Below, one piece after another: positions 1-64,000 of a stretch of 64,000 bases of DNA. Each line of letters starts with the position of its first letter. Position 1 is the stretch's first letter. Under the pieces are notes generated by a model. It did no database searches and was not told where the DNA came from. It saw only the letters and a list, made by a program, of their open reading frames with translations. A program made the translations under genes and the position numbers. The DNA comes from Haloactinopolyspora alba. GTDB taxonomy: Bacteria; Actinomycetota; Actinomycetes; Jiangellales; Jiangellaceae. Location: NCBI RefSeq assembly GCF_003014555.1, contig NZ_PYGE01000004.1, forward strand, positions 1-64,000, in the 5' to 3' direction.

Positions 1-102
1 GTTGCCGGGTACCTCGGCTACCGCCGTTACCAGTCCGGGCAGGCTGAGCAGGATCTGTGGGCCGAGGCCACGGATCCGATTCCGCCGGCCGACCCGCGCT
101 GA
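1..102 (+). CDS. DLW-39 family small protein, 3' end only
   Basis: Frame 1 reads 33 codons to a TGA. The visible tail contains EQDLWAEATDP and ends PPADPR. This is the signature end of the DLW-39 family, very small proteins with one N-terminal membrane segment, usually about 40 residues and of unknown function. In actinobacteria they sit between gyrA and the nearby tRNA-Ile/tRNA-Ala genes, which fits the tRNA-Ala found about 1 kb downstream. The start codon and most of the membrane segment lie outside the window. The family call rests on the C-terminal motif and position only. Confidence 0.72.
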   Translation, partial: VAGYLGYRRYQSGQAEQDLWAEATDPIPPADPR

Positions 103-110
103 CCACCGTT

Positions 111-158
111 GTCGGCCGCGTGCCCCGACGTTCGAGGATGTCGGGGCACGCGGCCGAC
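111..158 (+). terminator. strong hairpin terminator after the DLW-39 gene
   Basis: GTCGGCCGCGTGCCCCGAC at 111-129 pairs perfectly with its complement at 140-158 across a 10-base loop. The hairpin starts 8 bases after the stop codon. There is no T run, as is common for actinobacterial terminators. Confidence 0.8.
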
Positions 159-187
159 CCATGTCCGCAGACGCGCACGTTCCGAAC

Positions 188-218
188 TTGAAGTTGACGC
201 ATCGTCAACCAATACCGT
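188..218 (+). promoter_or_regulatory. MerR-type promoter with dyad operator
   Basis: TTGAAG (188-193) and TACCGT (213-218) are separated by 19 bases, the overlong spacer typical of MerR-controlled promoters. The dyad GTTGACG-cat-CGTCAAC (193-209) lies in the spacer. The following gene encodes a MerR-family regulator, so autoregulation is the likely arrangement. This is inferred from sequence architecture. Confidence 0.65.
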
Positions 219-270
219 CGTCGTCGGATCGGAGAGACCGATCCGGTGAACGACACGGGAGTGCACAGCC

Positions 271-1020
271 GTGAGCTGGTCGATCAACGAGGTGGCCCGC
301 GATTCCGGCGTGACGTCGCGGACGCTGCGTCATTATCACGCTGTCGGGCTGCTGACGCCGGCGTGGACCGAACCGGGAGGTCGCCGGTTCTACGAGCGGG
401 AGCAGCTGCTGCGGCTGCAGCGCATCCGCGTGCTCCGCGAACTGGGCCTGGGCCTGGGCGCCATCGGCGAGATCCTGGCCGGTCAGGACCGCGACAGTAC
501 CGTCGACGTCCTGCGCCGGCACCGTGATTGGCTGCTGGCCGAACGCGACCGCGTCGACCGGCTGGTCGCCACCGTGGAGAACACCATGACCGACCTCGAG
601 GAGGGAGGCACGATGTCCACGAGGGCCATGTTCGACGGATTCGAGACGAACCCTTACGAGACCGAGGCCCGGGCCCGATGGGGCGACGACGCCGTCGACG
701 ACACCGACGCGCGGATGCGCAACTGGTCGCCGGAGCAGGCCGAACAGGCGAAGAACGGGTTCGACGAGGTGCGTGCCCGGCTGGTGGAGCTGCGCGAGGC
801 CGGCGCCGCCGTCGACGACGAGCGTGTCCAACAGACCGTCGATGCTCACTACCGGTGGATCCGCCTGTTCTGGACGCCGGACCGGGACGCGTACCAGGGC
901 CTGGCCGATCTCTACACGGACGACGACCGGTTCCGGCAGAACATCGGGCAGGGCGACGACGGCGTCGTCGAGTATCTGCGGGACGCGATGAAGGTCTACG
1001 CTGGGGCTCGGCTGAGCTGA
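271..1020 (+). CDS. TipA-like MerR transcriptional regulator with TipAS drug-binding domain
   Basis: Predicted 249-residue cytoplasmic regulator. Residues about 4-70 form a MerR winged helix-turn-helix (INEVARDSGVTSRTLRHYH), followed by a coiled-coil linker. Residues about 117-245 form a TipAS domain (FDGFETNPYETEARARWG, then AHYRWIRLFW). In the family, TipAS binds thiopeptides and other small molecules, and the full-length form activates its own promoter. The GTG at 271 is used because it begins the HTH. An in-frame ATG at 613 (Met115) follows GAGGAGGGAGG at 598-608, so a free TipAS domain of about 135 residues could also be made, as is known for Streptomyces tipA. It is monocistronic, with a MerR-style promoter upstream and a hairpin downstream. 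Confidence 0.9.
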   Translation: MSWSINEVARDSGVTSRTLRHYHAVGLLTPAWTEPGGRRFYEREQLLRLQRIRVLRELGLGLGAIGEILAGQDRDSTVDVLRRHRDWLLAERDRVDRLVATVENTMTDLEEGGTMSTRAMFDGFETNPYETEARARWGDDAVDDTDARMRNWSPEQAEQAKNGFDEVRARLVELREAGAAVDDERVQQTVDAHYRWIRLFWTPDRDAYQGLADLYTDDDRFRQNIGQGDDGVVEYLRDAMKVYAGARLS

Positions 1021-1025
1021 TGAAC

Positions 1026-1057
1026 GGTGCCGGGATAGCTGCAGATCTCCCGGCACC
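1026..1057 (+). terminator. hairpin terminator after the TipA-like gene
   Basis: GGTGCCGGGA (1026-1035) pairs perfectly with TCCCGGCACC (1048-1057) across a 12-base loop, starting 5 bases after the stop codon. Confidence 0.75.
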
Positions 1058-1141
1058 CGGTCCCGGTCGGATTGGGTGCCGTGGCCCGGCGCGGGTTATC
1101 CTTGGGCGGCGCACCGTGCCGACACCTCGTGGCGGTCGTAC

Positions 1142-1217
1142 GGGGACGTAGCTCAATTGGCAGAGCACTGCCTTTGCAAGGCAGGGGTTAGGGGTTCGAT
1201 TCCCCTCGTCTCCACCA
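1142..1217 (+). tRNA. tRNA-Ala (TGC)
   Basis: A 76-base cloverleaf with encoded CCA. The acceptor strands GGGGACG and CGTCTCC pair and include the G3-U70 wobble that identifies tRNA-Ala. The anticodon stem CTGCC/GGCAG encloses loop TTTGCAA, giving anticodon TGC. Its position close behind gyrA-linked genes is typical of actinobacteria. Confidence 0.97.
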
Positions 1218-1270
1218 GCGACAACACCACCAGAACGAGCTTCCGAACTTCAATACCGGAGGATGCACGT

Positions 1271-1322
1271 CGAGGCCGACTTCGTCCGTTGGGCGCCGCA
1301 GTCGGTATCGAAGTCGGCTTCG
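1271..1322. terminator. inverted repeat between tRNA-Ala and a convergent gene
   Basis: CGAGGCCGACTTCG (1271-1284) pairs with CGAAGTCGGCTTCG (1309-1322) with one mismatch and a 24-base loop. It lies between two convergent transcription units and may stop both. The long loop makes this a moderate call. Confidence 0.45.
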
Positions 1323-1336
1323 TGGTGGCTGCCTGG

Positions 1337-1822
1337 TCAGTCCCAGGGACCGACGATCCGGCCGCGCTTCGCGAAGTGCCTGAGAAGAGCCGCCATGGTC
1401 ACCAGTAGTGCGACGCCCAGCGCGATCGCTGCCCACGGCGGGAACGCGACGAGACGTGTGCCGTCGCCCGGGAGCCACTGGGTGAGGACGATCGCACCGG
1501 CCAGGGCGAGCGCGGCGCAGCCGCCGACGGCACACGCGGCGGTTCGCCGCACAGTGGTGGCGGCTACCCGGACCAGCCCGTAAGTACCCGCGACGACCAC
1601 CGTGAGCAGGACGAGCAGGGACAAGGCATCGGCTACGGTGTACGCCACGGTCTGCTCCCCGGACGCGAGCCCGTCGATCAGCAGGTCGGTGCCGATCAGT
1701 GCGCAGGCGCCGGAAGCCAGCCCGGTGCCCATGGCCGCCGCCGGCGATCGGACCTTGCCCCTGACGCTGAACTGTGCCGCGACGTCGGCGGCGTAAGCTC
1801 GCGGTGCGCCGAACGCGTCCAC
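1337..1822 (-). CDS. hypothetical four-helix membrane protein
   Basis: A 161-residue protein with four predicted hydrophobic segments, roughly residues 28-48, 64-88, 96-116 and 128-146. An N-terminal cytoplasmic stretch of about 25 residues precedes them and the C-terminus is basic (HFAKRGRIVG). No domain, active-site motif or family is recognised. It stands alone, convergent with tRNA-Ala and divergent from the LLM oxidoreductase. Codon use matches the neighbours, so it is probably a real gene, but the start is uncertain. Confidence 0.6.
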   Translation of the reverse strand: MDAFGAPRAYAADVAAQFSVRGKVRSPAAAMGTGLASGACALIGTDLLIDGLASGEQTVAYTVADALSLLVLLTVVVAGTYGLVRVAATTVRRTAACAVGGCAALALAGAIVLTQWLPGDGTRLVAFPPWAAIALGVALLVTMAALLRHFAKRGRIVGPWD

Positions 1823-1963
1823 CGGATCCTCACACTAGTCGACACGATCTCCTAGTGTCGGTCCACCCCGCCGGTTTCGCGGCTACCACCGTCTCGACCG
1901 GCCGGGTTCTGCACTGTCAGAGGGGCCGTGCACAATACGCAGATCACTTACGGAGGAGGGCTC

Positions 1964-2881
1964 ATGGTGCAGATCGGCGCGGCACTACCGGTTTCGGGTC
2001 ACGACATCACGCCGGGGGCCGTCGCCGCGGTCGCGGAGACGGCGGAACGCATGGGGCTGGGCAGCGTGTGGACGTACGAACGGTTGCTGCGCCCGACCGA
2101 GCCGATACCGATGGGCGGGCCGGGTGGGCCCGTCATGGACGCTCCCCAAGCGTGGGCGAGCATCTACGATCCGATCGAGGCGCTGAGTTACGTCGCGGCG
2201 AGGACCGAGCGGATCATGCTCGGCACCAGCGTGCTCGCCGCGCTGTTCCAGCCTCCGGTGATGCTCGCGCGGCGACTCGCGACCCTCGACCAGCTCAGTG
2301 GCGGGCGGCTGCTCGCAGGGGTCGGCCAGGGGTGGATGGCGCACGAGTTCGACGCCGCCGGCGTGCCGATGAGTCGTCGTGGCGCCGGTTTCGAGGAACA
2401 GCTCGAGGTGATGCGGGCGGTCTGGGGACCGGACCCGGTGCGCTACGAGGGCCGGTTCTACCGGGTGCCCGAGTGCGAGATCGGCCCGAAGCCGTTCCGT
2501 GCCGGCGGACCGGCTGTACTCGTGGGTGCGGCGACACCACCCGCCGTCGAGCGGGCCGGCAGGCTCGGCCTCGGTCTGTGCCTGGTCGCGTTCGCCTGGG
2601 ACGCATTACGCGACACCGTCTCGGATTTCCACGATGCTGCGACGGCCGCGGGCCACGACGCGGCCAGCCTGCCGCTGACCGTGCAGGTGAACGGCGCGGT
2701 GTCCGCCGGTGGCCCGGTCGACGACCGCGCCCCGCTCACCGGTTCCGTGGAGCAGGTGGCCGACGATCTCGTCGAGCTCGATCGCCTGGGTGTCGACCAC
2801 GTCTACTGGGCGATGATCGACCCCGACGAGCAGCTCGAGGTGCTGGGCCGGCTGCGCACGGCATACGCCGAGCGGGTGTGA
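1964..2881 (+). CDS. LLM class flavin-dependent oxidoreductase
   Basis: A 305-residue luciferase-like monooxygenase (TIM barrel) that should use FMN or F420. Visible features are IGAALPVSGHDI at the N-terminus, the segment YVAARTERIMLGTSVLAALF (strand plus loop near the flavin), and DQLSGGRLLAGVGQGW, the classic LLM core motif. The C-terminal TIGR-type region ends VEQVADDLVELDRLGVDHVY. The ATG at 1964 is chosen because GGAGGAGG lies directly upstream; an ATG 36 bases earlier lacks a ribosome binding site. Substrate cannot be predicted. It is monocistronic and converges on the GH116 operon with a 49-base gap. Confidence 0.88.
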   Translation: MVQIGAALPVSGHDITPGAVAAVAETAERMGLGSVWTYERLLRPTEPIPMGGPGGPVMDAPQAWASIYDPIEALSYVAARTERIMLGTSVLAALFQPPVMLARRLATLDQLSGGRLLAGVGQGWMAHEFDAAGVPMSRRGAGFEEQLEVMRAVWGPDPVRYEGRFYRVPECEIGPKPFRAGGPAVLVGAATPPAVERAGRLGLGLCLVAFAWDALRDTVSDFHDAATAAGHDAASLPLTVQVNGAVSAGGPVDDRAPLTGSVEQVADDLVELDRLGVDHVYWAMIDPDEQLEVLGRLRTAYAERV

Positions 2882-2930
2882 CAGGCACGACGACGCAGGC
2901 GCACCTCCGGCGTCCGGGCTCGTTCCACCG

Positions 2931-5594
2931 CTACCTCGCCCCGCTGACCTGGTCGTGCCGTATGCGCATGGACTGACCGGGCGCCAACCGGACTTCGTGA
3001 CCGAACTCGATCGCCGGACCGTCGGCCGTGCGCCGGATCGAGAACGCGGGCGCGTTCACGCCGTCGACGTCGCAGGTGGGGTCGTGGGGCCAGGCCACGG
3101 CATCCAGTTTGATCCGGCGCAGCGCGAACCGGCCGGAGGCACAGCTCAGCCGTAGGGCCTCGTCCTCGACGGTCAGCGACCCCCACCCGCCGTCCAGCAC
3201 CACGGGCCAGGTGCCGTTCCGGTCGCCGCGCAGCGTCAGTCGACCGGACGGGGCATCGAACCGGACACCGGACAGCGCGTCCAGCACGGACCAGCCGGCC
3301 ATCGACCGGGCGTAGTGGTCGCCGCATTCGATCTCGTTGTACGGGTTCCGACGTCGCCCGTCGTAGCGTGTCCACAGCCCGTCCAGGATGCGCCCGGCCT
3401 CGGCGTCCAGGCCCTCGCGCAGGCAGTGCGCCGCTACCTGGTACTCGCTCCCGGTCCAGACCTCGTCGGCGTAGCGCGTCGGCACGTCCGGGCGCCCGCC
3501 CTTCGGCCAGCTGCACATCAGCAGGCCGGTGTCGTCGGCGTCGGCGAAGACGCGGTAGTCGTGGTGGAAGTCCCGGAATCCCTCCCGCAGGTTGTGACGC
3601 ACCACCGCGCTCAGGGCCGATCGGACGTGGTCGGCAGGCAGCAGATACCCGAGGTCGAGCTCGTGCGCCCACCACTGCCCGATCAGCTGGTCGGACAGGC
3701 AGCCGGCGCCCCATTGGAAGTCGGGCGACTCGCCGTCGTCCAGGACCTGTGTGTAGTACTCGCCGTCGAACAGCAGCTCGTCGTAGGACGCGCTCCCCAG
3801 CCGGAACAGTTCGGTCAGCTCACGGGCCGCCTGGTCGTCAGCCATCCGCCGCGCCATCTCGGCGCCGGCCCGCAGGGCCGCCAACCAGAACGTCCCCATG
3901 AAGCTGTTCACACCGCACAGATCGATGTCGTGGGTGCTCGGCTGGACCCCGCGCAGCACGCCGGTGTCCTTCGGATCCCAGTGCCGGCGCACATGGTCGA
4001 GCAGCAGCCGTACCCGCGGCCAGTAGGTGGCCAGCCAGTCGTCGCCGGCACCGGCGCGGTACTCGCGGTAGGTCTTGAGCACCGTCCCCAGCATCCCGTC
4101 CAGCGCGGGTTCGCCCGGCCCGCCGATGAACTCGTCCCAGAGTTGAGGCAGGTAGGTCGGGGCGATGAGCCGGTGCGGGACGTAGCCGTCCGGGTGCTGC
4201 ATCACCTCGAACTCCAGCCGCCGCATGCTCCGTTCGAGCGACGGGAACGTCCGGGCCAGCGCGTGCTCGTAGTTCCACACGTGTGTGCAGTTCAGCGGAC
4301 ACGACCCGCCGTACGACCCGGACCACATGACCGTCGACGCGCCGAGCACACCCTCGAAGCCGAAGAAGTCGCCTTCGGCGGACTGGAAACAGGTCGGGCT
4401 GCGCACCACCGCCAGCTGAGCGGCCAGGTGTTCCACCTCGGCGTCACTGAGCGTGCTGCCGGCGAACGTCGACGTCCAGGCGGTGGTCTCGGCGCGCAGG
4501 TCGTCCCAGTCGTCGCGTACCCGCCGGAAGACGTCGTGGGCGTCGGCGAACCGGGTCGTGTACGCGTTGCCGAGCCAGAACCGCGACTTGCCCCACTCCG
4601 GCCGGGCCGGTCCGAACTGCTCGAAGTTCACGTAGCGGTTCGGGAAGTGCCAGGTGATCGCGAACCGGATCGTGGTCTCCTGGCCGGGGTCGAGGCGGAA
4701 CGGCACGCCGACGCCGCCGTTCCAGGTGCTGCCGGCCGGGCTGGCGCCGGAGGCGGCGCGCGGCCCGTGCCGCTGCGGGTTCGCCGCCGACGGCGCATGG
4801 GCCAGCCGCTTGGCGCCGCTGGCAGGAGCACGAGACGCGAGGTAGGTCATGAACTCCGCCGCGTCGCGCCACTGCGTCAGCACGGACGCCTCGGAGGAGT
4901 CCGCGGCCAGGACCATCTGCCCGGCGCCGGGGTCGTCGTCGGGCAGTGTCGTGTTCTCCATCAGCACGCCGGTCCAGCCGCGGTCACGCAGCAGCCGGTT
5001 GGTGTTGCCGCCGTACCCGGCGCCACGGACGCCGTCGATCGGCGAGACACCGTCCCAGCCGACGGCGTTCTGCAACGCACCGCCCAGGGTGCCGTGCACC
5101 GCGACCTCACCGTCGTTGCGCAGCGTGAACGTGAGCATCGTGACCGGCAGCGAGCTCTTCTCGACGTCCGGCGGCACCAGCGGCGTCAGCGCCTCCAGCC
5201 GTACGTCCAACGGCACGTCCTCGTCGGCGAACTCGACCTCGGCCACCGGGTACGTCGCGCTGAACCGCGAGCCGGCGAACCCGCCGTACTCGCCGAGCCG
5301 CTGCCGCTGCCACTGCGGAATGTGGTCGTCGGTGACCAGCGGCGTCTCGGTCGACTCGGTGGGCGGTGCGGCCTGCAGGACCCGCAGCACGTCCAGCGGC
5401 GGTTCGATGCGGGTGAGCCGCAGCGCGAAGAAGCTGTCCGGCAGGGTTCCGACATGGTTGCCGATGTTGTGCAGCTGCCACTGGCGCAGCGACCCGTCGG
5501 CGCAGATCGAGACGTTGCCGGTGCCGATACCACCCAGAGGCATAGCGGTGTGGCGGGCGTTCGTGTGTGCGCGGGCGTGGCGGCGGATGGACAT
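2931..5594 (-). CDS. GH116-family glycoside hydrolase (GBA2-type, DUF608)
   Basis: An 887-residue enzyme. The N-terminal half is a beta-sandwich GBA2_N-like domain beginning near MPLGGIGTGNVSI. The C-terminal half is an (alpha/alpha)6 catalytic domain (DUF608) with conserved blocks THVWNYEHALARTFPSLERS (around residue 443), HDIDLCGVNSFMGTFWLAAL (around 556) and DEVWTGSEYQVAAH. Family members cleave beta-glucosides, beta-xylosides or N-acetylglucosaminides with retention. I cannot assign the nucleophile with certainty; Asp558 is a candidate acid/base. No signal peptide is seen, so it should act in the cytoplasm on imported sugar. The ATG at 5594 has GAGGAG upstream and starts 8 bases after the preceding gene. 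It is the last gene of the sugar-uptake operon. Confidence 0.85.
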   Translation of the reverse strand: MSIRRHARAHTNARHTAMPLGGIGTGNVSICADGSLRQWQLHNIGNHVGTLPDSFFALRLTRIEPPLDVLRVLQAAPPTESTETPLVTDDHIPQWQRQRLGEYGGFAGSRFSATYPVAEVEFADEDVPLDVRLEALTPLVPPDVEKSSLPVTMLTFTLRNDGEVAVHGTLGGALQNAVGWDGVSPIDGVRGAGYGGNTNRLLRDRGWTGVLMENTTLPDDDPGAGQMVLAADSSEASVLTQWRDAAEFMTYLASRAPASGAKRLAHAPSAANPQRHGPRAASGASPAGSTWNGGVGVPFRLDPGQETTIRFAITWHFPNRYVNFEQFGPARPEWGKSRFWLGNAYTTRFADAHDVFRRVRDDWDDLRAETTAWTSTFAGSTLSDAEVEHLAAQLAVVRSPTCFQSAEGDFFGFEGVLGASTVMWSGSYGGSCPLNCTHVWNYEHALARTFPSLERSMRRLEFEVMQHPDGYVPHRLIAPTYLPQLWDEFIGGPGEPALDGMLGTVLKTYREYRAGAGDDWLATYWPRVRLLLDHVRRHWDPKDTGVLRGVQPSTHDIDLCGVNSFMGTFWLAALRAGAEMARRMADDQAARELTELFRLGSASYDELLFDGEYYTQVLDDGESPDFQWGAGCLSDQLIGQWWAHELDLGYLLPADHVRSALSAVVRHNLREGFRDFHHDYRVFADADDTGLLMCSWPKGGRPDVPTRYADEVWTGSEYQVAAHCLREGLDAEAGRILDGLWTRYDGRRRNPYNEIECGDHYARSMAGWSVLDALSGVRFDAPSGRLTLRGDRNGTWPVVLDGGWGSLTVEDEALRLSCASGRFALRRIKLDAVAWPHDPTCDVDGVNAPAFSIRRTADGPAIEFGHEVRLAPGQSMRIRHDQVSGAR

Positions 5595-5602
5595 CGTGGG
5601 GC

Positions 5603-6304
5603 TCAGCTCCTCGTTCGGGGGTCCGGCAGGTGCGTGTCGGTTCCGCACGGCAACGTCGTCCGGGCGGCGGCCGCTGTGGTCAGCGCGACGGCGCCGGGGA
5701 CGAGTACGGCCACGGATGCGGACAGCGCCACGCAGGCCCACACGCCCAGTCCGGCGAGAGCGACGGCGCCGATCGGCGGTACCGGGCGCCGGGCCACCGC
5801 GTACGCGGCGCTGATCCAGACCCGGGCGTGCGGCGTGGCGGGCTCGCGCACGCTGGTGGGCAGGGCCACGACCAGCACCAGCGTCGCGACGACCGTGGCC
5901 GCCCCGCTGACGCTCATCGGGACCAGCAGCCACGGTTGCGCCGTCTGCGTCCACATCTCGTGCGCGACCAGGAACAATGCGGCCGGGACCGCGGCCACCA
6001 GTCCGGCGCCGGTCCCGCGGCGCCAACAGGACGGCACCGCGGCGGCGAGCTCGCGTACGGTCACGTCGTCGCCCAGCCACAGCCGGTCGGCGAGAGCCAC
6101 GACGGCGGCGAACGCGGGTGTGACCAGGACGGCGGCGAGCACGGCCGCGACCGGGTTCGGGCCGGGACTGGCGAACACGACCGGCACCGCGGCCGCGCAG
6201 ACCAGGACGCTGCCGGTCAGCACGGCCGGCAGGCTGTGCCACGTGCCCGAGAACAGCGCCCGCAGGTCCGGTGGCCCGCCGGTCGTGTCGCCGTCGGCGC
6301 TCAT
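5603..6304 (-). CDS. YesL/DUF624-like membrane protein of the sugar operon
   Basis: A 233-residue protein with about six hydrophobic segments. It begins with an amphipathic stretch (LRALFSGTWHSLPAVLTGSV) like that of YesL/DUF624 proteins, which are common partners of carbohydrate ABC transporters but have no firmly established activity. The start ATG at 6304 overlaps the upstream permease stop as ATGA, indicating translational coupling. The C-terminal ~15 residues are hydrophilic. Family assignment is by topology, the opening motif and operon context, so it is tentative. Confidence 0.65.
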   Translation of the reverse strand: MSADGDTTGGPPDLRALFSGTWHSLPAVLTGSVLVCAAAVPVVFASPGPNPVAAVLAAVLVTPAFAAVVALADRLWLGDDVTVRELAAAVPSCWRRGTGAGLVAAVPAALFLVAHEMWTQTAQPWLLVPMSVSGAATVVATLVLVVALPTSVREPATPHARVWISAAYAVARRPVPPIGAVALAGLGVWACVALSASVAVLVPGAVALTTAAAARTTLPCGTDTHLPDPRTRS

Positions 6305-7161
6305 CCGCGGATCCCGGTCGAGGCGATGCTGGTCACGAAGCTGCGCTGGAAGAGCAGGAACAGGATCAGCACCGGCAGCACCACCAGCGTGATCGCCGCG
6401 AACACGACCACCGCCGGGCTCCCGCCGCCCTGACCGCTCTGCAGTGTCACCAGGCCCAGCGGCAGGGTCATCTTCTCCGGCGTGGAGATGAAGATCAGCG
6501 GGTTGAAGTAGTTGTTCCACGACATCTCGAACAGCAGGATCGACAGTGCCGCCAGCGCCGGACCGGACAGCGGAACCAGCATCCGGAACAGGATCCACAG
6601 ATGCCCCGCGCCGTCGATGCGCGCCGCGTCGTCCAGCTCCTTCGGGATCGAGTTGAAGTACTGCCGGAGGAAGAAGATCGCGAAGACGTTGATCAGCGTC
6701 GGCAGCCAGAGCGCGGTGAGCGTGTCGACCAGGCCGAGGTTCCGCATCAGAATGAACACCGGGATGATCGTCAGCTGGGTCGGCACCATCAGCGCGCTCA
6801 GCAGCGCGACGAACAGCGCCCGACTGCCGCGGAAGGACAGTCGTGAGAACGCGTACGCGGCCAGCACACTGACCAGCAGCGCTCCCGCGGTGCTGATGGT
6901 CGCCACCAGCAGCGAGTTCAGCGCCATTCGGCCGAACGGCACCAGTTCCGGGACGTCGGCGAAGTTCTGCAGCGAGAACGGCCGCGGGATCCACGTCGGC
7001 GGCAGCGAGAAGGCCGCCGACGCCGCGGTCAGGCTGGACGAGATCAGCCACACCAGCGGCGCGACCATGATGACGCCGACGGACAGCAGGACCAGGTCGA
7101 CGACCAGCGAGCCGGTGCGCAGCCGGCGTCGCCTGCGGGGCGGAGCAGCGATGTCGGTCAT
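6301..7161 (-). CDS. sugar ABC transporter permease (MalG/LacG type)
   Basis: A 286-residue inner-membrane permease with six helices. It carries the EAA cytoplasmic loop LDDAARIDGAGHLWILFRM, which contacts the ATPase. PLVWLISSSL and NSLLVATISTAGALLVSVLA are typical of the MalG branch of the CUT1 family. ATG at 7161 is chosen because it overlaps the upstream stop as ATGA; an in-frame ATG 15 bases earlier would sit inside the upstream gene. It pairs with the MalF-like permease encoded immediately upstream. No ATPase gene is present in the operon, so a shared MsiK-type ATPase elsewhere in the genome is the likely partner. Confidence 0.92.
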   Translation of the reverse strand: MTDIAAPPRRRRRLRTGSLVVDLVLLSVGVIMVAPLVWLISSSLTAASAAFSLPPTWIPRPFSLQNFADVPELVPFGRMALNSLLVATISTAGALLVSVLAAYAFSRLSFRGSRALFVALLSALMVPTQLTIIPVFILMRNLGLVDTLTALWLPTLINVFAIFFLRQYFNSIPKELDDAARIDGAGHLWILFRMLVPLSGPALAALSILLFEMSWNNYFNPLIFISTPEKMTLPLGLVTLQSGQGGGSPAVVVFAAITLVVLPVLILFLLFQRSFVTSIASTGIRG

Positions 7162-8105
7162 TGTTCGTGTACCCATCGTTTCGACAACCAGAACTGCACG
7201 ACCGTGACCGTCATGATCACGACGAAGACGACGAGCGCGATGGCCGAGGCGTAGCCCACCTGGAACGACTGGAACGCGTTCTCGTAGAGGTACATGACGA
7301 TGCTGGTGGTCGAGTCGTCCGGCCCGCCGTTGGTGATGATCTGCATCGGCTCGAAGATCTGGAACGCGCCGATGAACGTGATGACGGTGGCGAAGAACAG
7401 CGTGGGCGACATCGTCGGCACCGTGACGTGCCAGAACACCCGCAGGCTGTTCGCGCCGTCGGTCCGCGCCGCCTCGACCAGCGTGTTCGGCACGGTTTGC
7501 AGGCCGGCCAGCAGGATCACGAAGGTGAAGCCGATGGTGTGCCAGAAGTCGATGCCGATGATCGCGGGCAGCGACCACGTCGGGTCGGAGAACCACGACG
7601 GCGCGTCGATCCCGATGACGCCGAGGTAGTACGTCATCAGCCCGAACGTCGGGTCCAGCACGTACTTCCAGAGCAGTGACACCGCGGCCCACGAGATCAG
7701 GAACGGGAAGAACACCGCTGTCCGCACGAAGTACGACAGCGCCCGGTTCATGGCCCGGTTGACCCCGATGGCCAGCAGCAGCCCGCCGACGATGTGCGTG
7801 ACCACCGACGCCAGCGCGAACAGGAACGTGGTGATCAGCGACTTCGCCAGCATCGGATCGTCGAACAGCCGGGAGAAGTTCTCCAGGCCGACGAACCTCG
7901 CCGGTGTCAACAGGTCCCAGGCGTACAGGCTGAGGCCGATGGCGTAGACGAACGGTCCCACGATGAAGATCGCGAACAGCACGACGGCCGGGCTGACGAA
8001 CGCGTACGCGGTCCACGTCTGGCGGCGGCGACGCCGGCGGCGTGCCGTGCTGGCCGCCGGCGTTCCGGGCGCCGTACCCGGAACGGTCGTCGGCGCGGCG
8101 GTCAC
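7158..8105 (-). CDS. sugar ABC transporter permease (MalF/UgpA type)
   Basis: A 315-residue permease. A polybasic N-terminus (ARRRRRRRQTW) precedes six membrane segments. The EAA loop is LVEAARTDGANSLRVFWHVT, and the segment NGGPDDSTTSIVMYLYE is typical of the MalF branch of CUT1 transporters. The GTG at 8105 overlaps the stop of the binding-protein gene as GTGA, which fixes the start. It forms the channel with the following MalG-like protein. The substrate is probably an oligosaccharide or glycoside matching the GH116 hydrolase, but this is inference from operon context. Confidence 0.92.
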   Translation of the reverse strand: MTAAPTTVPGTAPGTPAASTARRRRRRRQTWTAYAFVSPAVVLFAIFIVGPFVYAIGLSLYAWDLLTPARFVGLENFSRLFDDPMLAKSLITTFLFALASVVTHIVGGLLLAIGVNRAMNRALSYFVRTAVFFPFLISWAAVSLLWKYVLDPTFGLMTYYLGVIGIDAPSWFSDPTWSLPAIIGIDFWHTIGFTFVILLAGLQTVPNTLVEAARTDGANSLRVFWHVTVPTMSPTLFFATVITFIGAFQIFEPMQIITNGGPDDSTTSIVMYLYENAFQSFQVGYASAIALVVFVVIMTVTVVQFWLSKRWVHEQ

Positions 8106-9427
8106 AGCAGCGTGCCCAGCTTCTCGTTCGCGGCGGCGAGCGTCTCGTCGGCCGCGCCGTTGCCGGAGAGGACCTTCAGCCACGCCTCCTCGATGACCTG
8201 TTGGCACTCGGCACCGCGGTCGGGCGACGGGATCGGCGTGGCGTACGACACCGCCTCGGACAGCCGCTCGCTGTGGGCCGGTGCGTTGTCCAGGAAGTCC
8301 GGACTGGCGGCGACGGAGCGCCGTGCCGGGACGATCGTGCCGCCGAGCGTGGCGAAGAAGGACGCGGCCTCCTTGGAGATCAGGAACTTGAGGAAGGTCC
8401 AGGCGTCCTCCTTGTTCTTCGACGCTTTCATGATCGGCCAGGCGTCCCAGCCGATCGGCGAGCCGTGGCCCGTCCTGGTCGGCCACGCCATCACCATCGT
8501 CTTCTCGACGAGGCCGAGACGGCGCAGGTCGATGACCGGCCAGCGCCCGCCGCCGAGGGTGGCCAGCTTTCCCTGCTTCATCTGGCTGGGGGCGTCGAAC
8601 TGTCCTCCCGGTTCCGGTGCGAGGCCGGCCTCGACCAGGTCACGGACGAACGCGGCGGCCTCGGCCGCCTCCGGGCTGTCGAGAGTGGCCGCGGACCAGT
8701 CGGCGTTCAACGGGGACGTGCCGTTGGTGGTCAGCCACGGCATGACGTCGGTGAAGTATCCGGAGTTCGCCGGTATCAGGAACGCGCCCGTCTTCTGCTT
8801 GATCCGCTCGCCCGCCGCGGCGAACTCGTCCCAGGTCCAGGTGCCCTCGGCCGGGATCTCGACACCGGCCGCGGCGAAGATCTCGGTGTTCACGTACAGG
8901 CACATCGTGTTGAACCCGCCGGGCATGTAGTAGGTCTGCCCGTCGTGCGAGGCGTACTCGGTGTTCCACTTCACCAGGTTCGGGTTGATGTCGGCGAAGT
9001 AGTCGTCCACCAGTTTCTTGTCCTGGGCGATGAAGTCGTCCAGCGGCTCGAGCAGGCCCTTGGAGGCGAAGATGCGCTGGCCTTCGGTGGCGATCTGCAC
9101 GATGTCGGGCACCTGACCGCCGGCGATGCGGGTCGAGACGGTGTTGGCGAAGGTCGCCCAGTTGCCCGACGGGATGCCTTGCGCGTCGAGCTCGATCTCC
9201 GGGTGGACCTTGTTGAACTCCGCGAAGAGCTTCTCGAACTGGTCCTGCTGTTCCGCGTCGCCCATGTAGACGAAGCTCAGGGCTCCTTTGGTGGAGCCGC
9301 CGTCGGAGCCGCCACAACCGGCGAGCGACAGCCCGGCCGGGACGGCGGCGGTCGTGGCCGCCGCTCGCAGGAAGGTTCGGCGGGACAGCGTTCGGGTCTG
9401 GGTGATCGTGTCGGCAGAACCTGTCAT
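8102..9427 (-). CDS. sugar ABC transporter substrate-binding lipoprotein, Tat-exported
   Basis: A 441-residue extracytoplasmic solute-binding protein of family 1. The N-terminus has a twin-arginine motif (LSRRTFLRAA), a hydrophobic stretch and a lipobox (LSLAGC), so it is probably exported folded by Tat and anchored by a lipidated cysteine. The mature part opens KGALSFVYMGDAEQQDQFEK and contains EEAWLKVLSGNGAADETLAA near the end, typical of CUT1 binding proteins. ATG at 9427 is preceded by GGAAGGA; an ATG 66 bases upstream lacks the export signal at its start. It is first in the five-gene operon and captures the sugar. Confidence 0.92.
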   Translation of the reverse strand: MTGSADTITQTRTLSRRTFLRAAATTAAVPAGLSLAGCGGSDGGSTKGALSFVYMGDAEQQDQFEKLFAEFNKVHPEIELDAQGIPSGNWATFANTVSTRIAGGQVPDIVQIATEGQRIFASKGLLEPLDDFIAQDKKLVDDYFADINPNLVKWNTEYASHDGQTYYMPGGFNTMCLYVNTEIFAAAGVEIPAEGTWTWDEFAAAGERIKQKTGAFLIPANSGYFTDVMPWLTTNGTSPLNADWSAATLDSPEAAEAAAFVRDLVEAGLAPEPGGQFDAPSQMKQGKLATLGGGRWPVIDLRRLGLVEKTMVMAWPTRTGHGSPIGWDAWPIMKASKNKEDAWTFLKFLISKEAASFFATLGGTIVPARRSVAASPDFLDNAPAHSERLSEAVSYATPIPSPDRGAECQQVIEEAWLKVLSGNGAADETLAAANEKLGTLL

Positions 9428-9577
9428 GGGGGTTCCTTCCGCTCTCGGCGCTCGGTCGTTGGCCACGTCGTGCCACGTCGAAGCCGTACTCACGACGTGC
9501 GTGAGGTGCGGTCATGGGGCCGGATCAGCGGCGTCCGCACGGAGCCGACCTCTCAGAGTGGCGCGGGTTCGCGTATG

Positions 9578-9591
9578 AGAAATCGATTGCT
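9578..9591. promoter_or_regulatory. candidate LacI-type operator upstream of the sugar operon
   Basis: AGAAATCGATTGCT is a near-perfect palindrome (AG.AATCGATT.CT) with the central CG step typical of LacI-family operators. It lies about 150 bases upstream of the binding-protein start. No LacI gene is present in the window. The regulator is inferred only from the site. Confidence 0.45.
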
Positions 9592-9744
9592 GAACGCTAG
9601 GAGAGTGTTGCGGTCCTGTCAACGCCGTTCGCGCATGTCTGTACCGAACCGATACGCGACCACGTGCCGCGCGGTGTCCGTTCCGGTGCCTCGTGTCCAG
9701 CAGTACCGGGCTTGACCTGCGCGAATCTGCACCTTTCAGGCAGA

Positions 9745-9890
9745 GGCGCTACGATGGACCTGCTCGGGCCACGGCCCGGGTGCTACGAGAGCCTGCGAAG
9801 TCCGGTTCAACTCCGGCGCTGTCCCGCAACTGTGACGCCCCCGCCTCCGGCGGAGGGACGAGCCAGGTCGCCAGCCTCGTGGCCCGGATT
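9745..9890 (+). promoter_or_regulatory. cobalamin (adenosylcobalamin) riboswitch
   Basis: The leader carries the conserved cobalamin-aptamer pieces: GGGTGCTACGAGAGCCTGCG (P3-P4 region), AAGTCCGGTTCAACTCCGGC (P5-P6 hairpin), GCTGTCCCGCAACTGTGAC, and the B12 box GACGAGCCAGGTCGCC near 9858-9872. It is followed by a hairpin-forming segment (GAAGGGCG near 9903, CGCCCCTTC near 9941) and then the Shine-Dalgarno GAAGGAGG of btuF. High adenosylcobalamin should therefore lower expression of the whole downstream uptake and assembly operon. The exact ends are approximate. Confidence 0.92.
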
Positions 9891-9971
9891 CGTCCTCGGT
9901 AGAAGGGCGGTTCGCGGCCGGCAGCGAAGCCGGCATGCGCGCCCCTTCCGCCGACGTGAAGGAGGCGTTGT

Positions 9972-10928
9972 ATGAAACTCGCGTCGCGGATCGCCGCACT
10001 CGCGGTCCTGCCGTTGCTCATGGCGGCCTGCGGTGACGACACCGGCGAGGCCGGCACCGACGGGGCGACGGCCGGGGGCCCGTCCTCGACGGCCGCGGCG
10101 TCGTTCCCGGTCACCGTCGGCAGTGGTGAGAACACGGTCGAGATCACCGAGCGGCCCGACGCGATCGTGTCGCTGTCGCCGTCGGTCACCGAGATGTTGT
10201 TCGCCATCGGAGCCGGCGACCAGGTCGTCGCCGTGGACGAGTACTCCAACTATCCGGAGGAGGCGCCGACGACGGAGCTGTCGGGCTTCGAGCCGAACGC
10301 CGAGGCGATCATCGGTTACGACCCGGATCTCGTCGTCGCGTCGAGCGACCCGGGTCAGCTCACCGACAGCCTCGACGCGGTCGGCGTCCCCACCATGGTG
10401 CATCCGTCGGCGAAGAGCCTCGAGGACACCTACAGCCAAATCGAGCAGCTCGGCGTGGCCACCGGGCACGTCGACGAGGCCACCGACCTGGTCGAGCAGA
10501 TGCGGTCGGACATCGACGAGATCGTGTCGGGCATCCCCGACGACGCCGAGCCGATCACCTACTTCCACGAGCTCGATCCGAACCTCTACACGGTGACCAG
10601 CGACACGTTCGTCGGCGAGCTGTACTCGATGGCCGGCATGGAGAGCATCGCCGACGAGGCGCCGGAGGCCGCCGGCGGCTACCCGCAGCTGTCCCCCGAG
10701 TTCGTCGTGAGCTCCGACCCGGACGTGATCTTCTTCGCCGACGGCGCGGACGCGGGGGTCACCGCTGACGCCATCGCCGGCCGGCCCGGGTGGGACCAGC
10801 TCAGCGCCGTGCAGAACGGCCACGTCGTCCAGGTGAACAAGGACATCGCCAGCCGGTGGGGTCCCCGGGTCGTGGACTACCTGCGGACGCTGGCCGACGT
10901 GCGTGCCGAGCTCACCCAGGCGTCGTGA
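9972..10928 (+). CDS. btuF: cobalamin/corrinoid ABC transporter substrate-binding lipoprotein
   Basis: A 318-residue protein with a signal peptide and lipobox (LPLLMAACG), then a Ser/Thr/Gly-rich linker. The class III periplasmic-binding fold begins at VEITERPDAIVSLSPSVTEM, a motif shared by BtuF and siderophore-binding proteins. Placement directly under a cobalamin riboswitch and ahead of cob genes points to cobalamin or cobinamide. The start ATG has GAAGGAGG seven bases upstream. It begins a nine-gene operon and delivers ligand to the BtuC-like permease encoded 16 bases downstream. Confidence 0.9.
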   Translation: MKLASRIAALAVLPLLMAACGDDTGEAGTDGATAGGPSSTAAASFPVTVGSGENTVEITERPDAIVSLSPSVTEMLFAIGAGDQVVAVDEYSNYPEEAPTTELSGFEPNAEAIIGYDPDLVVASSDPGQLTDSLDAVGVPTMVHPSAKSLEDTYSQIEQLGVATGHVDEATDLVEQMRSDIDEIVSGIPDDAEPITYFHELDPNLYTVTSDTFVGELYSMAGMESIADEAPEAAGGYPQLSPEFVVSSDPDVIFFADGADAGVTADAIAGRPGWDQLSAVQNGHVVQVNKDIASRWGPRVVDYLRTLADVRAELTQAS

Positions 10929-10944
10929 CGCATCGGCCACGCGC

Positions 10945-12009
10945 ATGAAGACGACACCACCGCAGCGACCGGCCCGGGACGACACCGCCCCGGTCCGGCC
11001 GGTGCGGCTGACCGCAGGGCCGCTGCTGCTGGCCGTTTCGGTGCTGCTCGTGGTGATGCTGCTGGGCATGACCATCGGCCCGGCCGGGTTGCCGGTCCGC
11101 GGTGTCCTGGTCGAGCTGGTCGGCCACGTCCCGGGCGTCGACGTCGCCGGCGGGCTGGACGAGCAGGACACGGCGGTGCTGTGGGAGTTGCGGGTGCCAC
11201 GGGTGGTGCTCGGCATGATGGTCGGCGGGATGCTGGCGATCGCCGGCGCCGGCTACCAGGGCGTGTTCCGCAACCCGCTGGCCGACCCGTACCTGCTGGG
11301 CGTCGCGGCCGGTGCCGGGCTCGGGGCGACGTTCGCGATCGTGTCCGGTACCGACCGCGCGTTCGTGCCGCTGTTCGCGTTCACCGGCGGCCTGGCCGGG
11401 GTGGCGGCGACGTACGCGCTGGGGCGCAGCGCGGGCGGGCGCAGCGTGAACTCGCTCATCCTGGCCGGCGTGGCGGTGTCGGCGTTCTTCGCGGCGATCC
11501 AGACGTACGTGAACCAGCGCAACTCGGACTCGCTGCGCGAGGTGTACGGCTGGATTCTCGGCCGCCTGCTGACCGCCGGGTGGGACGAGGTGCTGACGAT
11601 CCTGCCGTACGTCGCCGTCGCCACGGCCGTCATCTTCGGCCACCGCAGGTTGCTGGACGTGCTCAGCGTCGGTCAGGACGAGGCCGGCAGCCTCGGCGTG
11701 CCGGCCGCCCGGGTGCGGCTGCTGGTCGTGCTCGCCGCGACGCTGGGCACGGCCGCCGCGGTGGCGGTCAGCGGGCTGATCGGGTTCGTCGGCATCGTCG
11801 TCCCCCATATCGTGCGGATGCTCACCGGCACGTCGTACCGCATCATCCTGCCGTTGTCGGCGCTGCTCGGTGCGGCGTTCCTGGTGGCGGCGGATCTCGC
11901 CGCGCGGACGCTGATCTCGCCAGGCGAGCTGCCGGTGGGCGTGCTGACGGCGTTCATCGGCGCCCCGTTCTTCACGTTGGTGCTGCGATCGACCCGGAGG
12001 AGCTGGTGA
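10945..12009 (+). CDS. btuC: cobalamin ABC transporter permease (FecCD/BtuC family)
   Basis: A 354-residue permease with about ten hydrophobic segments. Family motifs are LWELRVPRVVLGMMVGGMLA, GAGYQGVFRNPLADPYLLGV (the type II importer signature) and GFVGIVVPHIVRM. The ATG at 10945 is chosen as the nearest in-frame start after btuF, leaving a 16-base gap; an earlier in-frame start at 10903 would overlap btuF by 26 bases. With BtuF and BtuD it forms a type II importer for corrinoids, and it is under the same riboswitch. Confidence 0.92.
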   Translation: MKTTPPQRPARDDTAPVRPVRLTAGPLLLAVSVLLVVMLLGMTIGPAGLPVRGVLVELVGHVPGVDVAGGLDEQDTAVLWELRVPRVVLGMMVGGMLAIAGAGYQGVFRNPLADPYLLGVAAGAGLGATFAIVSGTDRAFVPLFAFTGGLAGVAATYALGRSAGGRSVNSLILAGVAVSAFFAAIQTYVNQRNSDSLREVYGWILGRLLTAGWDEVLTILPYVAVATAVIFGHRRLLDVLSVGQDEAGSLGVPAARVRLLVVLAATLGTAAAVAVSGLIGFVGIVVPHIVRMLTGTSYRIILPLSALLGAAFLVAADLAARTLISPGELPVGVLTAFIGAPFFTLVLRSTRRSW

Positions 12010-12815
12010 GCGCGCTGGCGGTCGGCCGGCTCGACGTCACCCTGCTGGGGCGCCGGGTCCTCGGCGACGTCGACCTGGCGGTGCCGTCCGGATCCTGGGT
12101 GACCTTGGTCGGCCCGAACGGCGCCGGCAAGTCCACGCTGCTCAAGGCGGTCGCGGGAGCGGTGGAGCACGCCGGGTCCATCGGCCTGGACGAGGTGTCC
12201 CTCGACGGTATGCGTTCGCGTGAACGCGCCCGGCAGGTCGCGTTCGTGCCGCAGGAGCCCACCCGGCCGGACGGCATGAACGTGGTCGATTACGTGCTGC
12301 TGGGACGCACGCCGTACGTTCCGTACTTCGCGGTCGAGTCCGCGAGCGACGTGGCCGTGGTCGAGGAGCTGCTGGACACGCTGGAGCTGCGCGAGCTCGC
12401 CGACCGGCCGGTCACCTCGCTGTCCGGCGGGGAGTTCCAGCGTGCGGTCCTGGCGCGTGCTCTGGCGCAGCAGGCGCCGCTGCTGCTGCTGGACGAGCCG
12501 ACCAGCTCACTCGATCTGGGGCACGCGCAGCAGGTCCTCGAGCTGGTGGACGAGCTGCGGGTGGACCGCGGGCTGACGGTGGTGAGCGCGCTGCACGACC
12601 TGACGACGGCCGGTCAGTTCGCCGACCGGCTGGTGCTGCTCGTGGACGGCGAGGTCGTGGCGGAGGGCCCGGTGCGCGAGGTGCTGACCGAGAAGCTGAT
12701 CTCCGCGCATTACGGAGCCGCCGTCCGGGTGGTGCACGACGCCGACGGCGGCGTGGTCGTCGTTCCGGTGCGCGAGCGCACAGCACGGCTGACGAAGAGG
12801 ACCGACGGTGCGTGA
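12006..12815 (+). CDS. btuD: cobalamin ABC transporter ATP-binding protein
   Basis: A 269-residue ATPase. Walker A is GPNGAGKST, the Q-loop lies in VAFVPQEP, the signature is LSGGEFQRA, Walker B is LLLLDEPTSSLD and the switch His lies in VVSALHDLT. GTG at 12006 overlaps the permease stop as GTGA, so the two are translationally coupled. It powers corrinoid import with BtuC. FecE/BtuD-type ATPases of siderophore importers look similar, so the function is set by the riboswitch and the cob genes. Confidence 0.92.
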   Translation: MSALAVGRLDVTLLGRRVLGDVDLAVPSGSWVTLVGPNGAGKSTLLKAVAGAVEHAGSIGLDEVSLDGMRSRERARQVAFVPQEPTRPDGMNVVDYVLLGRTPYVPYFAVESASDVAVVEELLDTLELRELADRPVTSLSGGEFQRAVLARALAQQAPLLLLDEPTSSLDLGHAQQVLELVDELRVDRGLTVVSALHDLTTAGQFADRLVLLVDGEVVAEGPVREVLTEKLISAHYGAAVRVVHDADGGVVVVPVRERTARLTKRTDGA

Positions 12816-13773
12816 GCCGTCCGGTGGGAGCGGCCGGCGGCACGACCGGTCGTCCACCGGCGTGATCGACGCGGGCGCCGTCGTCGTCGCGGTCGCGCTG
12901 GACCGGGCGCTGGGTGAGCCTCCGACGGCCGTGCACCCGGTGCGGATGATGGGCCGCTGCTTGGACCTGGCAGCGAGGATCGTGCCGGCGGCTCCCGCCC
13001 CGCGGGCACGGGTGGCCGGTGGCGCTGCGTGGACCACTGGCGCGGCAGCCGCGCTGGCGTCGGGCGTGCTGCTCGAGCGTGTGGCGGACCGGCTGCCCTC
13101 GTGGGGCCGCGTCGTGGTGCTGGGCACCGTCGTGTGGCCGCTGTTCGCGCACCGGCTGCTGCTGGACGAGGTCGACGCGGTCGAGCGGGCACTGGCGTCC
13201 GGTCTGCCGGAGGCACGCGCTGCCGTGCGCCGCATCGTCAGCCGGGACATGAGCGCCGCCACGGAGGGTGAGATCCGCCAGGCCGCCGTCGAGTCCCTCG
13301 GCGAGAACCTGTCCGATTCGGTCGTCGCGCCGCTGTTCTGGTTCGCCGTCGGCGGGCTGCCCGCAGCCGTGCTGTACCGCTTCGTCAACACGGCGGACGC
13401 GATGTGGGGTTACCGGACACCACGGTGGCGCCACGCCGGGACCGTCGCGGCGCGGGCGGACGACCTGATGAACCTGCTGCCGGCGCGGGTGACCGGCTTG
13501 GCGCTGGCGTTTCCGGCGGTGCGCCCGGGTGCGGTGCGACGCGAGGCGGCCCGGACGCCGTCGCCGAACGCGGGCTGGCCGATGGCGGCACTTGCACTGC
13601 ACCTCGGCGTCCGGCTGGAGAAGCCCGGGGTCTACACGCTCGGTGCGCACGGTCGTGAGCCGACGGCCGACGACACCGCCGGCGCTGCCCGGCTGGCCCG
13701 TCGGCGCGGGTGGGCACTCGCCGCGGCGGCCGCCGTCCTGGCCGTGGTGAACGTGACCCGGGGGCGCCGATGA
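12808..13773 (+). CDS. cobD: adenosylcobinamide-phosphate synthase (CobD/CbiB)
   Basis: A 321-residue membrane protein joining aminopropanol (phosphate) to adenosylcobyric acid. Family motifs are VVAVALDRALGEPPTAVHPV near the N-terminus, AAVESLGENLSDSVVAPLFW, and YRFVNTADAMWGYRT with the AGTVAARADDLMNLLPAR segment. The GTG start overlaps btuD by 8 bases. In the name used for the aerobic pathway this is CobD; the Salmonella name is CbiB. It feeds the nucleotide-loop steps encoded downstream. Confidence 0.95.
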   Translation: MREPSGGSGRRHDRSSTGVIDAGAVVVAVALDRALGEPPTAVHPVRMMGRCLDLAARIVPAAPAPRARVAGGAAWTTGAAAALASGVLLERVADRLPSWGRVVVLGTVVWPLFAHRLLLDEVDAVERALASGLPEARAAVRRIVSRDMSAATEGEIRQAAVESLGENLSDSVVAPLFWFAVGGLPAAVLYRFVNTADAMWGYRTPRWRHAGTVAARADDLMNLLPARVTGLALAFPAVRPGAVRREAARTPSPNAGWPMAALALHLGVRLEKPGVYTLGAHGREPTADDTAGAARLARRRGWALAAAAAVLAVVNVTRGRR

Positions 13774-15182
13774 CCGCCGTGATGATCCAGGGCTGCAGCA
13801 GCTGGGCCGGCAAGAGCCTGCTGACGACCGCGGTGTGCCGCTGGTACGCGCGGCGGGGCCTGCGTGTCGCGCCGTTCAAGTCGCAGAACATGTCGAACAA
13901 CGCGCGGGTGGCCGACGGCGGCGAGATCGGCGTGGCGCAGTGGCTGCAGGCCCGCGCCGCCGGCGTCGAGCCGGACGTGCGGATGAACCCGGTGCTGCTC
14001 AAGCCGGAGGCCGGAGGCAGCCAGGTGGTACGGCTCGGCCAGGTGGACCACGAGCTGTCCCGGCGGCCGTGGCGCGGCCGGAGCGCGGCGCTGTGGCCGG
14101 TGATCGAGAACGCGCTCGCGGACCTGATGGACACCTACGACGTGGTGGTCATCGAGGGTGCCGGCAGCCCCGCCGAGATCAACCTGGCCGCGAACGACGT
14201 CGTCAACATGCGGGTCGCCGAGCGGGCGGACGCGCCGGTACTGCTGGCGGTCGACATCGACCGGGGCGGCGCGTTCGCGCACCTTTACGGCACGTGGGCG
14301 CTGCTGCCGCAGCGTCAGCGCGAGCGGGTGTCCGGGTTCGTGCTCAACCGCTTCCGCGGCGACGCCACCCTGCTGCCCCCCGGGCCGGAGCAGCTGGAGC
14401 GGCTGACCGGGGTGCCGACCGTCGGCGTCGTGCCCATGCTCCGGCACGACCTGCCGGACGAGGACGGTGCCGCGCTGCACGGTGCGCCCGCCCCGGGCCG
14501 CCCGCCGGTCGCCGTGCTCCGTTACCCGGCCGCATCGAACCTCGACGAGTTCGTGCCGCTCGAGCAGGTGGCCGACGTGCGGTGGGTGCGACGGCCGGAG
14601 GACCTGGACGGCGCCGCCACGATCGTGCTGCCCGGCTCGAAGCACGTGTCCGCCGATCTGGCCTGGCTACGCGCCACCGGGCTCGACGACGCCGTGCGCG
14701 CCGCGGCCGGTGCCGGTACCCGCGTCGTGGGTGTGTGCGGCGGTCTGCAGCTGCTCGGCCGGCGGCTGGAGGATCCCGACGGCGTGGACGGGTCCGGTGA
14801 CGGTCTGGGCCTGCTGCCGCTGACCACGACGTTCGGTGCCGACAAGCTGGTGCGGCGACGACGGCTGCGGATGCCCGACGGTGTCGCCGGGCCGTGGCGG
14901 CCACTGGCCGCGCGGGAGGTCGACGGCTACGAGATCCGGCACGGCCGCACGGAGGTCCACGGCCCCGTGGACGTGGCCGCCGAGGACGCCCTGGTGGTGA
15001 CGGACGGCAACGTCGCCGGCTGGTACCTGCACGGCGTGTTCGAGGACGCCGACGTGCTGGACGCGTTGTTCGGCGCCCGGCCCGAGCGCACCGACGAGCA
15101 GACCTTCGATCACCTCGCCGACGTGGTCGAGACCCACATGGACACCGACGTCCTGCGACGACTCGCGGAAGGATCAGCATGA
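13770..15182 (+). CDS. cobQ: cobyric acid synthase (CobQ)
   Basis: A 470-residue glutamine-dependent amidotransferase that amidates side chains b, d, e and g of adenosylcobyrinic acid diamide. The N-terminal ATPase domain starts MIQGCSSWAGKSLLTTAVCR and includes APFKSQNMSNNARV. The C-terminal class I GATase-like domain has the nucleophile in VVGVCGGLQLLGR and the late His in HGVFEDADVLDALF. ATG at 13770 overlaps the cobD stop as ATGA. Being a late step, it fits corrin-ring synthesis genes located elsewhere or salvage of intermediates. Confidence 0.95.
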   Translation: MTAVMIQGCSSWAGKSLLTTAVCRWYARRGLRVAPFKSQNMSNNARVADGGEIGVAQWLQARAAGVEPDVRMNPVLLKPEAGGSQVVRLGQVDHELSRRPWRGRSAALWPVIENALADLMDTYDVVVIEGAGSPAEINLAANDVVNMRVAERADAPVLLAVDIDRGGAFAHLYGTWALLPQRQRERVSGFVLNRFRGDATLLPPGPEQLERLTGVPTVGVVPMLRHDLPDEDGAALHGAPAPGRPPVAVLRYPAASNLDEFVPLEQVADVRWVRRPEDLDGAATIVLPGSKHVSADLAWLRATGLDDAVRAAAGAGTRVVGVCGGLQLLGRRLEDPDGVDGSGDGLGLLPLTTTFGADKLVRRRRLRMPDGVAGPWRPLAAREVDGYEIRHGRTEVHGPVDVAAEDALVVTDGNVAGWYLHGVFEDADVLDALFGARPERTDEQTFDHLADVVETHMDTDVLRRLAEGSA

Positions 15183-15745
15183 ACGAGGAACCACGGACCG
15201 CTCCCCCGCAGCGTCCGCAGCGCGTGAACGTCCCCTCCGTCGTCCTGGTGAACACCGGAGACGGCAAGGGCAAGTCGACGGCGGCGTTCGGCGTCGCGAT
15301 GCGCTCGCTCGCGCGTGACTGGCCGGTCGCTGTCGTCCAGTTCATCAAGTCCGACCAGTGGCGTACCGGTGAGGAGGCGGTGCTGCGGCGGCTCGGCGCC
15401 GACTGGTGGAGCCTGGGCGACGGGTTCTCCTGGGAGTCCGACGATCTGGACGAGTCGCAGCGGCACGCGGTGGAGGCGTGGCGGCACACCCGCGGGCTGC
15501 TGCGCGACGGCGTGCACCGTACCGTCCTGCTGGACGAGATCACCTACCCGATGAACTGGGGCTGGATCGACACCACCGAGGTCGTCGAGGCGATCCGGGG
15601 CCGCGCCGAGACCGTGAACGTCGTGTGCACCGGCCGGGACGCCCCGCAGCCGCTGACCGAGCTCGCCGACACCGTCACCGAGATGCACAAGGTCACGCAC
15701 GCCTTCGACCGCGGCATCATGGCCCGGCGCGGCATCGACTTCTGA
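15179..15745 (+). CDS. cobO: cob(I)yrinic acid a,c-diamide adenosyltransferase (CobO/CobA)
   Basis: A 188-residue ATP:corrinoid adenosyltransferase of the CobA/CobO family. The unusual P-loop GDGKGKSTAAFG lies near residues 27-38, followed by VAVVQFIKSDQW and TVLLDEITYPMNWGWID, then VVCTGRDAPQPLTELADTVT. It attaches the 5'-deoxyadenosyl group to Co(I) corrinoids. ATG at 15179 overlaps the cobQ stop as ATGA. A short N-terminal extension of about 15 residues precedes the conserved core. Confidence 0.95.
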   Translation: MNEEPRTAPPQRPQRVNVPSVVLVNTGDGKGKSTAAFGVAMRSLARDWPVAVVQFIKSDQWRTGEEAVLRRLGADWWSLGDGFSWESDDLDESQRHAVEAWRHTRGLLRDGVHRTVLLDEITYPMNWGWIDTTEVVEAIRGRAETVNVVCTGRDAPQPLTELADTVTEMHKVTHAFDRGIMARRGIDF

Positions 15746-16506
15746 TGCGTCTCGTCGCCGGGTTCCGTGCGGCGCTCGGCTTCCTGACCAGGGTCCCGGT
15801 CGGCCGGATCGACGCCGCCGACATGTCGCTCACCAGGGCGGGCGGGTACTTTCCGCTCGTCGGTGCGGTGGTGGCTGCCGTCGCCACGGGTGTGTGGTGG
15901 CTGGGGACGTCCACGGCCGGGCCGGCAGCGGGCGCGGTGTTGAGCGTGCTGGCCGCCGTGGTCGTGACCGGAGCCATCCACGAGGACGGACTGGCCGACA
16001 CCGCCGACGGGTTGTGGGGCGGCGCGGACCGGGACCGGCGCCTGCAGATCATGCGGGACAGCCGGGTGGGCACCTACGGCGTGGTGGCGATCGCCGGCGA
16101 TCTGGCGATCCGGACGGCGGTGCTGATGCCGTTCGGCTCCGGCGACCTCGCCGACGCGACGCGGATCCTGGTGGCAGGGCACGTGCTCGGCCGGGCGGCG
16201 CCGCTGGTGCTGGCGGCGGTGCTGCCACCGGCGCGCACGGACGGGCAGGGCTCGCGGCTGGGCCGGCCCGGAGCCGGTGGCACGGCGCTGGCGACGGTGA
16301 CCGTGGCGCTGGCGGCCGTCGCGTGCGCGGGCTGGTGGGCTCCGGTGCTGGTCGGCGCTGCGGCCGTCCCCGTACTGGGGCTCGCGGTCGCCGCCCGCCG
16401 CCGGGTCGGGGGCGCGACCGGCGACATCCTCGGCGCGGGTGTGGCGTTGACGAATCTCACCGTCGCGGCGGTCGCCGCGGCACTGATCAGGGAGGGGTTG
16501 GTGTGA
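15745..16506 (+). CDS. cobS: adenosylcobinamide-GDP ribazoletransferase (CobS)
   Basis: A 253-residue membrane enzyme that joins alpha-ribazole (phosphate) to adenosylcobinamide-GDP, the last assembly step of the cobalamin lower ligand. The conserved opening FRAALGFLTRVPVG and catalytic EDGLADTADGLWGG block, followed by RDSRVGTYGVVA, are diagnostic. About six hydrophobic segments are seen. Its ATG shares one base with the cobO stop (TGATG), indicating reinitiation coupling. Its products and substrates connect to the CobU and CobT proteins encoded next. Confidence 0.95.
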   Translation: MRLVAGFRAALGFLTRVPVGRIDAADMSLTRAGGYFPLVGAVVAAVATGVWWLGTSTAGPAAGAVLSVLAAVVVTGAIHEDGLADTADGLWGGADRDRRLQIMRDSRVGTYGVVAIAGDLAIRTAVLMPFGSGDLADATRILVAGHVLGRAAPLVLAAVLPPARTDGQGSRLGRPGAGGTALATVTVALAAVACAGWWAPVLVGAAAVPVLGLAVAARRRVGGATGDILGAGVALTNLTVAAVAAALIREGLV

Positions 16507-18182
16507 GCGACGCGCAGACGCGACCGTGGCCGGGTTCCGGCTCGGACGGACGGCTGACGGTCCTGCTCGGCGGGCAGAAGTCCGGCAAGTCGGGGATCGC
16601 CGCACGGCGGGCGGAGGCGAGCGGGCGTCCTGTCGTCGTCGTGACGCCGGCCGTCGTGCGCGACGCCGAGTTCGAGGCTCGGGTGGCTCGGCACCGCGCC
16701 GACCGCCCGCCGCACTGGCGCACGCTCGAGACGTTCGACCTGGCCGCAGCGGTGGACGAGGCGGACCCGGGCGCGTTCGTGCTGGTGGACGCTCTGGACA
16801 CCTGGCTGGCCGAGTCGCTGGAGTCGATCGGGCTGCCGATCGGCGACGAGGTTCCCGAACCCGGGCATCGGGCCGCGACCGAACGCCGGCTGGTGGCCGA
16901 GCTGCACGCGTTCACCGACGCCGTCCGCACCGGTGACCGGGAGGTCGTCGTCATCGCCGGGCAACCCGGACTGGGCCCGCACGCGGTGGGCGCCGGGGCA
17001 CGAGCCTACGTCGACCTGCACGGAGTGTGCCTGCAGGCACTGTCGTCCGCGGCGGACGACGTCCGGCTGGTGATGGCGGGACGGACCGTGCCGCTGGAGC
17101 GTGAACCGGGTCGCGAACCGGGTCGCGAACCGGAGCGTGACCCGGCCGCGGGTGCCGGGGACGTGCCGCCGGGGCTGCGCGAGCACGGTGACACCCAGGT
17201 ACCCGACGGTGCGGTCGATCTTGCGGTGAACGTGCTGCCGGGACCGCCGGCGTGGCTGGCCGACCGGCTGGCGCAGGCGACGAGCGACCTGGCCGGCTAC
17301 CCCGACGACGGCCCCGCCCGGGCCGCGGCGGCGCGGCGGCACGGACGTGCGCCCGGCGAGTGCCTGCTCGTCGACGGCGCGGCCGAGGCCTTCTGGTTGA
17401 TCGCTCAGGTGCTGCGGCCGCGCCTGGCCGCGTGCGTGCACCCGTCGTTCACCGAGCCCGAGGCGGCGCTGCGCGCGAACGGAGTGCCGGTGGTGCACGT
17501 CCAGCGGTCGGCGGCGCGGAACTGGCTGCTGGACCCCGCGGACGTGCCGGAGGCGGCCGATCTGGTGGTGCTGGGACGCCCGGACAACCCCACCGGAGCG
17601 CTGGACCCGGTCGAGACCGTCGAGCGCCTCGCCCGGCCCGGCCGGACGGTGCTGGTCGACGAGGCGTTCGCCGAGTTCCTGGACGACGCGGACGGGTTCG
17701 CCGCCCGGGGGGACCTGCCCGGGGTGCTGTCGGTGCGCAGCCTGACCAAGATCTGGGGACTGGCCGGCCTGCGGGTCGGATACGTGCTCGGCGCGGAGGC
17801 GTCGATCGCCCGGCTGGCCGCGGGGCGGCAGCCCTGGAGTTGCAACAACCTGGCCCTCACCGCTGTCGAGGCGCTGGCCGGGGCCGAGGACGAACGTGTC
17901 GAGCGCGCCCGCGAGGTCGCCCGCGGCCGCCGCGAGCTTGTCGACGAGATCAGCGCGATCCCCGGCTACGAGGTGTGGGACGCCGCGGCGAACTTCGTCC
18001 TCGTCCGGGGCAGCGAGCCGGGTCTGCGTGACCGGCTGCTGGAGCACGGGCTCGCGGCCCGGCGCGCGGACACCTTCCCCGGGCTGGACGACCGCAGTGT
18101 GCGGGTGGCCGTCCGTGATCGGGAAACGCACCGCCGTCTCGGCGCGGCGCTACGGACCATCGGTGAAAGGAGCGCTCCATGA
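16503..18182 (+). CDS. CobU-CobC fusion: adenosylcobinamide kinase/guanylyltransferase plus threonine-phosphate decarboxylase
   Basis: A 559-residue two-domain protein. Residues about 15-195 are CobU-like: P-loop LLGGQKSGKSGIA, HRADRPPHWRTLETF, and a C-terminal strand VVVIAGQPGLGPHAVG replacing the usual NEVGWG motif. A charged linker with repeats of GREP (residues about 200-215) follows. Residues about 235-555 are a PLP class I/II aminotransferase fold like CobC (Salmonella CobD): VLGRPDNPTGALDP and the PLP lysine in SLTKIWGLAGLRVGY. It would thus both make aminopropanol phosphate and activate cobinamide. GTG at 16503 overlaps the cobS stop as GTGA. Whether the altered CobU motif keeps guanylyltransferase activity is unknown. 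Confidence 0.88.
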   Translation: MSDAQTRPWPGSGSDGRLTVLLGGQKSGKSGIAARRAEASGRPVVVVTPAVVRDAEFEARVARHRADRPPHWRTLETFDLAAAVDEADPGAFVLVDALDTWLAESLESIGLPIGDEVPEPGHRAATERRLVAELHAFTDAVRTGDREVVVIAGQPGLGPHAVGAGARAYVDLHGVCLQALSSAADDVRLVMAGRTVPLEREPGREPGREPERDPAAGAGDVPPGLREHGDTQVPDGAVDLAVNVLPGPPAWLADRLAQATSDLAGYPDDGPARAAAARRHGRAPGECLLVDGAAEAFWLIAQVLRPRLAACVHPSFTEPEAALRANGVPVVHVQRSAARNWLLDPADVPEAADLVVLGRPDNPTGALDPVETVERLARPGRTVLVDEAFAEFLDDADGFAARGDLPGVLSVRSLTKIWGLAGLRVGYVLGAEASIARLAAGRQPWSCNNLALTAVEALAGAEDERVERAREVARGRRELVDEISAIPGYEVWDAAANFVLVRGSEPGLRDRLLEHGLAARRADTFPGLDDRSVRVAVRDRETHRRLGAALRTIGERSAP

Positions 18183-19228
18183 CGGAGAACACGCTGGGCG
18201 ATCTCGTGAAGTCGGTGGTCGCGGTCGACGGCGTCGCGGCGGAGCAGGCGCGGCAGCGGCACACCGGCCTCGCCAAGCCTCCGGGAAGCCTGGGCTGGCT
18301 CGAAGAGCTCGGCGCCCGCCTCGCGGGCATCAGCGGACGGTGCCCGCCACCCGTACCCTCCGCGCCCGCCGTCGTCGTCGCCGCCGCCGATCACGGGGTG
18401 CACGCTCAGGGCATCTCGGACTGGCCGCAGAGCGTCACTGAGGCGATGCTGGCGACCATCGCGTCGGGAGGCGCGGCCGTCAACGCGATCGCGGGCTCGG
18501 TCGGGGCGGAGGTGACGATTGTGGACGTCGGCACCGCACGCACCGGTCCGGTTCCGGACGGTGTCCACGACGAGCGGGTCCGTGCCGGTACCCGTGATCT
18601 CACCGTCGAAGCGGCGATGACGGTGGACGAGTGCGCGGCCGCGGTCGAAACCGGGGCGCGGGTGGCGTCCGCTCGCCTGGACGCCGGGGCGGACGTGCTC
18701 GTCACCGGCGAGGTCGGAATCGCGAACACGACGGCCACGGCGTGCCTGCTGAGCGCGTTCGCCGACGTCGACCCGGAGACGGTCACCGGCAAGGGTGCGA
18801 ACACCGACCACACCCGGACGCCGCGCAAGGTCGAGGTCGTCCGCACGGCGCTGGCCAGGCACGGCGACGAGCGGGACCCGCTGCGCACGCTGGCCTCGCT
18901 GGGTGGACTCGAGCACGCGGCGATGGTGGGGGTCGCCCTGGCGGGCGCTGCGGGGCGGGTCCCGGTGATCGTGGACGGTGTCGTCGCAGGTGCCGCGGCC
19001 GTCGCCGCCGTGGCGCTGTGCCCGGACGTGGCAGGCTATCTGATTCCCGGGCATTCCTCGGCCGAACCGGGAGGGCACACGCTGGCACGGCGGCTGGGCC
19101 ATCCGGCCCTCGTGGATCTCGACCTGCGCCTCGGTGAAGGCACCGGCGCGCTACTGGCGGTGCCGACGGTCACCGCCGCCGCCGCAGTGCTGGCGCGGAT
19201 GGCCACGCTCGACAGCGTCCTCGGCTGA
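18179..19228 (+). CDS. cobT: nicotinate-nucleotide--dimethylbenzimidazole phosphoribosyltransferase (CobT)
   Basis: A 349-residue cytoplasmic enzyme making alpha-ribazole phosphate from dimethylbenzimidazole and NaMN. Diagnostic motifs are LAKPPGSLGWLEELGARLAG, VVVAAADHGVHAQGIS, SGGAAVNAIA, GEVGIANTTATACL, VTGKGAN and the catalytic glutamate region LGEGTGALLA. ATG at 18179 overlaps the upstream stop as ATGA. It is the last gene of the riboswitch-controlled operon and is followed by a long hairpin. Confidence 0.96.
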   Translation: MTENTLGDLVKSVVAVDGVAAEQARQRHTGLAKPPGSLGWLEELGARLAGISGRCPPPVPSAPAVVVAAADHGVHAQGISDWPQSVTEAMLATIASGGAAVNAIAGSVGAEVTIVDVGTARTGPVPDGVHDERVRAGTRDLTVEAAMTVDECAAAVETGARVASARLDAGADVLVTGEVGIANTTATACLLSAFADVDPETVTGKGANTDHTRTPRKVEVVRTALARHGDERDPLRTLASLGGLEHAAMVGVALAGAAGRVPVIVDGVVAGAAAVAAVALCPDVAGYLIPGHSSAEPGGHTLARRLGHPALVDLDLRLGEGTGALLAVPTVTAAAAVLARMATLDSVLG

Positions 19229-19313
19229 GCACCTCGAGCGGTCGCCGGTCGAGCGCGCGAGTGGCCGTCCTGGCCATACCGTGGGCGGGCAGGTCGTAGC
19301 AGGTCATGGCACG

Positions 19314-19390
19314 TCGTGGTGCTGCTGGGTGACTGGAGAGTTGACAGCGAAAACGCCGTCACCTCTCCAGTCACCGCACCAGCACCACGA
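19314..19390. repeat. long near-perfect stem-loop at the end of the cobalamin operon
   Basis: Bases 19314-19340 and 19363-19390 form a stem of 24 pairs, interrupted by one small internal mismatch. Within it TGACAGCG and CGCCGTCA pair around an AAAA loop, so nearly all 77 bases fold on themselves. It sits between convergent genes (cobT and the DUF5324-like gene). It could be a bidirectional terminator or a member of a dispersed palindromic repeat family; no second copy is seen in this window. Confidence 0.7.
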
Positions 19391-19433
19391 CCTGCGATGA
19401 CGCCATCGCCTCCGAAGCGGCCGGACGGTGCCG

Positions 19434-20324
19434 TCAGGCGCCGTCGTCGAGCGTGCTCTGGCTCGTGGACGAGCTCTTCGACGCGGACTTGGTGGCCGTC
19501 TTCCGCGGGGTTGTGGACTTGCGCGTCGTGCTCTTCTGCTGCCCGGACTCCGCGGACCCGGTGGACTCCGCCGACCCGGTGGAGCCCGAACCCGTGGAGC
19601 CGCTCGAGCCGGTGGAGCCCGTCGACTTCGTGGTCTCGGTGTCGCCAGCGGTCTCGTCCGCCGACCCGCCGCGCTCGCCGGACGCCGCGGTCGTGGTCGT
19701 GGTCGTGCCGGCGCGGTCCTCGTCACTCGAGCTGCCCGTGCCGGCCTGCTCGGAGCCGCTCGTGTCGCCTTCGGTGCGGTCGGTCTCGTCCGGCTCCGGT
19801 GCGGGTGCCCACGGACCCATCGAGGGGTCGTAGGTCGTCCACTGCTCGCCCTGCCCGCGTCGGCGGACCACGGCGGCGACCGCGGCACCGGCCGCGGCGA
19901 AGCCGCCGAGCACCACGGCGGTCTTGCGGCGGCGACGCTTCTTGCGCTGCTTCTCCGCCTGCTTGGCGAGTTGCGCCGACTTGTCCGAGAAGTCGTGCGC
20001 CCGCTCCGACAGCTTGTCGGCAGCGTCGGCGAGCGAGCCCGCGACACGTGGCATGACGTCGTGCACGACTGTGTCGCGGGCCTGGGACGCGGCGGGAGCG
20101 ACCCGCTCGCGCGCGGACTGGACCGTGGGCGTCACCCGCTCGACCGCGGGACCCACGACCGGCGACATCCGCTCGCGTGCGTTGTTGACCACCGGCGTGG
20201 CGGCCGCACGCGCTCGTCTGCCGGCCTGCTGCGCCGTGATTCGGGCTTGGCCGGCGGCGTCGCGTGCCCGTACCTTGGTGTCCGCGGAACGGCGCCGACG
20301 CCGGATGTTCAAAAGTCTGCTCAC
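19434..20324 (-). CDS. DUF5324-like membrane-anchored protein
   Basis: A 296-residue protein. The N-terminal ~140 residues are Ala/Arg/Val-rich amphipathic helix with heptad-like repeats (ARERMSPVVG, SARERVAPAA). A single hydrophobic segment (TAVVLGGFAAAGAAVAAVV) follows after a KKRRRRK cluster. The C-terminal ~110 residues are low-complexity Ser/Thr/Gly/Glu ending in a Lys/Ser-rich tail. This architecture and its place beside ppiA match DUF5324-type proteins; function is unknown. The GTG at 20324 is chosen because GAGGAGG lies five bases upstream. Confidence 0.65.
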   Translation of the reverse strand: MSRLLNIRRRRRSADTKVRARDAAGQARITAQQAGRRARAAATPVVNNARERMSPVVGPAVERVTPTVQSARERVAPAASQARDTVVHDVMPRVAGSLADAADKLSERAHDFSDKSAQLAKQAEKQRKKRRRRKTAVVLGGFAAAGAAVAAVVRRRGQGEQWTTYDPSMGPWAPAPEPDETDRTEGDTSGSEQAGTGSSSDEDRAGTTTTTTAASGERGGSADETAGDTETTKSTGSTGSSGSTGSGSTGSAESTGSAESGQQKSTTRKSTTPRKTATKSASKSSSTSQSTLDDGA

Positions 20325-20473
20325 GCTGGGCCTCCTCGTGGAATTTTTCTGCAGGGCCCGATCTCCTGCGTCCGTCCTCGTCGATCTTGCCTTGTCACGA
20401 CCGTATGCCGACGTGCGCCCCGTCGTGGGAGGATGGACCGAATTCGAGAACATCCAACGCGAAGGGCTTACCC

Positions 20474-20998
20474 GTGGCCGACGAGCTTCATGCCACCTTG
20501 CATACCAACCACGGCGACATCACCGTGCAGTTGTTCCCCCATCATGCACCCAAGACGGTGCGGAACTTCGTTGAACTCGCCCAGGGCGAGCGCGAATGGG
20601 TCCACCCGCAGACCGGTGAGAAGAGCACCGACAGGCTCTACGACGGCACCATCTTCCACCGCATCATCCCGGGCTTCATGATCCAGGGTGGCGACCCGCA
20701 GGGTGACGGCCGCGGTGGGCCGGGCTACGAGTTCGGCGACGAGTTCCACCCCGAGCTCGTGTTCGACCGCCCGTACCTGCTCGGCATGGCGAACGCCGGC
20801 CCCGGCACCAACGGATCGCAGTTCTTCATCACCGTCGGCCCGCAGCCGCACCTCAACCGCAAGCACACGATCTTCGGCGAGGTCGCGGACGCGGCCGGCC
20901 GCCAGGTCGTCGACACCATCGCCCAGGTGCCCACGGGTGCCCAGGACCGCCCGGTCGACCCGGTGGTCATCGAGTCGGTCGACGTCACCGGCGCCTGA
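20474..20998 (+). CDS. ppiA: peptidyl-prolyl cis-trans isomerase, cyclophilin type
   Basis: A 174-residue cytoplasmic cyclophilin. Active-site blocks are FHRIIPGFMIQGGDPQGDGR (catalytic Arg and substrate loop), MANAGPGTNGSQFFIT and LNRKHTIFGEV. GTG at 20474 gives VADELHATLHTNHGDI, the usual family beginning; no better start is seen downstream. It accelerates proline isomerisation during protein folding. The gene is a conserved member of the gyrA-crgA block and lies 46 bases ahead of the rhomboid gene. Confidence 0.96.
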   Translation: MADELHATLHTNHGDITVQLFPHHAPKTVRNFVELAQGEREWVHPQTGEKSTDRLYDGTIFHRIIPGFMIQGGDPQGDGRGGPGYEFGDEFHPELVFDRPYLLGMANAGPGTNGSQFFITVGPQPHLNRKHTIFGEVADAAGRQVVDTIAQVPTGAQDRPVDPVVIESVDVTGA

Positions 20999-21044
20999 GC
21001 CCGACCCGCAGACCGACCCTGAAACCGATGAGGAACGCACCTTC

Positions 21045-21971
21045 ATGACCGGATCCGCCGGCTCTCCCGGTGGGCCGCCCGCGGACGGCGGCCCGGCGGT
21101 CCCCACCTGCTACCGGCATGCCGACCGTGAGACCTACGTCCGCTGCTCGCGGTGCGAGCGCTACATCTGCCCGGACTGCATGTCGGCGGCTCCGGTCGGT
21201 TTCCACTGCCCGGAATGCGTGAACCAGGGCAGCAAGTCCGTGCGCCAGGGCAAGACGATCCTCGGCGGCGCGGTCCGCGAGCGTGGCGACCTCGTCACCA
21301 AGTCGCTGGTCGGCATCACGGTGGTGATGTGGCTGCTCGGCCTGGTCGTCGGGAACGGGTCGCTGTCGGACGAACTGGCTCGCGCTTCGCGCGGGCTGAT
21401 CAACTGGTCCGAGATCACCGCCCGCCTGGGCCTGGTCATGGGCAGCTCGGGGGACCCGGTCTCCATCGGGCTCGCCGACGGCGAGTGGTACCGGATGCTC
21501 ACGGTCGCGCTCGTGCACGAGGAGTTCTTCCACATCGGGATGAACATGTTCGCGTTGTGGATCCTCGGCAGTGCGCTGGAGCCGGTGCTGGGCCGATGGC
21601 GGTTCATCGCCCTGTACGTGCTGTCCGCCCTGGGCGGCTCGGCGGCCTCACTGCTGACCGCCGGGCTGTACACGGTGTCCATCGGCGCGTCCGGTGCGGT
21701 GTTCGGGCTGTTCGGCGCGCTGTTCATCATCATGCGCCGGCTCGGGCGCGACACCGGGGCGGTGGTGGTGATCCTCGGGATCAACGTCGTCTTCGGCTTC
21801 ATGGTCGAGGGCATCGACTGGCGTGCCCACCTCGGCGGCCTTGTCGTCGGCACCGCCCTGGCCGCCGTGTTCGCGTTCGTCCCGCGCCGGTTCCGCACGG
21901 TTGGCGCCGTGACGGCATGCGTGCTCATGTTCGCGATCGTGATGACGGTGGCGGTGTCGCAGGTTCCGTGA
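21045..21971 (+). CDS. rhomboid-family intramembrane serine protease with zinc-ribbon N-terminus
   Basis: A 308-residue membrane protease. Residues about 20-62 carry CYRHADRETYVRCSRCERYI, CPDCM and HCPEC, a B-box-like zinc-binding head found in actinobacterial rhomboids. Six membrane helices follow, with the HIGMNMFALW motif in helix 2, catalytic Ser in GASGAVFGLFG and catalytic His in RAHLGGLVVG. It should cut membrane proteins within the bilayer; the substrate is unknown. The start is ATG at 21045. It is probably cotranscribed with ppiA and is followed by a perfect 12-bp hairpin. Confidence 0.94.
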   Translation: MTGSAGSPGGPPADGGPAVPTCYRHADRETYVRCSRCERYICPDCMSAAPVGFHCPECVNQGSKSVRQGKTILGGAVRERGDLVTKSLVGITVVMWLLGLVVGNGSLSDELARASRGLINWSEITARLGLVMGSSGDPVSIGLADGEWYRMLTVALVHEEFFHIGMNMFALWILGSALEPVLGRWRFIALYVLSALGGSAASLLTAGLYTVSIGASGAVFGLFGALFIIMRRLGRDTGAVVVILGINVVFGFMVEGIDWRAHLGGLVVGTALAAVFAFVPRRFRTVGAVTACVLMFAIVMTVAVSQVP

Positions 21972-22001
21972 CGACGGCTCCGGTGTGACGCCGGACGAGA
22001 C

Positions 22002-22039
22002 GAGAAGCGGCCATCACAGGGGTGTGGTGGCCGCTTCTC
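22002..22039 (+). terminator. hairpin terminator after the rhomboid gene
   Basis: GAGAAGCGGCCA (22002-22013) pairs perfectly with TGGCCGCTTCTC (22028-22039), starting 30 bases after the stop codon. Confidence 0.85.
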
Positions 22040-22093
22040 ACGTCCTGACCCGGTGACCGCGTCGTGCGCTCCGTCCACACCGGTGGACGGAAG

Positions 22094-22198
22094 TTATCCA
22101 CAAGAGTTGTCCCCAGTGGGGAGAACTACACGGGTGTAATCACAGCTGTGTAGTAGTCTGTGGAAAACTTCGTTCCCGCAGGTCAGCCCTGTGGACAA
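22094..22198. promoter_or_regulatory. cluster of DnaA boxes in a convergent intergenic region
   Basis: TTATCCACA (22094-22102, perfect box), TTGTCCCCA (22107-22115, one mismatch to the actinobacterial box), TGTGGAAAA (22159-22167, reverse TTTTCCACA) and TGTGGACAA (22190-22198, reverse TTGTCCACA, perfect) fall within 105 bases. A CTACAC...GTGTAG dyad (22126-22153) lies between them. Both flanking genes end here, so the site is not a promoter for either. It is probably not oriC, which normally lies next to dnaA. A DnaA-titration or replication-timing site is inferred. Confidence 0.6.
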
Positions 22199-22211
22199 AG
22201 CTTCGGTCGGG

Positions 22212-22466
22212 TCACTTCCACTGGGTGGCGGTCATGAACCCGCCGACGATCAGTCCCATGCCGATCAACAGGTTCCACCCACCGAGGTCGCTGACCAGCG
22301 GGAGATCCTGACCCACGAGGTAGTACGCGACGATCCACACGAGTCCCAGAAGCAGTAGAGTGACCATGGTGGGTGCGACCCACCGGCTGGACGCCGTGGG
22401 GTCCTTGCCCTCGCCCCGGTCAGGCGGTGTGTAGTCGTCCTTGCGACGGCTGCGAGACTTGGGCAC
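22212..22466 (-). CDS. crgA: cell division protein CrgA
   Basis: An 84-residue protein with a basic N-terminus (PKSRSRRKDDYTPP), two membrane helices (TMVTLLLLGLVWIVAYYLV and LLIGMGLIVGGFMTA) and the conserved WNLLIG and end MTATQWK. CrgA interacts with FtsZ, FtsQ, FtsI and Wag31 and coordinates septation with growth in actinobacteria. The GTG at 22466 has GAGAGGAA upstream. It is divergent from the DUF881 gene and lies in its usual place between ppiA/rhomboid and trpG/pknB. Confidence 0.96.
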   Translation of the reverse strand: MPKSRSRRKDDYTPPDRGEGKDPTASSRWVAPTMVTLLLLGLVWIVAYYLVGQDLPLVSDLGGWNLLIGMGLIVGGFMTATQWK

Positions 22467-22585
22467 GGCTGTAGTTCCTCTCGGTCTTGCGGCTGGTTGC
22501 CAATCGTGCCTGGCTAGCGTAGTCGCTGGTACAGGCTGCCGCCCACACCTGAGCGGCGGCTGATTGTGGACAGGAGGTGCTCGCC

Positions 22586-23317
22586 ATGGAGCAGCCGTCC
22601 GGAAACGGCCGCGGCTGGAAGTTCGCCGCCCCGGTCGTCATGGCGTTGTGAGGCGCGCTCCTGATCACCAGCTCCAAGGCCGCGGACGGCGATGACCTGC
22701 GCGGCAGCGACATTCTCGAGTTCTCGGACCTGGTCCGCAACGAGGAGCGCCGGGTCGAGGAACTGCAGGCTCGCGTCGACGAGCTGTCCCAGGAGGTCGA
22801 GAAACTGACCGCCACCCGCGGCAACAGCCGGACCGACCGGATCGAGCAGCAGATCGAGGATCTCCGGCCGCAGGCCGCGCTCACGCCGGTCGAAGGGCCC
22901 GCGCTGTCGGTCACCCTCGACGACGCACCGACACCACCCGATGCCGCGGACGGTTCCCAGCAGTTCAACATCGAGGACTACATCGTCCATCAACAGGACC
23001 TCGAAGGCGTCATCAACGCACTGTGGGCTGGCGGCGCCGAGGCGATGACCGTCATGGACCAGCGGTTGTCGTCGAACAGCACGGTTCGCTGCGTCGGGTC
23101 GGTCCTGCTGCTGCACGGACGCACGTACTACCCGCCGTACACGATCACCGCCATCGGCGACCACGAGGCGATGCGCGACGCGCTGGAGTCGTCGCCCACG
23201 GTGCAGGAGTACCGCGACTGGGCGGACCTGGTGGGCCTGACGTACGAGGTCGCCGACGAGGGGACGGTCACGATGCCGGCGTATTCCAGCACCATCGGAG
23301 GGAACTCGACATCGTGA
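22586..23317 (+). pseudogene. DUF881 family protein interrupted by an in-frame TGA
   Basis: The 244-codon frame opens with ATG after AGGAGGT (22572-22578) and encodes a membrane anchor, a coiled coil (RNEERRVEELQARVDELSQE) and a C-terminal DUF881 domain (FNIEDYIVHQQDLEGVINAL, then STVRCVGSVLLLHGRTYYPP). Codon 22, at 22649-22651, is TGA and falls inside the membrane anchor (VVMAL-stop-GALLITSS). No in-frame ATG, GTG or TTG follows until 23045, so the domain cannot be restarted intact. Its stop overlaps the next gene as GTGA. It is a nonsense-disrupted gene, a read-through case, or a base-calling error. DUF881 function is unknown. Confidence 0.85.
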
Positions 23318-23958
23318 CGCCACGCATCCTGGTCGTCGACAACTACGACAGCTTCGTCTTCAACCTGGTGCAGTATCTCGCACAGCTCGGTGCCGAGTGC
23401 GACGTGCGCCGTAACGACGACATCGGCCCGGGCGAGGGCTACGACGGCATCCTGCTGTCGCCGGGGCCGGGCACGCCGGAGCACGCCGGCGGCTGTATCG
23501 ACCTGATCCGGCGGGCGGCGGGCGTCACTCCGGTGCTCGGCGTCTGCCTGGGCCTGCAGGCCATCGGCGTCAGCTACGGTGCCACCGTCGGCCGCGCGCC
23601 CGAACTGCTGCACGGCAAGACCAGCCGGGTGCACCACCACGGCAGCGGTGTCCTGGCCGGACTGGACACGTCGTTCACCGCCACCAGGTACCACTCGCTG
23701 GCCGTCGAGCCGGACACGGTGCCGCGCGAGCTCGAGGTCACCGCGCGTACCTCGGGCGGCGTCGTGATGGCGCTGCGCCACCGCGACCTGGCTGTCGAGG
23801 GTGTGCAGTTCCACCCCGAGTCGGTGCTGACCGAGGGCGGGCACCGGATGCTGGCGAACTGGCTGGCCGTGTGCGGCGACGCCGACGCCGTCGAACGCTC
23901 GGCCGGGCTGGAGCCGGTGGTGACCAAGCCGCCGTCGCCGGAGCTACTCCCCTCCTGA
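23314..23958 (+). CDS. trpG: aminodeoxychorismate/anthranilate synthase glutamine amidotransferase subunit
   Basis: A 214-residue class I glutamine amidotransferase (TrpG/PabA type). The opening is ILVVDNYDSFVFNLVQYL, the oxyanion loop LLSPGPGTPEHAGG, the nucleophile Cys is in GVCLGLQAIG, and the His/Glu pair is in GVQFHPESVLT. It supplies ammonia for folate or tryptophan precursors. GTG at 23314 overlaps the stop of the broken DUF881 frame as GTGA. The crgA-DUF881-trpG-pknB order is conserved in actinobacteria. If translation depended on coupling, the upstream TGA could lower its expression. Confidence 0.93.
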   Translation: MTPRILVVDNYDSFVFNLVQYLAQLGAECDVRRNDDIGPGEGYDGILLSPGPGTPEHAGGCIDLIRRAAGVTPVLGVCLGLQAIGVSYGATVGRAPELLHGKTSRVHHHGSGVLAGLDTSFTATRYHSLAVEPDTVPRELEVTARTSGGVVMALRHRDLAVEGVQFHPESVLTEGGHRMLANWLAVCGDADAVERSAGLEPVVTKPPSPELLPS

Positions 23959-23977
23959 CCGCAGCGCGGACGGCCGG

Positions 23978-25852
23978 TCACTCGGTCCCGACGATGCCGC
24001 CCTCCTGTTCGGTACCCCACTCCGTGCCGCCCTCGCCACCGGTCTCGTTGCCCTCGTTCCCGGTTTGGTCGCCGGTGGGCTCGTCGGTCGGCTCGTCGGT
24101 GTTGTCGTCGGTCGGCTCGTCCGTGGGTTCGTCGGTGTTGTCGTCGGTCGGCTCGTCGGTGGGCTCGGTCGGCTCCTCGTCCTCCTCGGCGACGTAGAGG
24201 ATGACGGTCTCGCCCTCGTCGAGCTCGGTACCCGGGTCCGGCTCCTGGTCGAAGACCGTGCCGGCGGGCTCCTCCGACGGCTGGGTGACGACGTCGGGTT
24301 CCAGGCCCTCCTGCTCGAGCTCGGCTTCGGCGACCTCCTGCGAGTCGCCGATCAGGTCCGGGACCTCGACGGTCTCGGTCCCGCTGGAGTAAATGATGTC
24401 GACGGTCGTGCCCGGCGCCACCGGTTCACCGCCCGCGGGCTCCGTCCGCAGCACCTCGTCCTCGGGCCGGTCGCTGTTCTCGGCAGTGCGGTTGCCCGGC
24501 GTGAGCCCGGCGTCCTCGATGGCCTGGGTGGCTTCGTCGAGCGGGACACCCACCACCGACGGCACCGGCACCTCGTCCGGCGGGACGCCGACGAAGATGG
24601 TCACGGTCGAGCCCTCGGCCAGCCGGGTCGACGGCGTCGGGTCCTGGCGGACGACGTTGCCGACCTGCGACTCGTCGTCCGTCGGCTGCGACTGCGCCCG
24701 AACCTCGAGGTTCTCGTCGGCCAGCCGTGCCTCGGCGTCCTCCTGGGACATGCCGACCAGCCGCGGGACGGTGGCCTGGGCGGTGCCGCTGGACTGGAAG
24801 ACCAGGTAGCCGATGAGGCCCGCGATGGCCAGGATCGCCAGCGCGCCCAGCACGACGGCCCACCAGCTGAACCCGCGGGCCTCCTCTTCCTCCTCCTCGT
24901 CCTCGTCCGGCAGCGGCGTGGCGTCGTCGAGGGGCATCGCCTCGGTCTGCGGTCCCGGCGAGTGCGCGATGAGCTGGGTGGCCGCCGATGCGTCGGCCGC
25001 GGCCGCAACCGGCAGGCCGTCGGCGGCGCGTTCCAGGTCCGAGCGCATCTCGTAGGCGCTCTGGTACCGCTCGAGCCGGTCCTTGGCCAGCGACTTCATG
25101 ACGATGGAGTCGAGGTCCGGCGAGATGGTGGGGTCGAGCGCCGACGGGGGGGACGGCATCTCGCGCACGTGTGACACGGCCACCGACACCAGTGACTCGC
25201 CGATGAACGGCGGGCGGCCGGTCAGCAGTTCGTACAGCACACACCCGCTGGCGTACAGGTCGCTGCGGGCGTCGGCCTGCTCACCGCGGGCCTGCTCCGG
25301 AGAGATGTACTGGGCCGTGCCGACGACGGCGGCGGTCTGGGTCAGCGCCATGCCGGTGTCGGCGAGCGAGCGGGCGATGCCGAAGTCCATGACCTTGACC
25401 TCGCCACCGGTCGTGATCATGATGTTTCCGGGCTTGATGTCGCGGTGCACGATGCCGGCCCGGTGGCTGTACTCGAGGGCGTCCAGGACGGCGCTGACCA
25501 CCTCGATCGAGCGTTCCGGGGTGAAGCGCACCCGGTCCTGGACCATCTCGCGCAGCGTCTGGCCCTCGACGTACTCCATCACGATGTACGGGATGCGATT
25601 GCCGTCGACGACGTCTTCGCCGGTGTCGTACACGGCGACGATGGTGCTGTGGTTGAGCGAGGCCGCGGACTGTGCCTCCCGACGGAACCGCGCTTGGAAC
25701 GTCGAGTCCGCGGCGTGGTCGACCCGCAGCATCTTCAGCGCCACGGTGCGGCCCAGCCGGGTATCGCGCCCGCGCCGGACCTCGGCCATGCCGCCACGGC
25801 CGATGACCTCGCCCAGCTCGTAGCGATCTCCGAGGAGTCGCGGCTCGTTCAT
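23978..25852 (-). CDS. pknB: Ser/Thr protein kinase PknB with three PASTA domains
   Basis: A 624-residue membrane kinase. Kinase domain (residues about 10-275): IGRGGMAEVRRGRD glycine loop, VALKML lysine, HRDIKPGNIM catalytic loop, MDFGIAR and APE-like SPEQARGE. One membrane helix lies near residues 329-351. Three extracellular PASTA repeats follow (beginning TVPRLVGMS, VPVPSVVGVP and VEVPDLIGDS), then a TDEPTDDN-type acidic repeat tail. Mycobacterial PknB has four PASTA units, so this is one shorter. It senses muropeptides/lipid II and controls growth and division. ATG at 25852 begins the conserved kinase start. It is the last gene of the fhaA-pknB operon; no pknA is present. Confidence 0.95.
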   Translation of the reverse strand: MNEPRLLGDRYELGEVIGRGGMAEVRRGRDTRLGRTVALKMLRVDHAADSTFQARFRREAQSAASLNHSTIVAVYDTGEDVVDGNRIPYIVMEYVEGQTLREMVQDRVRFTPERSIEVVSAVLDALEYSHRAGIVHRDIKPGNIMITTGGEVKVMDFGIARSLADTGMALTQTAAVVGTAQYISPEQARGEQADARSDLYASGCVLYELLTGRPPFIGESLVSVAVSHVREMPSPPSALDPTISPDLDSIVMKSLAKDRLERYQSAYEMRSDLERAADGLPVAAAADASAATQLIAHSPGPQTEAMPLDDATPLPDEDEEEEEEARGFSWWAVVLGALAILAIAGLIGYLVFQSSGTAQATVPRLVGMSQEDAEARLADENLEVRAQSQPTDDESQVGNVVRQDPTPSTRLAEGSTVTIFVGVPPDEVPVPSVVGVPLDEATQAIEDAGLTPGNRTAENSDRPEDEVLRTEPAGGEPVAPGTTVDIIYSSGTETVEVPDLIGDSQEVAEAELEQEGLEPDVVTQPSEEPAGTVFDQEPDPGTELDEGETVILYVAEEDEEPTEPTDEPTDDNTDEPTDEPTDDNTDEPTDEPTGDQTGNEGNETGGEGGTEWGTEQEGGIVGTE

Positions 25853-25943
25853 TCTGCGGCCCTTTCTCGTTTCGACCTCGGGCACGCGAACCGTACCGGT
25901 ACAGGCATGCCCGCTGCTGATTCCGACCGAACAGTGGTGATGG

Positions 25944-27413
25944 TCACGATCCGAGTACCGCCTCCATGACGTCCCGGGCGATCGGGGCGGCCAGTGCGCC
26001 TCCGCCGATGTCCTCCCGGGCCGTGTCGGGAGCCTCTTCGATGACGACGGCCACGGCGACCCGCGGCTCGTCGGCAGGGGCGAACGAGGTGAACCACGCG
26101 TACGGCGGCTCGTCCTCGCGCCCGGTCTCCGCGGTGCCGGTCTTCCCGGCGACGTCGATGCCCTCGATCTGCGCGTTCTCGCCGGTGCCGTCGTCGACGA
26201 CCTCGACCATCATGTCGGTGAGCTGCTCGGCGGTCTCGGAGGAGACCGCCTCGGTGAGCTCTTCCGGCTCCGTCTGCTCGATCGGGCTGACCAGGTCCGG
26301 GCCGCGGACCTCGCGGATCAGGTACGGATCCATCAGCACGCCGTCGTTGGCGATGGCCGCGGACACCATGGCGATCTGCAGCGGCGTGGCGGCGACCTCG
26401 AACTGCCCGATCGCCGAGTACGCGGTCTCGGGTTCGCTGGCGTCGTCGGGGAAGACGCTGGTGGCGGCGTTCATGTCCGAGTCGGTCAGCGGCTGGGTGT
26501 TGAAACCGAACCGCTCGGCCTGGTCGAGCAGCGCATCGTGACCGAGTTCGTTGCCGATGTGCGCGAACGCGGTGTTGCACGAGATGCGCAGCGCCTCGAT
26601 GAGCGTGGTCGTCCCGCCGGGACCACAGGCTCCTTCGAAGTAGTTGCCCAGTGGTTTGTCGGAAAGCGGGAGGTCGTACTGCGCCGGCCCGGGAACCTCG
26701 GAGTCCGGCTCGTACTCGCCCGACTCGAGCGCGGCCGCCGCCGTCACCAGCTTGAACACCGACCCCGGTGGTAGCCGCTGCGCGAACGCGCGGTTCAGGG
26801 CGGGCTGGTCCTCGTCACTGTCCAGGTCGTTCTTTGCGGCGGTCTGCTCGTCGAAGTCGTGGGTGGCGATCGCGTTCGGGTCGTAGGACGGACGGTTCGC
26901 CGCGGCGAGGATGGCGCCGGTCTCGATGTCGATGGCGACCACCGCGCCCTTGTACCCCTCGAGGCCCTCGTACGCGGCCTCCTGCGCGGCCGGCTGGACG
27001 GTGAGCTTCACCGCGCCGCCCTTCGGCTCCTCGCCGGTGGCCATGTCGATCAGCCGCCGCACGAACAGCCGGTCGTCCTCGCCGGAGAGGATGTCGTTCT
27101 GCGCGCGTTCCAGCCCAGTGCGGCCGTAGAACCTGGAGTAGTAGCCGGTCAGCGGCGCGTACATCGGCCCCTGCGGATACTGCCGCTGGAACTCGAACTC
27201 GCTGTCGTCGGGCACGGACCGGGCGATCGGCGTGTCGTCGGCCAGCAGGATCGGGCCGCGCTCACGGGAGTACTCGTCCAGCAGGACCCGGCGGTTCTCC
27301 GGGCGCGCGTTCAGCTCGTCCGCCCAGAACGCCTGGACGTAGGTGATGTTGATCAGCAGCGCGACGCACAGCAGCAGGCAGCCGGCGGAGATGCGGCGGA
27401 TCGGCGAGTTCAT
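25944..27413 (-). CDS. pbpA: penicillin-binding protein A (class B transpeptidase)
   Basis: A 489-residue protein with an N-terminal membrane anchor (CLLLCVALLINITYVQAF), a dimerisation region and a transpeptidase domain. Active-site motifs are SVFK (Ser218, Lys221), SCN (Ser278) and KTGTAE (Lys424). It cross-links peptidoglycan and works with the SEDS polymerase encoded just upstream. ATG at 27413 overlaps the rodA stop as ATGA. In mycobacteria PbpA is a PknB substrate, which fits this operon. A 91-base gap precedes pknB. Confidence 0.95.
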   Translation of the reverse strand: MNSPIRRISAGCLLLCVALLINITYVQAFWADELNARPENRRVLLDEYSRERGPILLADDTPIARSVPDDSEFEFQRQYPQGPMYAPLTGYYSRFYGRTGLERAQNDILSGEDDRLFVRRLIDMATGEEPKGGAVKLTVQPAAQEAAYEGLEGYKGAVVAIDIETGAILAAANRPSYDPNAIATHDFDEQTAAKNDLDSDEDQPALNRAFAQRLPPGSVFKLVTAAAALESGEYEPDSEVPGPAQYDLPLSDKPLGNYFEGACGPGGTTTLIEALRISCNTAFAHIGNELGHDALLDQAERFGFNTQPLTDSDMNAATSVFPDDASEPETAYSAIGQFEVAATPLQIAMVSAAIANDGVLMDPYLIREVRGPDLVSPIEQTEPEELTEAVSSETAEQLTDMMVEVVDDGTGENAQIEGIDVAGKTGTAETGREDEPPYAWFTSFAPADEPRVAVAVVIEEAPDTAREDIGGGALAAPIARDVMEAVLGS

Positions 27414-28807
27414 CGGATTCTCACCACCTGAGTCTGGGCGGTGTCGCTCGATGCGGACGGCGACGACGACGGGACGGGCCGGCGTGCGGCGTCGGACAAC
27501 CGGATCAGCAGGGCCACCAGCACCCAGTTCATCACCAGGGACGACCCGCCCAGGGACATGAACGGCGTCGTCAGGCCGGTCAGCGGGATCAGCTTGGTGA
27601 CGCCGCCGAGCACGATGAACACCTGCAGGAAGAACCCGGCGGCGAGCCCGGCGGCCAGCAGTTTGCCGAACGGGTCGCGCAGTAGCAGTGCGGAGCGCAG
27701 CCCGCGGGAGGCGAGCAGGGCGTAGAACAGGATGATCGCGACCAGCCCGGTCAGCCCCAGCTCCTCACCCAGCGCGGCGGCGATGAAGTCGCTCTCGGCG
27801 ATCGGGATCAGGTCCGGGCGTCCCTGGCCGAGGCCGGTGCCGACGACGCCGCCGTAGGCGAGCCCGTACAGCGACTGCGCGATCTGGCCGGTGGGGTCGG
27901 CGAACGGGTCGAGCCAGGTGTCGACCCGTTCGGCGACGTGGCCGACGACGGCGTTGGCGCCGAGCCCGCCGGCGAGGATGAGCAGCAGTCCCAGGAAGAT
28001 CCACGAGATGCGCTCGGTCGCCACGTAGATCATCAGCACGAAGATGCCGAACAACAGCACGGACGGCCCGAGGTCGTTCTGCACGATCAGGATGCCCAGG
28101 CCGCCGAGCCAGACCAGCAGGATGGGGCCGAGGTCGCGCGCCCGGGGCAGGTCGACGCCGAGGAAGCGCCGGCCCGCCAGGGCGAGCGCGTCGCGTTTCT
28201 GCACCAGGTAGGCGGCGAACGCGATGATCAGGATGATCTTCGCCGCCTCACCCGGCTGGAACGTCATGGAGCCGACGTTGATCCAGATCCGGGCGCCGCG
28301 GACCGAGTGCCCGATGACCGGCAGCAACGGCAGCATCAGCAGGACGAGCCCGGTCAGCCCGGCGAGATACGGCAGCCGCGACAGGATCCGGTGGTCCCGG
28401 ACGAAGATCAGCACGGCGACGAACAGCGCGACGCCCACGCCCATCCAGGTCAACTGAGCGGTTGCATGCGAGGTGTCGTCGGCGAGGTCGAGCCGGTGGA
28501 TCATCGCCAGACCGAGACCGCACAGCGTGACCACGATCGGCAGGATGACCGGGTCGGCGTAGGGGGCGCGGATCCTGATGACGACGTGCGCGACGCCGGT
28601 GGCCAGCGCCAGACCGCCGAGATAGCCCAGCGCGTTCGGCGGCACCCGGCCGAGCGCTCCGAGGTCGACGTTGATGTAGGCGAACGTGGCGATACCGATG
28701 GCGAACAGCAGCAGGATCAACTCGGTGCCCCGGCCGCGGCGGGGCACGACGGACTCCGCCGCCGGCGGGTCGACCCGGGAACGTTCGCGCGCGCGGTCCA
28801 GGCTCAT
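27410..28807 (-). CDS. rodA: SEDS family peptidoglycan polymerase RodA/FtsW
   Basis: A 465-residue membrane protein with about 12 helices. SEDS hallmarks are GARIWINVGSMTFQPGEAAK, VQNDLGPSVLLFGIFVLM, the catalytic-loop region RVDTWLDPFADPTGQIAQS and the C-terminal GLTTPFMSLGGSSLVMNW. It polymerises glycan strands from lipid II and partners with the class B PBP encoded next. ATG at 28807 overlaps the pstP stop as ATGA. The gene position matches rodA in the Mycobacterium operon; FtsW is usually in the dcw cluster, so RodA is favoured. Confidence 0.93.
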   Translation of the reverse strand: MSLDRARERSRVDPPAAESVVPRRGRGTELILLLFAIGIATFAYINVDLGALGRVPPNALGYLGGLALATGVAHVVIRIRAPYADPVILPIVVTLCGLGLAMIHRLDLADDTSHATAQLTWMGVGVALFVAVLIFVRDHRILSRLPYLAGLTGLVLLMLPLLPVIGHSVRGARIWINVGSMTFQPGEAAKIILIIAFAAYLVQKRDALALAGRRFLGVDLPRARDLGPILLVWLGGLGILIVQNDLGPSVLLFGIFVLMIYVATERISWIFLGLLLILAGGLGANAVVGHVAERVDTWLDPFADPTGQIAQSLYGLAYGGVVGTGLGQGRPDLIPIAESDFIAAALGEELGLTGLVAIILFYALLASRGLRSALLLRDPFGKLLAAGLAAGFFLQVFIVLGGVTKLIPLTGLTTPFMSLGGSSLVMNWVLVALLIRLSDAARRPVPSSSPSASSDTAQTQVVRIR

Positions 28808-30303
28808 CGCGTACTCGCACAGAGCAGGCCGGGATAGCCGACGTCCTCGCTGAGCCAGCCGCCGTACCCGGCGTCGCCGGTGCCGTCGGTGGTGTCACCC
28901 GGCGCGTCGGCGGTGCCGGGCGCGTCGCTGCCGGGGGTGCTCCCGGCGCCGGGTGTGGCCGGAGCGGTGGACCGGTTTCCCGGCCGCCCGGTGGGCGTCT
29001 GGGACGGGCTCGGCGACGACGTCGCGGGTGGCGACGTCGCGGGTGGCGGCGTCGTCGGCTCGAGACGCTCGTGCGCACGGCAGGCGTTGACCCGCAGCGA
29101 GTCGACGACGTCCTGGGCGTCCTCGAGGTCTTCGGCGGTGATGGTCTCGGTGACCTGGTTCTGGTAGATGTCGGGCAGCGCGCCGATCGGGAGGCCGCCG
29201 GGGATCTCGTACAGCTCGGACAGCCGGATCGGCCCGATCTCCTGGCTCACGCCCTGGTAGATGGCCACCTGGCCGGAGCTTTCCGAGACGTAGTACTGGT
29301 CGCGTACCCAGTCGTTCGCCAGCGTGAGGCCACCCCAGCCGAGGAGTACCACGGCCGCCACCACGACCAGCGCACGCAGCCAGCGGAACCGGCGCGGCGG
29401 CTGGGGCGCGTACCGCATCGCCTCGATGTCGTCCGGCTCGGCGGGCTTGTCGTCGTTGCCGAGCAGGCCGCGCAGCGCAGCACCGGGACCGCGCCGCTGG
29501 TGCCGTTCGTGTGGCGGCTCGTGGTTCGCCGCGGCACCGACGAGGTACGCCTCGGCCGTGTCGTCGGGATCGCGGGGCCGGTCCGTCTCGGAGATGTCGG
29601 CGAGCACGAGCGTCACGTTGTCCGGCGCGCCGCCGGCCAGGGCGAGCCGGATCAGCTCGTCGGCGGCGGTGTCGAGCTGGGGGTTCCCGGTGAGCGTTTC
29701 GCGCAGTGTCTGGTCGGACACCACTCCGGTCAGCCCGTCGCTGCAGACCAGCAGCCGGTCGCCGGGGCGCACGTCGAGCAGCTCGAGGTCGGGGTCGACC
29801 TCGGCCTGGCCCTGCAGCGCCTTGAGGATCAGCGACCTGGCCGGATGGACACCAGCCTCCTCGAGGGTGATGCGGCCCTCGTCGACGAGCGACTGGACGA
29901 ACGTGTGGTCGTGCGTCAGCTGGCTGATCTCGTCGTCGCGTATCAGGTAGGCGCGCGAGTCGCCGATGTGCCCGAGCCCCAGGGAGTCGCCGGTCCACAG
30001 CAGCGCCGTCACCGTCGTTCCCATGCCTTCGCGGCTGGAGTCGTCGACGATGAGCTGGCGGATGCGCGCGTTGGCCGCGTCGATGGCGCCGGTCAGCGCC
30101 GCGAGCGGGTCGTCGCCACCCGGGTCGCGCTCGGCGAGGACGAGCTCGTCGATGGCGGCCTGGCTGGCGACCTCGCCGGCGGCGTGTCCGCCCATGCCGT
30201 CGGCGACGGCGAGCAGGTAGGGGCCGGCGTAGCCGGAGTCCTCGTTGCCTTCGCGCACGAGTCCGACGTCAGAGCGCGCGACGTAGCGCAGCGTCAGGGC
30301 CAT
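28804..30303 (-). CDS. pstP: PP2C-type Ser/Thr phosphatase PstP
   Basis: A 499-residue membrane phosphatase. The cytoplasmic PP2C domain (residues about 1-240) has RSDVGLVREGNEDSGYAGPY, VADGMGGHAAGEVAS, HIGDSRAYLI and CSDGLTGVV metal-binding motifs. A linker, one membrane helix (ALVVVAAVVLLGWGGLTLA) and an extracellular region with a Pro/Ser/Thr-rich tail follow. It reverses PknB signalling. It starts 6 bases after fhaB. Codons for residues about 14-55 are identical over 127 bases to the second PP2C gene at 38343-39182. Confidence 0.95.
   Translation of the reverse strand: MALTLRYVARSDVGLVREGNEDSGYAGPYLLAVADGMGGHAAGEVASQAAIDELVLAERDPGGDDPLAALTGAIDAANARIRQLIVDDSSREGMGTTVTALLWTGDSLGLGHIGDSRAYLIRDDEISQLTHDHTFVQSLVDEGRITLEEAGVHPARSLILKALQGQAEVDPDLELLDVRPGDRLLVCSDGLTGVVSDQTLRETLTGNPQLDTAADELIRLALAGGAPDNVTLVLADISETDRPRDPDDTAEAYLVGAAANHEPPHERHQRRGPGAALRGLLGNDDKPAEPDDIEAMRYAPQPPRRFRWLRALVVVAAVVLLGWGGLTLANDWVRDQYYVSESSGQVAIYQGVSQEIGPIRLSELYEIPGGLPIGALPDIYQNQVTETITAEDLEDAQDVVDSLRVNACRAHERLEPTTPPPATSPPATSSPSPSQTPTGRPGNRSTAPATPGAGSTPGSDAPGTADAPGDTTDGTGDAGYGGWLSEDVGYPGLLCASTR
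30138..30264. repeat. 127-base segment identical to 39017-39143 (inside pstP)
   Basis: Base-by-base comparison shows 127 consecutive identical bases between this part of pstP and the second PP2C gene, in the same orientation and at the same codon offset. Flanking coding sequence is clearly diverged. This suggests gene conversion or very strong constraint. Confidence 0.95.
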
Positions 30304-30309
30304 CGAGTC

Positions 30310-30786
30310 CTACTTCCGCAGCTCGACGACGGTCTTGCCGAGCCGGAACCTGCTCTTGGCGTTGACCGGCGTGCTGCGGGTGAGTCGCTGGTTGCCGACA
30401 TAGGTACCGTTCGTGGAGCCGAGGTCCTCGACGAACCACTGCCCCTCGTGGAAACGCAGCCGCGCGTGCTGCGTGGAGACGTACTCGTCGGAGAGCGGGA
30501 CCGTGCAGTCCGCGCCCCGGCCGAACGTCACGGGAGCACCGTCCAGCGGGACGGTCTTGCCGGAGTCGGAGCCCTCGATGATGGCGGCCTTGGTGGGCAC
30601 TCCCTTGGCCGTGCGTGGCTGCCGCGTCTGTTTGGCCGCCTCGCGGGCCTCTCGCGGCGGCTTGGGTTCCTTCGGTGGACGCACGCCGAACAGGTCGGCA
30701 CGCATGGCCGACGTCACGGAGAGGATCAACAGCCACAGGACCGCGAGGAACCCGAGCTTGATGACCGTGAGGGTCAGTTCGGACAC
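30310..30786 (-). CDS. fhaB: FHA domain protein FhaB/FipA
   Basis: A 158-residue protein with an N-terminal membrane helix (TVIKLGFLAVLWLLILSV), a basic linker (PPKEPKPPREAREAAKQ) and a C-terminal FHA domain (VTFGRGADCTVPLSDEYVST, HARLRF, DLGSTNGTYVGNQRL). The FHA fold binds phosphothreonine; FipA links PknB signalling to FtsZ and FtsQ in mycobacteria. The GTG at 30786 is chosen because GGGAGGTGA precedes it at good spacing and the start gives the membrane helix at once. It begins 7 bases after the fhaA stop. Confidence 0.93.
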   Translation of the reverse strand: MSELTLTVIKLGFLAVLWLLILSVTSAMRADLFGVRPPKEPKPPREAREAAKQTRQPRTAKGVPTKAAIIEGSDSGKTVPLDGAPVTFGRGADCTVPLSDEYVSTQHARLRFHEGQWFVEDLGSTNGTYVGNQRLTRSTPVNAKSRFRLGKTVVELRK

Positions 30787-30793
30787 GCCGCGG

Positions 30794-31513
30794 TCACCTC
30801 CCGGCGCCGTGCCGGCGCACGTCCACGACGGTGGATCCGAGTTCGATCCGCGACCCGTCCGAGACCTGCGCCTGCGGCACACGTGCGCCGTCGATGATCG
30901 ATCCGTTGGTCGACTCGAGATCGACGGCGACCAGCTGGACCTGCGCCCCCTGCTGGTAGACGCGGATCTCGAGGTGCCGGCGTGAGACGCCGGGATCGTC
31001 GATGCGGATGTCGCACTCGCTGCCGCGCCCGAGGACGATGCCGGGGGCGACGACCGGGTGCTGGGTGCCGTTGATGATCAGGTACGCCGCCGCCTGCTGC
31101 TCGGCCGTGGCGCTGGGGTCGTACGACCCGCCGCGGTCGACACCCGCGCGGACCGAGCTGCGGATGCGGAAGTCACCGGTACCGACGTCCTCGTGCCGCT
31201 CGAAGGTGACGCCCACCGGCCCGGTGAACGCGTAGTGCTGCAGGTCGGCGTGCTCGCGTGCGAGCTCGACGAGCTGTGTGGTCAGCGTCCCCGTGTAGGC
31301 GGCCATGCGGTCGTAGTCGGCCGTGCCGAGCTCGACGACGAAGTCGTTCGGCACCAGCGACCGGTCGCGGCTCACGATCTGCGCGTTGTTGTCGATCTCA
31401 CGCTGGATGGCCGCCGCGATCTCGACCGGTTGGACCTCGTACTGGAACGTACGGGTGAACGCGCCTTGAACGAGACTTTCGAGCCGGCGCTCGAAGCGTT
31501 GCAGGACGCCCAC
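30794..31513 (-). CDS. fhaA: FHA domain protein FhaA (DUF3662-FHA)
   Basis: A 239-residue cytoplasmic protein. The N-terminal DUF3662 domain is marked by VGVLQRFERRLESLVQGAF and QPVEIAAAIQREID; the C-terminal FHA domain by IVLGRGSECDIRIDDPGVSR, RHLEIR and DLESTNGSIIDG. FhaA binds phosphorylated CwlM or MviN-type partners and restrains peptidoglycan synthesis in mycobacteria. It lacks the long central linker of the Mycobacterium protein. GTG at 31513 is preferred over a GTG six bases upstream because only the former is correctly spaced from GGGGAGG. First gene of the six-gene operon. Confidence 0.92.
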   Translation of the reverse strand: MGVLQRFERRLESLVQGAFTRTFQYEVQPVEIAAAIQREIDNNAQIVSRDRSLVPNDFVVELGTADYDRMAAYTGTLTTQLVELAREHADLQHYAFTGPVGVTFERHEDVGTGDFRIRSSVRAGVDRGGSYDPSATAEQQAAAYLIINGTQHPVVAPGIVLGRGSECDIRIDDPGVSRRHLEIRVYQQGAQVQLVAVDLESTNGSIIDGARVPQAQVSDGSRIELGSTVVDVRRHGAGR

Positions 31514-31780
31514 GGCCACCTCCCCTCACCATGACGTGCCGTGCACACGTGCAGCTGTGCCCTGATCGTAGCGGCGAGCAGCCCGGCCTCGCGGCTCCGC
31601 CTGCGATCGGAGCCGTTCCGGTATGCGAACCCGCCCTGGCCGTGACCGTCGTCGGTCCGGCAGGCCGGATCGGCCGCTCCCCACGGTATGTTGTCGACAG
31701 CACAGCCTACGTGCATCATGGGTCCGTGCCGAAGACGTGCTAGTCTTGGCACAGCACCGGCCCGCTGGGTCGGCGTTTGC

Positions 31781-31867
31781 GCGCGGGTGGCGGAATAGGC
31801 AGACGCGCACGGTTCAGGTCCGTGTGTCCGAAAGGACGTGGGGGTTCAACTCCCCCCTCGCGCACCA
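31781..31867 (+). tRNA. tRNA-Leu (CAG)
   Basis: An 87-base type II tRNA with encoded CCA. Acceptor GCGCGGG pairs with CTCGCGC; anticodon stem CACGG/CCGTG encloses loop TTCAGGT (anticodon CAG); the long variable arm is TGTCCGAAAGGAC; the T-arm is GGGGGTTCAACTCCCCC. Confidence 0.97.
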
Positions 31868-31875
31868 CGTTGGTT

Positions 31876-31918
31876 CAGCCCCTCAACTCGACGGATACTC
31901 CACCGAGGTGAGGGGCTG
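31876..31918 (+). terminator. hairpin terminator after tRNA-Leu
   Basis: CAGCCCCTCA (31876-31885) pairs perfectly with TGAGGGGCTG (31909-31918), extended inward by CTCG/CGAG, 9 bases after the tRNA end. Confidence 0.85.
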
Positions 31919-31991
31919 ATTCGCGTTCGTGGACCGTTTCACGGGCCAAGGGCCGATTCCTCGCAAGCCTCGTGGCTCCGTGTCACGTCGT

Positions 31992-32063
31992 GGTCTCATG
32001 TCACGTCTGGTGCCCGAATCGGGCGTGAGATCGTTACTGGAGGCCATGAAGCGACATGAGACC
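31992..32063. repeat. 72-base dyad element next to tRNA-Leu
   Basis: GGTCTCATGTC (31992-32002) and GACATGAGACC (32053-32063) are perfect 11-base inverted ends; an inner CCCGA/CGGG mini-hairpin follows the left arm. It lies between tRNA-Leu and a gene remnant. It may be a small mobile or recombination scar. Nothing in it is coding. Confidence 0.5.
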
Positions 32064-32070
32064 AGGAAGC

Positions 32071-32247
32071 ACCGTCGACGGCACCGGCCAGGGCGATCGG
32101 GACTGTGGTCGGACCGGTCGGCGTGTTCGGTGACTTGTCCATCTCGTAGTAGAGGCGCACCGACGAGCCGATGGTGCCCGTGAACCAGTACAGCGCGACG
32201 TTGGCCAGCACGAACTCGTCGTCGAGAGCTCGGCCGCCGGTGGATCC
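32071..32247 (-). pseudogene. epoxide hydrolase C-terminal remnant
   Basis: One leftward frame reads about 59 residues including LANVALYWFTGTIGSSVRLY followed by YEM and TPTGPTTVPIALAG. This is the cap/C-terminal signature of the epoxide hydrolase branch of alpha/beta hydrolases (N-x-x-x-Y-W-L-T-G-T...RLYYE...PTGV). No start, nucleophile or catalytic His is present, and the frame fades on both sides. It is a fragment, with no function expected. Confidence 0.7.
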
Positions 32248-32305
32248 CGCGCTGGCGCCCGAAACCCACTGGCCGGGCGCGCGCCGAACCGGATACACAA
32301 GTGCC

Positions 32306-33535
32306 ATGACCGGAGCGCTCGAACCACGCCTTGCCACCGACGACGACTTCGAACTACGCGGCCGGCTGGTGGCCGGCGCGTTCCTTGGCGACACCGAGCA
32401 GACGGACACTGAGCAATTCCGCCTGATCGACGAGCCCGAGCGGACCCACCTGATCACCGACGAGGGCGTCGCGGTGGCGGCCGGCGGCGCGTTGACGCGT
32501 GAGCTGAGCGTGCCCGGCGCGCAGATCCCCGCCGCACACGTCACGGCGGTCGCGGTCGCCGCCACCCACCGCAGGCGCGGGCTGCTCACGTCGATCATGA
32601 CCGCCCAGCTCCGGTCGGTACGTGACCACGGGACCGAGCCGCTGGCCGTGCTGTGGGCCAGCGAGGGCGCGATCTACGGACGGTACGGCTACGGGCTGGC
32701 GTCCTGGCACAGCGGCTACGACGTCGCGGTCCGGGAGACGTCGGTGCCCGGTGAGCTCGCGCCGGGTACCCGGCTGCGCGAAGCGGTTCCGCGGGAGTGC
32801 ACGGAGCGGCTGGCCGAGGTGTTCGACCGGGTCCGTGCACGGCGACCCGGCCTGTCCAGCCGGCCCGGTCGCTGGTGGGAGTACCTGACCGCCGACCCGT
32901 CGAGCTCGCGGCGCGGCCTGTCCGTCGAGCGCGCCGTGTTGTACGAGGTGGACGGCCGGCCCGAGGGGTACGTGCGCTACCGGACGCGCAGCGGGCGCAA
33001 CGACACCGGTCCCGACGGCGAGGTCGTCGTGACCGAACTGGTGGCCGAGACGCCGGCGGCGCACGAGGCGCTGTGGCGGTTCCTGCTCTCCATCGATCTG
33101 GTCCGCACGGTGCGGTACCCGTTCGCCGCCGTCGACGACCCGCTGCCGTACCTGGTGACCAACCCGCACGGGCTGGGCGTGACCGCCGGGCCGGGGCTGT
33201 GGGTGCGCCCGGTCGACGTCCCGGCCGCGTTGGCGGCCCGGCGCTACCTCGTCCCGGTGGACGCGGTGCTCGAGGTGACCGACGCGCGGCTGCCGGAGAA
33301 CGCCGGGCGCTGGCGCCTCGTCGGCGACCCGGCCTCCGCGACCTGCACGCCGACGGACTCCGAGCCGGACGTCACGCTCGACGTCCGCGAGCTCGGTTCG
33401 CTCTACCTCGGCGGTGTCCGGCTGTCGTCGCTGATCGAGGCTGGTCTGGTGCGGGAGCGGACCCATGGGGCGTCGGACCGACTGTGCACCGCGTTCGGCT
33501 GGCGGCACGCGCCCGCGGCCATGGAGGTGTTCTGA
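32306..33535 (+). CDS. Eis-like GNAT N-acetyltransferase
   Basis: A 409-residue protein of the Eis family, which acetylates aminoglycosides or protein lysines and is usually hexameric. The N-terminal GNAT domain contains VTAVAVAATHRRRGLLTSIM (acetyl-CoA binding R/Q-x-x-G-x-G/A-like loop as RRRGLL) and AVLWASEGAIYGRYGYGLAS. A second GNAT-like domain and a C-terminal SCP2-like domain follow. The chain ends in Phe (AAMEVF), the free carboxylate used as general base in Eis. The ATG at 32306 fits the family start. It converges on the methyltransferase-like gene with only 3 bases between stops. Confidence 0.88.
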   Translation: MTGALEPRLATDDDFELRGRLVAGAFLGDTEQTDTEQFRLIDEPERTHLITDEGVAVAAGGALTRELSVPGAQIPAAHVTAVAVAATHRRRGLLTSIMTAQLRSVRDHGTEPLAVLWASEGAIYGRYGYGLASWHSGYDVAVRETSVPGELAPGTRLREAVPRECTERLAEVFDRVRARRPGLSSRPGRWWEYLTADPSSSRRGLSVERAVLYEVDGRPEGYVRYRTRSGRNDTGPDGEVVVTELVAETPAAHEALWRFLLSIDLVRTVRYPFAAVDDPLPYLVTNPHGLGVTAGPGLWVRPVDVPAALAARRYLVPVDAVLEVTDARLPENAGRWRLVGDPASATCTPTDSEPDVTLDVRELGSLYLGGVRLSSLIEAGLVRERTHGASDRLCTAFGWRHAPAAMEVF

Positions 33536-33538
33536 GGC

Positions 33539-34252
33539 TCACGCGCGGGCGACGTACACCGTGTTGGTGGCCTCGCCGCCCTGGTAGTGGTTGGGGAAGC
33601 TGACGATCTCGGCGCTCACGTCCTCGAACACCTGCCGGAGGTCGGCGGTGAACTCCGCGTCGGGCGGGTCGTTCGACCACAGGCCGAACACGCCGCCCGG
33701 CCGGAGCAGCCGGGCGAGCCGCTGTAGGCCCTCCGGCTCGTAGAACGGCGCGTGGCCGGCATGCAGCAGGTGCCGCGGCGAATGGTCGATGTCGACGAGG
33801 ACGGCGTCGAACTGCTGGCCCGGACGGTCGGGATCGATCCCGGAGGGGTCCGCGACCCGTGCGAAGAAGTCGCCGTGGAGCAGCCGGACGCGCGGATCGG
33901 CCGACAACGTGCTGCCGGCCGGGATCAGCCCGCGCTCGTGCCAGCGGATGACCTCCTCGAGCGCCTCCACCACCAGCAGTGATCCGACGTTCGGGTACTC
34001 GAGCGCCGTGAGCGCGGAATGGCCCAGACCGAGCCCGCCGACGACGACGTCGAGCCCGGTCCCGGGCACCGTGTCGAGGCTGCGCCGGGTCAGCTCCACC
34101 TCGCCGGCGGTGAACAGGCTCGACATGAGGAAGTCGTCGTCGAGCTTGATCTCGTACACGTCCCGCTCGACCACCGGGTCCCACCGCCGGCGCAGGCTGA
34201 TCGCGCCGAGCGGTGTCGGGACCCAGTCGAGCTCCTGAAAGCGCGCAGACAC
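33539..34252 (-). CDS. spermidine synthase-like / class I methyltransferase-fold protein
   Basis: A 237-residue protein with a Rossmann-like fold. Motif I is LDVVVGGLGLGHSALTALEY, the acidic strand ends VVEALEEVIRW, then RVRLLHGDFFARV, and the post-I strand FDAVLVDIDHSPRHLL is typical of polyamine aminopropyltransferase-like proteins. The C-terminal VFGLWSNDPPDAEFTADL region matches actinobacterial spermidine-synthase-like proteins of unknown substrate. The GTG at 34252 has GGGGGAG upstream, closely spaced. Not enough is visible to say whether it makes polyamines. Confidence 0.75.
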   Translation of the reverse strand: MSARFQELDWVPTPLGAISLRRRWDPVVERDVYEIKLDDDFLMSSLFTAGEVELTRRSLDTVPGTGLDVVVGGLGLGHSALTALEYPNVGSLLVVEALEEVIRWHERGLIPAGSTLSADPRVRLLHGDFFARVADPSGIDPDRPGQQFDAVLVDIDHSPRHLLHAGHAPFYEPEGLQRLARLLRPGGVFGLWSNDPPDAEFTADLRQVFEDVSAEIVSFPNHYQGGEATNTVYVARA

Positions 34253-34281
34253 GTCTCCCCCGTTCGTGGTGTCGGCCCAGC

Positions 34282-35292
34282 CTAGGCGCCGGCGAGGTGG
34301 TCGATCTCGGCGACGGCTTTCGCGCGCAGCTCCTCCGGGGCGAACGACGCGGTGAAGCTGCGACGGGCGAGCGCGGAGACGCCGGCCTCGTCGAGCCCGG
34401 CGAGCTCGGCGACGATGTCGTACTCGCGGTTCAGGTCTGTGCCGAACATGCCGGGGTCGTCGGTGCTCAGGCAGACCTCGACGCCCGCGGCCAGCATGGT
34501 CGGCACCGGATGCGCGGCGAGCTCCGGCACCGACACCGTCCGCAGGTTCGACGAGACGCAGACCTCCACCGGCACGTCGGTGTCCGCGAGGTGGGCGAGC
34601 AGCTCCGGGTCGGTGACGGCGCTGGTGCCGTGCCCGATCCGGTTGGCGTTGAGGTCCCACAGCGCGGACCAGATCGACTCCGGTCCAGTGGTCTCACCGG
34701 CATGGATCACGGCGTTCAGCCCGAGCCCGCGGGCCGCGGCCACGTGCCGACGGAACATCGCCCGCGGCGCTGCCTGCTCGAGCCCGGCGAGCCCGATCGC
34801 CAGCGTGCCGTCGGGTGCGTGCTCGCGCAGGAAGGCGACGGTCGTGTCGGCGGCGGCGAGCCCACGCTCACCGGGGATGTCGAAGATCCAGCCCAGCTCG
34901 ACGCCCAGGTCGCGGGAGGCCGCGAGCCGGGCCTGTTCGAGGCTCGCGCGCAGGTCCGGTGCGCTGATGCCGGCAGCGAGATGGGTGGCCGCGGTGACGG
35001 TCACCTCGGCCCATCGCACGTTGCACTCGGCGGCGTCCGTCGCCAGGCCCAGGACCAGCGTGACGAGGTCGTCGGGGGTGGTGATCAGCGAGTCGACCGC
35101 GTGGCACACGTCGATGAAGTGCCGGAAGTCGCGGAAGGCGTAGAAGGCGGCGAGCTCGTCGCCGTCGGTCGGCACACCCGCGTCCGGGTGGCGGCGGGCG
35201 AGGTCGAGGACGGTGTGCGGCGACGCCGAACCGACCAGGTGGATGTGCAGTTCGGCCTTGGGGAGGCCGGTGATCAGGGTGGCGAGAGTCAT
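34282..35292 (-). CDS. adenosine deaminase family protein
   Basis: A 336-residue TIM-barrel metal hydrolase. Zinc ligands and catalytic residues are in LPKAELHIHLVGS, HAGETTGPESIWSAL, RIGHGTSAV and CLSTDDPGMFGT. The fold deaminates adenosine; close relatives act on aminodeoxyfutalosine or adenine, so exact substrate is uncertain. ATG at 35292 with GGAG eight bases upstream is preferred over an in-frame start 60 bases earlier. It follows the methyltransferase-like gene's promoter side and is read in the same direction with a 29-base gap before it. Confidence 0.85.
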   Translation of the reverse strand: MTLATLITGLPKAELHIHLVGSASPHTVLDLARRHPDAGVPTDGDELAAFYAFRDFRHFIDVCHAVDSLITTPDDLVTLVLGLATDAAECNVRWAEVTVTAATHLAAGISAPDLRASLEQARLAASRDLGVELGWIFDIPGERGLAAADTTVAFLREHAPDGTLAIGLAGLEQAAPRAMFRRHVAAARGLGLNAVIHAGETTGPESIWSALWDLNANRIGHGTSAVTDPELLAHLADTDVPVEVCVSSNLRTVSVPELAAHPVPTMLAAGVEVCLSTDDPGMFGTDLNREYDIVAELAGLDEAGVSALARRSFTASFAPEELRAKAVAEIDHLAGA

Positions 35293-35701
35293 CGTGGGTG
35301 CTCCGAGGACAGCGGCGCGCGTCCGGGGCGTGGCGGGCCGGTGTGTGGACATCGGCTCCGCGGCCGTGTGGTCACGGCTGTGCGGCGGACCTGCGCCGTC
35401 AGCGGACGGGAGAGGCTGCTGTCCGGCCGTCGGCGCTGCCCGTCGGCCGGACGCGGATTCGCTGTGAACGTGCGTGGACCGTCAAGGAGCGAGGTCGCCG
35501 CGCTCCCGGTCGCTCCCGTAGAGCGGGAGCTTGATCATCGGGGGGCGCGGCACAGCAGCAGCATCTCATCCGGCCCGGGCACGTCGCAGCTCGTTATTTC
35601 AACGGCGGATACGTCGTCCGGCTGGGCGACGGCGTCCGCCGCAAGGCTGCCGACCAGCACGCGTTTCGTCGTGCTGGCGGCGTCGACCGGCCGCGGGCGC
35701 G

Positions 35702-35935
35702 GACGTGCCGGGGGATCACGCCGAGGACCTGCGCCAGTGGACCGCGTACGCCGACCGGCATCTACGTGATCCCGTCGACGGCAGCTGGCACCATGAACCC
35801 GATGCGGCCAACCGTCCGGCCCGGACCATGTGGTCCGGGAAACCGGACGTGTACCGCGCGCTGCACGCCGCACTGATCCCGGTGCTGCCGATCGCCGAGA
35901 GCACCGTCCGTCGTGTCCTGCTGAGAGGTCACCGA
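35702..35935 (+). pseudogene. AGE-family epimerase/isomerase C-terminal remnant
   Basis: The frame reads DLRQWTAYADRHLRDPVDGS, WHHEPDAANRP, then TMWSGKPDVYRALHAALIPV. These are the C-terminal helices and the W-x-GKPD-x-Y motif of N-acylglucosamine 2-epimerase/YihS-type sugar isomerases (usual length about 400). Only about 78 residues remain, and no start or N-terminal half is present. The frame continues without a stop into the downstream kinase gene. The 35293-35701 stretch upstream holds no recognisable gene, only a possible short leftward tail ending at 35535. Confidence 0.7.
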
Positions 35936-36577
35936 ATGTCGCTCCCCGACAGCGACGTCTCCGTCGCGTCCCTGGCCGAACGGGTCGGCGCGCTCCTCGG
36001 CTCCGCCGACCGGCGAGTGCTCGTCGGTGTCGCGGGCCCACCCGGAGCGGGCAAGTCCACGCTCGCCGCGGCCGTGGCCGAGCAGCTGGGCCCGCAGGCG
36101 GTGCTCGTCCCGCAGGACGGATTCCATCTGGCGCAGCGCCAGCTCGAGCAGCAGGGCCTGGCGGATCGCAAGGGTGCACCCGAGACGTTCGACGTCCACG
36201 GTTTCGCGGAGCTGTTGCGGCGGCTGCGCACACGCGGCGACACGGACGTGTACGTGCCGTACTTCGACCGGAGCCTGGAGGAACCGGTCGCCGGCGGCAT
36301 CCGGGTGCGTCCGGACGTGCGGATCGTGCTGACGGAGGGCAACTACCTGCTGCTCGACCGGTTCGGATGGTCCGACGTCCATGCCCAGCTGGACGAGTGC
36401 TGGTACCTGGACCCGCCGGACGAGGTGCGCGTCGAGCGCCTGGTGCGCCGGCACGAGAGCTACGGACAGACCCCGGGGGACGCCCGCGCCTGGGTCGATT
36501 CCGTGGACGAGGTGAACGCGGCGCTGGTGGCACGCAGTGCGCCCCGGGCCGAGCTGCGCGTGCGGGAGTGGCACTGA
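35936..36577 (+). CDS. P-loop sugar/nucleoside kinase (uridine kinase/FrcK-like)
   Basis: A 213-residue kinase of the phosphoribulokinase/uridine kinase group. Walker A is VAGPPGAGKSTLA, followed by VLVPQDGFHLA (catalytic Asp region), VYVPYFDRSLEEPV and IVLTEGNYLLLDRFGW, then VERLVRRHESYGQTPGDARAW, all typical of FrcK-like proteins. The ATG at 35936 has GAGAGGTC upstream. The adjoining epimerase remnant suggests it once acted in a sugar-isomerase/kinase pathway, for example phosphorylating a ketose, but that is inference. Confidence 0.82.
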   Translation: MSLPDSDVSVASLAERVGALLGSADRRVLVGVAGPPGAGKSTLAAAVAEQLGPQAVLVPQDGFHLAQRQLEQQGLADRKGAPETFDVHGFAELLRRLRTRGDTDVYVPYFDRSLEEPVAGGIRVRPDVRIVLTEGNYLLLDRFGWSDVHAQLDECWYLDPPDEVRVERLVRRHESYGQTPGDARAWVDSVDEVNAALVARSAPRAELRVREWH

Positions 36578-36626
36578 CCGACCCCGCATGCTGGCGGTGC
36601 GAGCAGGCGCCCGGGCCGGTCTGGTC

Positions 36627-37106
36627 TCACGTGTCCGCGCAGCTCGGTTCGGCGTCCTCGAGCAGGACCCGCGGTCCGGGGCCGTGCTCGCCCAGCTGAT
36701 CGTGGGTGTTGGCCAGCGCGCAGCAGGTCAGTGACAGGCAGCCGCAGCCGATGCAGTCGGTGAAGTCGTCACGGAGCTGCTGCAGCCGTTTGATCCGCTC
36801 GTCCAGCTCGTCCCGCCAGCGCATCGACAGCTGCTCCCAGTCCTCCCGGGTGGGGGTGCGGCCGTTGGGCAGGTTGTCCATCGCGGAGGCGATCTCGGAC
36901 AGCGGGATACCGACCCGCTGGGCGACCCGGATCAGCGCCACCCGCCGCAGCATGGCGCGCTTGTACCGGCGCTGGTTGCCCGACGTCCGCCGGGACTCGA
37001 TCAGGCCCTGCCGCTCGTAGAAATGCAGCGCCGACACCGCCACTCCGCTGCGGCGAGCCATCTCGCCGACGGTGAGCTCGGCCTTGTTCCACGCCGGTGC
37101 CTCCAT
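36627..37106 (-). CDS. soxR: redox-sensitive transcriptional activator SoxR
   Basis: A 159-residue MerR-family protein. The N-terminal winged HTH is [20 protein letters not shown], the coiled-coil dimerisation helix follows, and the [2Fe-2S] ligands are in [12 protein letters not shown] near residue 124. In actinobacteria SoxR responds to redox-cycling compounds such as quinones. The start ATG at 37106 has GAGGGGG upstream. It is divergent from the quinone reductase gene, and the shared intergenic region has a SoxR-type site. Confidence 0.95.
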
Positions 37107-37125
37107 GAACGTGCCCCCTCGACTC

Positions 37126-37156
37126 TTTACCTCAACCAAAATTCAGGTTCTACCGT
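37126..37156 (+). promoter_or_regulatory. SoxR-type promoter and operator
   Basis: TTTACC (37126-37131), a 19-base spacer, and TACCGT (37151-37156) form a MerR/SoxR-type promoter reading toward the quinone reductase. The dyad ACCTCAA...TTCAGGT (37129-37148) matches the SoxR box style (CCTCAA/TTGAGG-like). Control by the adjacent SoxR is strongly suggested. Confidence 0.75.
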
Positions 37157-37191
37157 GACGATGGTACGCCCACTCGAGGAGGATCCGACAG

Positions 37192-38169
37192 ATGGAAGCG
37201 ATACGGCTGCACGAGTTCGGCCCGGCCGAGAACCTGCTGCGTGAGCAGGTGCCGGACCCCGAACCGGCCGAAGGGCAGGTGCGGATCGCCGTCGAGGCCA
37301 GTGGCGTGCACTTCATCGACACCGCGCTGCGCGCGGGAACCATGAAGGGTCCGCTGTTGCCGGATGCGCTGCCCGCGATCCCGGGACGCGAGGTCGCCGG
37401 GACGGTCGACGCGGTGGCTGACGGTGTCGATCCCTCCTGGCTCGGTGCCCGGGTGGTCGCACATCTCGGTCCGGCCGCCGGTGGGTACGCCCGGCTGGCC
37501 GTCGTCGCGGCCTCGTCGCTGCACGTCGTTCCGGACGCCGCGGGATTCGACGCGGCGGTGGCGATGATCGGGACCGGCCGGACCGCCGTCGCCGTCCTCG
37601 ACGCCGCGGTGCCGACCGCGGACGACGTCGTCCTGGTGACGGCGGCCGCGGGCGGGCTGGGGACGCTGTTCGTCCAGGCCGCGCGCCGTATCGGTGCCGA
37701 GGTCGTCGGTGTCGCCGGTGGCCCGGAGAAGGTGGACCATGTCCTGAAGGAGGGGGCGACGCACGCCGTCGACTACACCGAGAGCGACTGGCCGCGCCGG
37801 GTCGCCGACGCGCTCGGCGGGCGCACGGTGAGCCTGGTGCTCGACGGTGTCGGAGGCGAGCAGGGTCGTGCCGCGTTCGACCTGCTGGGCGCCGGTGGGC
37901 GGATGGTGATGTTCGGCTGGTCGTCCGGAGCGTTCGCCTCGTTCACCTCCGCCGACCTCGTCGACCGCGGGCTCACGGCGATGTGGGCGCTCAGCGCGCG
38001 GACCATCGGACAGCCGGGGGTGTTGCGTTCGCTGGAGGAACGCTCGCTGGCCGAGCTGGCGTCCGGGCGGATGCGGCCCCAGGTGCAGCGCTTCCCCCTG
38101 GAGCGAGCGGCCGAGGCGCACGCGGCGCTGGAGAACCGCGCGACGACCGGCAAAGTCGTCCTCGTCTAG
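37192..38169 (+). CDS. NADPH:quinone oxidoreductase (zinc-less MDR family)
   Basis: A 325-residue medium-chain reductase. The opening is MEAIRLHEFGPAENLLREQV, the GroES-like domain contains EASGVHFIDTALRAG, and the Rossmann motif is VLVTAAAGGLGTLFVQAARR. No structural or catalytic zinc ligands are visible, as in quinone reductases/zeta-crystallins. The start has GAGGAGG upstream. Its promoter carries a SoxR site, so it is probably induced by redox-active compounds and may reduce them. Confidence 0.88.
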   Translation: MEAIRLHEFGPAENLLREQVPDPEPAEGQVRIAVEASGVHFIDTALRAGTMKGPLLPDALPAIPGREVAGTVDAVADGVDPSWLGARVVAHLGPAAGGYARLAVVAASSLHVVPDAAGFDAAVAMIGTGRTAVAVLDAAVPTADDVVLVTAAAGGLGTLFVQAARRIGAEVVGVAGGPEKVDHVLKEGATHAVDYTESDWPRRVADALGGRTVSLVLDGVGGEQGRAAFDLLGAGGRMVMFGWSSGAFASFTSADLVDRGLTAMWALSARTIGQPGVLRSLEERSLAELASGRMRPQVQRFPLERAAEAHAALENRATTGKVVLV

Positions 38170-38342
38170 CTCCCCGAAAATGACCACGTTCACCATGGAA
38201 TTCCCTGCGTCACCACCCTTTCAGGCCTGGTGATGCGTGTACGAGCCTGGTGATGTGCCGGATCGTTGATGATCAGCCGGCTCGCTCCGGCCCGGCGGCG
38301 ACGGCGATGCCGCTGCGGCCGGCCGCGATGTCCAGCGTGCCC

Positions 38343-39182
38343 TCAGGCCTGGGACGCCGAGTCCGGACGATCGGTCGACGTGTTCTCGCGCCGGCGCGGG
38401 TCGGCGGCCATGGCGCCGACGAGGAACGCCTCGGCGGTGTCGTCCGGCTCGCGCGCGGACTCCGTCGCCACCACGTCGATGACCACGACGGTGACGTTGT
38501 CCGGCGCGCCGGCGGCAACCGCCAGTTCGATCAACCGGTCGGCCGTCTCGTCGACGGCGTCGGTCTCGCGGAGCGCGGCGCCCACGGCATCGTCGTCGAC
38601 GACATCGGAGAGACCGTCGCTGCAGATCAGCACCCTGTCGCCGGCGCGCACGCGCAGGACCGCGTAGTCCGGTTCGATGGGCTCGTGGCCCTGTAGCACC
38701 TTGGTGACCACCGACCGGGCCGGGTGGTCGCGCGCTGCGGTGGGCGACAGCCGTCCGTCGTCCACCAGCGCCTGGACGAAGGTGTGATCGTGCGTGACCT
38801 GGGTCAGCTCGTCGTCACGCAGGCAGTAGGCGCGGGAGTCGCCGATGTGCGCGACGCCGAATTCCGCGCCGTCCCACAGCATCAGCGTCGCCGTGGTCCC
38901 CATGCCGTGCAGGGACGTGTCGTCCGTGGCCAGTCGCCGGATGCGTTCGTTGGCGGCGGCGAGTGCGTCGGCGAGTACCGCGCGGGCGTCGGTGCCGTCC
39001 GGAGGCCGGTCCACTTGGACGAGCTCGTCGATGGCGGCCTGGCTGGCGACCTCGCCGGCGGCGTGTCCGCCCATGCCGTCGGCGACGGCGAGCAGGTAGG
39101 GGCCGGCGTAGCCGGAGTCCTCGTTGCCTTCGCGCACGAGTCCCGGGTGCGAGCGGGCGGTGTAGCGCAGCGTCAGGGGCAT
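38343..39182 (-). CDS. second PP2C-family protein phosphatase (soluble PstP paralogue)
   Basis: A 279-residue PP2C phosphatase lacking a membrane helix. Metal-site motifs are LVREGNEDSGYAGPY, VADGMGGHAAGEVAS, HIGDSRAYCL and CSDGLSDVV. The N-terminal third is nearly the same as PstP, including 127 identical bases, while the remainder is diverged. It stands alone, away from the kinase operon. It probably dephosphorylates Ser/Thr kinase substrates in the cytoplasm. The C-terminal 30 residues are polar and unstructured. Confidence 0.92.
   Translation of the reverse strand: MPLTLRYTARSHPGLVREGNEDSGYAGPYLLAVADGMGGHAAGEVASQAAIDELVQVDRPPDGTDARAVLADALAAANERIRRLATDDTSLHGMGTTATLMLWDGAEFGVAHIGDSRAYCLRDDELTQVTHDHTFVQALVDDGRLSPTAARDHPARSVVTKVLQGHEPIEPDYAVLRVRAGDRVLICSDGLSDVVDDDAVGAALRETDAVDETADRLIELAVAAGAPDNVTVVVIDVVATESAREPDDTAEAFLVGAMAADPRRRENTSTDRPDSASQA
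39017..39143. repeat. 127-base segment identical to 30138-30264
   Basis: Second copy of the exact match within the soluble PP2C gene, at the same codon offset (residues about 14-55) and orientation, 8,879 bases away from the pstP copy. Confidence 0.95.
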
Positions 39183-39527
39183 CCGCGCCTACTTTCGTTC
39201 CGGACGCGCGGAGCCGACACACTCGGCTCCGGATCGGGAACGCGGTCTGATGCCCACCACATCACCTTCGTCACACCGTGATCACCGACTCTCGGTTCCT
39301 CGGATCGTAGCGGTGTCGCGGGTGCCTGTGGGAGTCCGGCCCGTGTCCGGCCGACACGAACCGCCGTGCAGGGGGTTACGGGGTGCTTCGTCCACAGGCT
39401 CGGCCGAGCGACGAGGTTGTCCACAAATCGCCGTCACGGGGCTGAAACCCATGGCGCCTTCCGCGAACCATGGGCGTCACACGGCAACTCCGGCCGGGAC
39501 TCCCCATTCTCGAGGAAGGACACCACC
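39183..39527. other. intergenic region with DnaA-like boxes
   Basis: 345 bases between divergent genes without a plausible coding frame. It contains one perfect DnaA box TTGTCCACA (39414-39422) and a one-mismatch box TCGTCCACA (39385-39393). Promoters for both neighbours must lie here; no clear -10/-35 pair stands out. Confidence 0.5.
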
Positions 39528-40157
39528 ATGCCCCTCACCAGCATCATCGTGCACGGAATCGCCGCGACGATCGCGCTGGCCGGCGCCGCGGGCGCCACCG
39601 CCGTACCCGCCGTCTCCTCGACCGCGACTCCCGGAGCCGACGGCCGGACGCCGGACGTCGGGTCCCATCACGAGAACACCTCGGGTCTCGTCACGGCCTG
39701 CGATCCCTTCCGCGAGGTTCCGCCGCGCGCCCAGAGCCGGACGGTCGACGGCTTCCGGCTGGGCTGGCTGCCTCCCGGGCTGGGCCCGACGGTCTCCGAC
39801 TTCGAGTACGAGTGGGGCGGGGTGGCCTTCACGACGCGGGTGTGGGAGTCGGGGTCCGACCACTCAGGCTGGGACGTCGACATGCAGGTGTCGGTCCTGC
39901 GTGGCGACCGGCTGCACGATGCGGCCGGGATGCACGCGTTCCTGGCCGAATACCACGAGCGTGATCCCGAGACGTGGGCGCGTACGGAGTTCGATCACCG
40001 AGGCCGGCCCGGGTTCCGCACCGACTCCGAGGTGTTCTGGCTGGCCCGGCCAGGGGTCGTCGTCTCCGTCGACCTCGACCGTTACCGATTCCCGGAACCG
40101 GCTGTCGCCCGCACGGCCTGTGGCGTGAGCGAGGCATCCGGCGCGCAGGTGGGCTGA
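39528..40157 (+). CDS. secreted hypothetical protein
   Basis: A 209-residue protein with a signal peptide (IIVHGIAATIALAGAAGATA, likely cut near AVPA). The mature part contains VDGFRLGWLPPGLGPTVSDF, an opening common in actinobacterial secreted proteins of unknown function, and ends with a Cys-containing tail. Two Cys residues (ACDPF and TACGV) could form a disulfide. ATG at 39528 has GAGGAAGGA upstream. No enzyme motif is seen. Confidence 0.75.
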   Translation: MPLTSIIVHGIAATIALAGAAGATAVPAVSSTATPGADGRTPDVGSHHENTSGLVTACDPFREVPPRAQSRTVDGFRLGWLPPGLGPTVSDFEYEWGGVAFTTRVWESGSDHSGWDVDMQVSVLRGDRLHDAAGMHAFLAEYHERDPETWARTEFDHRGRPGFRTDSEVFWLARPGVVVSVDLDRYRFPEPAVARTACGVSEASGAQVG

Positions 40158-40166
40158 CCCGGCAGG

Positions 40167-40212
40167 GCAGCGCCCCCGGGGGGCCGGATCGGGACACCCC
40201 GGGGGCCGCTGC
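40167..40212. terminator. strong bidirectional hairpin terminator
   Basis: GCAGCGCCCCCGGGG (40167-40181) pairs with CCCCGGGGGCCGCTGC (40197-40212) with a single extra C, between two convergent genes. Confidence 0.85.
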
Positions 40213-40244
40213 GTCCGCGACCGGACAAGGGTCGATCGGCGGGT

Positions 40245-41489
40245 TCACGCATCACGCGATCCGCTGTCGTCGATCTGCTGCCGCCTGTTCTCCAGGAACG
40301 CCTGTTCCACCGGGTTGCGGGTACGCGCGATCGCCCGGTCGTAGGCACCGGCCGCCTCGGCGTCCCGGCCCAAGCGGCGCAGCAGATCCGCACGGACCGC
40401 GTGGAACAGGTGGTACCGGTCGAGATCCAGCTCGTCGACGAGGGCGAGCCCTGCTTCGTCGCCTTCGACCTCGGCCACGGCGACCGCCCGGTTGAGCGCG
40501 ACGACCGGGCTCGCGGCGATGGCGGCGAGCTGGTCGTACAGCTGCCAGATCTGCTTCCAGTCCGTGTCCGCCGCAGTGTCGGCGTCGCTGTGTACGGCGT
40601 TGATGGCGGCCTGGATCTGGTACACCCCGGGCTGGTTCCGTCGCAGGCACCGCCGCACGATCGCCTGACCCTCGGCGATGAGCGCGCGGTCCCAGCGGGT
40701 CCGGTCCTGTTCGGCCAGCAGGACGAGCTCGCTGTCGGCGGTGATCCGGGCCGGCCGGCGCGACTCCACCAGCAGCATCAACGCCAGCAGGCCCATGACC
40801 TCCGGCTCGTCGGGCATCAGCTCGGCCAGCAGCCGGCCCAGCCGGATCGCCTCCGCGCCGAGGTCGTCTCGGGTGGGCTGCTCCCCCGAACTCGCCGTGT
40901 GCCCTTCGTTGAAGATGAGGTAGACGACAGCGAGCACAGCGCCGAGACGGTCCGGGAGGTCGGCGTCGGCAGGCACGCGGTACGGGATGCGCGCGTCGCG
41001 GATCTTGCCCTTGGCGCGGGATATCCGTTGCGCCATCGTCGGCTCGGGGACGAGGAACGCCTGGGCGATCTCCGCGGTGCTCAGTCCGCCCACGAGCCGC
41101 AGTGTCAGCGCCACCCGCGCGGCCGGCGCGAGTGCGGGGTGGCAACAGGTGAAGATGAGCCGTAACCGATCGTCGTCCACGGGTCCCTCCTGGGCCGCTG
41201 TGCCGCTCCGACCGTCGGCGTGCAGCAGCGCGGCCTGCGCGTGCCGGTCCGCGCGGGTGCTCTCGCGGCGCAGCCGGTCGATGGCCCGGTTGCGGGCGGT
41301 GGTGATGATCCACCCGGACGGGCTCGGCGGCAGACCGTCCGCCGGCCATCGGCGTACGGCGGTGGCGAAGGCGTCCTGGACGGACTCCTCGGCGATGTCG
41401 ATGTCGCCGAAGGTGCGGACCAGGACCGCCACCGCGCGCGCGTGCTCCGCGCGGAACACGCGCTCGATCTCGGAGTGCCGGGTCGGCAT
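40245..41489 (-). CDS. ECF42-group RNA polymerase sigma factor (DUF6596, C-terminal TPR-like)
   Basis: A 414-residue sigma factor. Region 2 (residues about 5-75) has [20 protein letters not shown] and the -10 recognition stretch [18 protein letters not shown]; region 4 (about 115-170) has [21 protein letters not shown] long C-terminal helical extension contains [19 protein letters not shown] and [20 protein letters not shown], typical of ECF42, where the TPR-like tail replaces an anti-sigma factor. It is encoded just after a YciI/DGPF protein, its usual partner. ATG at 41489 is preferred. The regulon is unknown. Confidence 0.92.
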
Positions 41490-41497
41490 GTCCGTGG

Positions 41498-41854
41498 TCA
41501 GCCCTCGGACGCGTCCACGAACGGGCGGACCTCCACCGGCAGCAGCGACAGCGCGCGGGTGAGTTTGCCACCCCACTCCAGGGCCGCGTCCAGGTCGGCG
41601 ACCTCGATCACGGTGAACCCGCCGACGTGCTCCTTGCTCTCGACGTAGGGACCATCGGTGGTGAGAACGTCGTCCCCGTCCGCGCGCACGACGGTCGCCG
41701 TGCTCGCCGGGTGCAGCCCGCCGGAGAACACCCAGACCCCGGCGGCCTTCATCTCGTCCTTCACCGCGTCGACGTCACGCATGATCGGGTCCAGGACTTC
41801 CGGTGGCGGCGGATCGCCGTCGGGCTGGTAGATGCTGAGCAGGTACTGCTTCAT
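41498..41854 (-). CDS. YciI/DGPF-domain protein linked to ECF42
   Basis: A 118-residue single-domain protein with the pattern [28 protein letters not shown] and [19 protein letters not shown], the DGPF motif present as DGPY. Family members form ferredoxin-like dimers and are proposed to sense or bind small molecules. The start has GAGGAGG upstream. It lies 8 bases ahead of the ECF42 gene, so they are probably cotranscribed. Confidence 0.9.
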
Positions 41855-41957
41855 CGTGATCCTCCTCGCGGATCGTGACCGATGCCGGCCCGGTGCCGGC
41901 TCTCACTCTCCACACGAACGGCGGTGGGAGTTCTCGACAATCGCGGCGAGACGAATT

Positions 41958-43679
41958 TCAGCGGATCCGCCACGCCCCCGGCAGCGTCAGGGGCCCGGCG
42001 GCCGGCAGACCCATCGACGCGGCGGCCTGAGCGAGATTTCCCCAGCCGGCCTCCCGCACCGCGTCGAGCGGCAGAACCGCGCCGACGTCCTCGCTGGACC
42101 GTGGCGGGCGCAGCCGTTCCCACGGTGCCGTGCGCGGGAACGGACGCAGATCGACCTCGACATCGGGTTCGAGTCCCGCCTTCTGCTTGGCCAGCTCGAC
42201 GGCACGGCGGAGCCCGCCGAGCTCGTCCACGAGGCCGTGCTCGTACGCCTCGGCGCCGGTCCACACCCGTCCGCGCGCGAGCTCGTCCACCTGGGACGCG
42301 TCGAGACCGCGCCCCTGAGCGACCTTGTCGGTGAAGTCGGCGTAGATCCGGTCGAGCGAGGTGTGCAGGCGTTCCCACTGGCTGTCGGTGTACCCGCGGT
42401 TCGTCGAGAACATCAGGGCGTTGCTGCCGTCGGCGACGGCGTCGTGGGTGAGCCCGATCCGCGCCTTCAGCTCCGCTGTCACCGCCTTGCCGCCGAGCAC
42501 GCCAATGGAGCCGGTGAGGGTGCCCGGTTGCGCCACGATCGTGTCCGCGCCCATGGAGACGAAATAGCCGCCGGACGCGGCGAGGCGTCCCATCGAGACG
42601 ACGACCGGGGTGCCGTGCCGGCGGGCCAGCGTCACGTGCCGCCAGATGGCGTCGGAGGCCACGTACGATCCGCCGGGGCTGTCGACGCGGAAGACGATCG
42701 CGCGGACGCGGTCGTCCCGGAGTGCCGCCCGGAACGCGGCGCTCACGGTGTCCGAACCCATCGCCGACCCGAGCGGGTGCCGTGCTCCGCGTCCCTGCCG
42801 GACGATGCCGGCGCCGTGGATCAGCGCGATCACGTCCGTGCGTCGGGCCGATCCGAGCTGTCGGGACACGTTCTGCGCCGTCGTCCGGCGATACCGTGTC
42901 ACGTACTGGAGCCGGGCGCGCGCGCCGACGTCGCGCCGGATGCGTGCGTACACCTCGTCGCGGTAGGCGAGCCCGTCGATCAACCCGGCCTCCAGCGCCT
43001 CGGACGCCAGCAACGGTGCGCGGTCGACGAGCTCGCGGACCCGTTCGGGACGCAGCCCACGGCCCGCGGCGACCGCGTCGACGAGCTGTCGCGACAGTGC
43101 GGTGACGAGCCGCTCGCTCATCTCGCGGTGGGCGTCGGTGTAGGCACGCTCGAGGTACGTGTTGGCCGCGGTCTTGTACTCGTGCCGCCGGCCCAGCTGT
43201 GGTGTGACGCCGGCCTTGGTGAGCGCGTCGCTGAGAAAGTGCTCCTCGATGCCGATGCCGGTCAACCCGACGTCGCCGGACGGTTGCAGGTAGACGTGTT
43301 CGCACGCGACCGCCAGCAGGTACGGAACGTTGCCGGCGCCGAACTCGCCGAACGACTCCGCCCAAGCGACGGTCCGCTTGCCGGCGGCGCGGAAGGCGCT
43401 GATCGCGTTCCGCAACTCCTGGGCCTGGGTGAGGGTCAGCCGGGAACCACCGACCCGGAGCACCAGCGTCGTCACCTGCGGATCCGACGACGCGCGCCGC
43501 AGACCGTCCAGGACGTCCTGCAGCCGCGGCCTGCGCTGCGAGAGCGCGGCGCTGAGCGGATCCGCCGGAGGCGCCTCGATCAGCCCTTCGGTGACGTCCA
43601 GCTCGAGCACCAGCGGAGGCCGGCGCTGCCGCGTCGTCGATGTCACCCGTTCTCTGAGCCCTTGTGCACCTTCGGCCAT
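41958..43679 (-). CDS. sppA: signal peptide peptidase SppA, 67K type
   Basis: A 573-residue two-domain serine protease of the S49 family. The catalytic Lys is in the N-terminal domain ([14 protein letters not shown]) and the nucleophile Ser in the C-terminal domain ([20 protein letters not shown]), with the conserved [19 protein letters not shown] strand. No N-terminal membrane segment is visible, unlike E. coli SppA, so it may be peripheral or cytosolic. It degrades cleaved signal peptides. The start codon follows a short polar lead. Confidence 0.92.
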
Positions 43680-43741
43680 ACTTCACCCTACGGCGACGGA
43701 CGACGAGCGTCGGCGTACGGAAAGCCGTCGGGTGAGATGAC

Positions 43742-43966
43742 ATGGCCGGCGTGGACGTGACGCCACTGCGTGACGTGAGTGCGGGCGCGTGGCTGGGCCG
43801 TCACCTGACGTCGCTCGGCGGGCGGGTACGCCACGTCGTGCCCGACGTCTACGAGGCGTTCGCCCTGGTCTTTCACCGTGACGACGGAGTCGACGCGGTG
43901 TTGTCGTGCACGGACCTCGATGCGTCGCGAGTCGGATCCGACGACCCGCTTCCGGAACGGGCCTGA
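43742..43966 (+). CDS. small hypothetical protein, possibly truncated
   Basis: A 74-residue frame starting MAGVDVTPLRDVSAGAWLGR and containing LGGRVRHVVPDVYEAFALVF. That middle segment resembles the N-terminal part of a larger uncharacterised actinobacterial protein family (V-P-x-x-F/Y-E-A-Y/F-A-x-x-x-H), which usually runs to about 200 residues. This gene may therefore be a truncated copy. No clear Shine-Dalgarno and no function assigned. Confidence 0.45.
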   Translation: MAGVDVTPLRDVSAGAWLGRHLTSLGGRVRHVVPDVYEAFALVFHRDDGVDAVLSCTDLDASRVGSDDPLPERA

Positions 43967-44161
43967 CGAGCCGGCGGGAACAATCGGCGGTGCCTATTCG
44001 TTCTCGCCCGGACAACACGCCCCGGACCTATGGTGGGCATGGTCCACTGTCACGAACATAGACACGCTGACTTCATCGCCCGACGCTCTTCATGCGCAGC
44101 GGAACGAACCCGTTCGATCGGCGGTGCTCCGGTGGCGGGTTCCAGCAAGCTGAGGAGTTTC

Positions 44162-44914
44162 ATGATCAAGAAGTTGTTGACGGGCGTCAGCATGGCGGCC
44201 CTGTTGTTCGGAGCGTCGGCGTGCGGCGAATCGGACGGGTCGAACAGCGGGTCGGGTGGTAGCGAGTCGAGCGGCGCAGCGAGCACCAGCCCGTCCGCGA
44301 ACGCGGCGCCGAAGCCCGACGTGGCGGATGTCCCGGATGTTGTCGCCGAAGTCAACGGCGAAGAGATCCCGAAGGACGAGTTCGTCGCCACCTATGAGGG
44401 CCAGTTCCAGCAGATGGCCATGCAGGCCCAGCAGACCGGCCAACCGGTCGACCAGGACAAGCTCAAGCAGCAGACCGCCAAGAGCATGATCGACAACGAG
44501 ATTCTCGTCCAGGAAGCCGGCAACCGCGGCATCGAGGCGACTGACAAGCAGATCGATCAGACACTGCAGAGGCTGGTCAAGCAGAACGGCATGAAGTCGA
44601 CCGACCAGCTCTTCGCCGCACTGAAGAAGCAGGGCATGAACAAGGAGGACGTCATGCCCCAGATCGAGCACCAGGTCGTGGTCGAACAGCTGATCGCCGA
44701 CGAGGCCGGCAACATCCAGCCGACCGAACAGGAACTGCGCAAGCTGTACGAGCAGACCAAGGCGCAACAGGGTGGGAGCGGCTCGAAGATCCCGCCGTTC
44801 GAGAAGGTGAAGCCGCAGCTCAAGCAGCAGGCGGTTTCGCAGAAGGAATCTCAGGTGGCCAGGAACCTGGTCAGCGACCTTCGCGAGAAAGCCGACATCA
44901 AGAACCACCTGTGA
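44162..44914 (+). CDS. SurA N-terminal-like chaperone lipoprotein
   Basis: A 250-residue lipoprotein: signal peptide with lipobox LLFGASAC, then a Ser/Gly/Ala linker. A SurA-N domain follows (VVAEVNGEEIPKDEFVATYE, helices through KSMIDNEILVQEAGNRGIEA, and VMPQIEHQVVVEQLIADEAG). It lacks a parvulin PPIase domain, ending in a helical tail (KPQLKQQAVSQKESQ). It probably helps folding of exported proteins outside the membrane. GAGGAG lies before the ATG. Gln/Lys content is higher than in neighbours but matches this chaperone family. Confidence 0.87.
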   Translation: MIKKLLTGVSMAALLFGASACGESDGSNSGSGGSESSGAASTSPSANAAPKPDVADVPDVVAEVNGEEIPKDEFVATYEGQFQQMAMQAQQTGQPVDQDKLKQQTAKSMIDNEILVQEAGNRGIEATDKQIDQTLQRLVKQNGMKSTDQLFAALKKQGMNKEDVMPQIEHQVVVEQLIADEAGNIQPTEQELRKLYEQTKAQQGGSGSKIPPFEKVKPQLKQQAVSQKESQVARNLVSDLREKADIKNHL

Positions 44915-44920
44915 GCCGCG

Positions 44921-44954
44921 TCCGGCGCCCCTGATTCGTTCGAGGGGCGCCGGA
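44921..44954 (+). terminator. hairpin terminator after the SurA-like gene
   Basis: TCCGGCGCCCCT (44921-44932) pairs perfectly with AGGGGCGCCGGA (44943-44954), 6 bases after the stop. The 44955-45248 stretch that follows shows no gene. Confidence 0.88.
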
Positions 44955-45248
44955 GGCTCGACCATGGCGCCGTTCCGGTTCACGTCCGACGTGATCACGA
45001 CCGACGCCGTCCGTCCACTGTGTTGCCTGCTCGGTGTCGATCCGTCGCTCGCGCCCCTACGTCGTTCCGGAGGTGTGGCGATCGGAGCTGTCCATCGTGG
45101 GCGGCGCCGACGACTGGTGTGGAGCTTGTACGTCAGCGGTGTGTGGCTACGGGCGCGCCAGGCCCAGCTATCGCACAGTGGTCCTGCGGTTTCGCTGCTG
45201 GAGACGGTGGGTGTGCCCGTCAGGCAGTCCCGAACCGGCGAACTTCAA

Positions 45249-45292
45249 GGGCGCGCCCGAAGGGATTCGAACCCTAACCTTCTGATCCGTAG
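45249..45292. repeat. left attachment-site copy: 3' part of tRNA-Arg
   Basis: 44 bases repeat the 3' half of the tRNA-Arg(ACG) gene at 53515-53559, in the same orientation, with one missing C in the T-arm. The match stops inside the anticodon loop region. This is the expected far-end duplicate made by tRNA-targeting integration (attL). Confidence 0.9.
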
Positions 45293-45440
45293 GGAGAAGG
45301 AAGGCGCCTCATGACGCCACTACCAGCAACAATGGTTACCGCAGCAGACGCACCACAGCGCTGGAACCACCTGCGTTGACTCCGTTTCGCACCACAAACC
45401 GCACCAGGCGCTTGTGGCCGAAACCGGTTCGATCGCGGGT

Positions 45441-45737
45441 TCACGTACTCGCCCGTCTCTGTTCGGTCCAGGCCGACGAGCCGGTACGGGCGTGGCGCCC
45501 ATCCGGGAGGTTCTCGGGGTCGCGCGGATAGGTCGTGTGATCCTTCAGCATCAGCTCGTTGTAGGCGCCGCCCCGGTGTCGGGCTCGTTGTCGTTGACCA
45601 TGCCGCCGAGCGGCGGGGTTGTCGTAGTCGAAGTCCGCCGTGATCTTGCCGGTGTCGTCCACGGTGAACGTGGCGTTGTACCAGGTACCCTTCCCCGGCT
45701 CGTACATCGACTTGCGCAGCTCGGTGACCGTTCGCAC
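45441..45737 (-). pseudogene. YezG/DUF600-like immunity protein remnant
   Basis: The leftward frame contains VTELRKSMYEPGKGTWYNAT, then ADFDYDNP, and further on KDHTTYPRDPENLP. This is the C-terminal core of YezG-type immunity proteins of polymorphic toxin systems. Between DFDYDNP and YNELMLKDH the natural sequence is recovered only in a neighbouring frame (PPLGGMVNDNEPDTG), so two compensating indels are present. A stop codon precedes the fragment, and the N-terminal half is missing. No toxin partner is seen. Confidence 0.6.
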
Positions 45738-45753
45738 TTCGGCCCCCTGGGCA

Positions 45754-45969
45754 GCGCTTCAGTCCTCGGGTCTGTTCACGCCGAATCAGCTCGCCAACTG
45801 TGCGACCAATGGTCCCGGCGGCACGCCGACCGAAGCGGACGTGGTCGACTTCATCAAGCCGAAGCACAAGGTCCGGTCGGCGATGGCTGTCGCGAAGGTC
45901 TTCGACGAAGCGACCGCCCGTAAGATCAAGAGCGTGGAAAACGTCCTGGTTGAGATCGCGGACAAGTGA
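45754..45969 (+). pseudogene. C-terminal remnant of an OLD-family nuclease (GajA-like)
   Basis: About 71 residues remain in frame, ending VRSAMAVAKVFDEATARKIK followed by SVENVLVEIADK. This helical tail resembles the extreme C-terminus of OLD/GajA ATPase-TOPRIM endonucleases. Its TGA overlaps the helicase GTG as GTGA, the usual coupling of a gajA-gajB pair. The ATPase and TOPRIM domains are absent, deleted near 45750, where the immunity remnant of opposite orientation begins. The assignment is inferred mostly from the partner gene. Confidence 0.5.
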
Positions 45970-47648
45970 AGAATCCCACCCCTGCGCAGGTGAAGGTCCG
46001 CGATCATGAGTCACTCTCGCTGCTCCTGGTCGCGCCTGCAGGCTGCGGGAAGACCGAAGCTCTCGCGATCCGGATCGCTAGCCTCATAGAGAACGGCCAG
46101 ATCGCGTCACCACAACGGATCTTGGCTACGACCTTCACCAACAAGGCGAAGGACAACATCCAGAATCGGCTGAGAGACTACGTCACGTACTCCGCGCGGC
46201 GCGACCACGTCACGGTGATGAACTACCACGGGCTCGCCGCGAGGCTGGTCCGGGCGCACGGCGCGATCATCGGCGTCGACCCGACGATACAGCTTCCTGA
46301 AAGCGACTGGGTGACCGACCGATGCCTCGAACTCGGCCTCGGGTACGCCGGTCGGGACACCGTGAACGTCATCCTCAACGAACTTAAGCGGCAGCCGCTG
46401 GACGACGCGGCGATCGCAGCGGCGCTCGCGGAAAACGGGCACCCATGGGCGATCCAGATCGAGGAGGAGCGCGTCGCGGCCAACCGGTCTACGTACGACG
46501 ACTTGCTCCGCTACGCGGAACTCATCCTCGCCAACGACGCGGTCGCCAGCCTGTATCGCTGCCATTTCGGTGCGATCATCGTCGACGAGTACCAGGATCT
46601 CACACCGCAACAACTGCGGGTACTACAGCGCCTCGGGGCAGGCAACATCACGTTCGCCGGCGACCTCGCCCAAGGCATCTACGGCTTCACCGGCGCCCGA
46701 CCACACGAGATCGACGCGACCATCCGGCCGCTGTGCGACGAAGTCATCATGTTCAACGAAAGCCACAGATCGTCGCCCGCCGTGCTATCCATGGTGAACG
46801 CAATGAGCACCCTCACCGGCGGGGAGAACCTCGTCTGCGCTGATCCGGAATCCTGGCCTGGGAGCGGTCTCGCCGGGCGACTAACATTCCCTCACGCCGT
46901 GAAGGAGGCCGAATGGGTGAGCAAGGCCGCGCAGACCATTCTCGCCGGCGTTCCGAATCACCGGGTTGCGGTAACGTCGCGTATCAAGAGCCGACTGCGG
47001 TTCATCGACCAGCACCTCGAGGACACAGGCATCGAGATGCACCGGTGGGAAGACGGCGTACTCGATACGGAGACAGCTGCCATTGTGCGCTCGACGCTCA
47101 CGCGCCTCAACCTCGCGGACCTCGACGCTGCCCACGACAAGCTGACGTTCCTGCGCGACGTCGCGGGCATCGCGCAGGTGGAGGAGCCCGACACCCGCAA
47201 GAGCCTCGCCGATGCGCTCAACTGGATCCTCGAGCGGCTCGGCGACGGGTTAAGCCCGGCTGAGGTCGCTGGCCGTATCCGAGTCGGCGACCAGACGACG
47301 CTCCTGAACGCTCCAGGAATCCACCTGCTCAGCGGCCATGTGGGCAAGGGCCAGCAGTTCGACTGGGTATTCATCCTCGGAGCCGAAGACGACAACATCC
47401 CATTCTTCCGCGCAACGACCTCCGCCGAGGTCGAAGAAGAGGCCCGCATCCTCGGTGTGATGCTTTCCCGCGCACGACACGGTGTCGTGGTGACCCATAG
47501 CGAGGTGGTGCCCACGGTGAGCGGAAGCAACAGAAACCGTGATCGCTCCCGGTTCTGGCCGTACCTTGATGCGGCGCGCCCTCGCGATCGAGAGGGCATC
47601 GTCGAGTGGGTCAAGGTAGCGCCCTGGAACTCGCTGCGAGACAAGTGA
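45966..47648 (+). CDS. UvrD/Rep-like superfamily 1 helicase (GajB-like)
   Basis: A 560-residue helicase. Motif I LLLVAPAGCGKTEALAIRIA, Ia TFTNKAKDNI, II IIVDEYQDLTPQQL, III FAGDLAQGIYGFTGA, a late motif HVGKGQQFDWVFILGAEDDN and VI GVMLSRARHGVVVTHS are all present, so it appears intact. Length and motif style match UvrD-like helicases of Gabija-type defence pairs and related stand-alone helicases. GTG at 45966 overlaps the upstream nuclease tail. With the nuclease lost, a complete Gabija system is not encoded. Codon use is less GC-rich than in flanking genes. Confidence 0.85.
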   Translation: MKNPTPAQVKVRDHESLSLLLVAPAGCGKTEALAIRIASLIENGQIASPQRILATTFTNKAKDNIQNRLRDYVTYSARRDHVTVMNYHGLAARLVRAHGAIIGVDPTIQLPESDWVTDRCLELGLGYAGRDTVNVILNELKRQPLDDAAIAAALAENGHPWAIQIEEERVAANRSTYDDLLRYAELILANDAVASLYRCHFGAIIVDEYQDLTPQQLRVLQRLGAGNITFAGDLAQGIYGFTGARPHEIDATIRPLCDEVIMFNESHRSSPAVLSMVNAMSTLTGGENLVCADPESWPGSGLAGRLTFPHAVKEAEWVSKAAQTILAGVPNHRVAVTSRIKSRLRFIDQHLEDTGIEMHRWEDGVLDTETAAIVRSTLTRLNLADLDAAHDKLTFLRDVAGIAQVEEPDTRKSLADALNWILERLGDGLSPAEVAGRIRVGDQTTLLNAPGIHLLSGHVGKGQQFDWVFILGAEDDNIPFFRATTSAEVEEEARILGVMLSRARHGVVVTHSEVVPTVSGSNRNRDRSRFWPYLDAARPRDREGIVEWVKVAPWNSLRDK

Positions 47649-47767
47649 CGTCGTCAGGGCCGAGGTCGCGACGGTCCCCACTTCACCTCGAAACTGACAA
47701 CCACGCTTGTGCTAGGCCCGGACCAGAAGAGAACTAGGTACGACGACAGCGAACTTCGCCGCGATCT

Positions 47768-47932
47768 GACTGCCTACGACCGCGCCGCATCCGCCCGCAC
47801 TCGCTGCGGCACGCCGCGATCACCAACGCTCTCGACGTCGGCGTCCCGCGGTGCGACGCCCGGAAACTGGCCCGCCACGCCGACCCACGCACCACCGAGC
47901 ACTACGACCGAGCCCGATGCAACCTCGACCGC
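47768..47932 (+). pseudogene. tyrosine recombinase (integrase) C-terminal remnant
   Basis: The frame reads RIRPHSLRHAAITNALDVGV and then KLARHADPRTTEHYDRAR, containing the catalytic R-H...H...Y set of phage-type integrases (Tyr codon at 47903). The usual ending LDRHGVHFL is recovered only by shifting frame after LDR, so a base has been lost. Everything upstream of the last ~55 residues is missing. It probably came from the recombinase that inserted the element into tRNA-Arg. Confidence 0.82.
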
Positions 47933-48410
47933 ACGGCGTCCACTTCCTCGGACGGCCAGCTGCCTCAACGGGGCGATCCGCTCACCGGACGCCACCACCG
48001 CCGAAGAAGCACCGCCCCCAGGAGTGGCTCCGTGCTCTGGAAGGCGGCATGGTTTTCAACGTGTATGACGAACTACATTGCGTAACGACCTTACGACAGA
48101 GCGGGCTACACGAGGGCCAGCGTTAGTAAGCGAACTCAACACTTACGACACCCTAGACAGGGCGGTCGTGTCGACGGCGAGCACTTCCGCATCAACAACG
48201 CTGTCGCCCACGGGTGAACTGGCCTGTGGAAGACAAGCAGAGGCTTGCTGAGCTGCAGGTTGGCTTTGGAGGTCTCCACCAGCACCGTTTGTAGGTCAGT
48301 GCTGACACCACCCGGACCAGGAGGGCACCCTAGTGTTGGTGGGAGTTGACACCACCCTGGCGGGCGCGCAAGCGGAGCGAGTCCGAGCGAGATTGAGCGG
48401 AGGTGGGCGC
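47933..48410. other. non-coding stretch between integrase remnant and PadR gene
   Basis: No frame here resembles a protein. An 11-base direct repeat TGACACCACCC occurs at 48303-48313 and 48347-48357, 44 bases apart, just upstream of the PadR gene and may belong to its control region. Confidence 0.4.
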
Positions 48411-48983
48411 ATGTCGGCGACGAAGCTCCTGGTACTCGGTATCGTGCACCTCTCCGGCGGCGCGCATGGCTACCAGGTGCGGTCCGAGCTGCAGAGCTGG
48501 CGTGCGGAGATTTGGGCCAAGATCAAGCCCGGCTCGATTTATCACGCGCTGAAGAAGGCGGCGGCTGATGGCCTCCTCACCGAACACGCCGAGCCGGGCA
48601 ACTCCGGGCCGGAGCGCGTTCTGTACCGCGTGACAGCTCGGGGACGTGACGAGATAGTCGAACTGGTCCGCGACGGTCTGCGGCGCACCCATGACCCCAC
48701 CATGCTCAACGCGTCGATCGCCATGTTGCCCATGCTGACCAGGACAGATGCCATCGCGCACGTCAACGAGCGGGTCGCGCGCCTGGAAGCGGAGCTCGTA
48801 GAGCAGGCCAAGTGGCGGGAGCACCCGAACCCCGACATTCCCGAACACGTCCGCGATCAGGCCGAACTGTGGGCGGGACATGCACGCACCGAACTGGAGT
48901 GGGCGAAGAGCCTGAGCAAACGACTGGCTGAGGGCGCCTACACCATGGCCGATGATCCGGGTTCGTGGCGAACGGCCCCCTAA
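48411..48983 (+). CDS. PadR-family transcriptional regulator
   Basis: A 190-residue repressor. The N-terminal winged helix is KLLVLGIVHLSGGAHGYQVR, continuing with KIKPGSIYHALKKAAADGLL and RVLYRVTARGRDEIVELV; the C-terminal Vir-like dimerisation domain contains RVARLEAELVEQAKWREHPN. The ATG at 48411 has GGAGGTG upstream. It is the first of three adjoining genes (PadR, DoxX, alpha/beta hydrolase), an arrangement suggesting control of the downstream pair. Ligand unknown. Confidence 0.88.
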   Translation: MSATKLLVLGIVHLSGGAHGYQVRSELQSWRAEIWAKIKPGSIYHALKKAAADGLLTEHAEPGNSGPERVLYRVTARGRDEIVELVRDGLRRTHDPTMLNASIAMLPMLTRTDAIAHVNERVARLEAELVEQAKWREHPNPDIPEHVRDQAELWAGHARTELEWAKSLSKRLAEGAYTMADDPGSWRTAP

Positions 48984-48985
48984 TC

Positions 48986-49042
48986 AACCTTGACTAGACG
49001 CTCCTCCTCGTGTACTTTGGCCGAGTAACCAAACTTGACTAG
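48986..49042. promoter_or_regulatory. direct repeats upstream of the DoxX gene
   Basis: AACCTTGACTAG (48986-48997) and AAACTTGACTAG (49031-49042) are 45 bases apart in a 92-base intergenic region. They may be binding half-sites of the adjacent PadR regulator or two -35-like elements (TTGACT). Confidence 0.45.
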
Positions 49043-49075
49043 CCGCCCGGGCCCGGACACGGCAAGGAGAGCCGA

Positions 49076-49498
49076 ATGAGCACCATCCTCAAGAACAACT
49101 CGGAAACCGTTGCGCACACGCCCGGGCGGGCGAGCAGCATCGGGGTCTGGATTCTGCAAGTCGTGCTGGCGGCGATCATCGCCGGCGGCGGAATCTCGAA
49201 GCTCGCCGGCGACCCGGTCATGGTGGACATGTTCGCCGACATCGGGGCCGGCCAGTGGCTCCGGTACCTGGTCGGAGCGCTGGAGGTCGCGGGAGGGGTT
49301 GGACTTCTGATCCCGGCTCTGGCGGGCCTGGCCAGTCTCGGGTTGGCGGCATTGCTGACCGGTGCTGTCATCACCGATCAGTTCGTGCTCGAGCAGAGCC
49401 CTTGGCTGCCGCTCGCCCTTCTCGTCGTGGCGGCCGTGATCGCAAGGGCGCGGTGGCCGCGCACCGAGGCCGTCGTCGGCACGCTGCTCAGGCGCTGA
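49076..49498 (+). CDS. DoxX family membrane protein
   Basis: A 140-residue four-helix membrane protein with the DoxX-like opening WILQVVLAAIIAGGGISKLA and helix 2-3 region YLVGALEVAGGVGLLIPALA. DoxX proteins are of uncertain function, linked to redox or thiol metabolism. The AAGGAGAG Shine-Dalgarno lies before the ATG. It is encoded between the PadR repressor and an alpha/beta hydrolase. Confidence 0.87.
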   Translation: MSTILKNNSETVAHTPGRASSIGVWILQVVLAAIIAGGGISKLAGDPVMVDMFADIGAGQWLRYLVGALEVAGGVGLLIPALAGLASLGLAALLTGAVITDQFVLEQSPWLPLALLVVAAVIARARWPRTEAVVGTLLRR

Positions 49499-49525
49499 GA
49501 CAAACCTCTCGAACGGAGATGTGAG

Positions 49526-50359
49526 ATGAACGAGATGGCCTTTCGCGTGACATCAAACGATGGCACCACCATCGCCTACGACCGGAAGGGAAGCGGCCCG
49601 GCTGTCGTCCTGGTAGGCGGCGCACAGGACGACGGAGCCGAGAACGCTCCCTTGATACCTGCTCTCGCCGAGCACTTCACGGTTTACAACTATGCCCGTC
49701 GGGGACGCGGCGCGAGCGGCTTCACCGAGCCCTACGCCGTGGAAAGGGAGATCGAAGACCTGGATGCGTTGATCGCGGAGGCGGGCGGCTCGGCACACCT
49801 GTTCGGGGCGTCCTCTGGTGGCGCTCTGGCGCTGGAAGCCGCCGCGGCCGGGTCAGCCATCGACACGATCGCCGTGTGGGAGGTGCCCTACGCGGTCGGG
49901 GACGACATACGCCCGCGATTCGAGGAGTACGTCGCGGACACCCGACGCGCCTTCGACGCCGGGCGAGACGAGGAGGTTCTCGAACTGTTCATGCGCATGA
50001 CCGGCGCCTCCGACGACAACATCGCGGCCAGGAAAGCGGCAGGCAAGCAGACGGCGCATTGGGCGGATTCGGTCGCCCTCGCGCCCACGCTGGTCCACGA
50101 CAGCCTCTTCCTCAACCGCTACCAATTGCCGGCCGATCGACTGGCAACGGTCACCCAACCGGTCCTGGTCACCACCGGAGGACCGATCACGGTCCCCTAC
50201 ATGGCAGGCCTGCCCTCGGACTTCTTCGACCGCGCAGCCGACGAGCTTGCAGACCTCCTACCCCACGCTCAACGGGAGACCCTCGAGGGGCCGGATCACT
50301 TCGTCGACCCACAGATCGTCGGCCCGCTGTTGCTACGGTTCTTCAGCAGCGAACACTGA
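49526..50359 (+). CDS. alpha/beta hydrolase
   Basis: A 277-residue enzyme. The nucleophile elbow is HLFGASSGGALAL (Ser in G-A-S-S-G), the oxyanion region is VVLVGGAQDDG, and the late His is in GPDHFVDP. Cap-domain residues lie between. The start follows CGGAGATG with normal spacing; the gene is 27 bases after doxX. Substrate is unknown. It appears intact within an otherwise decayed element. Confidence 0.87.
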   Translation: MNEMAFRVTSNDGTTIAYDRKGSGPAVVLVGGAQDDGAENAPLIPALAEHFTVYNYARRGRGASGFTEPYAVEREIEDLDALIAEAGGSAHLFGASSGGALALEAAAAGSAIDTIAVWEVPYAVGDDIRPRFEEYVADTRRAFDAGRDEEVLELFMRMTGASDDNIAARKAAGKQTAHWADSVALAPTLVHDSLFLNRYQLPADRLATVTQPVLVTTGGPITVPYMAGLPSDFFDRAADELADLLPHAQRETLEGPDHFVDPQIVGPLLLRFFSSEH

Positions 50360-50769
50360 GGGGCCCGCGAGGTGTTGCGGGAAGACCGATTAGGCACCGC
50401 GCAAGCAGATCTTCGTCGCGCCAGGGACAGGTGGTGTCGAGGTTGATGTCGTCGGCGGCAGCACAGGCCTGATCCTGGGCGTGCTCGTCACCAACGTCTT
50501 CGTCACCACGCAAGGCCGGGCCGTCGTACTGACCTGGGCTTCAGTGGGACTCGACCTGGCCTACTCGCTGCTCATCGGCTCCGTCGTCGGTCGTACCCCG
50601 CACTCCGGGCCGACTCAGTACCGCCCACCGAAGCCCTGCGCAGCACATGACCAGGCACCTCGGTAGGGCCAGTGATTCCGGGCTGTGGTCGCATGCGGTC
50701 ACCGTTCCCGGGCGGTGGCCCGGTGCCGAAAGTCGTGCCCACGGCGTGCTCACGTCAGGAGTGCCACCG
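50360..50769. other. stretch without a recognisable gene
   Basis: 410 bases between the hydrolase and the IS21 transposase. A hydrophobic frame near 50481-50570 (LTWASVGLDLAYSLLIG) could be a remnant of a membrane protein but has no start or family match. The left end of the IS should lie here, but no terminal repeat matching the right end was found. Confidence 0.4.
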
Positions 50770-52454
50770 ATGACGCAGCCGCGTTCCCGGGTCGACCTGT
50801 ACGCGGCGATCCGACGGGATGCCCGATCTGGGATGTCCAACCGCGCGCTGCAGCGCAAGCACGGCGTCGGCTTCCGAACCGTGACAGCGGCGCTGGAATC
50901 TGCATGGCCGAAGGAGAGAAAGCACCCGCCCAAACGCGGCTCACGGCTTGACGCGTACCGAGTGGTGATCGACGACTGGCTGCGCTCGGACCTCGACGCG
51001 CCGCGGAAGCAGCGACACACGGCGAAGCGGATCTTCGATCGACTGCTTGACGAACATGACGGGGCCGGGGTGGTGTCGTACTGGATGGTCCGCGAGTACG
51101 TCGCCACCCGACGCCGTGAGATTCGCGTCGAGGTCGGACGGGAACCTGCCAACGCGTTCATCCCGCAAGAGCACCTCCCGGGCCGCGAGGCCGAGGTTGA
51201 CTTCGGCGACGTCGCCATCCGCCTGCGCGGCGAGCTCGTAACCTGCGCGCTGTTCAGCCTTCGGCTCTCCTACTCGGGTACTCGGGCAAGGCCGTGCACA
51301 GGGTCAGTGCCTCGGCTGGGCAGGAAGCCTTCTTCGAGGGTCACGTCCACGCCTTCAACGTGCTCGGCGGGGTGCCGACCGGGAAGATCCGCTACGACAA
51401 CCTCAAGGCCGCCGTCGCGAGCGTGATCGGGTTCTCCCGCCAGCGGGTCGAGGCCGACAGGTGGACCGCCGTCCGTTCCCACTACGGCATCGAAGCCTTC
51501 TATTGCCAGCCCGGAATCCAAGGTGCGCACGAGAAGGGCGGCGTCGAGGGGCAGATCGGCTGGTTCCGACGCAACCACCTCGTCCCTATCCCCGAGGTCG
51601 ACTCCCTAGACGAGCTCAACGCTATGGTCGACGCCTGGGACGAAGCCGACGATGCCCGGCGGATCGGGTCCCGCGCCCGCACGGTCGGGGAACACTTCGC
51701 CACCGAGCAGCCACTCCTCGCGCCCCTTCCGACCGAGCCGTTCGAGACCGGCCGCTGGTTCACCCCGCGCGTGGACAGGTACGCCCAGGTCACGGTCCGG
51801 ATGAACAAGTACTCCGTGCCCGCGCGCATGGTCGGCCGTCAAGCCCGGGTGCTCCTGAACGCCAGCGACCTGGTCGTGTTCGACGGCAGGACCGAGATCG
51901 CCCGCCACGAACGGCTCATGACCAAGGGCTCGACCCGGGTCGACCTGGACCACTATCTCGAGGTCCTCCTCCGCGAACCGGGCGCGCTACCCGGTGCGAC
52001 AGCGCTGGAGCAGGCCAGGGCATCCGGGCGGTTCACGCCCGTTCACGACGCCTGGTGGGCCGCGGCCTGCAAGGCCCACGGTGACGCCGACGGCACCCGT
52101 GCCCTCATCGAGGTCCTGATGCTGCACCGGCACCTTCCACACGACCACGTCGTCGCCGGACTCGCGACGGCGCTGCGTGCAGGCGCGCTCACCGCGGACG
52201 CTGTCGCGTTGGAAGCGCGCAAGTACAACGACACAGCAGATGGCGGAGCCGACGACACGACAGCGGACCACCAGTCCCTGATGAGCGGCGACAGGGCACG
52301 CGGAGAAGGCGAGATCCCTGCCGTGCGATCGCTGACCGAGCGCCGGCTCCGCGCCCACATCCCGGCCGACACTCGGCCGCTGCCGAGCGTGGAGAAGTGC
52401 GACCAGCTGTTGGCCAGCCGACGTGACACCCCGAACGAAGGAGCCGCACCGTGA
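50770..52454 (+). pseudogene. istA: IS21 transposase IstA, frameshifted
   Basis: The protein would be about 560 residues. The 5' part has a helix-turn-helix (RRDARSGMSNRALQRKHGVG) and the first catalytic Asp (EAEVDFGDVA); after a frame change at 51271-51286 the rest carries the second Asp (KIRYDNLKAAV), the Glu (AHEKGGVEGQIGWFRRNHL) and the C-terminal beta-barrel. The break is an 8-base tandem duplication of TACTCGGG: removing one copy restores one frame through YSGKAVHRV. The stop overlaps istB as GTGA. Confidence 0.93.
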
Positions 52455-53230
52455 CCACCAAGCGCCGTGGAATGACCGAAGAAGCAGCCGACGCCGCGAT
52501 CGACCAAGCGTGCCGGATGCTGCGAATGCCCACCATCCGCAACTCCTTCACCGACTACGCCGACCGGGCAGGGCGTGAGCAGATGTCTTACCGCGGGTTC
52601 CTCGCCGAACTATTGCTTGCCGAGTGCGACGATCGCGCCCGACGCCGGTCCGAACGCCGGATCAAGGCCGCCAAGTTCCCCCGCGAGAAGTCCCTGCGGG
52701 CCTTCGACTTCGACGCCAACCCCAACATCGATCCCGCCGTGATCCACACCCTCGCCAAGTGCGAATGGGTCCAGAAGGGACAGCCGCTGTGTCTGATCGG
52801 GGACTCCGGCACCGGCAAGTCCCATCTGCTGATCGCACTCGGCACCGAGGCCGCCATGGCCGGCTACCGGGTCAAGTACACCCTGGCGACCCAGCTTGCC
52901 AACGAGCTCGTCGAGGCCGCCGACGAGATGACGCTGGCGAAGACCATCGCCCGCTACGGCCGCGTCGACCTGCTGTGCATCGACGAACTCGGCTACATGC
53001 AACTCGACCGCCGCGGCGCGGAACTCCTCTTCCAGGTCCTCACCGAGCGTGAGGAGAAGGCCTCGGTCGCGATCGCGTCCAATGAGTCCTTCGGCGGCTG
53101 GACCAAGACCTTCACCGACCCCCGGCTATGCGCAGCCATCGTCGACCGACTCACCTTCGGCGGCACCATCCTCGAGACCGGCACCGACTCCTACCGTCTG
53201 GCCCAAGCCACAAAGCAGCGGACAACCTGA
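52451..53230 (+). CDS. istB: IS21 helper ATPase IstB
   Basis: A 259-residue DnaC-like AAA+ ATPase. The N-terminal helical part (AIDQACRMLRMPTIRNSFTD) precedes Walker A GDSGTGKSHLL (near residue 117) and Walker B VDLLCIDELGYMQL, then VAIASNESFGGWTKTFTDPR. It selects target sites and activates IstA in the family. The GTG at 52451 overlaps the istA stop. The frame is intact although istA is broken. Confidence 0.94.
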   Translation: MTTKRRGMTEEAADAAIDQACRMLRMPTIRNSFTDYADRAGREQMSYRGFLAELLLAECDDRARRRSERRIKAAKFPREKSLRAFDFDANPNIDPAVIHTLAKCEWVQKGQPLCLIGDSGTGKSHLLIALGTEAAMAGYRVKYTLATQLANELVEAADEMTLAKTIARYGRVDLLCIDELGYMQLDRRGAELLFQVLTEREEKASVAIASNESFGGWTKTFTDPRLCAAIVDRLTFGGTILETGTDSYRLAQATKQRTT

Positions 53231-53514
53231 CACCCGTCGGGCGCGGAAGCGGTGTCGACGCAAACCAACATCCGCGGCACCGACACGTGCCCGGCGGTGT
53301 CAGAACTCGCCAACAAGCGGTGTCGGACGAAACCTCCGCAGCCAGCACGTTGACTACAAGACCGTCCAAGCGCACCGGAACTACGCGGGCCAGTAGTAGT
53401 TGGGGCCGACAACCCGGCGTACTGCGCACAGTGTAGACGGAGTTTCGCACCACGCGCGGCACCACGCTACTTTCGCTTTCGAGGTGCGCTGCAGCGATTC
53501 TCGCTGGTGAGACT

Positions 53515-53559
53515 GGGCGCGCCCGAAGGGATTCGAACCCCTAACCTTCTGATCCGTAG
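53515..53559. repeat. right attachment-site copy at tRNA-Arg
   Basis: 45 bases that include the 3' half of the intact tRNA-Arg gene and match 45249-45292 with one indel. It marks the right boundary (attR) of the integrated element. Confidence 0.9.
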
Positions 53560-53590
53560 TCAGATGCTCTATCCGTTGAGCTACGGGCGC
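53518..53590 (-). tRNA. tRNA-Arg (ACG)
   Basis: A 73-base cloverleaf on the reverse strand without encoded CCA. Acceptor GCGCCCG pairs with CGGGCGC, the anticodon stem TCTGA/TCAGA encloses CTACGGA (anticodon ACG, read as ICG), and the T-arm is GGGGTTCGAATCCC. It is the intact copy at the boundary of the integrative element. Confidence 0.96.
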
Positions 53591-53791
53591 ACGGCCCGCA
53601 GGGCGGACCGGTCACCGAGTGTACCGGTCCCCGCGCTCATCCCGAAATCGCGAACCGGCCCCGCATCACCACCGGTCCCTGCGGCGATGAGCGATGTCGG
53701 TGCCGAACCGTAGGCTCGTCCTTGGGCGTGCCGGTCAGCCAGGCCGGCACGGCCCCACCTGGTCACCGACGAGTCCGGAGGCGACGGCACC

Positions 53792-54994
53792 GTGACGCGG
53801 CATCCGCACAGCCTGTCCATCATCAACGCACGGATCTTCGACGGAGAGTCCGCGGAGCTGATCGAAGGTGCCATCCACGTGGCCGACGGGGTCGTCACCG
53901 AGATCGGGCCCACCGTCTCGACCGGCGACGAGGTGGTCGACGCGCGCGGCGGCACGGTCGTTCCGGGCCTGATCGACGCGCACTGCCACGCGTACGGCAT
54001 CGGTCTGGACATGGTCGAGATCGAGTCGACGCCGTCGAGCTATGTCGCGCTCGCTGGCGCCATGCGGCTCGAGGCGGCTCTGCGCCGCGGGTTCACCACG
54101 GTGCGTGACGTCGCCGGGGGCGATCCCGGGCTGGCGCGGGCCGTCGACGAGGGGCTGGTCACCGCGCCGCGATACTTCTTCACCGGTGCGGCGCTGTCGC
54201 AGACCGGCGGGCACGGCGATCCGCGGCCGGGAAACCGTGACCTGTGCGCGGGCCATCACCACATGACCGAGGTCGTGGACGGGGTCGACGCCGTCCGCCG
54301 TGCGGTGCGCGACCGGTTCCGTCAGGGCGCGCACGCCATCAAGATCATGACCTCGGGTGGCGTCGTCTCGTTGACGGATCCGATCCGGCTGCCGCAGTAC
54401 AGCGCCGACGAGGTCCGGGCCATCACCGACGAGGCCGCCCGCCGTGGCTCGTACGTCGCCGCGCACGCCTACTCACCAGAGGCCATCGAGCACTCGGTGG
54501 TCAACGGCGTGCGCTCCATCGAGCACGGCAACCTGCTGGACGAGCCGACCGCACGGCTCATGGCCGAGCACGGCGCGGTCCTGGTGCCCACGTTGGCGAC
54601 GTACGACGCGATGGATCGCCGCGGCGAGGCGCTCGGTCTGAACCCGACATCGCAGGCGAAGAACCGCGAGGTGCTCGACTCCGGCCGGCGTGCCGTCGAG
54701 ATCGCCCGCGCGGCCGGTGTGCGGGTGGGGTTCGGCACCGACCTGATGGGGGCGCTCGAGGACGAGCAGCTGGCCGGCTTGCGGTTGCAGGTGGAGGTCG
54801 ACGGGGTGCTCGACGCGCTGCGGTCGGCGACGTCAGTCAATGCGGACCTGCTGGGCCGTCGCGACCTGGGGCGTGTCGCGGTCGGCGCGGCCGGTGACCT
54901 CGTGGTGCTGGACGGTGATCCGTTCGGCGACCCGTCGGTGCTGTGGGCCACCGAGACCCGGCGGACAGTGGTACGGGGCGGCAAGGTGGTGTGA
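53792..54994 (+). CDS. amidohydrolase family protein (prolidase-like)
   Basis: A 400-residue metal-dependent hydrolase. Metal motifs are GLIDAHCHAYG (HxH), the carbamylated Lys in HAIKIMTSGGVVS, His in YVAAHAYSPEAIEHSVVNG and SIEHGN, and the late Asp in VGFGTDLMG. The N- and C-terminal beta-sandwich contains INARIFDGESA and AAGDLVVLDGDPFGDPSVLW. Relatives hydrolyse Xaa-Pro or Xaa-Arg dipeptide analogues, but the substrate is unproven. It uses a GTG start and stands alone just right of the element boundary. Confidence 0.88.
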   Translation: MTRHPHSLSIINARIFDGESAELIEGAIHVADGVVTEIGPTVSTGDEVVDARGGTVVPGLIDAHCHAYGIGLDMVEIESTPSSYVALAGAMRLEAALRRGFTTVRDVAGGDPGLARAVDEGLVTAPRYFFTGAALSQTGGHGDPRPGNRDLCAGHHHMTEVVDGVDAVRRAVRDRFRQGAHAIKIMTSGGVVSLTDPIRLPQYSADEVRAITDEAARRGSYVAAHAYSPEAIEHSVVNGVRSIEHGNLLDEPTARLMAEHGAVLVPTLATYDAMDRRGEALGLNPTSQAKNREVLDSGRRAVEIARAAGVRVGFGTDLMGALEDEQLAGLRLQVEVDGVLDALRSATSVNADLLGRRDLGRVAVGAAGDLVVLDGDPFGDPSVLWATETRRTVVRGGKVV

Positions 54995-55255
54995 TTCGCA
55001 TCTGGTACGGACCACCGCGCCAGCATGGTCCGGTGAGGTACGTACCAGTGTCGCTTTTGTCCGGGTTTGTACGTGCAGATGTGGCCCTGGTCACCCTCTG
55101 ATCGGTTCCACGAGCTGAGACGGGCTCGTAGCGTGCTGATCAATCCTGCGGACACGCACCCGCCTCCGAATGGCCTGAGGACGGGTCGTCTCCGCCTACC
55201 TCCGTGCCGGCCGCAGGCCGGCGACGGGTGACGACGAAGAGGGTGACCACCGACG

Positions 55256-57103
55256 ATGACGACGTTCGCCGACCCAGGACTGACCCACGGTCTCGACGAC
55301 GCCCCCACCTCCCACCGGCGACTGCTCACGTGGGTCCGCGAGACCGCCGAGCTCACCCAGCCCGACCGCGTTCACTGGTGCGACGGCTCTGACGCCGAAT
55401 GGACCGCGTTGACCGACGCGCTGGTCGACGCCGGCACCATGGTCCGGCTCGACCCGGACAAGAAGCCCAACTCGTTCTGGGCACGCACCGACCCCTCGGA
55501 CGTGGCGCGCGTCGAGGAGCGCACCTTCATCTGCTCCGTCGACGAGGCCGACGCCGGCCCGACGAACAACTGGCGCGACCCCGCCGAGATGAAGGCCGAG
55601 ATGACCGAGCTGTACCGCGGCTCGATGCGCGGCCGGACGATGTACGTCATCCCATTCTGCATGGGGCCGGTCGACGCCGCGAACCCGATGTTCGGTGTCG
55701 AGATCACCGACTCCCCGTACGTCGTCGTGTCCATGCGGGTCATGGCCCGGATGGGCGCGCACGTTCTCGACGCGATGGGTGACGACGCGGACTTCGTCCC
55801 GTGCCTGCACTCCGTCGGGGCCCCGCTCGAGCCCGGCCAGGACGACGTCGCCTGGCCGTGCAACGACACGAAGTACATCACCCAGTTCCCCGAAGAACGC
55901 ATGATCTGGTCGTACGGCTCCGGCTACGGCGGCAACTCGCTGCTCGGCAAGAAGTGCTACTCGCTGCGCATCGCCAGCGTCATGGCTCGCGACGAGGGCT
56001 GGCTGGCCGAGCACATGCTGATCCTCAAGCTCACCTCGCCGCACGGATCCGTGCACTACGTCGCTGCGGCGTTCCCGTCCGCGTGCGGCAAGACCAACCT
56101 CGCGATGCTCGAGCCGACCATCCCGGGCTGGAAGGTCGAGACACTCGGCGACGACATCGCATGGATGCGCTTCGGCGACGACGGCCGCCTCTACGCGCTG
56201 AACCCCGAGTACGGTCTGTTCGGCGTCGCGCCCGGAACCGGCTGGACGACCAACCCGAACGCGATGCGCACCATCGAGCGTGGCAACAGCGTGTTCACCA
56301 ACGTCGCTCTCACCGACGACGGCGACATCTGGTGGGAGGGCATGACCGACGAGCCGCCGGCGCACCTCACCGACTGGAAGGGCCGCGACTGGACGCCCCA
56401 CGTGGGTGAGTCCGGTGAGAAGGCGGCGCACCCGAACTCGCGGTTCTGTACGCCGATCACGCAGTGCCCCATCATCGCGCCCGAGTACGACGACCCGCGT
56501 GGCGTGCCGATCTCGGCCATCCTGTTCGGCGGCCGCCGCGCCACCACGATCCCCCTGGTCACCGAGGCGCGCGACTGGACGCACGGGGTGTTCATGGGCG
56601 CGACGCTCTCGTCGGAGACGACCGCCGCGGCGGCCGGCCAGGTCGGCGTCGTCCGGCGCGACCCGATGGCCATGCTGCCGTTCATCGGCTACAACGGCGG
56701 CGATTACTTCGGGCACTGGATCGGCCTCGGCAAGGACGCCGACGCGGCCAAGCTGCCGAACATCTACTACGTCAACTGGTTCCGCAAGGACGACGACGGC
56801 GACATCGTCTGGCCCGGGTTCGGCGAGAACGGCCGCGTGCTCAAGTGGATCGTCGAGCGCCTCGAAGGCACGGCCGCGGCCACCGAGACGCCGATCGGCC
56901 ACGTCCCGACGCGGGACGCGCTGGACGTCGACGGCCTCGGCATGACCGACGACGAGGTCGGCGAGTGCCTGCGTGTGGACGCCGAGGAGTGGCGGGCCGA
57001 GGTGCCGGGAATCACCGAGTGGTTCGAGAAGTTCGGTGACCACCTGCCGACCTTGTTGTGGGCCGAACTGGACGGGCTCAAGGCGCGGCTGGGGATGCTG
57101 TGA
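55256..57103 (+). CDS. pckG: phosphoenolpyruvate carboxykinase (GTP)
   Basis: A 615-residue cytoplasmic enzyme converting oxaloacetate to PEP with GTP. The P-loop with its reactive cysteine is [12 protein letters not shown] (residues about 273-284), and other family blocks are [42 protein letters not shown] and [13 protein letters not shown]. Length matches the family. The ATG follows AGAGGGTG. It is monocistronic, with a perfect 10-bp hairpin 6 bases after the stop. The 261-base upstream region holds an imperfect dyad but no clear operator. Confidence 0.97.
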
Positions 57104-57109
57104 CGTAGC

Positions 57110-57145
57110 CCGGGTGCCGGCGCGGGCCGAGGCGTCGGCACCCGG
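57110..57145 (+). terminator. hairpin terminator after pckG
   Basis: CCGGGTGCCG (57110-57119) pairs perfectly with CGGCACCCGG (57136-57145) across a 16-base loop. Confidence 0.8.
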
Positions 57146-57225
57146 TCACATTCGTCCAAGCGCACCGTCGCCAGCGGGTTCTACGGTCGTGTCCAGCGGA
57201 TCCACATGCAACGGAGGGACCTGAA

Positions 57226-57660
57226 ATGACCACCGTCACCCCGTACCTGTGTGCCAACGGCGCCGTCGACGCGCTCGAGTTCTACGTGCGGGCGTTCGGC
57301 GCCGAGGAGACGTCCCGATGGACCGACCCCGACACCGGAACGATCGGTCACGCCGAGTTCGTCGTGGACGGTGCCCGGTTCTACATCGCTGACGAGTGGC
57401 CGGCCGGCGGCGTGTACGGCCCGACGCCCGGCCGCACGTCCGTGTCGCTCGTGCTCCAGGTCGACGACGTCGACGCGTTCTTCGACCGTGCCGTGGCGGC
57501 GGGCGCGACGGTCGACCGGCCGGTCACCGACTCCCCGCACGGCCGCGGCGGGTGGCTGTTCGACCCGTTCGGCCACCGGTGGCACATCACCGGCGTCGTG
57601 CGGCCGATGTCGGCGGACGAGCTGCAGCAGCGGGTCGGCGACGAGTACGTCATCAGCTGA
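57226..57660 (+). CDS. VOC family protein (PhnB/glyoxalase-like)
   Basis: A 144-residue protein built from paired beta-alpha-beta-beta-beta units. VTPYLCANGAVDALEFYVRA and GHAEFVVDGARFYIADEW form the first half, VSLVLQVDDVDAFFDRAVAA and WLFDPFGHRWHITG the second. It resembles PhnB-like members of the VOC fold, which are often metal-independent here. ACGGAGGGAC precedes the ATG. Function beyond fold is not predicted. Confidence 0.85.
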   Translation: MTTVTPYLCANGAVDALEFYVRAFGAEETSRWTDPDTGTIGHAEFVVDGARFYIADEWPAGGVYGPTPGRTSVSLVLQVDDVDAFFDRAVAAGATVDRPVTDSPHGRGGWLFDPFGHRWHITGVVRPMSADELQQRVGDEYVIS

Positions 57661-57723
57661 CGCTGCAGTACGCGGCCGGCGGCCGTGCGGACCTCGCCGT
57701 CGCGACGTGCTAGAACCGTCGGC

Positions 57724-58569
57724 GTGGAGTTGATGCACAGCGGCAAGGTCCGCGAAGTCTACCGGGACGGCCCGGACGAGTTGATCCTGGTGGCCAGTGA
57801 CCGCGTCTCGGTGTACGACGTCGTCCTGCCCACGCCGATCCCCGACAAGGGCAAGCTGCTGACGGCGCTGTCCCTGTGGTGGTTCGAGCAGCTCGGCGAC
57901 ATCGTCGCGAACCACGTGATCTCGGCCACCGACGTCCCGGACGAATGGGCCGGGCGCGCCATCCGGTGCCGCGCCGTGGACATCGTCCCGGTCGAGTGCA
58001 TCGCCCGCGGCTACCTGGCCGGTCTCGGCTGGGAGGCGTACGCGAAGGACGGCGCCATCTCCGGTGTCGAACTGCCCAGCGGGCTCGTCGAGGGTGACCG
58101 GCTGCCCGAACCGGTGTTCACGCCGACGACGAAGGTGGCGCCGGAGGACGGCCACGACGAGCCGATGACCTTCGACGAGGTGTCCGACCAGGTCGGAACC
58201 GAGCTCGCGGAGCGCCTGCGCGCGCTGACCCTGCAGCTGTACCGCCGTGCGGCCGAGCGTGCCGAGTCGCGCGGCGTGATCCTCGCCGACACCAAGTTCG
58301 AGTTCGGCTTGACGCCGGATGGCGACGTGGTCCTCGCCGACGAGGTGCTGACCTCGGACTCGTCGCGCTACTGGCGCGCCGAGGACTGGAAGCCGGGCGG
58401 GCGCCAGGTCGGGTTCGACAAGCAGTACGTCCGCGACTGGGCACGCGACCTCGGGTGGTGGGACCGTACTCCACCCGGCCCGGAGATCCCCGCCGACGTG
58501 GTCGAAGAGACGGCGCGCCGGTACCGGGTGATGTACGAGCGCATCACCGGCCTGACCTGGAACGGCTGA
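57724..58569 (+). CDS. purC: phosphoribosylaminoimidazole-succinocarboxamide synthase
   Basis: A 281-residue purine-biosynthesis enzyme that joins CAIR and aspartate. Family blocks are HSGKVREVYRDGPDELILVA, SDRVSVYDVVLPTPIPDKG, VECIARGYLAGLGW, GVILADTKFEFGL and DEVLTSDSSRYWRAE. GTG at 57724 is chosen to keep the full N-terminal strand; ATG at 57733, which has GGAG upstream, is an alternative that loses only three residues. It lies 63 bases after the VOC gene. Confidence 0.95.
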   Translation: MELMHSGKVREVYRDGPDELILVASDRVSVYDVVLPTPIPDKGKLLTALSLWWFEQLGDIVANHVISATDVPDEWAGRAIRCRAVDIVPVECIARGYLAGLGWEAYAKDGAISGVELPSGLVEGDRLPEPVFTPTTKVAPEDGHDEPMTFDEVSDQVGTELAERLRALTLQLYRRAAERAESRGVILADTKFEFGLTPDGDVVLADEVLTSDSSRYWRAEDWKPGGRQVGFDKQYVRDWARDLGWWDRTPPGPEIPADVVEETARRYRVMYERITGLTWNG

Positions 58570-58647
58570 CCCTTCTACAGTTCGCCTGTCCCGTGATCCC
58601 GGACAGGATCGCTCAGTGGTGTCGGCAAGGGGCGGGGAATTGGCGGG

Positions 58648-59583
58648 TCAGCTCCTCCGCCGGTACCTACCGGGCGCCATTTCGTACATTCGTTTGAACG
58701 CGTTGGCGAAGGCGAACTCGGATGTGTAGCCGACATGGGTGGCGATGGATCTCAAGGGTGCGTCCGATGTGCGCAGCAGCCGTGCTGCCGTGGTCATCCG
58801 CCACCAGGTCAGGTAGCCGAGGGGCGGTTGACCTGTCAGCAGGGTGAAGCGCCTGGCGAACGGGGCCCGGGAGAGCCCGGCTTCCGCCGCCAGTTTCGCC
58901 ACTGTCCACGGCGCAGCCGGGTCTCGGTGGATGGCGTGGAGGGCGGCGGTGACCGCGGAATCGTTGAGTGCGGCGGCCCATCCGGTGGTGCTGCCCAGGG
59001 AAGACTGCCCGTCGAACCAGATGCGCAGGATGTAGAGCAGGAGCGCGTCCAGCAGCCCGGGGATGGCTGCGTCTGTGCCCGGACGCGGGTTCTCCACCTC
59101 CGCGGCCAGCAGCTCCACGGCTGAGCTCAGTTCCGGATGGCGGCCCTCTTGTGCCGGCAGATGGATCAGATCCGGAAGGGTCAGCAAGAGCGGGTGAGTG
59201 CGCGACGGGTCGAGTTGGTAGGCCCCGCAGAGCACCACGGTGACCGGGCCGTCGTCGCCGCTGCGGTCGACGCTGTCGGAGGCGTAGGTGGCGGACAGCT
59301 GGTGATCATCGGGGCCGCAGGCACGGCCCGTCACAGGGGTTTCGGGGCTGTCGGCCAGGGTGTGCCCGCTGCCGTGGGGTAGGAAGACGACATCGCCCGC
59401 GCCCAGCTGGACGGGCTGGGCCTCGGCGGGCAGCAGCCAGCAGGATCCCTGCAGGATCACCTGGAAGCCTGCCGATCCCGGGACGGATGTGAACTCCTGT
59501 CCCCACGGGGCGTGCCACCGCACGTGCGCCGACCGGGCGCGGCCAGTGCGCGTCACCGCGACCACGTCGCTGAGTACGTCCAT
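58648..59583 (-). CDS. AraC-family transcriptional regulator (cupin sensor)
   Basis: A 311-residue regulator. The N-terminal cupin-like AraC_binding_2 domain contains FQVILQGSCWLLPAEAQPVQ and GDVVFLPHGSGHTLAD. The C-terminal double helix-turn-helix contains TVAKLAAEAGLSRAPFARRF, GYLTWWRMTTAARLL and IATHVGYTSEFAFANAFKR. It is divergent from an oxidoreductase gene; a palindrome GCGTACGT-N7-ACGTACGC in the intergenic region is a candidate shared site. Confidence 0.92.
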   Translation of the reverse strand: MDVLSDVVAVTRTGRARSAHVRWHAPWGQEFTSVPGSAGFQVILQGSCWLLPAEAQPVQLGAGDVVFLPHGSGHTLADSPETPVTGRACGPDDHQLSATYASDSVDRSGDDGPVTVVLCGAYQLDPSRTHPLLLTLPDLIHLPAQEGRHPELSSAVELLAAEVENPRPGTDAAIPGLLDALLLYILRIWFDGQSSLGSTTGWAAALNDSAVTAALHAIHRDPAAPWTVAKLAAEAGLSRAPFARRFTLLTGQPPLGYLTWWRMTTAARLLRTSDAPLRSIATHVGYTSEFAFANAFKRMYEMAPGRYRRRS

Positions 59584-59590
59584 GCGCTGA

Positions 59591-59613
59591 GCGTACGTTT
59601 ACGGGACGTACGC
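59591..59613. promoter_or_regulatory. palindromic operator between AraC gene and oxidoreductase
   Basis: GCGTACGT (59591-59598) and ACGTACGC (59606-59613) are perfect inverted repeats with a 7-base spacer, in the 66-base region between two divergent genes. Confidence 0.55.
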
Positions 59614-59649
59614 GTATGAACCGAGCGCTCTGACGCATGGATCGTCTCC

Positions 59650-60600
59650 GTGAGCGATCGTAAGTTCATTGACATGATGATGAAGGCCGCACGTATCCAC
59701 GAATTCGGCGATGCGTCCGTGATCCGCCACGACGCAGTTCCGCGCCCGCGACCCGCCTTCGGTGAAGTGCTCATCCGTGTCGCCGCGACCTCGTTCAATC
59801 CCACCGAGGCCGCGTTGCGCGCCGGAATGCTGCAGGCGTTCCTTTCTGTGGACCTGCCCTACACGCTCGGCTGGGACGTCGCCGGCACCGTGGCCGAGAC
59901 CGGTGCGGGGACGCAACGGTTCGCCGTAGGCGACCGGGTCGTCGGGCGGCTCGACGGCGGAGGGGCCGCGGAATACGTACGGGCTCCCGTCGACGTACTG
60001 GTCACGGTGCCGGACGCCGTGCCTCTCGCGAACGCGGCGGCTCTTCCCGTGGCCGGCCTGACGGCATGGCAGTCGGTCTTCGAGCACGGGAAGGTAGCCG
60101 CTGGTCAGCGTGTGCTGGTCAATGGTGCAGGCGGCGGCGTCGGCGGCTTCGTGACGCAGCTCGCGAAGCATGCCGGAGCCGAGGTGATCGCCACGGCGGG
60201 TGCTCGAAGTGCCGAGGCGGTCCGGAGGCACGGCGCGGACCTGGTGATCGACTACACCACGCGGCCGGTGGGCGCCTCGCTCGACGGCCCGGTGGACACT
60301 CTGCTCAACCTGGTCCCGCTGAGCCCACCGGACGCCGCAGCTCTGGCGTCTCTGGTTCGGCCGGGCGGGCGTATCGTCTCGATCGCGACCCCGGTCGAGT
60401 CGCCTGCCGACGCAGAGGTGACCGCGACGCACATGGTCGCCCGAAACGATGTAGCGCATCTGGCGGCGCTTGTGGAACTCGTTGAGGCGGGCGCAGTCGC
60501 CATCGACATCAGCGAGTCACGCCCGCTGGCCGATCTTGCAGACGTCCATCGCCTCAGCGAGGCCGGCCGGACCCGAGGCAAGGTCGTCATCGTTCCGTGA
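59650..60600 (+). CDS. NADP-dependent oxidoreductase (quinone reductase-like MDR)
   Basis: About 316 residues. The GroES-like domain opens KAARIHEFGDASVIRHDAVP and contains AATSFNPTEAALRAG; the NADPH-binding motif is VLVNGAGGGVGGFVTQLAKH. Zinc ligands are absent. The start is uncertain: GTG at 59650 gives a 316-residue protein, and ATG codons at 59674-59682 would shorten it by 8-10 residues; no strong Shine-Dalgarno favours one. Its place opposite the AraC gene suggests that regulator controls it. Confidence 0.87.
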   Translation: MSDRKFIDMMMKAARIHEFGDASVIRHDAVPRPRPAFGEVLIRVAATSFNPTEAALRAGMLQAFLSVDLPYTLGWDVAGTVAETGAGTQRFAVGDRVVGRLDGGGAAEYVRAPVDVLVTVPDAVPLANAAALPVAGLTAWQSVFEHGKVAAGQRVLVNGAGGGVGGFVTQLAKHAGAEVIATAGARSAEAVRRHGADLVIDYTTRPVGASLDGPVDTLLNLVPLSPPDAAALASLVRPGGRIVSIATPVESPADAEVTATHMVARNDVAHLAALVELVEAGAVAIDISESRPLADLADVHRLSEAGRTRGKVVIVP

Positions 60601-60972
60601 AGCCCAGGCCACAAAGGGGACAACGGGCACCACCACGAAGACATGATCAACTTCACGTTACCCGAGCTCGGCCACCACTCGGGCAGCTGCCCGGACGTAC
60701 GGGTCGAGTTCGCGAACGGCGACGATTCCGGCCGTTCGCTGGAGAAGTCACCGAACCCCGCTTCTTCGGTGGCTGCTGGGCACGGACGAACGTGCCTCTG
60801 CCGGCCTTGATGTCGTTCGTCGATGCAGCAAGCACGTGTCCGTAGGCGACCAGAGGTGCCTGTGGGTCAGCGAATCACGCGAACGGCAGACCTGATCGGC
60901 GGTCGCGGCGTTCCGAAACGTCGCGCGGTCTGGTCACGTATGCGCGACCATGGTGGCTGTCGATCAAGGGTG
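60601..60972. other. stretch without a recognisable gene
   Basis: 372 bases between the oxidoreductase and a decayed prim-pol gene. Short frames on both strands have no recognisable domain and no ribosome binding site. It may be further decayed remains of an integrative element. Confidence 0.4.
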
Positions 60973-61631
60973 GTGGCCACGTTGAGACGGAATCAGCTGC
61001 TGGACGCTGCGCTGGGCTACGCCGGACTGGGAATGGCGGTGTAACCAGCTGCTCCCGCCGTTCGGCGGACGTCCAAGTGGTGGATGCGCAACGCTTGGAC
61101 GTGCGGTTGTGGGCACAGCGACTGTGTCGCTCCGGGCGAGCATGTGCTGGAGGACGGCAGCCGGCAGGCGTTGACGGATCGAGCGGAGATCGAATCGGTC
61201 TGGGGTGTCAGCCAGCCGCCGAACCTACGGGTTTCCGCGTCGCCGGATATCGACGTGTGGGACGTGCCGCGAGAGATGGCGCGCTGGGTATGCGTGTGCT
61301 GGAACAACAACGTCTGACCATCTGGCCGCCCGTGATGCAGACACCCTCGGGTCGCTGGGTGTGGTGCACGCCGCACGTCGACGAGCCGGTCCCGCCCATT
61401 GCGGCGTTCGGCAGTGGCGTCCGACGGTTGGCCGAAGCGCAGACCATCTTGGTGCCACCGTCGCGTCGTCCTGGCGGCAAGCTCAGGTGGGTGTGGTCAC
61501 AACGCTTTCCGCGTACGCCGCTCCCACGGCCATGGCCGATCCTGTTGGCGTTGGCGTCGGCGGCGGAGCGGTTGCATTCGTGGGAGGTTCACGATGAAGG
61601 GCCTCCACCGCGGTCGGCGCCCACGGCGTGA
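60973..61631 (+). pseudogene. bifunctional DNA primase/polymerase-like gene, decayed
   Basis: The frame from GTG at 60973 reads RRNQLLDAALGYAGLGMAV, the usual opening of prim-pol proteins, and then hits TAA at 61027-61... just after GMAV. The same frame continues with CGCGHSDCVAPGEHVLEDGS, a zinc-binding motif usual in this family (C-x-C/G...C-x-x-P-G-K/E-H). A frameshift near 61290 moves the rest to another frame, LTIWPPVMQTPSGRWVWCTP and ending WEVHDEGPPPRSAP. Two inactivating changes mean it is not functional. Such genes are carried by integrative plasmids; it lies beside the 3' end of tRNA-Ser. Confidence 0.72.
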
Positions 61632-61690
61632 CCTTGTCGCGACGGGTGGATACGACCGTTTCCCCGCGGTTCTGAGACTACGCATGGTTC

Positions 61691-61718
61691 GGGCCGGTTC
61701 CTGGTGTGGAACCGGCCC
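61691..61718 (-). terminator. hairpin terminator after tRNA-Ser
   Basis: GGGCCGGTTCC (61691-61701) pairs perfectly with GGAACCGGCCC (61708-61718), about 20 bases downstream of the tRNA-Ser 3' end on the reverse strand. Confidence 0.82.
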
Positions 61719-61739
61719 GGGTGTTTGTGCTGGTTGGGG

Positions 61740-61830
61740 CGGAGGCGGCGGGATTTGAACCCGCGAGAGGGTTTGAGCCCTCAACCCGCTTAGCAGGCGG
61801 GCGCCATAAACCAGGCTAGGCGACGCCTCC
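61740..61830 (-). tRNA. tRNA-Ser (GCT)
   Basis: A 91-base type II tRNA without encoded CCA. Acceptor GGAGGCG pairs with CGCCTCC; anticodon stem CCCGC/GCGGG encloses CTGCTAA (anticodon GCT); a long variable arm (GAGGG...CCCTC region) and T-arm GCGGGTTCAAATCCCGC follow. Confidence 0.96.
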
Positions 61831-62069
61831 CCACCCGTCGCGAACAACGGGCGTCGCAAGAGTACCCGGCTCCGGGTGGGCGCGGCAAAGTGAGGGCTGA
61901 AGTGGATCGTGCGACAGCGCCCCGATCGGTCCGGCGAGCTCGTCTGCCGGGGGAATCGGGCCGTTATGCAACTTCTGAGCCGCCTCGAGCGTCTTCTCTC
62001 ATGACCGACCTGATACGACGGTTCTCGGTTTGACTTATGGTGGCTCCGGCAACTGGCGAGGCGTGAGGG

Positions 62070-63692
62070 GTGAGACACCGCGTGGACAACGCCCGAGGTG
62101 GCTCCGGCGCGCGGCGCTCTCGACTGAACTCGCGCCGACGGCAGCGGAACGAGCGGTACGGCCGGTTCATCGGACTGACCGCGCTGGGGACCCTGCTCCC
62201 CGGCAGTGGGCTGGTCGCGGCCGGCAGGCGCCGGCTGGGCACGTTCATCCTGATCCTGCTCGGGCTCGCGCTCGTGGTCGCATTGGCGGTCGTGGTGCTG
62301 GTCCCGCAGTCCCGCCTCGCTTCGTACGCAGGCGACCGGCAGATGATGCTGCTGCTCGGCGGCGGGCTCGCCATCCTGGCGGCGGTGTGGATGCTCATCG
62401 CGCTGGGGACGCATCGTTCGCTCGAGCCGGACGGGCTGTCGCCGGGACGCCGCTTCGGCGGGGCGCTGGTGGTGGTGCTGGCCGCGTCGCTGGTGGTCGC
62501 GCCGATGGCACTCGGGTCGCGGTACGCGTTCACGCAGCGCGACCTGATCGGCTCCATCTCGTCCGGCGGGGAGAGTCACACGACGCCGGAAATCGACGAG
62601 AAGGACCCGTGGGCGGACAAACCCCGGCTGAACGTGCTGTTCCTGGGTGGCGACGCCGGCGATGGTCGGGAAGGGTTGCGTCCGGACACGCAGATCGTCG
62701 CGAGCATCGACACCGACACCGGCGAGACGACGATGATCTCGTTGCCCCGGAACCTGGAGAACGTGCCGTTTCCCGAGGACAGCCCGCTGCACGAGGTCTA
62801 CCCCGACGGCTTCCAGGGGCCGGGGGACCAGCTGGAGTGGATGCTCAACGCGGTCTACCGCAACGTCCCGAACGCTCACCCCGAGGTGTTCAAGGGCGTC
62901 GAGCACCCGGGGGCCGACGCGAACAAGTGGGCCGTCGAGGGCGCGCTCGGCATCGACATCGACTACTTCATGCTGGTCGATCTGGCCGGCTTCGAGGCCG
63001 TCGTCGACGCTCTCGGTGGCATCACCCTGGACGTTCCCCACGACATCCCGATCGGCAACAAGACCCTGCCGAACGGTGAGTGCTCCGAGCCAAGGGGATA
63101 CGTCGAGGCCGGCGAGAACCGGCACCTCGACGGCGACGAGGCGCTGTGGTTCGCGCGGTCTCGTTGTCCGGGCGACGACTACGTGCGGATGGCGCGCCAG
63201 CGGTGTGTCATGGACGCGATCGTGGCCCAGGTCAAACCGACGACGCTGATCAGCCGCTATCAGAAGCTCGCCAACACGGCCGGCGACATCATCACCACCG
63301 ATGTGCCGGAGGGCATGTTCCCCGCCCTGATCGAGCTGATGCTCAAGGTGCAGAACGCCAGCCTCGAGAGCCTCACCCTGGACCGGGAGTTCTTCGAGAG
63401 CATGGGCACCACCTCGGGCGATCCGGACTACGACGCGCTGCACGAGCGCGTCGACGAGATCCTGAACGGTTCGTCGGGACAGTCGTCGCCGGGCGAGTCG
63501 CCGACCGGCTCCGGCGAGAACACGTCCGAGACCGACGACACCACCGAGGCGGCAGAGCGCACCTCCGGCGACGGCGCCGGCACGATCACGCAGGTCTCGG
63601 AGAGGACCAGCGACACCGGGTCCGAAGACGGCTCCGGCGACGGGGGCGAGGCCGAAGCGGACGAGCCGGTCGATGCCGGCAAGGTCTGCTGA
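62070..63692 (+). CDS. LytR-CpsA-Psr (LCP) family cell-wall glycopolymer ligase
   Basis: A 540-residue membrane protein. A basic N-terminus is followed by four hydrophobic segments (residues about 30-165). The extracellular LCP domain (about 185-370) includes LNVLFLGGDAGDGREGLRPD, TQIVASIDTD, TTMISLPRNLENV (the polyprenyl-phosphate Arg), YFMLVDLAGFEAVVDALGGI and LWFARSRCPGDDYVRMARQR. A Ser/Gly/Glu-rich tail ends AGKVC. LCP enzymes attach arabinogalactan or teichoic-type polymers to peptidoglycan. The GTG start lies after GTGAGGG. It is transcribed away from tRNA-Ser. Confidence 0.92.
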   Translation: MRHRVDNARGGSGARRSRLNSRRRQRNERYGRFIGLTALGTLLPGSGLVAAGRRRLGTFILILLGLALVVALAVVVLVPQSRLASYAGDRQMMLLLGGGLAILAAVWMLIALGTHRSLEPDGLSPGRRFGGALVVVLAASLVVAPMALGSRYAFTQRDLIGSISSGGESHTTPEIDEKDPWADKPRLNVLFLGGDAGDGREGLRPDTQIVASIDTDTGETTMISLPRNLENVPFPEDSPLHEVYPDGFQGPGDQLEWMLNAVYRNVPNAHPEVFKGVEHPGADANKWAVEGALGIDIDYFMLVDLAGFEAVVDALGGITLDVPHDIPIGNKTLPNGECSEPRGYVEAGENRHLDGDEALWFARSRCPGDDYVRMARQRCVMDAIVAQVKPTTLISRYQKLANTAGDIITTDVPEGMFPALIELMLKVQNASLESLTLDREFFESMGTTSGDPDYDALHERVDEILNGSSGQSSPGESPTGSGENTSETDDTTEAAERTSGDGAGTITQVSERTSDTGSEDGSGDGGEAEADEPVDAGKVC

Positions 63693-64000
63693 CCCTCACC
63701 GGCCGTCACTCGTAGAGCACGTAGTCCGGCGTCGGCTGTAGGGCCAGGACCTGCTGCGGTGTGATCAGTTCAGACCGGGAGGATTCTGTGACCGTCGCCG
63801 TCGTACCGCTGCGTGAGCTCGCCGAGCTCGCCGAGCTCGGCGGCGGCGCGGTCGAGGCCGGGCGGTGAGCCGTCCGAACGACGGCGAACGCCCGCCCGCG
63901 AAACCGATCAGCCGGTGTTCGGGCAGCACGCTGGTTCCGCCGCCGGGCAGGGTCGCCGCGTCCGGCGCACCGGGAGGTGGACGCGTTCCCGACGGCGGGC
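63693..64000 (-). other. possible leftward coding fragment with frame changes, cut by window edge
   Basis: On the reverse strand, good codon bias moves through three frames: VLPEHRLIGFAGGRSPSFGR near 63900, LDRAAAELGELGELTQRYDG near 63830, and ITPQQVLALQPTPDYVLYE ending at a TGA at 63706. This could be a frameshifted gene or sequencing indels at the GAGCTCGGC repeats. No family is recognised and the start is outside the window. Confidence 0.35.

What the first reader, a model, noticed from the sequence alone, without database searches (positions are those of the whole stretch)
45754..47648. Broken Gabija-like defence pair: GajB-type helicase coupled to only the tail of its nuclease
An intact UvrD-like helicase starts within the stop codon of a frame holding just ~70 residues that look like an OLD/GajA C-terminus. 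Known Gabija systems need both GajA and GajB. Persistence of an intact helicase without its nuclease raises the possibility of a role alone or recent nuclease loss.
Basis: inference. Interest (0 to 1): 0.6.

Follow-up and report, generated by a model that had tools for sequence, protein, structure and literature searches.

The report
Broken Gabija defence pair, nuclease deleted
This bacterium carries the wreck of a common two-gene anti-phage defence system: the helicase-like gene is still whole, but a deletion removed all but the last seventh of its nuclease partner, so the system almost certainly no longer works; the case is real but ordinary.

Summary
The 560-aa frame at 45966-47648 is a complete GajB (PADLOC E 3e-220). 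The 70 residues before it are the C-terminus of GajA (profile positions 466-534 of 536, E 2e-14), and the two share the 4-bp overlap found in intact operons. The closest relative, a Nocardioidaceae MAG, has a full 536-aa GajA and GajB at 84% identity. In 24 of 24 other loci with a complete GajB of this subfamily, a complete GajA sits directly upstream. This genome has no other GajA.

Homology to GajA stops abruptly at about 45746, where it meets a backward, frameshifted, N-terminally truncated YezG-like immunity gene, as a deletion would leave it. The locus lies in an 8.3-kb decayed island between tRNA-Arg(acg) and a 45-bp copy of that tRNA's 3' end.

The tail lacks the ATPase domain that binds GajB and all the acidic catalytic residues, so Gabija defence is very probably lost. 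GajB and the tail show equal purifying selection (dN/dS 0.22 each against the relative), so the loss is probably recent. The intact helicase is therefore not evidence of a role alone; that remains possible but unsupported. Known kind of system, low interest.

The parts
45249..45292 (+). Distal attachment-site copy: 44-45 bp direct repeat of the 3' part (anticodon loop to 3' end) of tRNA-Arg(acg)
   Evidence: 44/45 identical to 53515-53559. The same stretch of the same tRNA is duplicated 2.3 kb away in G012, so this is a recurring integration site.
45441..45745 (-). Remnant of a YezG-like immunity gene: N-terminal half missing, at least 3 frameshifts in what is left
   Evidence: PF04634 positions 75-123 of 146, E 1.4e-5. 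The reading continues across three frames: TADFDYDNPA / GGMVNDNEPDTGA / AYNELMLKDHTTYPRDPENLPD / WAPRPYRLVGL.
45746..45969 (+). gajA C-terminal remnant (last ~71-74 codons, end of the Toprim domain)
   Evidence: PADLOC GajA 466-534/536, E 2e-14. Own GajA profile 459-535/536. 84% identical to L002 GajA. DNA identity to L002 falls to background upstream of 45746.
45966..47648 (+). gajB: intact 560-aa UvrD-like SF1 helicase
   Evidence: PADLOC GajB PDLC00121, E 3.2e-220, 2-558. Pfam UvrD-helicase E 2.6e-34 and UvrD_C E 1.6e-13. All columns invariant in the 17-sequence alignment are kept, including GCGKT, VDEYQD, GDLAQGIYG and SRARHG.
47709..48000 (+). Frameshifted C-terminal remnant of a tyrosine recombinase (HSLRH...DPRTTEHYDRAR)
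   Evidence: PF00589 positions 126-168/172, E 5.7e-5, below the gathering score; continues in other frames.
53514..53591 (-). tRNA-Arg(acg), proximal end of the island (integration target)
   Evidence: ARAGORN. The right-hand flank (amidohydrolase 53792-54994 and the gene at 55247-57100) is syntenic in family members while the left side differs.

Best explanation
This is the remnant of a Gabija (class 2 OLD nuclease plus UvrD-like helicase) anti-phage operon, acquired on an element that integrated at tRNA-Arg(acg). Shown: the gajA-gajB order and 4-bp overlap are those of intact relatives; gajA has lost its first ~460 codons at a sharp breakpoint that also truncates a divergently oriented yezG-like gene; no other gajA exists in the genome; the surrounding island is decayed. 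Inferred: one deletion of at least ~1.6 kb removed the 5' halves of both genes and the operon promoter between them. It left a GajA stub without its ATPase domain (the part that holds GajB and forms the tetramer) and without its metal-binding nuclease residues. The Gabija complex therefore cannot form and does not defend. gajB is intact mainly because the loss is recent relative to the split from its closest known relative; it is probably poorly expressed or inert.
For: PADLOC matches. Intact operon at 84% identity in L002. 24/24 pairing of complete GajB with complete GajA. No second full GajA in the genome: the other hits are a Toprim-only 191-aa protein (L025) and an ABC protein, L027. Breakpoint at ~45746. 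Frameshifted yezG and integrase remnants on both sides. 45-bp att repeat at a recurrent site. dN/dS 0.22 for both the tail and gajB against L002; branch changes polarised by L003 are 4 vs 3 (tail) and 30 vs 20 (gajB), i.e. no clear relaxation. GajA-GajB contacts lie in the GajA ATPase domain and are needed for defence (PMC10781630, PMC10822852). Both genes are required in vivo (PMC12407980).
Against: The single-deletion step is inferred: no relative with the undeleted yezG-gajA junction was found. GajB is intact while its neighbours are frameshifted, which would also fit selection on GajB. The window branch has slightly more GajB changes (30 vs 20; my Tajima-type chi-square is 2.0, p about 0.16), which is inconclusive. 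The assembly at the junction could not be checked against reads.
Confidence: 0.88

Rival explanations
1. GajB has been retained for a function without GajA, for example as a stand-alone DNA-end-stimulated NTPase or helicase acting in DNA repair or in another defence pathway, or with a partner in trans such as the Toprim-only OLD-like protein on contig C5.
For: The ORF is intact with every conserved SF1 motif while yezG and the integrase beside it are frameshifted. dN/dS against L002 is 0.22. This subfamily matches UvrD/PcrA structures better than the solved B. cereus GajB, both by sequence and by predicted fold, so it may keep true helicase activity. An OLD-like Toprim protein exists elsewhere in the genome.
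Against: The dN/dS value is shared with the 71-codon tail, which can have no nuclease function, so it reflects time before the loss. No other complete GajB in the survey lives without GajA. No promoter-like site was found upstream (weak evidence in an actinobacterium). B. cereus GajB alone neither unwinds nor binds DNA (PMC10681800).
Confidence: 0.07
2. The truncation is an assembly artefact (a chimeric join or a dropped segment) and the organism has a complete Gabija system.
For: Draft assembly of 49 contigs. Only one genome shows this junction.
Against: The locus is in the middle of a contig. The missing GajA part is not found anywhere else in the 5.5-Mb, 100%-complete assembly. The neighbouring remnants (integrase, tRNA repeat, yezG) are decayed in a way that assembly errors would not produce.
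Confidence: 0.05

Closest known systems
Gabija anti-phage system (GajA-GajB; class 2 OLD nuclease plus UvrD/PcrA/Rep-like helicase)
   Same: Gene order, 4-bp coupling, complete GajB, and the GajA C-terminus match the PADLOC Gabija models and intact actinobacterial relatives.
   Different: GajA has lost its ATPase domain and the nuclease core, so the two-subunit complex cannot be made.
Intact Gabija locus of Nocardioidaceae MAG YX2bin9 (L002, JAUJOD010000004.1)
   Same: 84% amino-acid identity in both the GajA tail and GajB, identical gene junction.
   Different: Has the full 536-aa GajA; its flanks are unrelated to those of the window.
B. cereus VD045 GajA/GajB (PDB 8SM3, 8J4T, 8JQB)
   Same: GajA of the relative L002 folds as GajA; GajB is found by profile (E 1e-12).
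   Different: This actinobacterial branch is distant; its GajB resembles UvrD/PcrA more than BcGajB, and its GajA is shorter (536 vs 578 aa).

Membership tests
Gabija system | GajB: UvrD-like SF1 helicase of the GajB type | tested here: met
   PDLC00121 E 3.2e-220 over 2-558; motifs intact.
Gabija system | GajA: OLD-family protein with N-terminal ABC ATPase domain | tested here: not met
   Only profile positions 459-535 of 536 remain; no other copy in the genome.
Gabija system | GajA Toprim nuclease site (E379, E383, D432, D434, D511, D513, K541 in B. cereus; PMC10822852) | tested here: not met
   The tail starts at L002 residue ~468, after the invariant acidic residues E365, D369, D421, D450 and E452 of the family alignment. 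Only a lysine (L002 K505, possibly equivalent to K541) is left.
Gabija system | gajA directly upstream of and coupled to gajB | tested here: met
   The gajA stop overlaps the gajB start by 4 bp, as in L002; only the gajA remnant is present.
Gabija system | Protects against phage, with both subunits needed | not testable with these tools
   Literature only: both required (PMC12407980); interface mutants lose defence (PMC10781630).
tRNA-integrated genomic island | Direct repeat of the tRNA 3' end at the far end, with an integrase | tested here: met
   45-bp repeat 45249-45292 / 53515-53559; only an integrase remnant remains; same tRNA used in other genomes.

The most novel reading that the evidence does not exclude
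An actinobacterial GajB, closer to UvrD/PcrA than the studied B. cereus protein, is kept for a function that does not need GajA, so that Gabija helicases can be domesticated as solo proteins.
Probability: 0.06. Interest if true: 0.55.

Novelty: new member of a known kind. Interest (0 to 1): 0.2.

Why it matters
It is a clean example of how a defence operon dies on an island: one subunit removed by a deletion, the partner still readable. In principle such loci would be miscounted as helicase-only or partial Gabija systems. If GajB were shown to act alone, it would bear on what GajB does, which is unsettled (PMC10681800).

Tried and rejected
GajA in trans: the genome's other matches are a Toprim-only 191-aa OLD-like protein (L025) and an ABC protein (L027), not GajA. 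Tail from an unrelated family: rejected by 84% identity to a true GajA terminus. Solo GajB as a widespread form: none among the complete GajB loci examined. GajB inherited vertically: 0 of 21 other family members have it, and 4 of 395 genomes of the class including this one. Viral contigs: no hit. Plasmids: 4 records; the three opened each carry GajA and GajB together. YezG remnant against plasmids: no match. Promoter/terminator scan was uninformative. The undeleted ancestral junction and a true empty site in the same genus were not found; the one same-genus genome has its matching gene on a short separate contig.

Full report
Observation. The window holds a 560-aa open frame at 45966-47648 whose GTG start overlaps the TGA of an upstream frame by four bases. 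The helicase is a full-length match to the PADLOC GajB model PDLC00121 (E 3.2e-220). The last 70 residues of the upstream frame match the very end of the GajA model PDLC00075 (positions 466-534 of 536, E 2e-14). Pfam adds UvrD-helicase and UvrD_C for the helicase and nothing for the tail.

Relatives. A scan of one genome per species found 23 loci. The best, L002 (a Nocardioidaceae MAG), has a complete 536-aa GajA followed by GajB with the same overlap. Both the tail and GajB are 84% identical to the window. With a GajA profile built from the relatives, all 24 distinct loci with a complete GajB of this subfamily carry a complete GajA directly upstream. These are L002-L018, L022 and L023, three plasmids (L072-L074) and two further genomes (L076, L077; L075 is L016 again). 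In the window only profile positions 459-535 remain. Three loci hold GajB fragments (L020, cut by the contig end; L021; L024), and L019 has a full GajA with GajB split over two frames. The genome has no other GajA: its two other hits are a Toprim-only OLD-like protein of 191 aa and an ABC protein.

The break. Aligned to L002, DNA identity is high from about 45746 through gajB to about 47668 and falls to background on both sides. Immediately left of 45746, on the opposite strand, lies the C-terminal half of a YezG-like immunity gene (PF04634 positions 75-123 of 146) with at least three frameshifts. Both genes lack their 5' halves at the same point. The simplest reading (inference) is a single deletion of at least about 1.6 kb across the divergent promoter region. 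To the right of gajB is a frameshifted integrase C-terminus.

The island. A 45-bp stretch at 45249-45292 repeats the anticodon-to-3' end of tRNA-Arg(acg) at 53514-53591 (44/45; tRNA). The gap between the copies is 8.2 kb and holds the gajA/gajB remnant, the integrase remnant, PadR, DoxX and alpha/beta-hydrolase genes and an IS21 pair. The right flank is syntenic in family members and the left differs. The same stretch of this tRNA is duplicated near the tRNA in G012; G010 and G022 carry partial copies 16 and 22 kb away, the latter with a tyrosine recombinase in between. So this is a recurrent integration site. None of the 21 other genomes sampled from the family has this GajB, and only 4 of 395 genomes of the class do, this one included, which fits horizontal acquisition.

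Selection and timing. Against L002, gajB has dN 0.084 and dS 0.376, and the tail has dN 0.087 and dS 0.399 (ratio 0.22 for both). Using L003 as outgroup, window-specific and L002-specific changes are 30 vs 20 in GajB and 4 vs 3 in the tail. A tail without a nuclease cannot be under selection for cleavage, yet it looks as constrained as the helicase. Most of the divergence therefore predates the loss, and an intact gajB does not show that gajB is still selected.

Mechanism. In B. cereus, GajB docks on the GajA ATPase domain, and mutants of that interface lose defence (PMC10781630, PMC10822852). The GajA nuclease site is a cluster of acidic residues plus a lysine (PMC10822852). The remnant has no ATPase domain and starts after the last conserved acidic residues of the family alignment (E365, D369, D421, D450, E452 in L002 numbering). 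Both genes are required for protection (PMC12407980). It follows that this locus does not defend by the Gabija mechanism. What GajB would do alone is unknown; B. cereus GajB alone neither binds nor unwinds DNA (PMC10681800). A caution: this subfamily is closer to UvrD/PcrA than to B. cereus GajB by sequence and by predicted fold (model mean pLDDT 87), so that result may not carry over. The L002 GajA model (mean pLDDT 81) finds GajA and Thermus OLD structures best.

Verdict. A real, correctly recognised, degenerate Gabija locus: a known system, one subunit deleted, probably recently. A solo role for GajB is not excluded but has no positive support.

Noticed in passing
window 45249-45292 and 53514-53591: tRNA-Arg(acg) with a 45-bp 3'-end duplicate 8.2 kb away. 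The same tRNA stretch is duplicated in G012 (2.3 kb away), with partial copies in G010 (16 kb) and G022 (22 kb, Tyr recombinase between): a recurrent integration hotspot.
   Followed up: partly
window 50647-53230: IS21 istA/istB pair next to the tRNA; istA reads as two overlapping frames (50647-51426 and 51294-52454), so it may be frameshifted.
   Followed up: no
L019 4980-6648: Mirror case in Mycolicibacterium chlorophenolicum: full-length GajA with GajB split over two frames.
   Followed up: no
L025 1489-2064 (genome contig C5): Toprim-only OLD-like protein of 191 aa without ATPase domain; function unknown.
   Followed up: partly
L002-L018, L072-L077: This actinobacterial GajB branch is nearer to UvrD/PcrA than to the solved B. 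cereus GajB, and its GajA is only ~536 aa, near the size of the class 1 Thermus OLD (528 aa). Whether it keeps true helicase activity and the class 2 Toprim insert is untested.
   Followed up: partly
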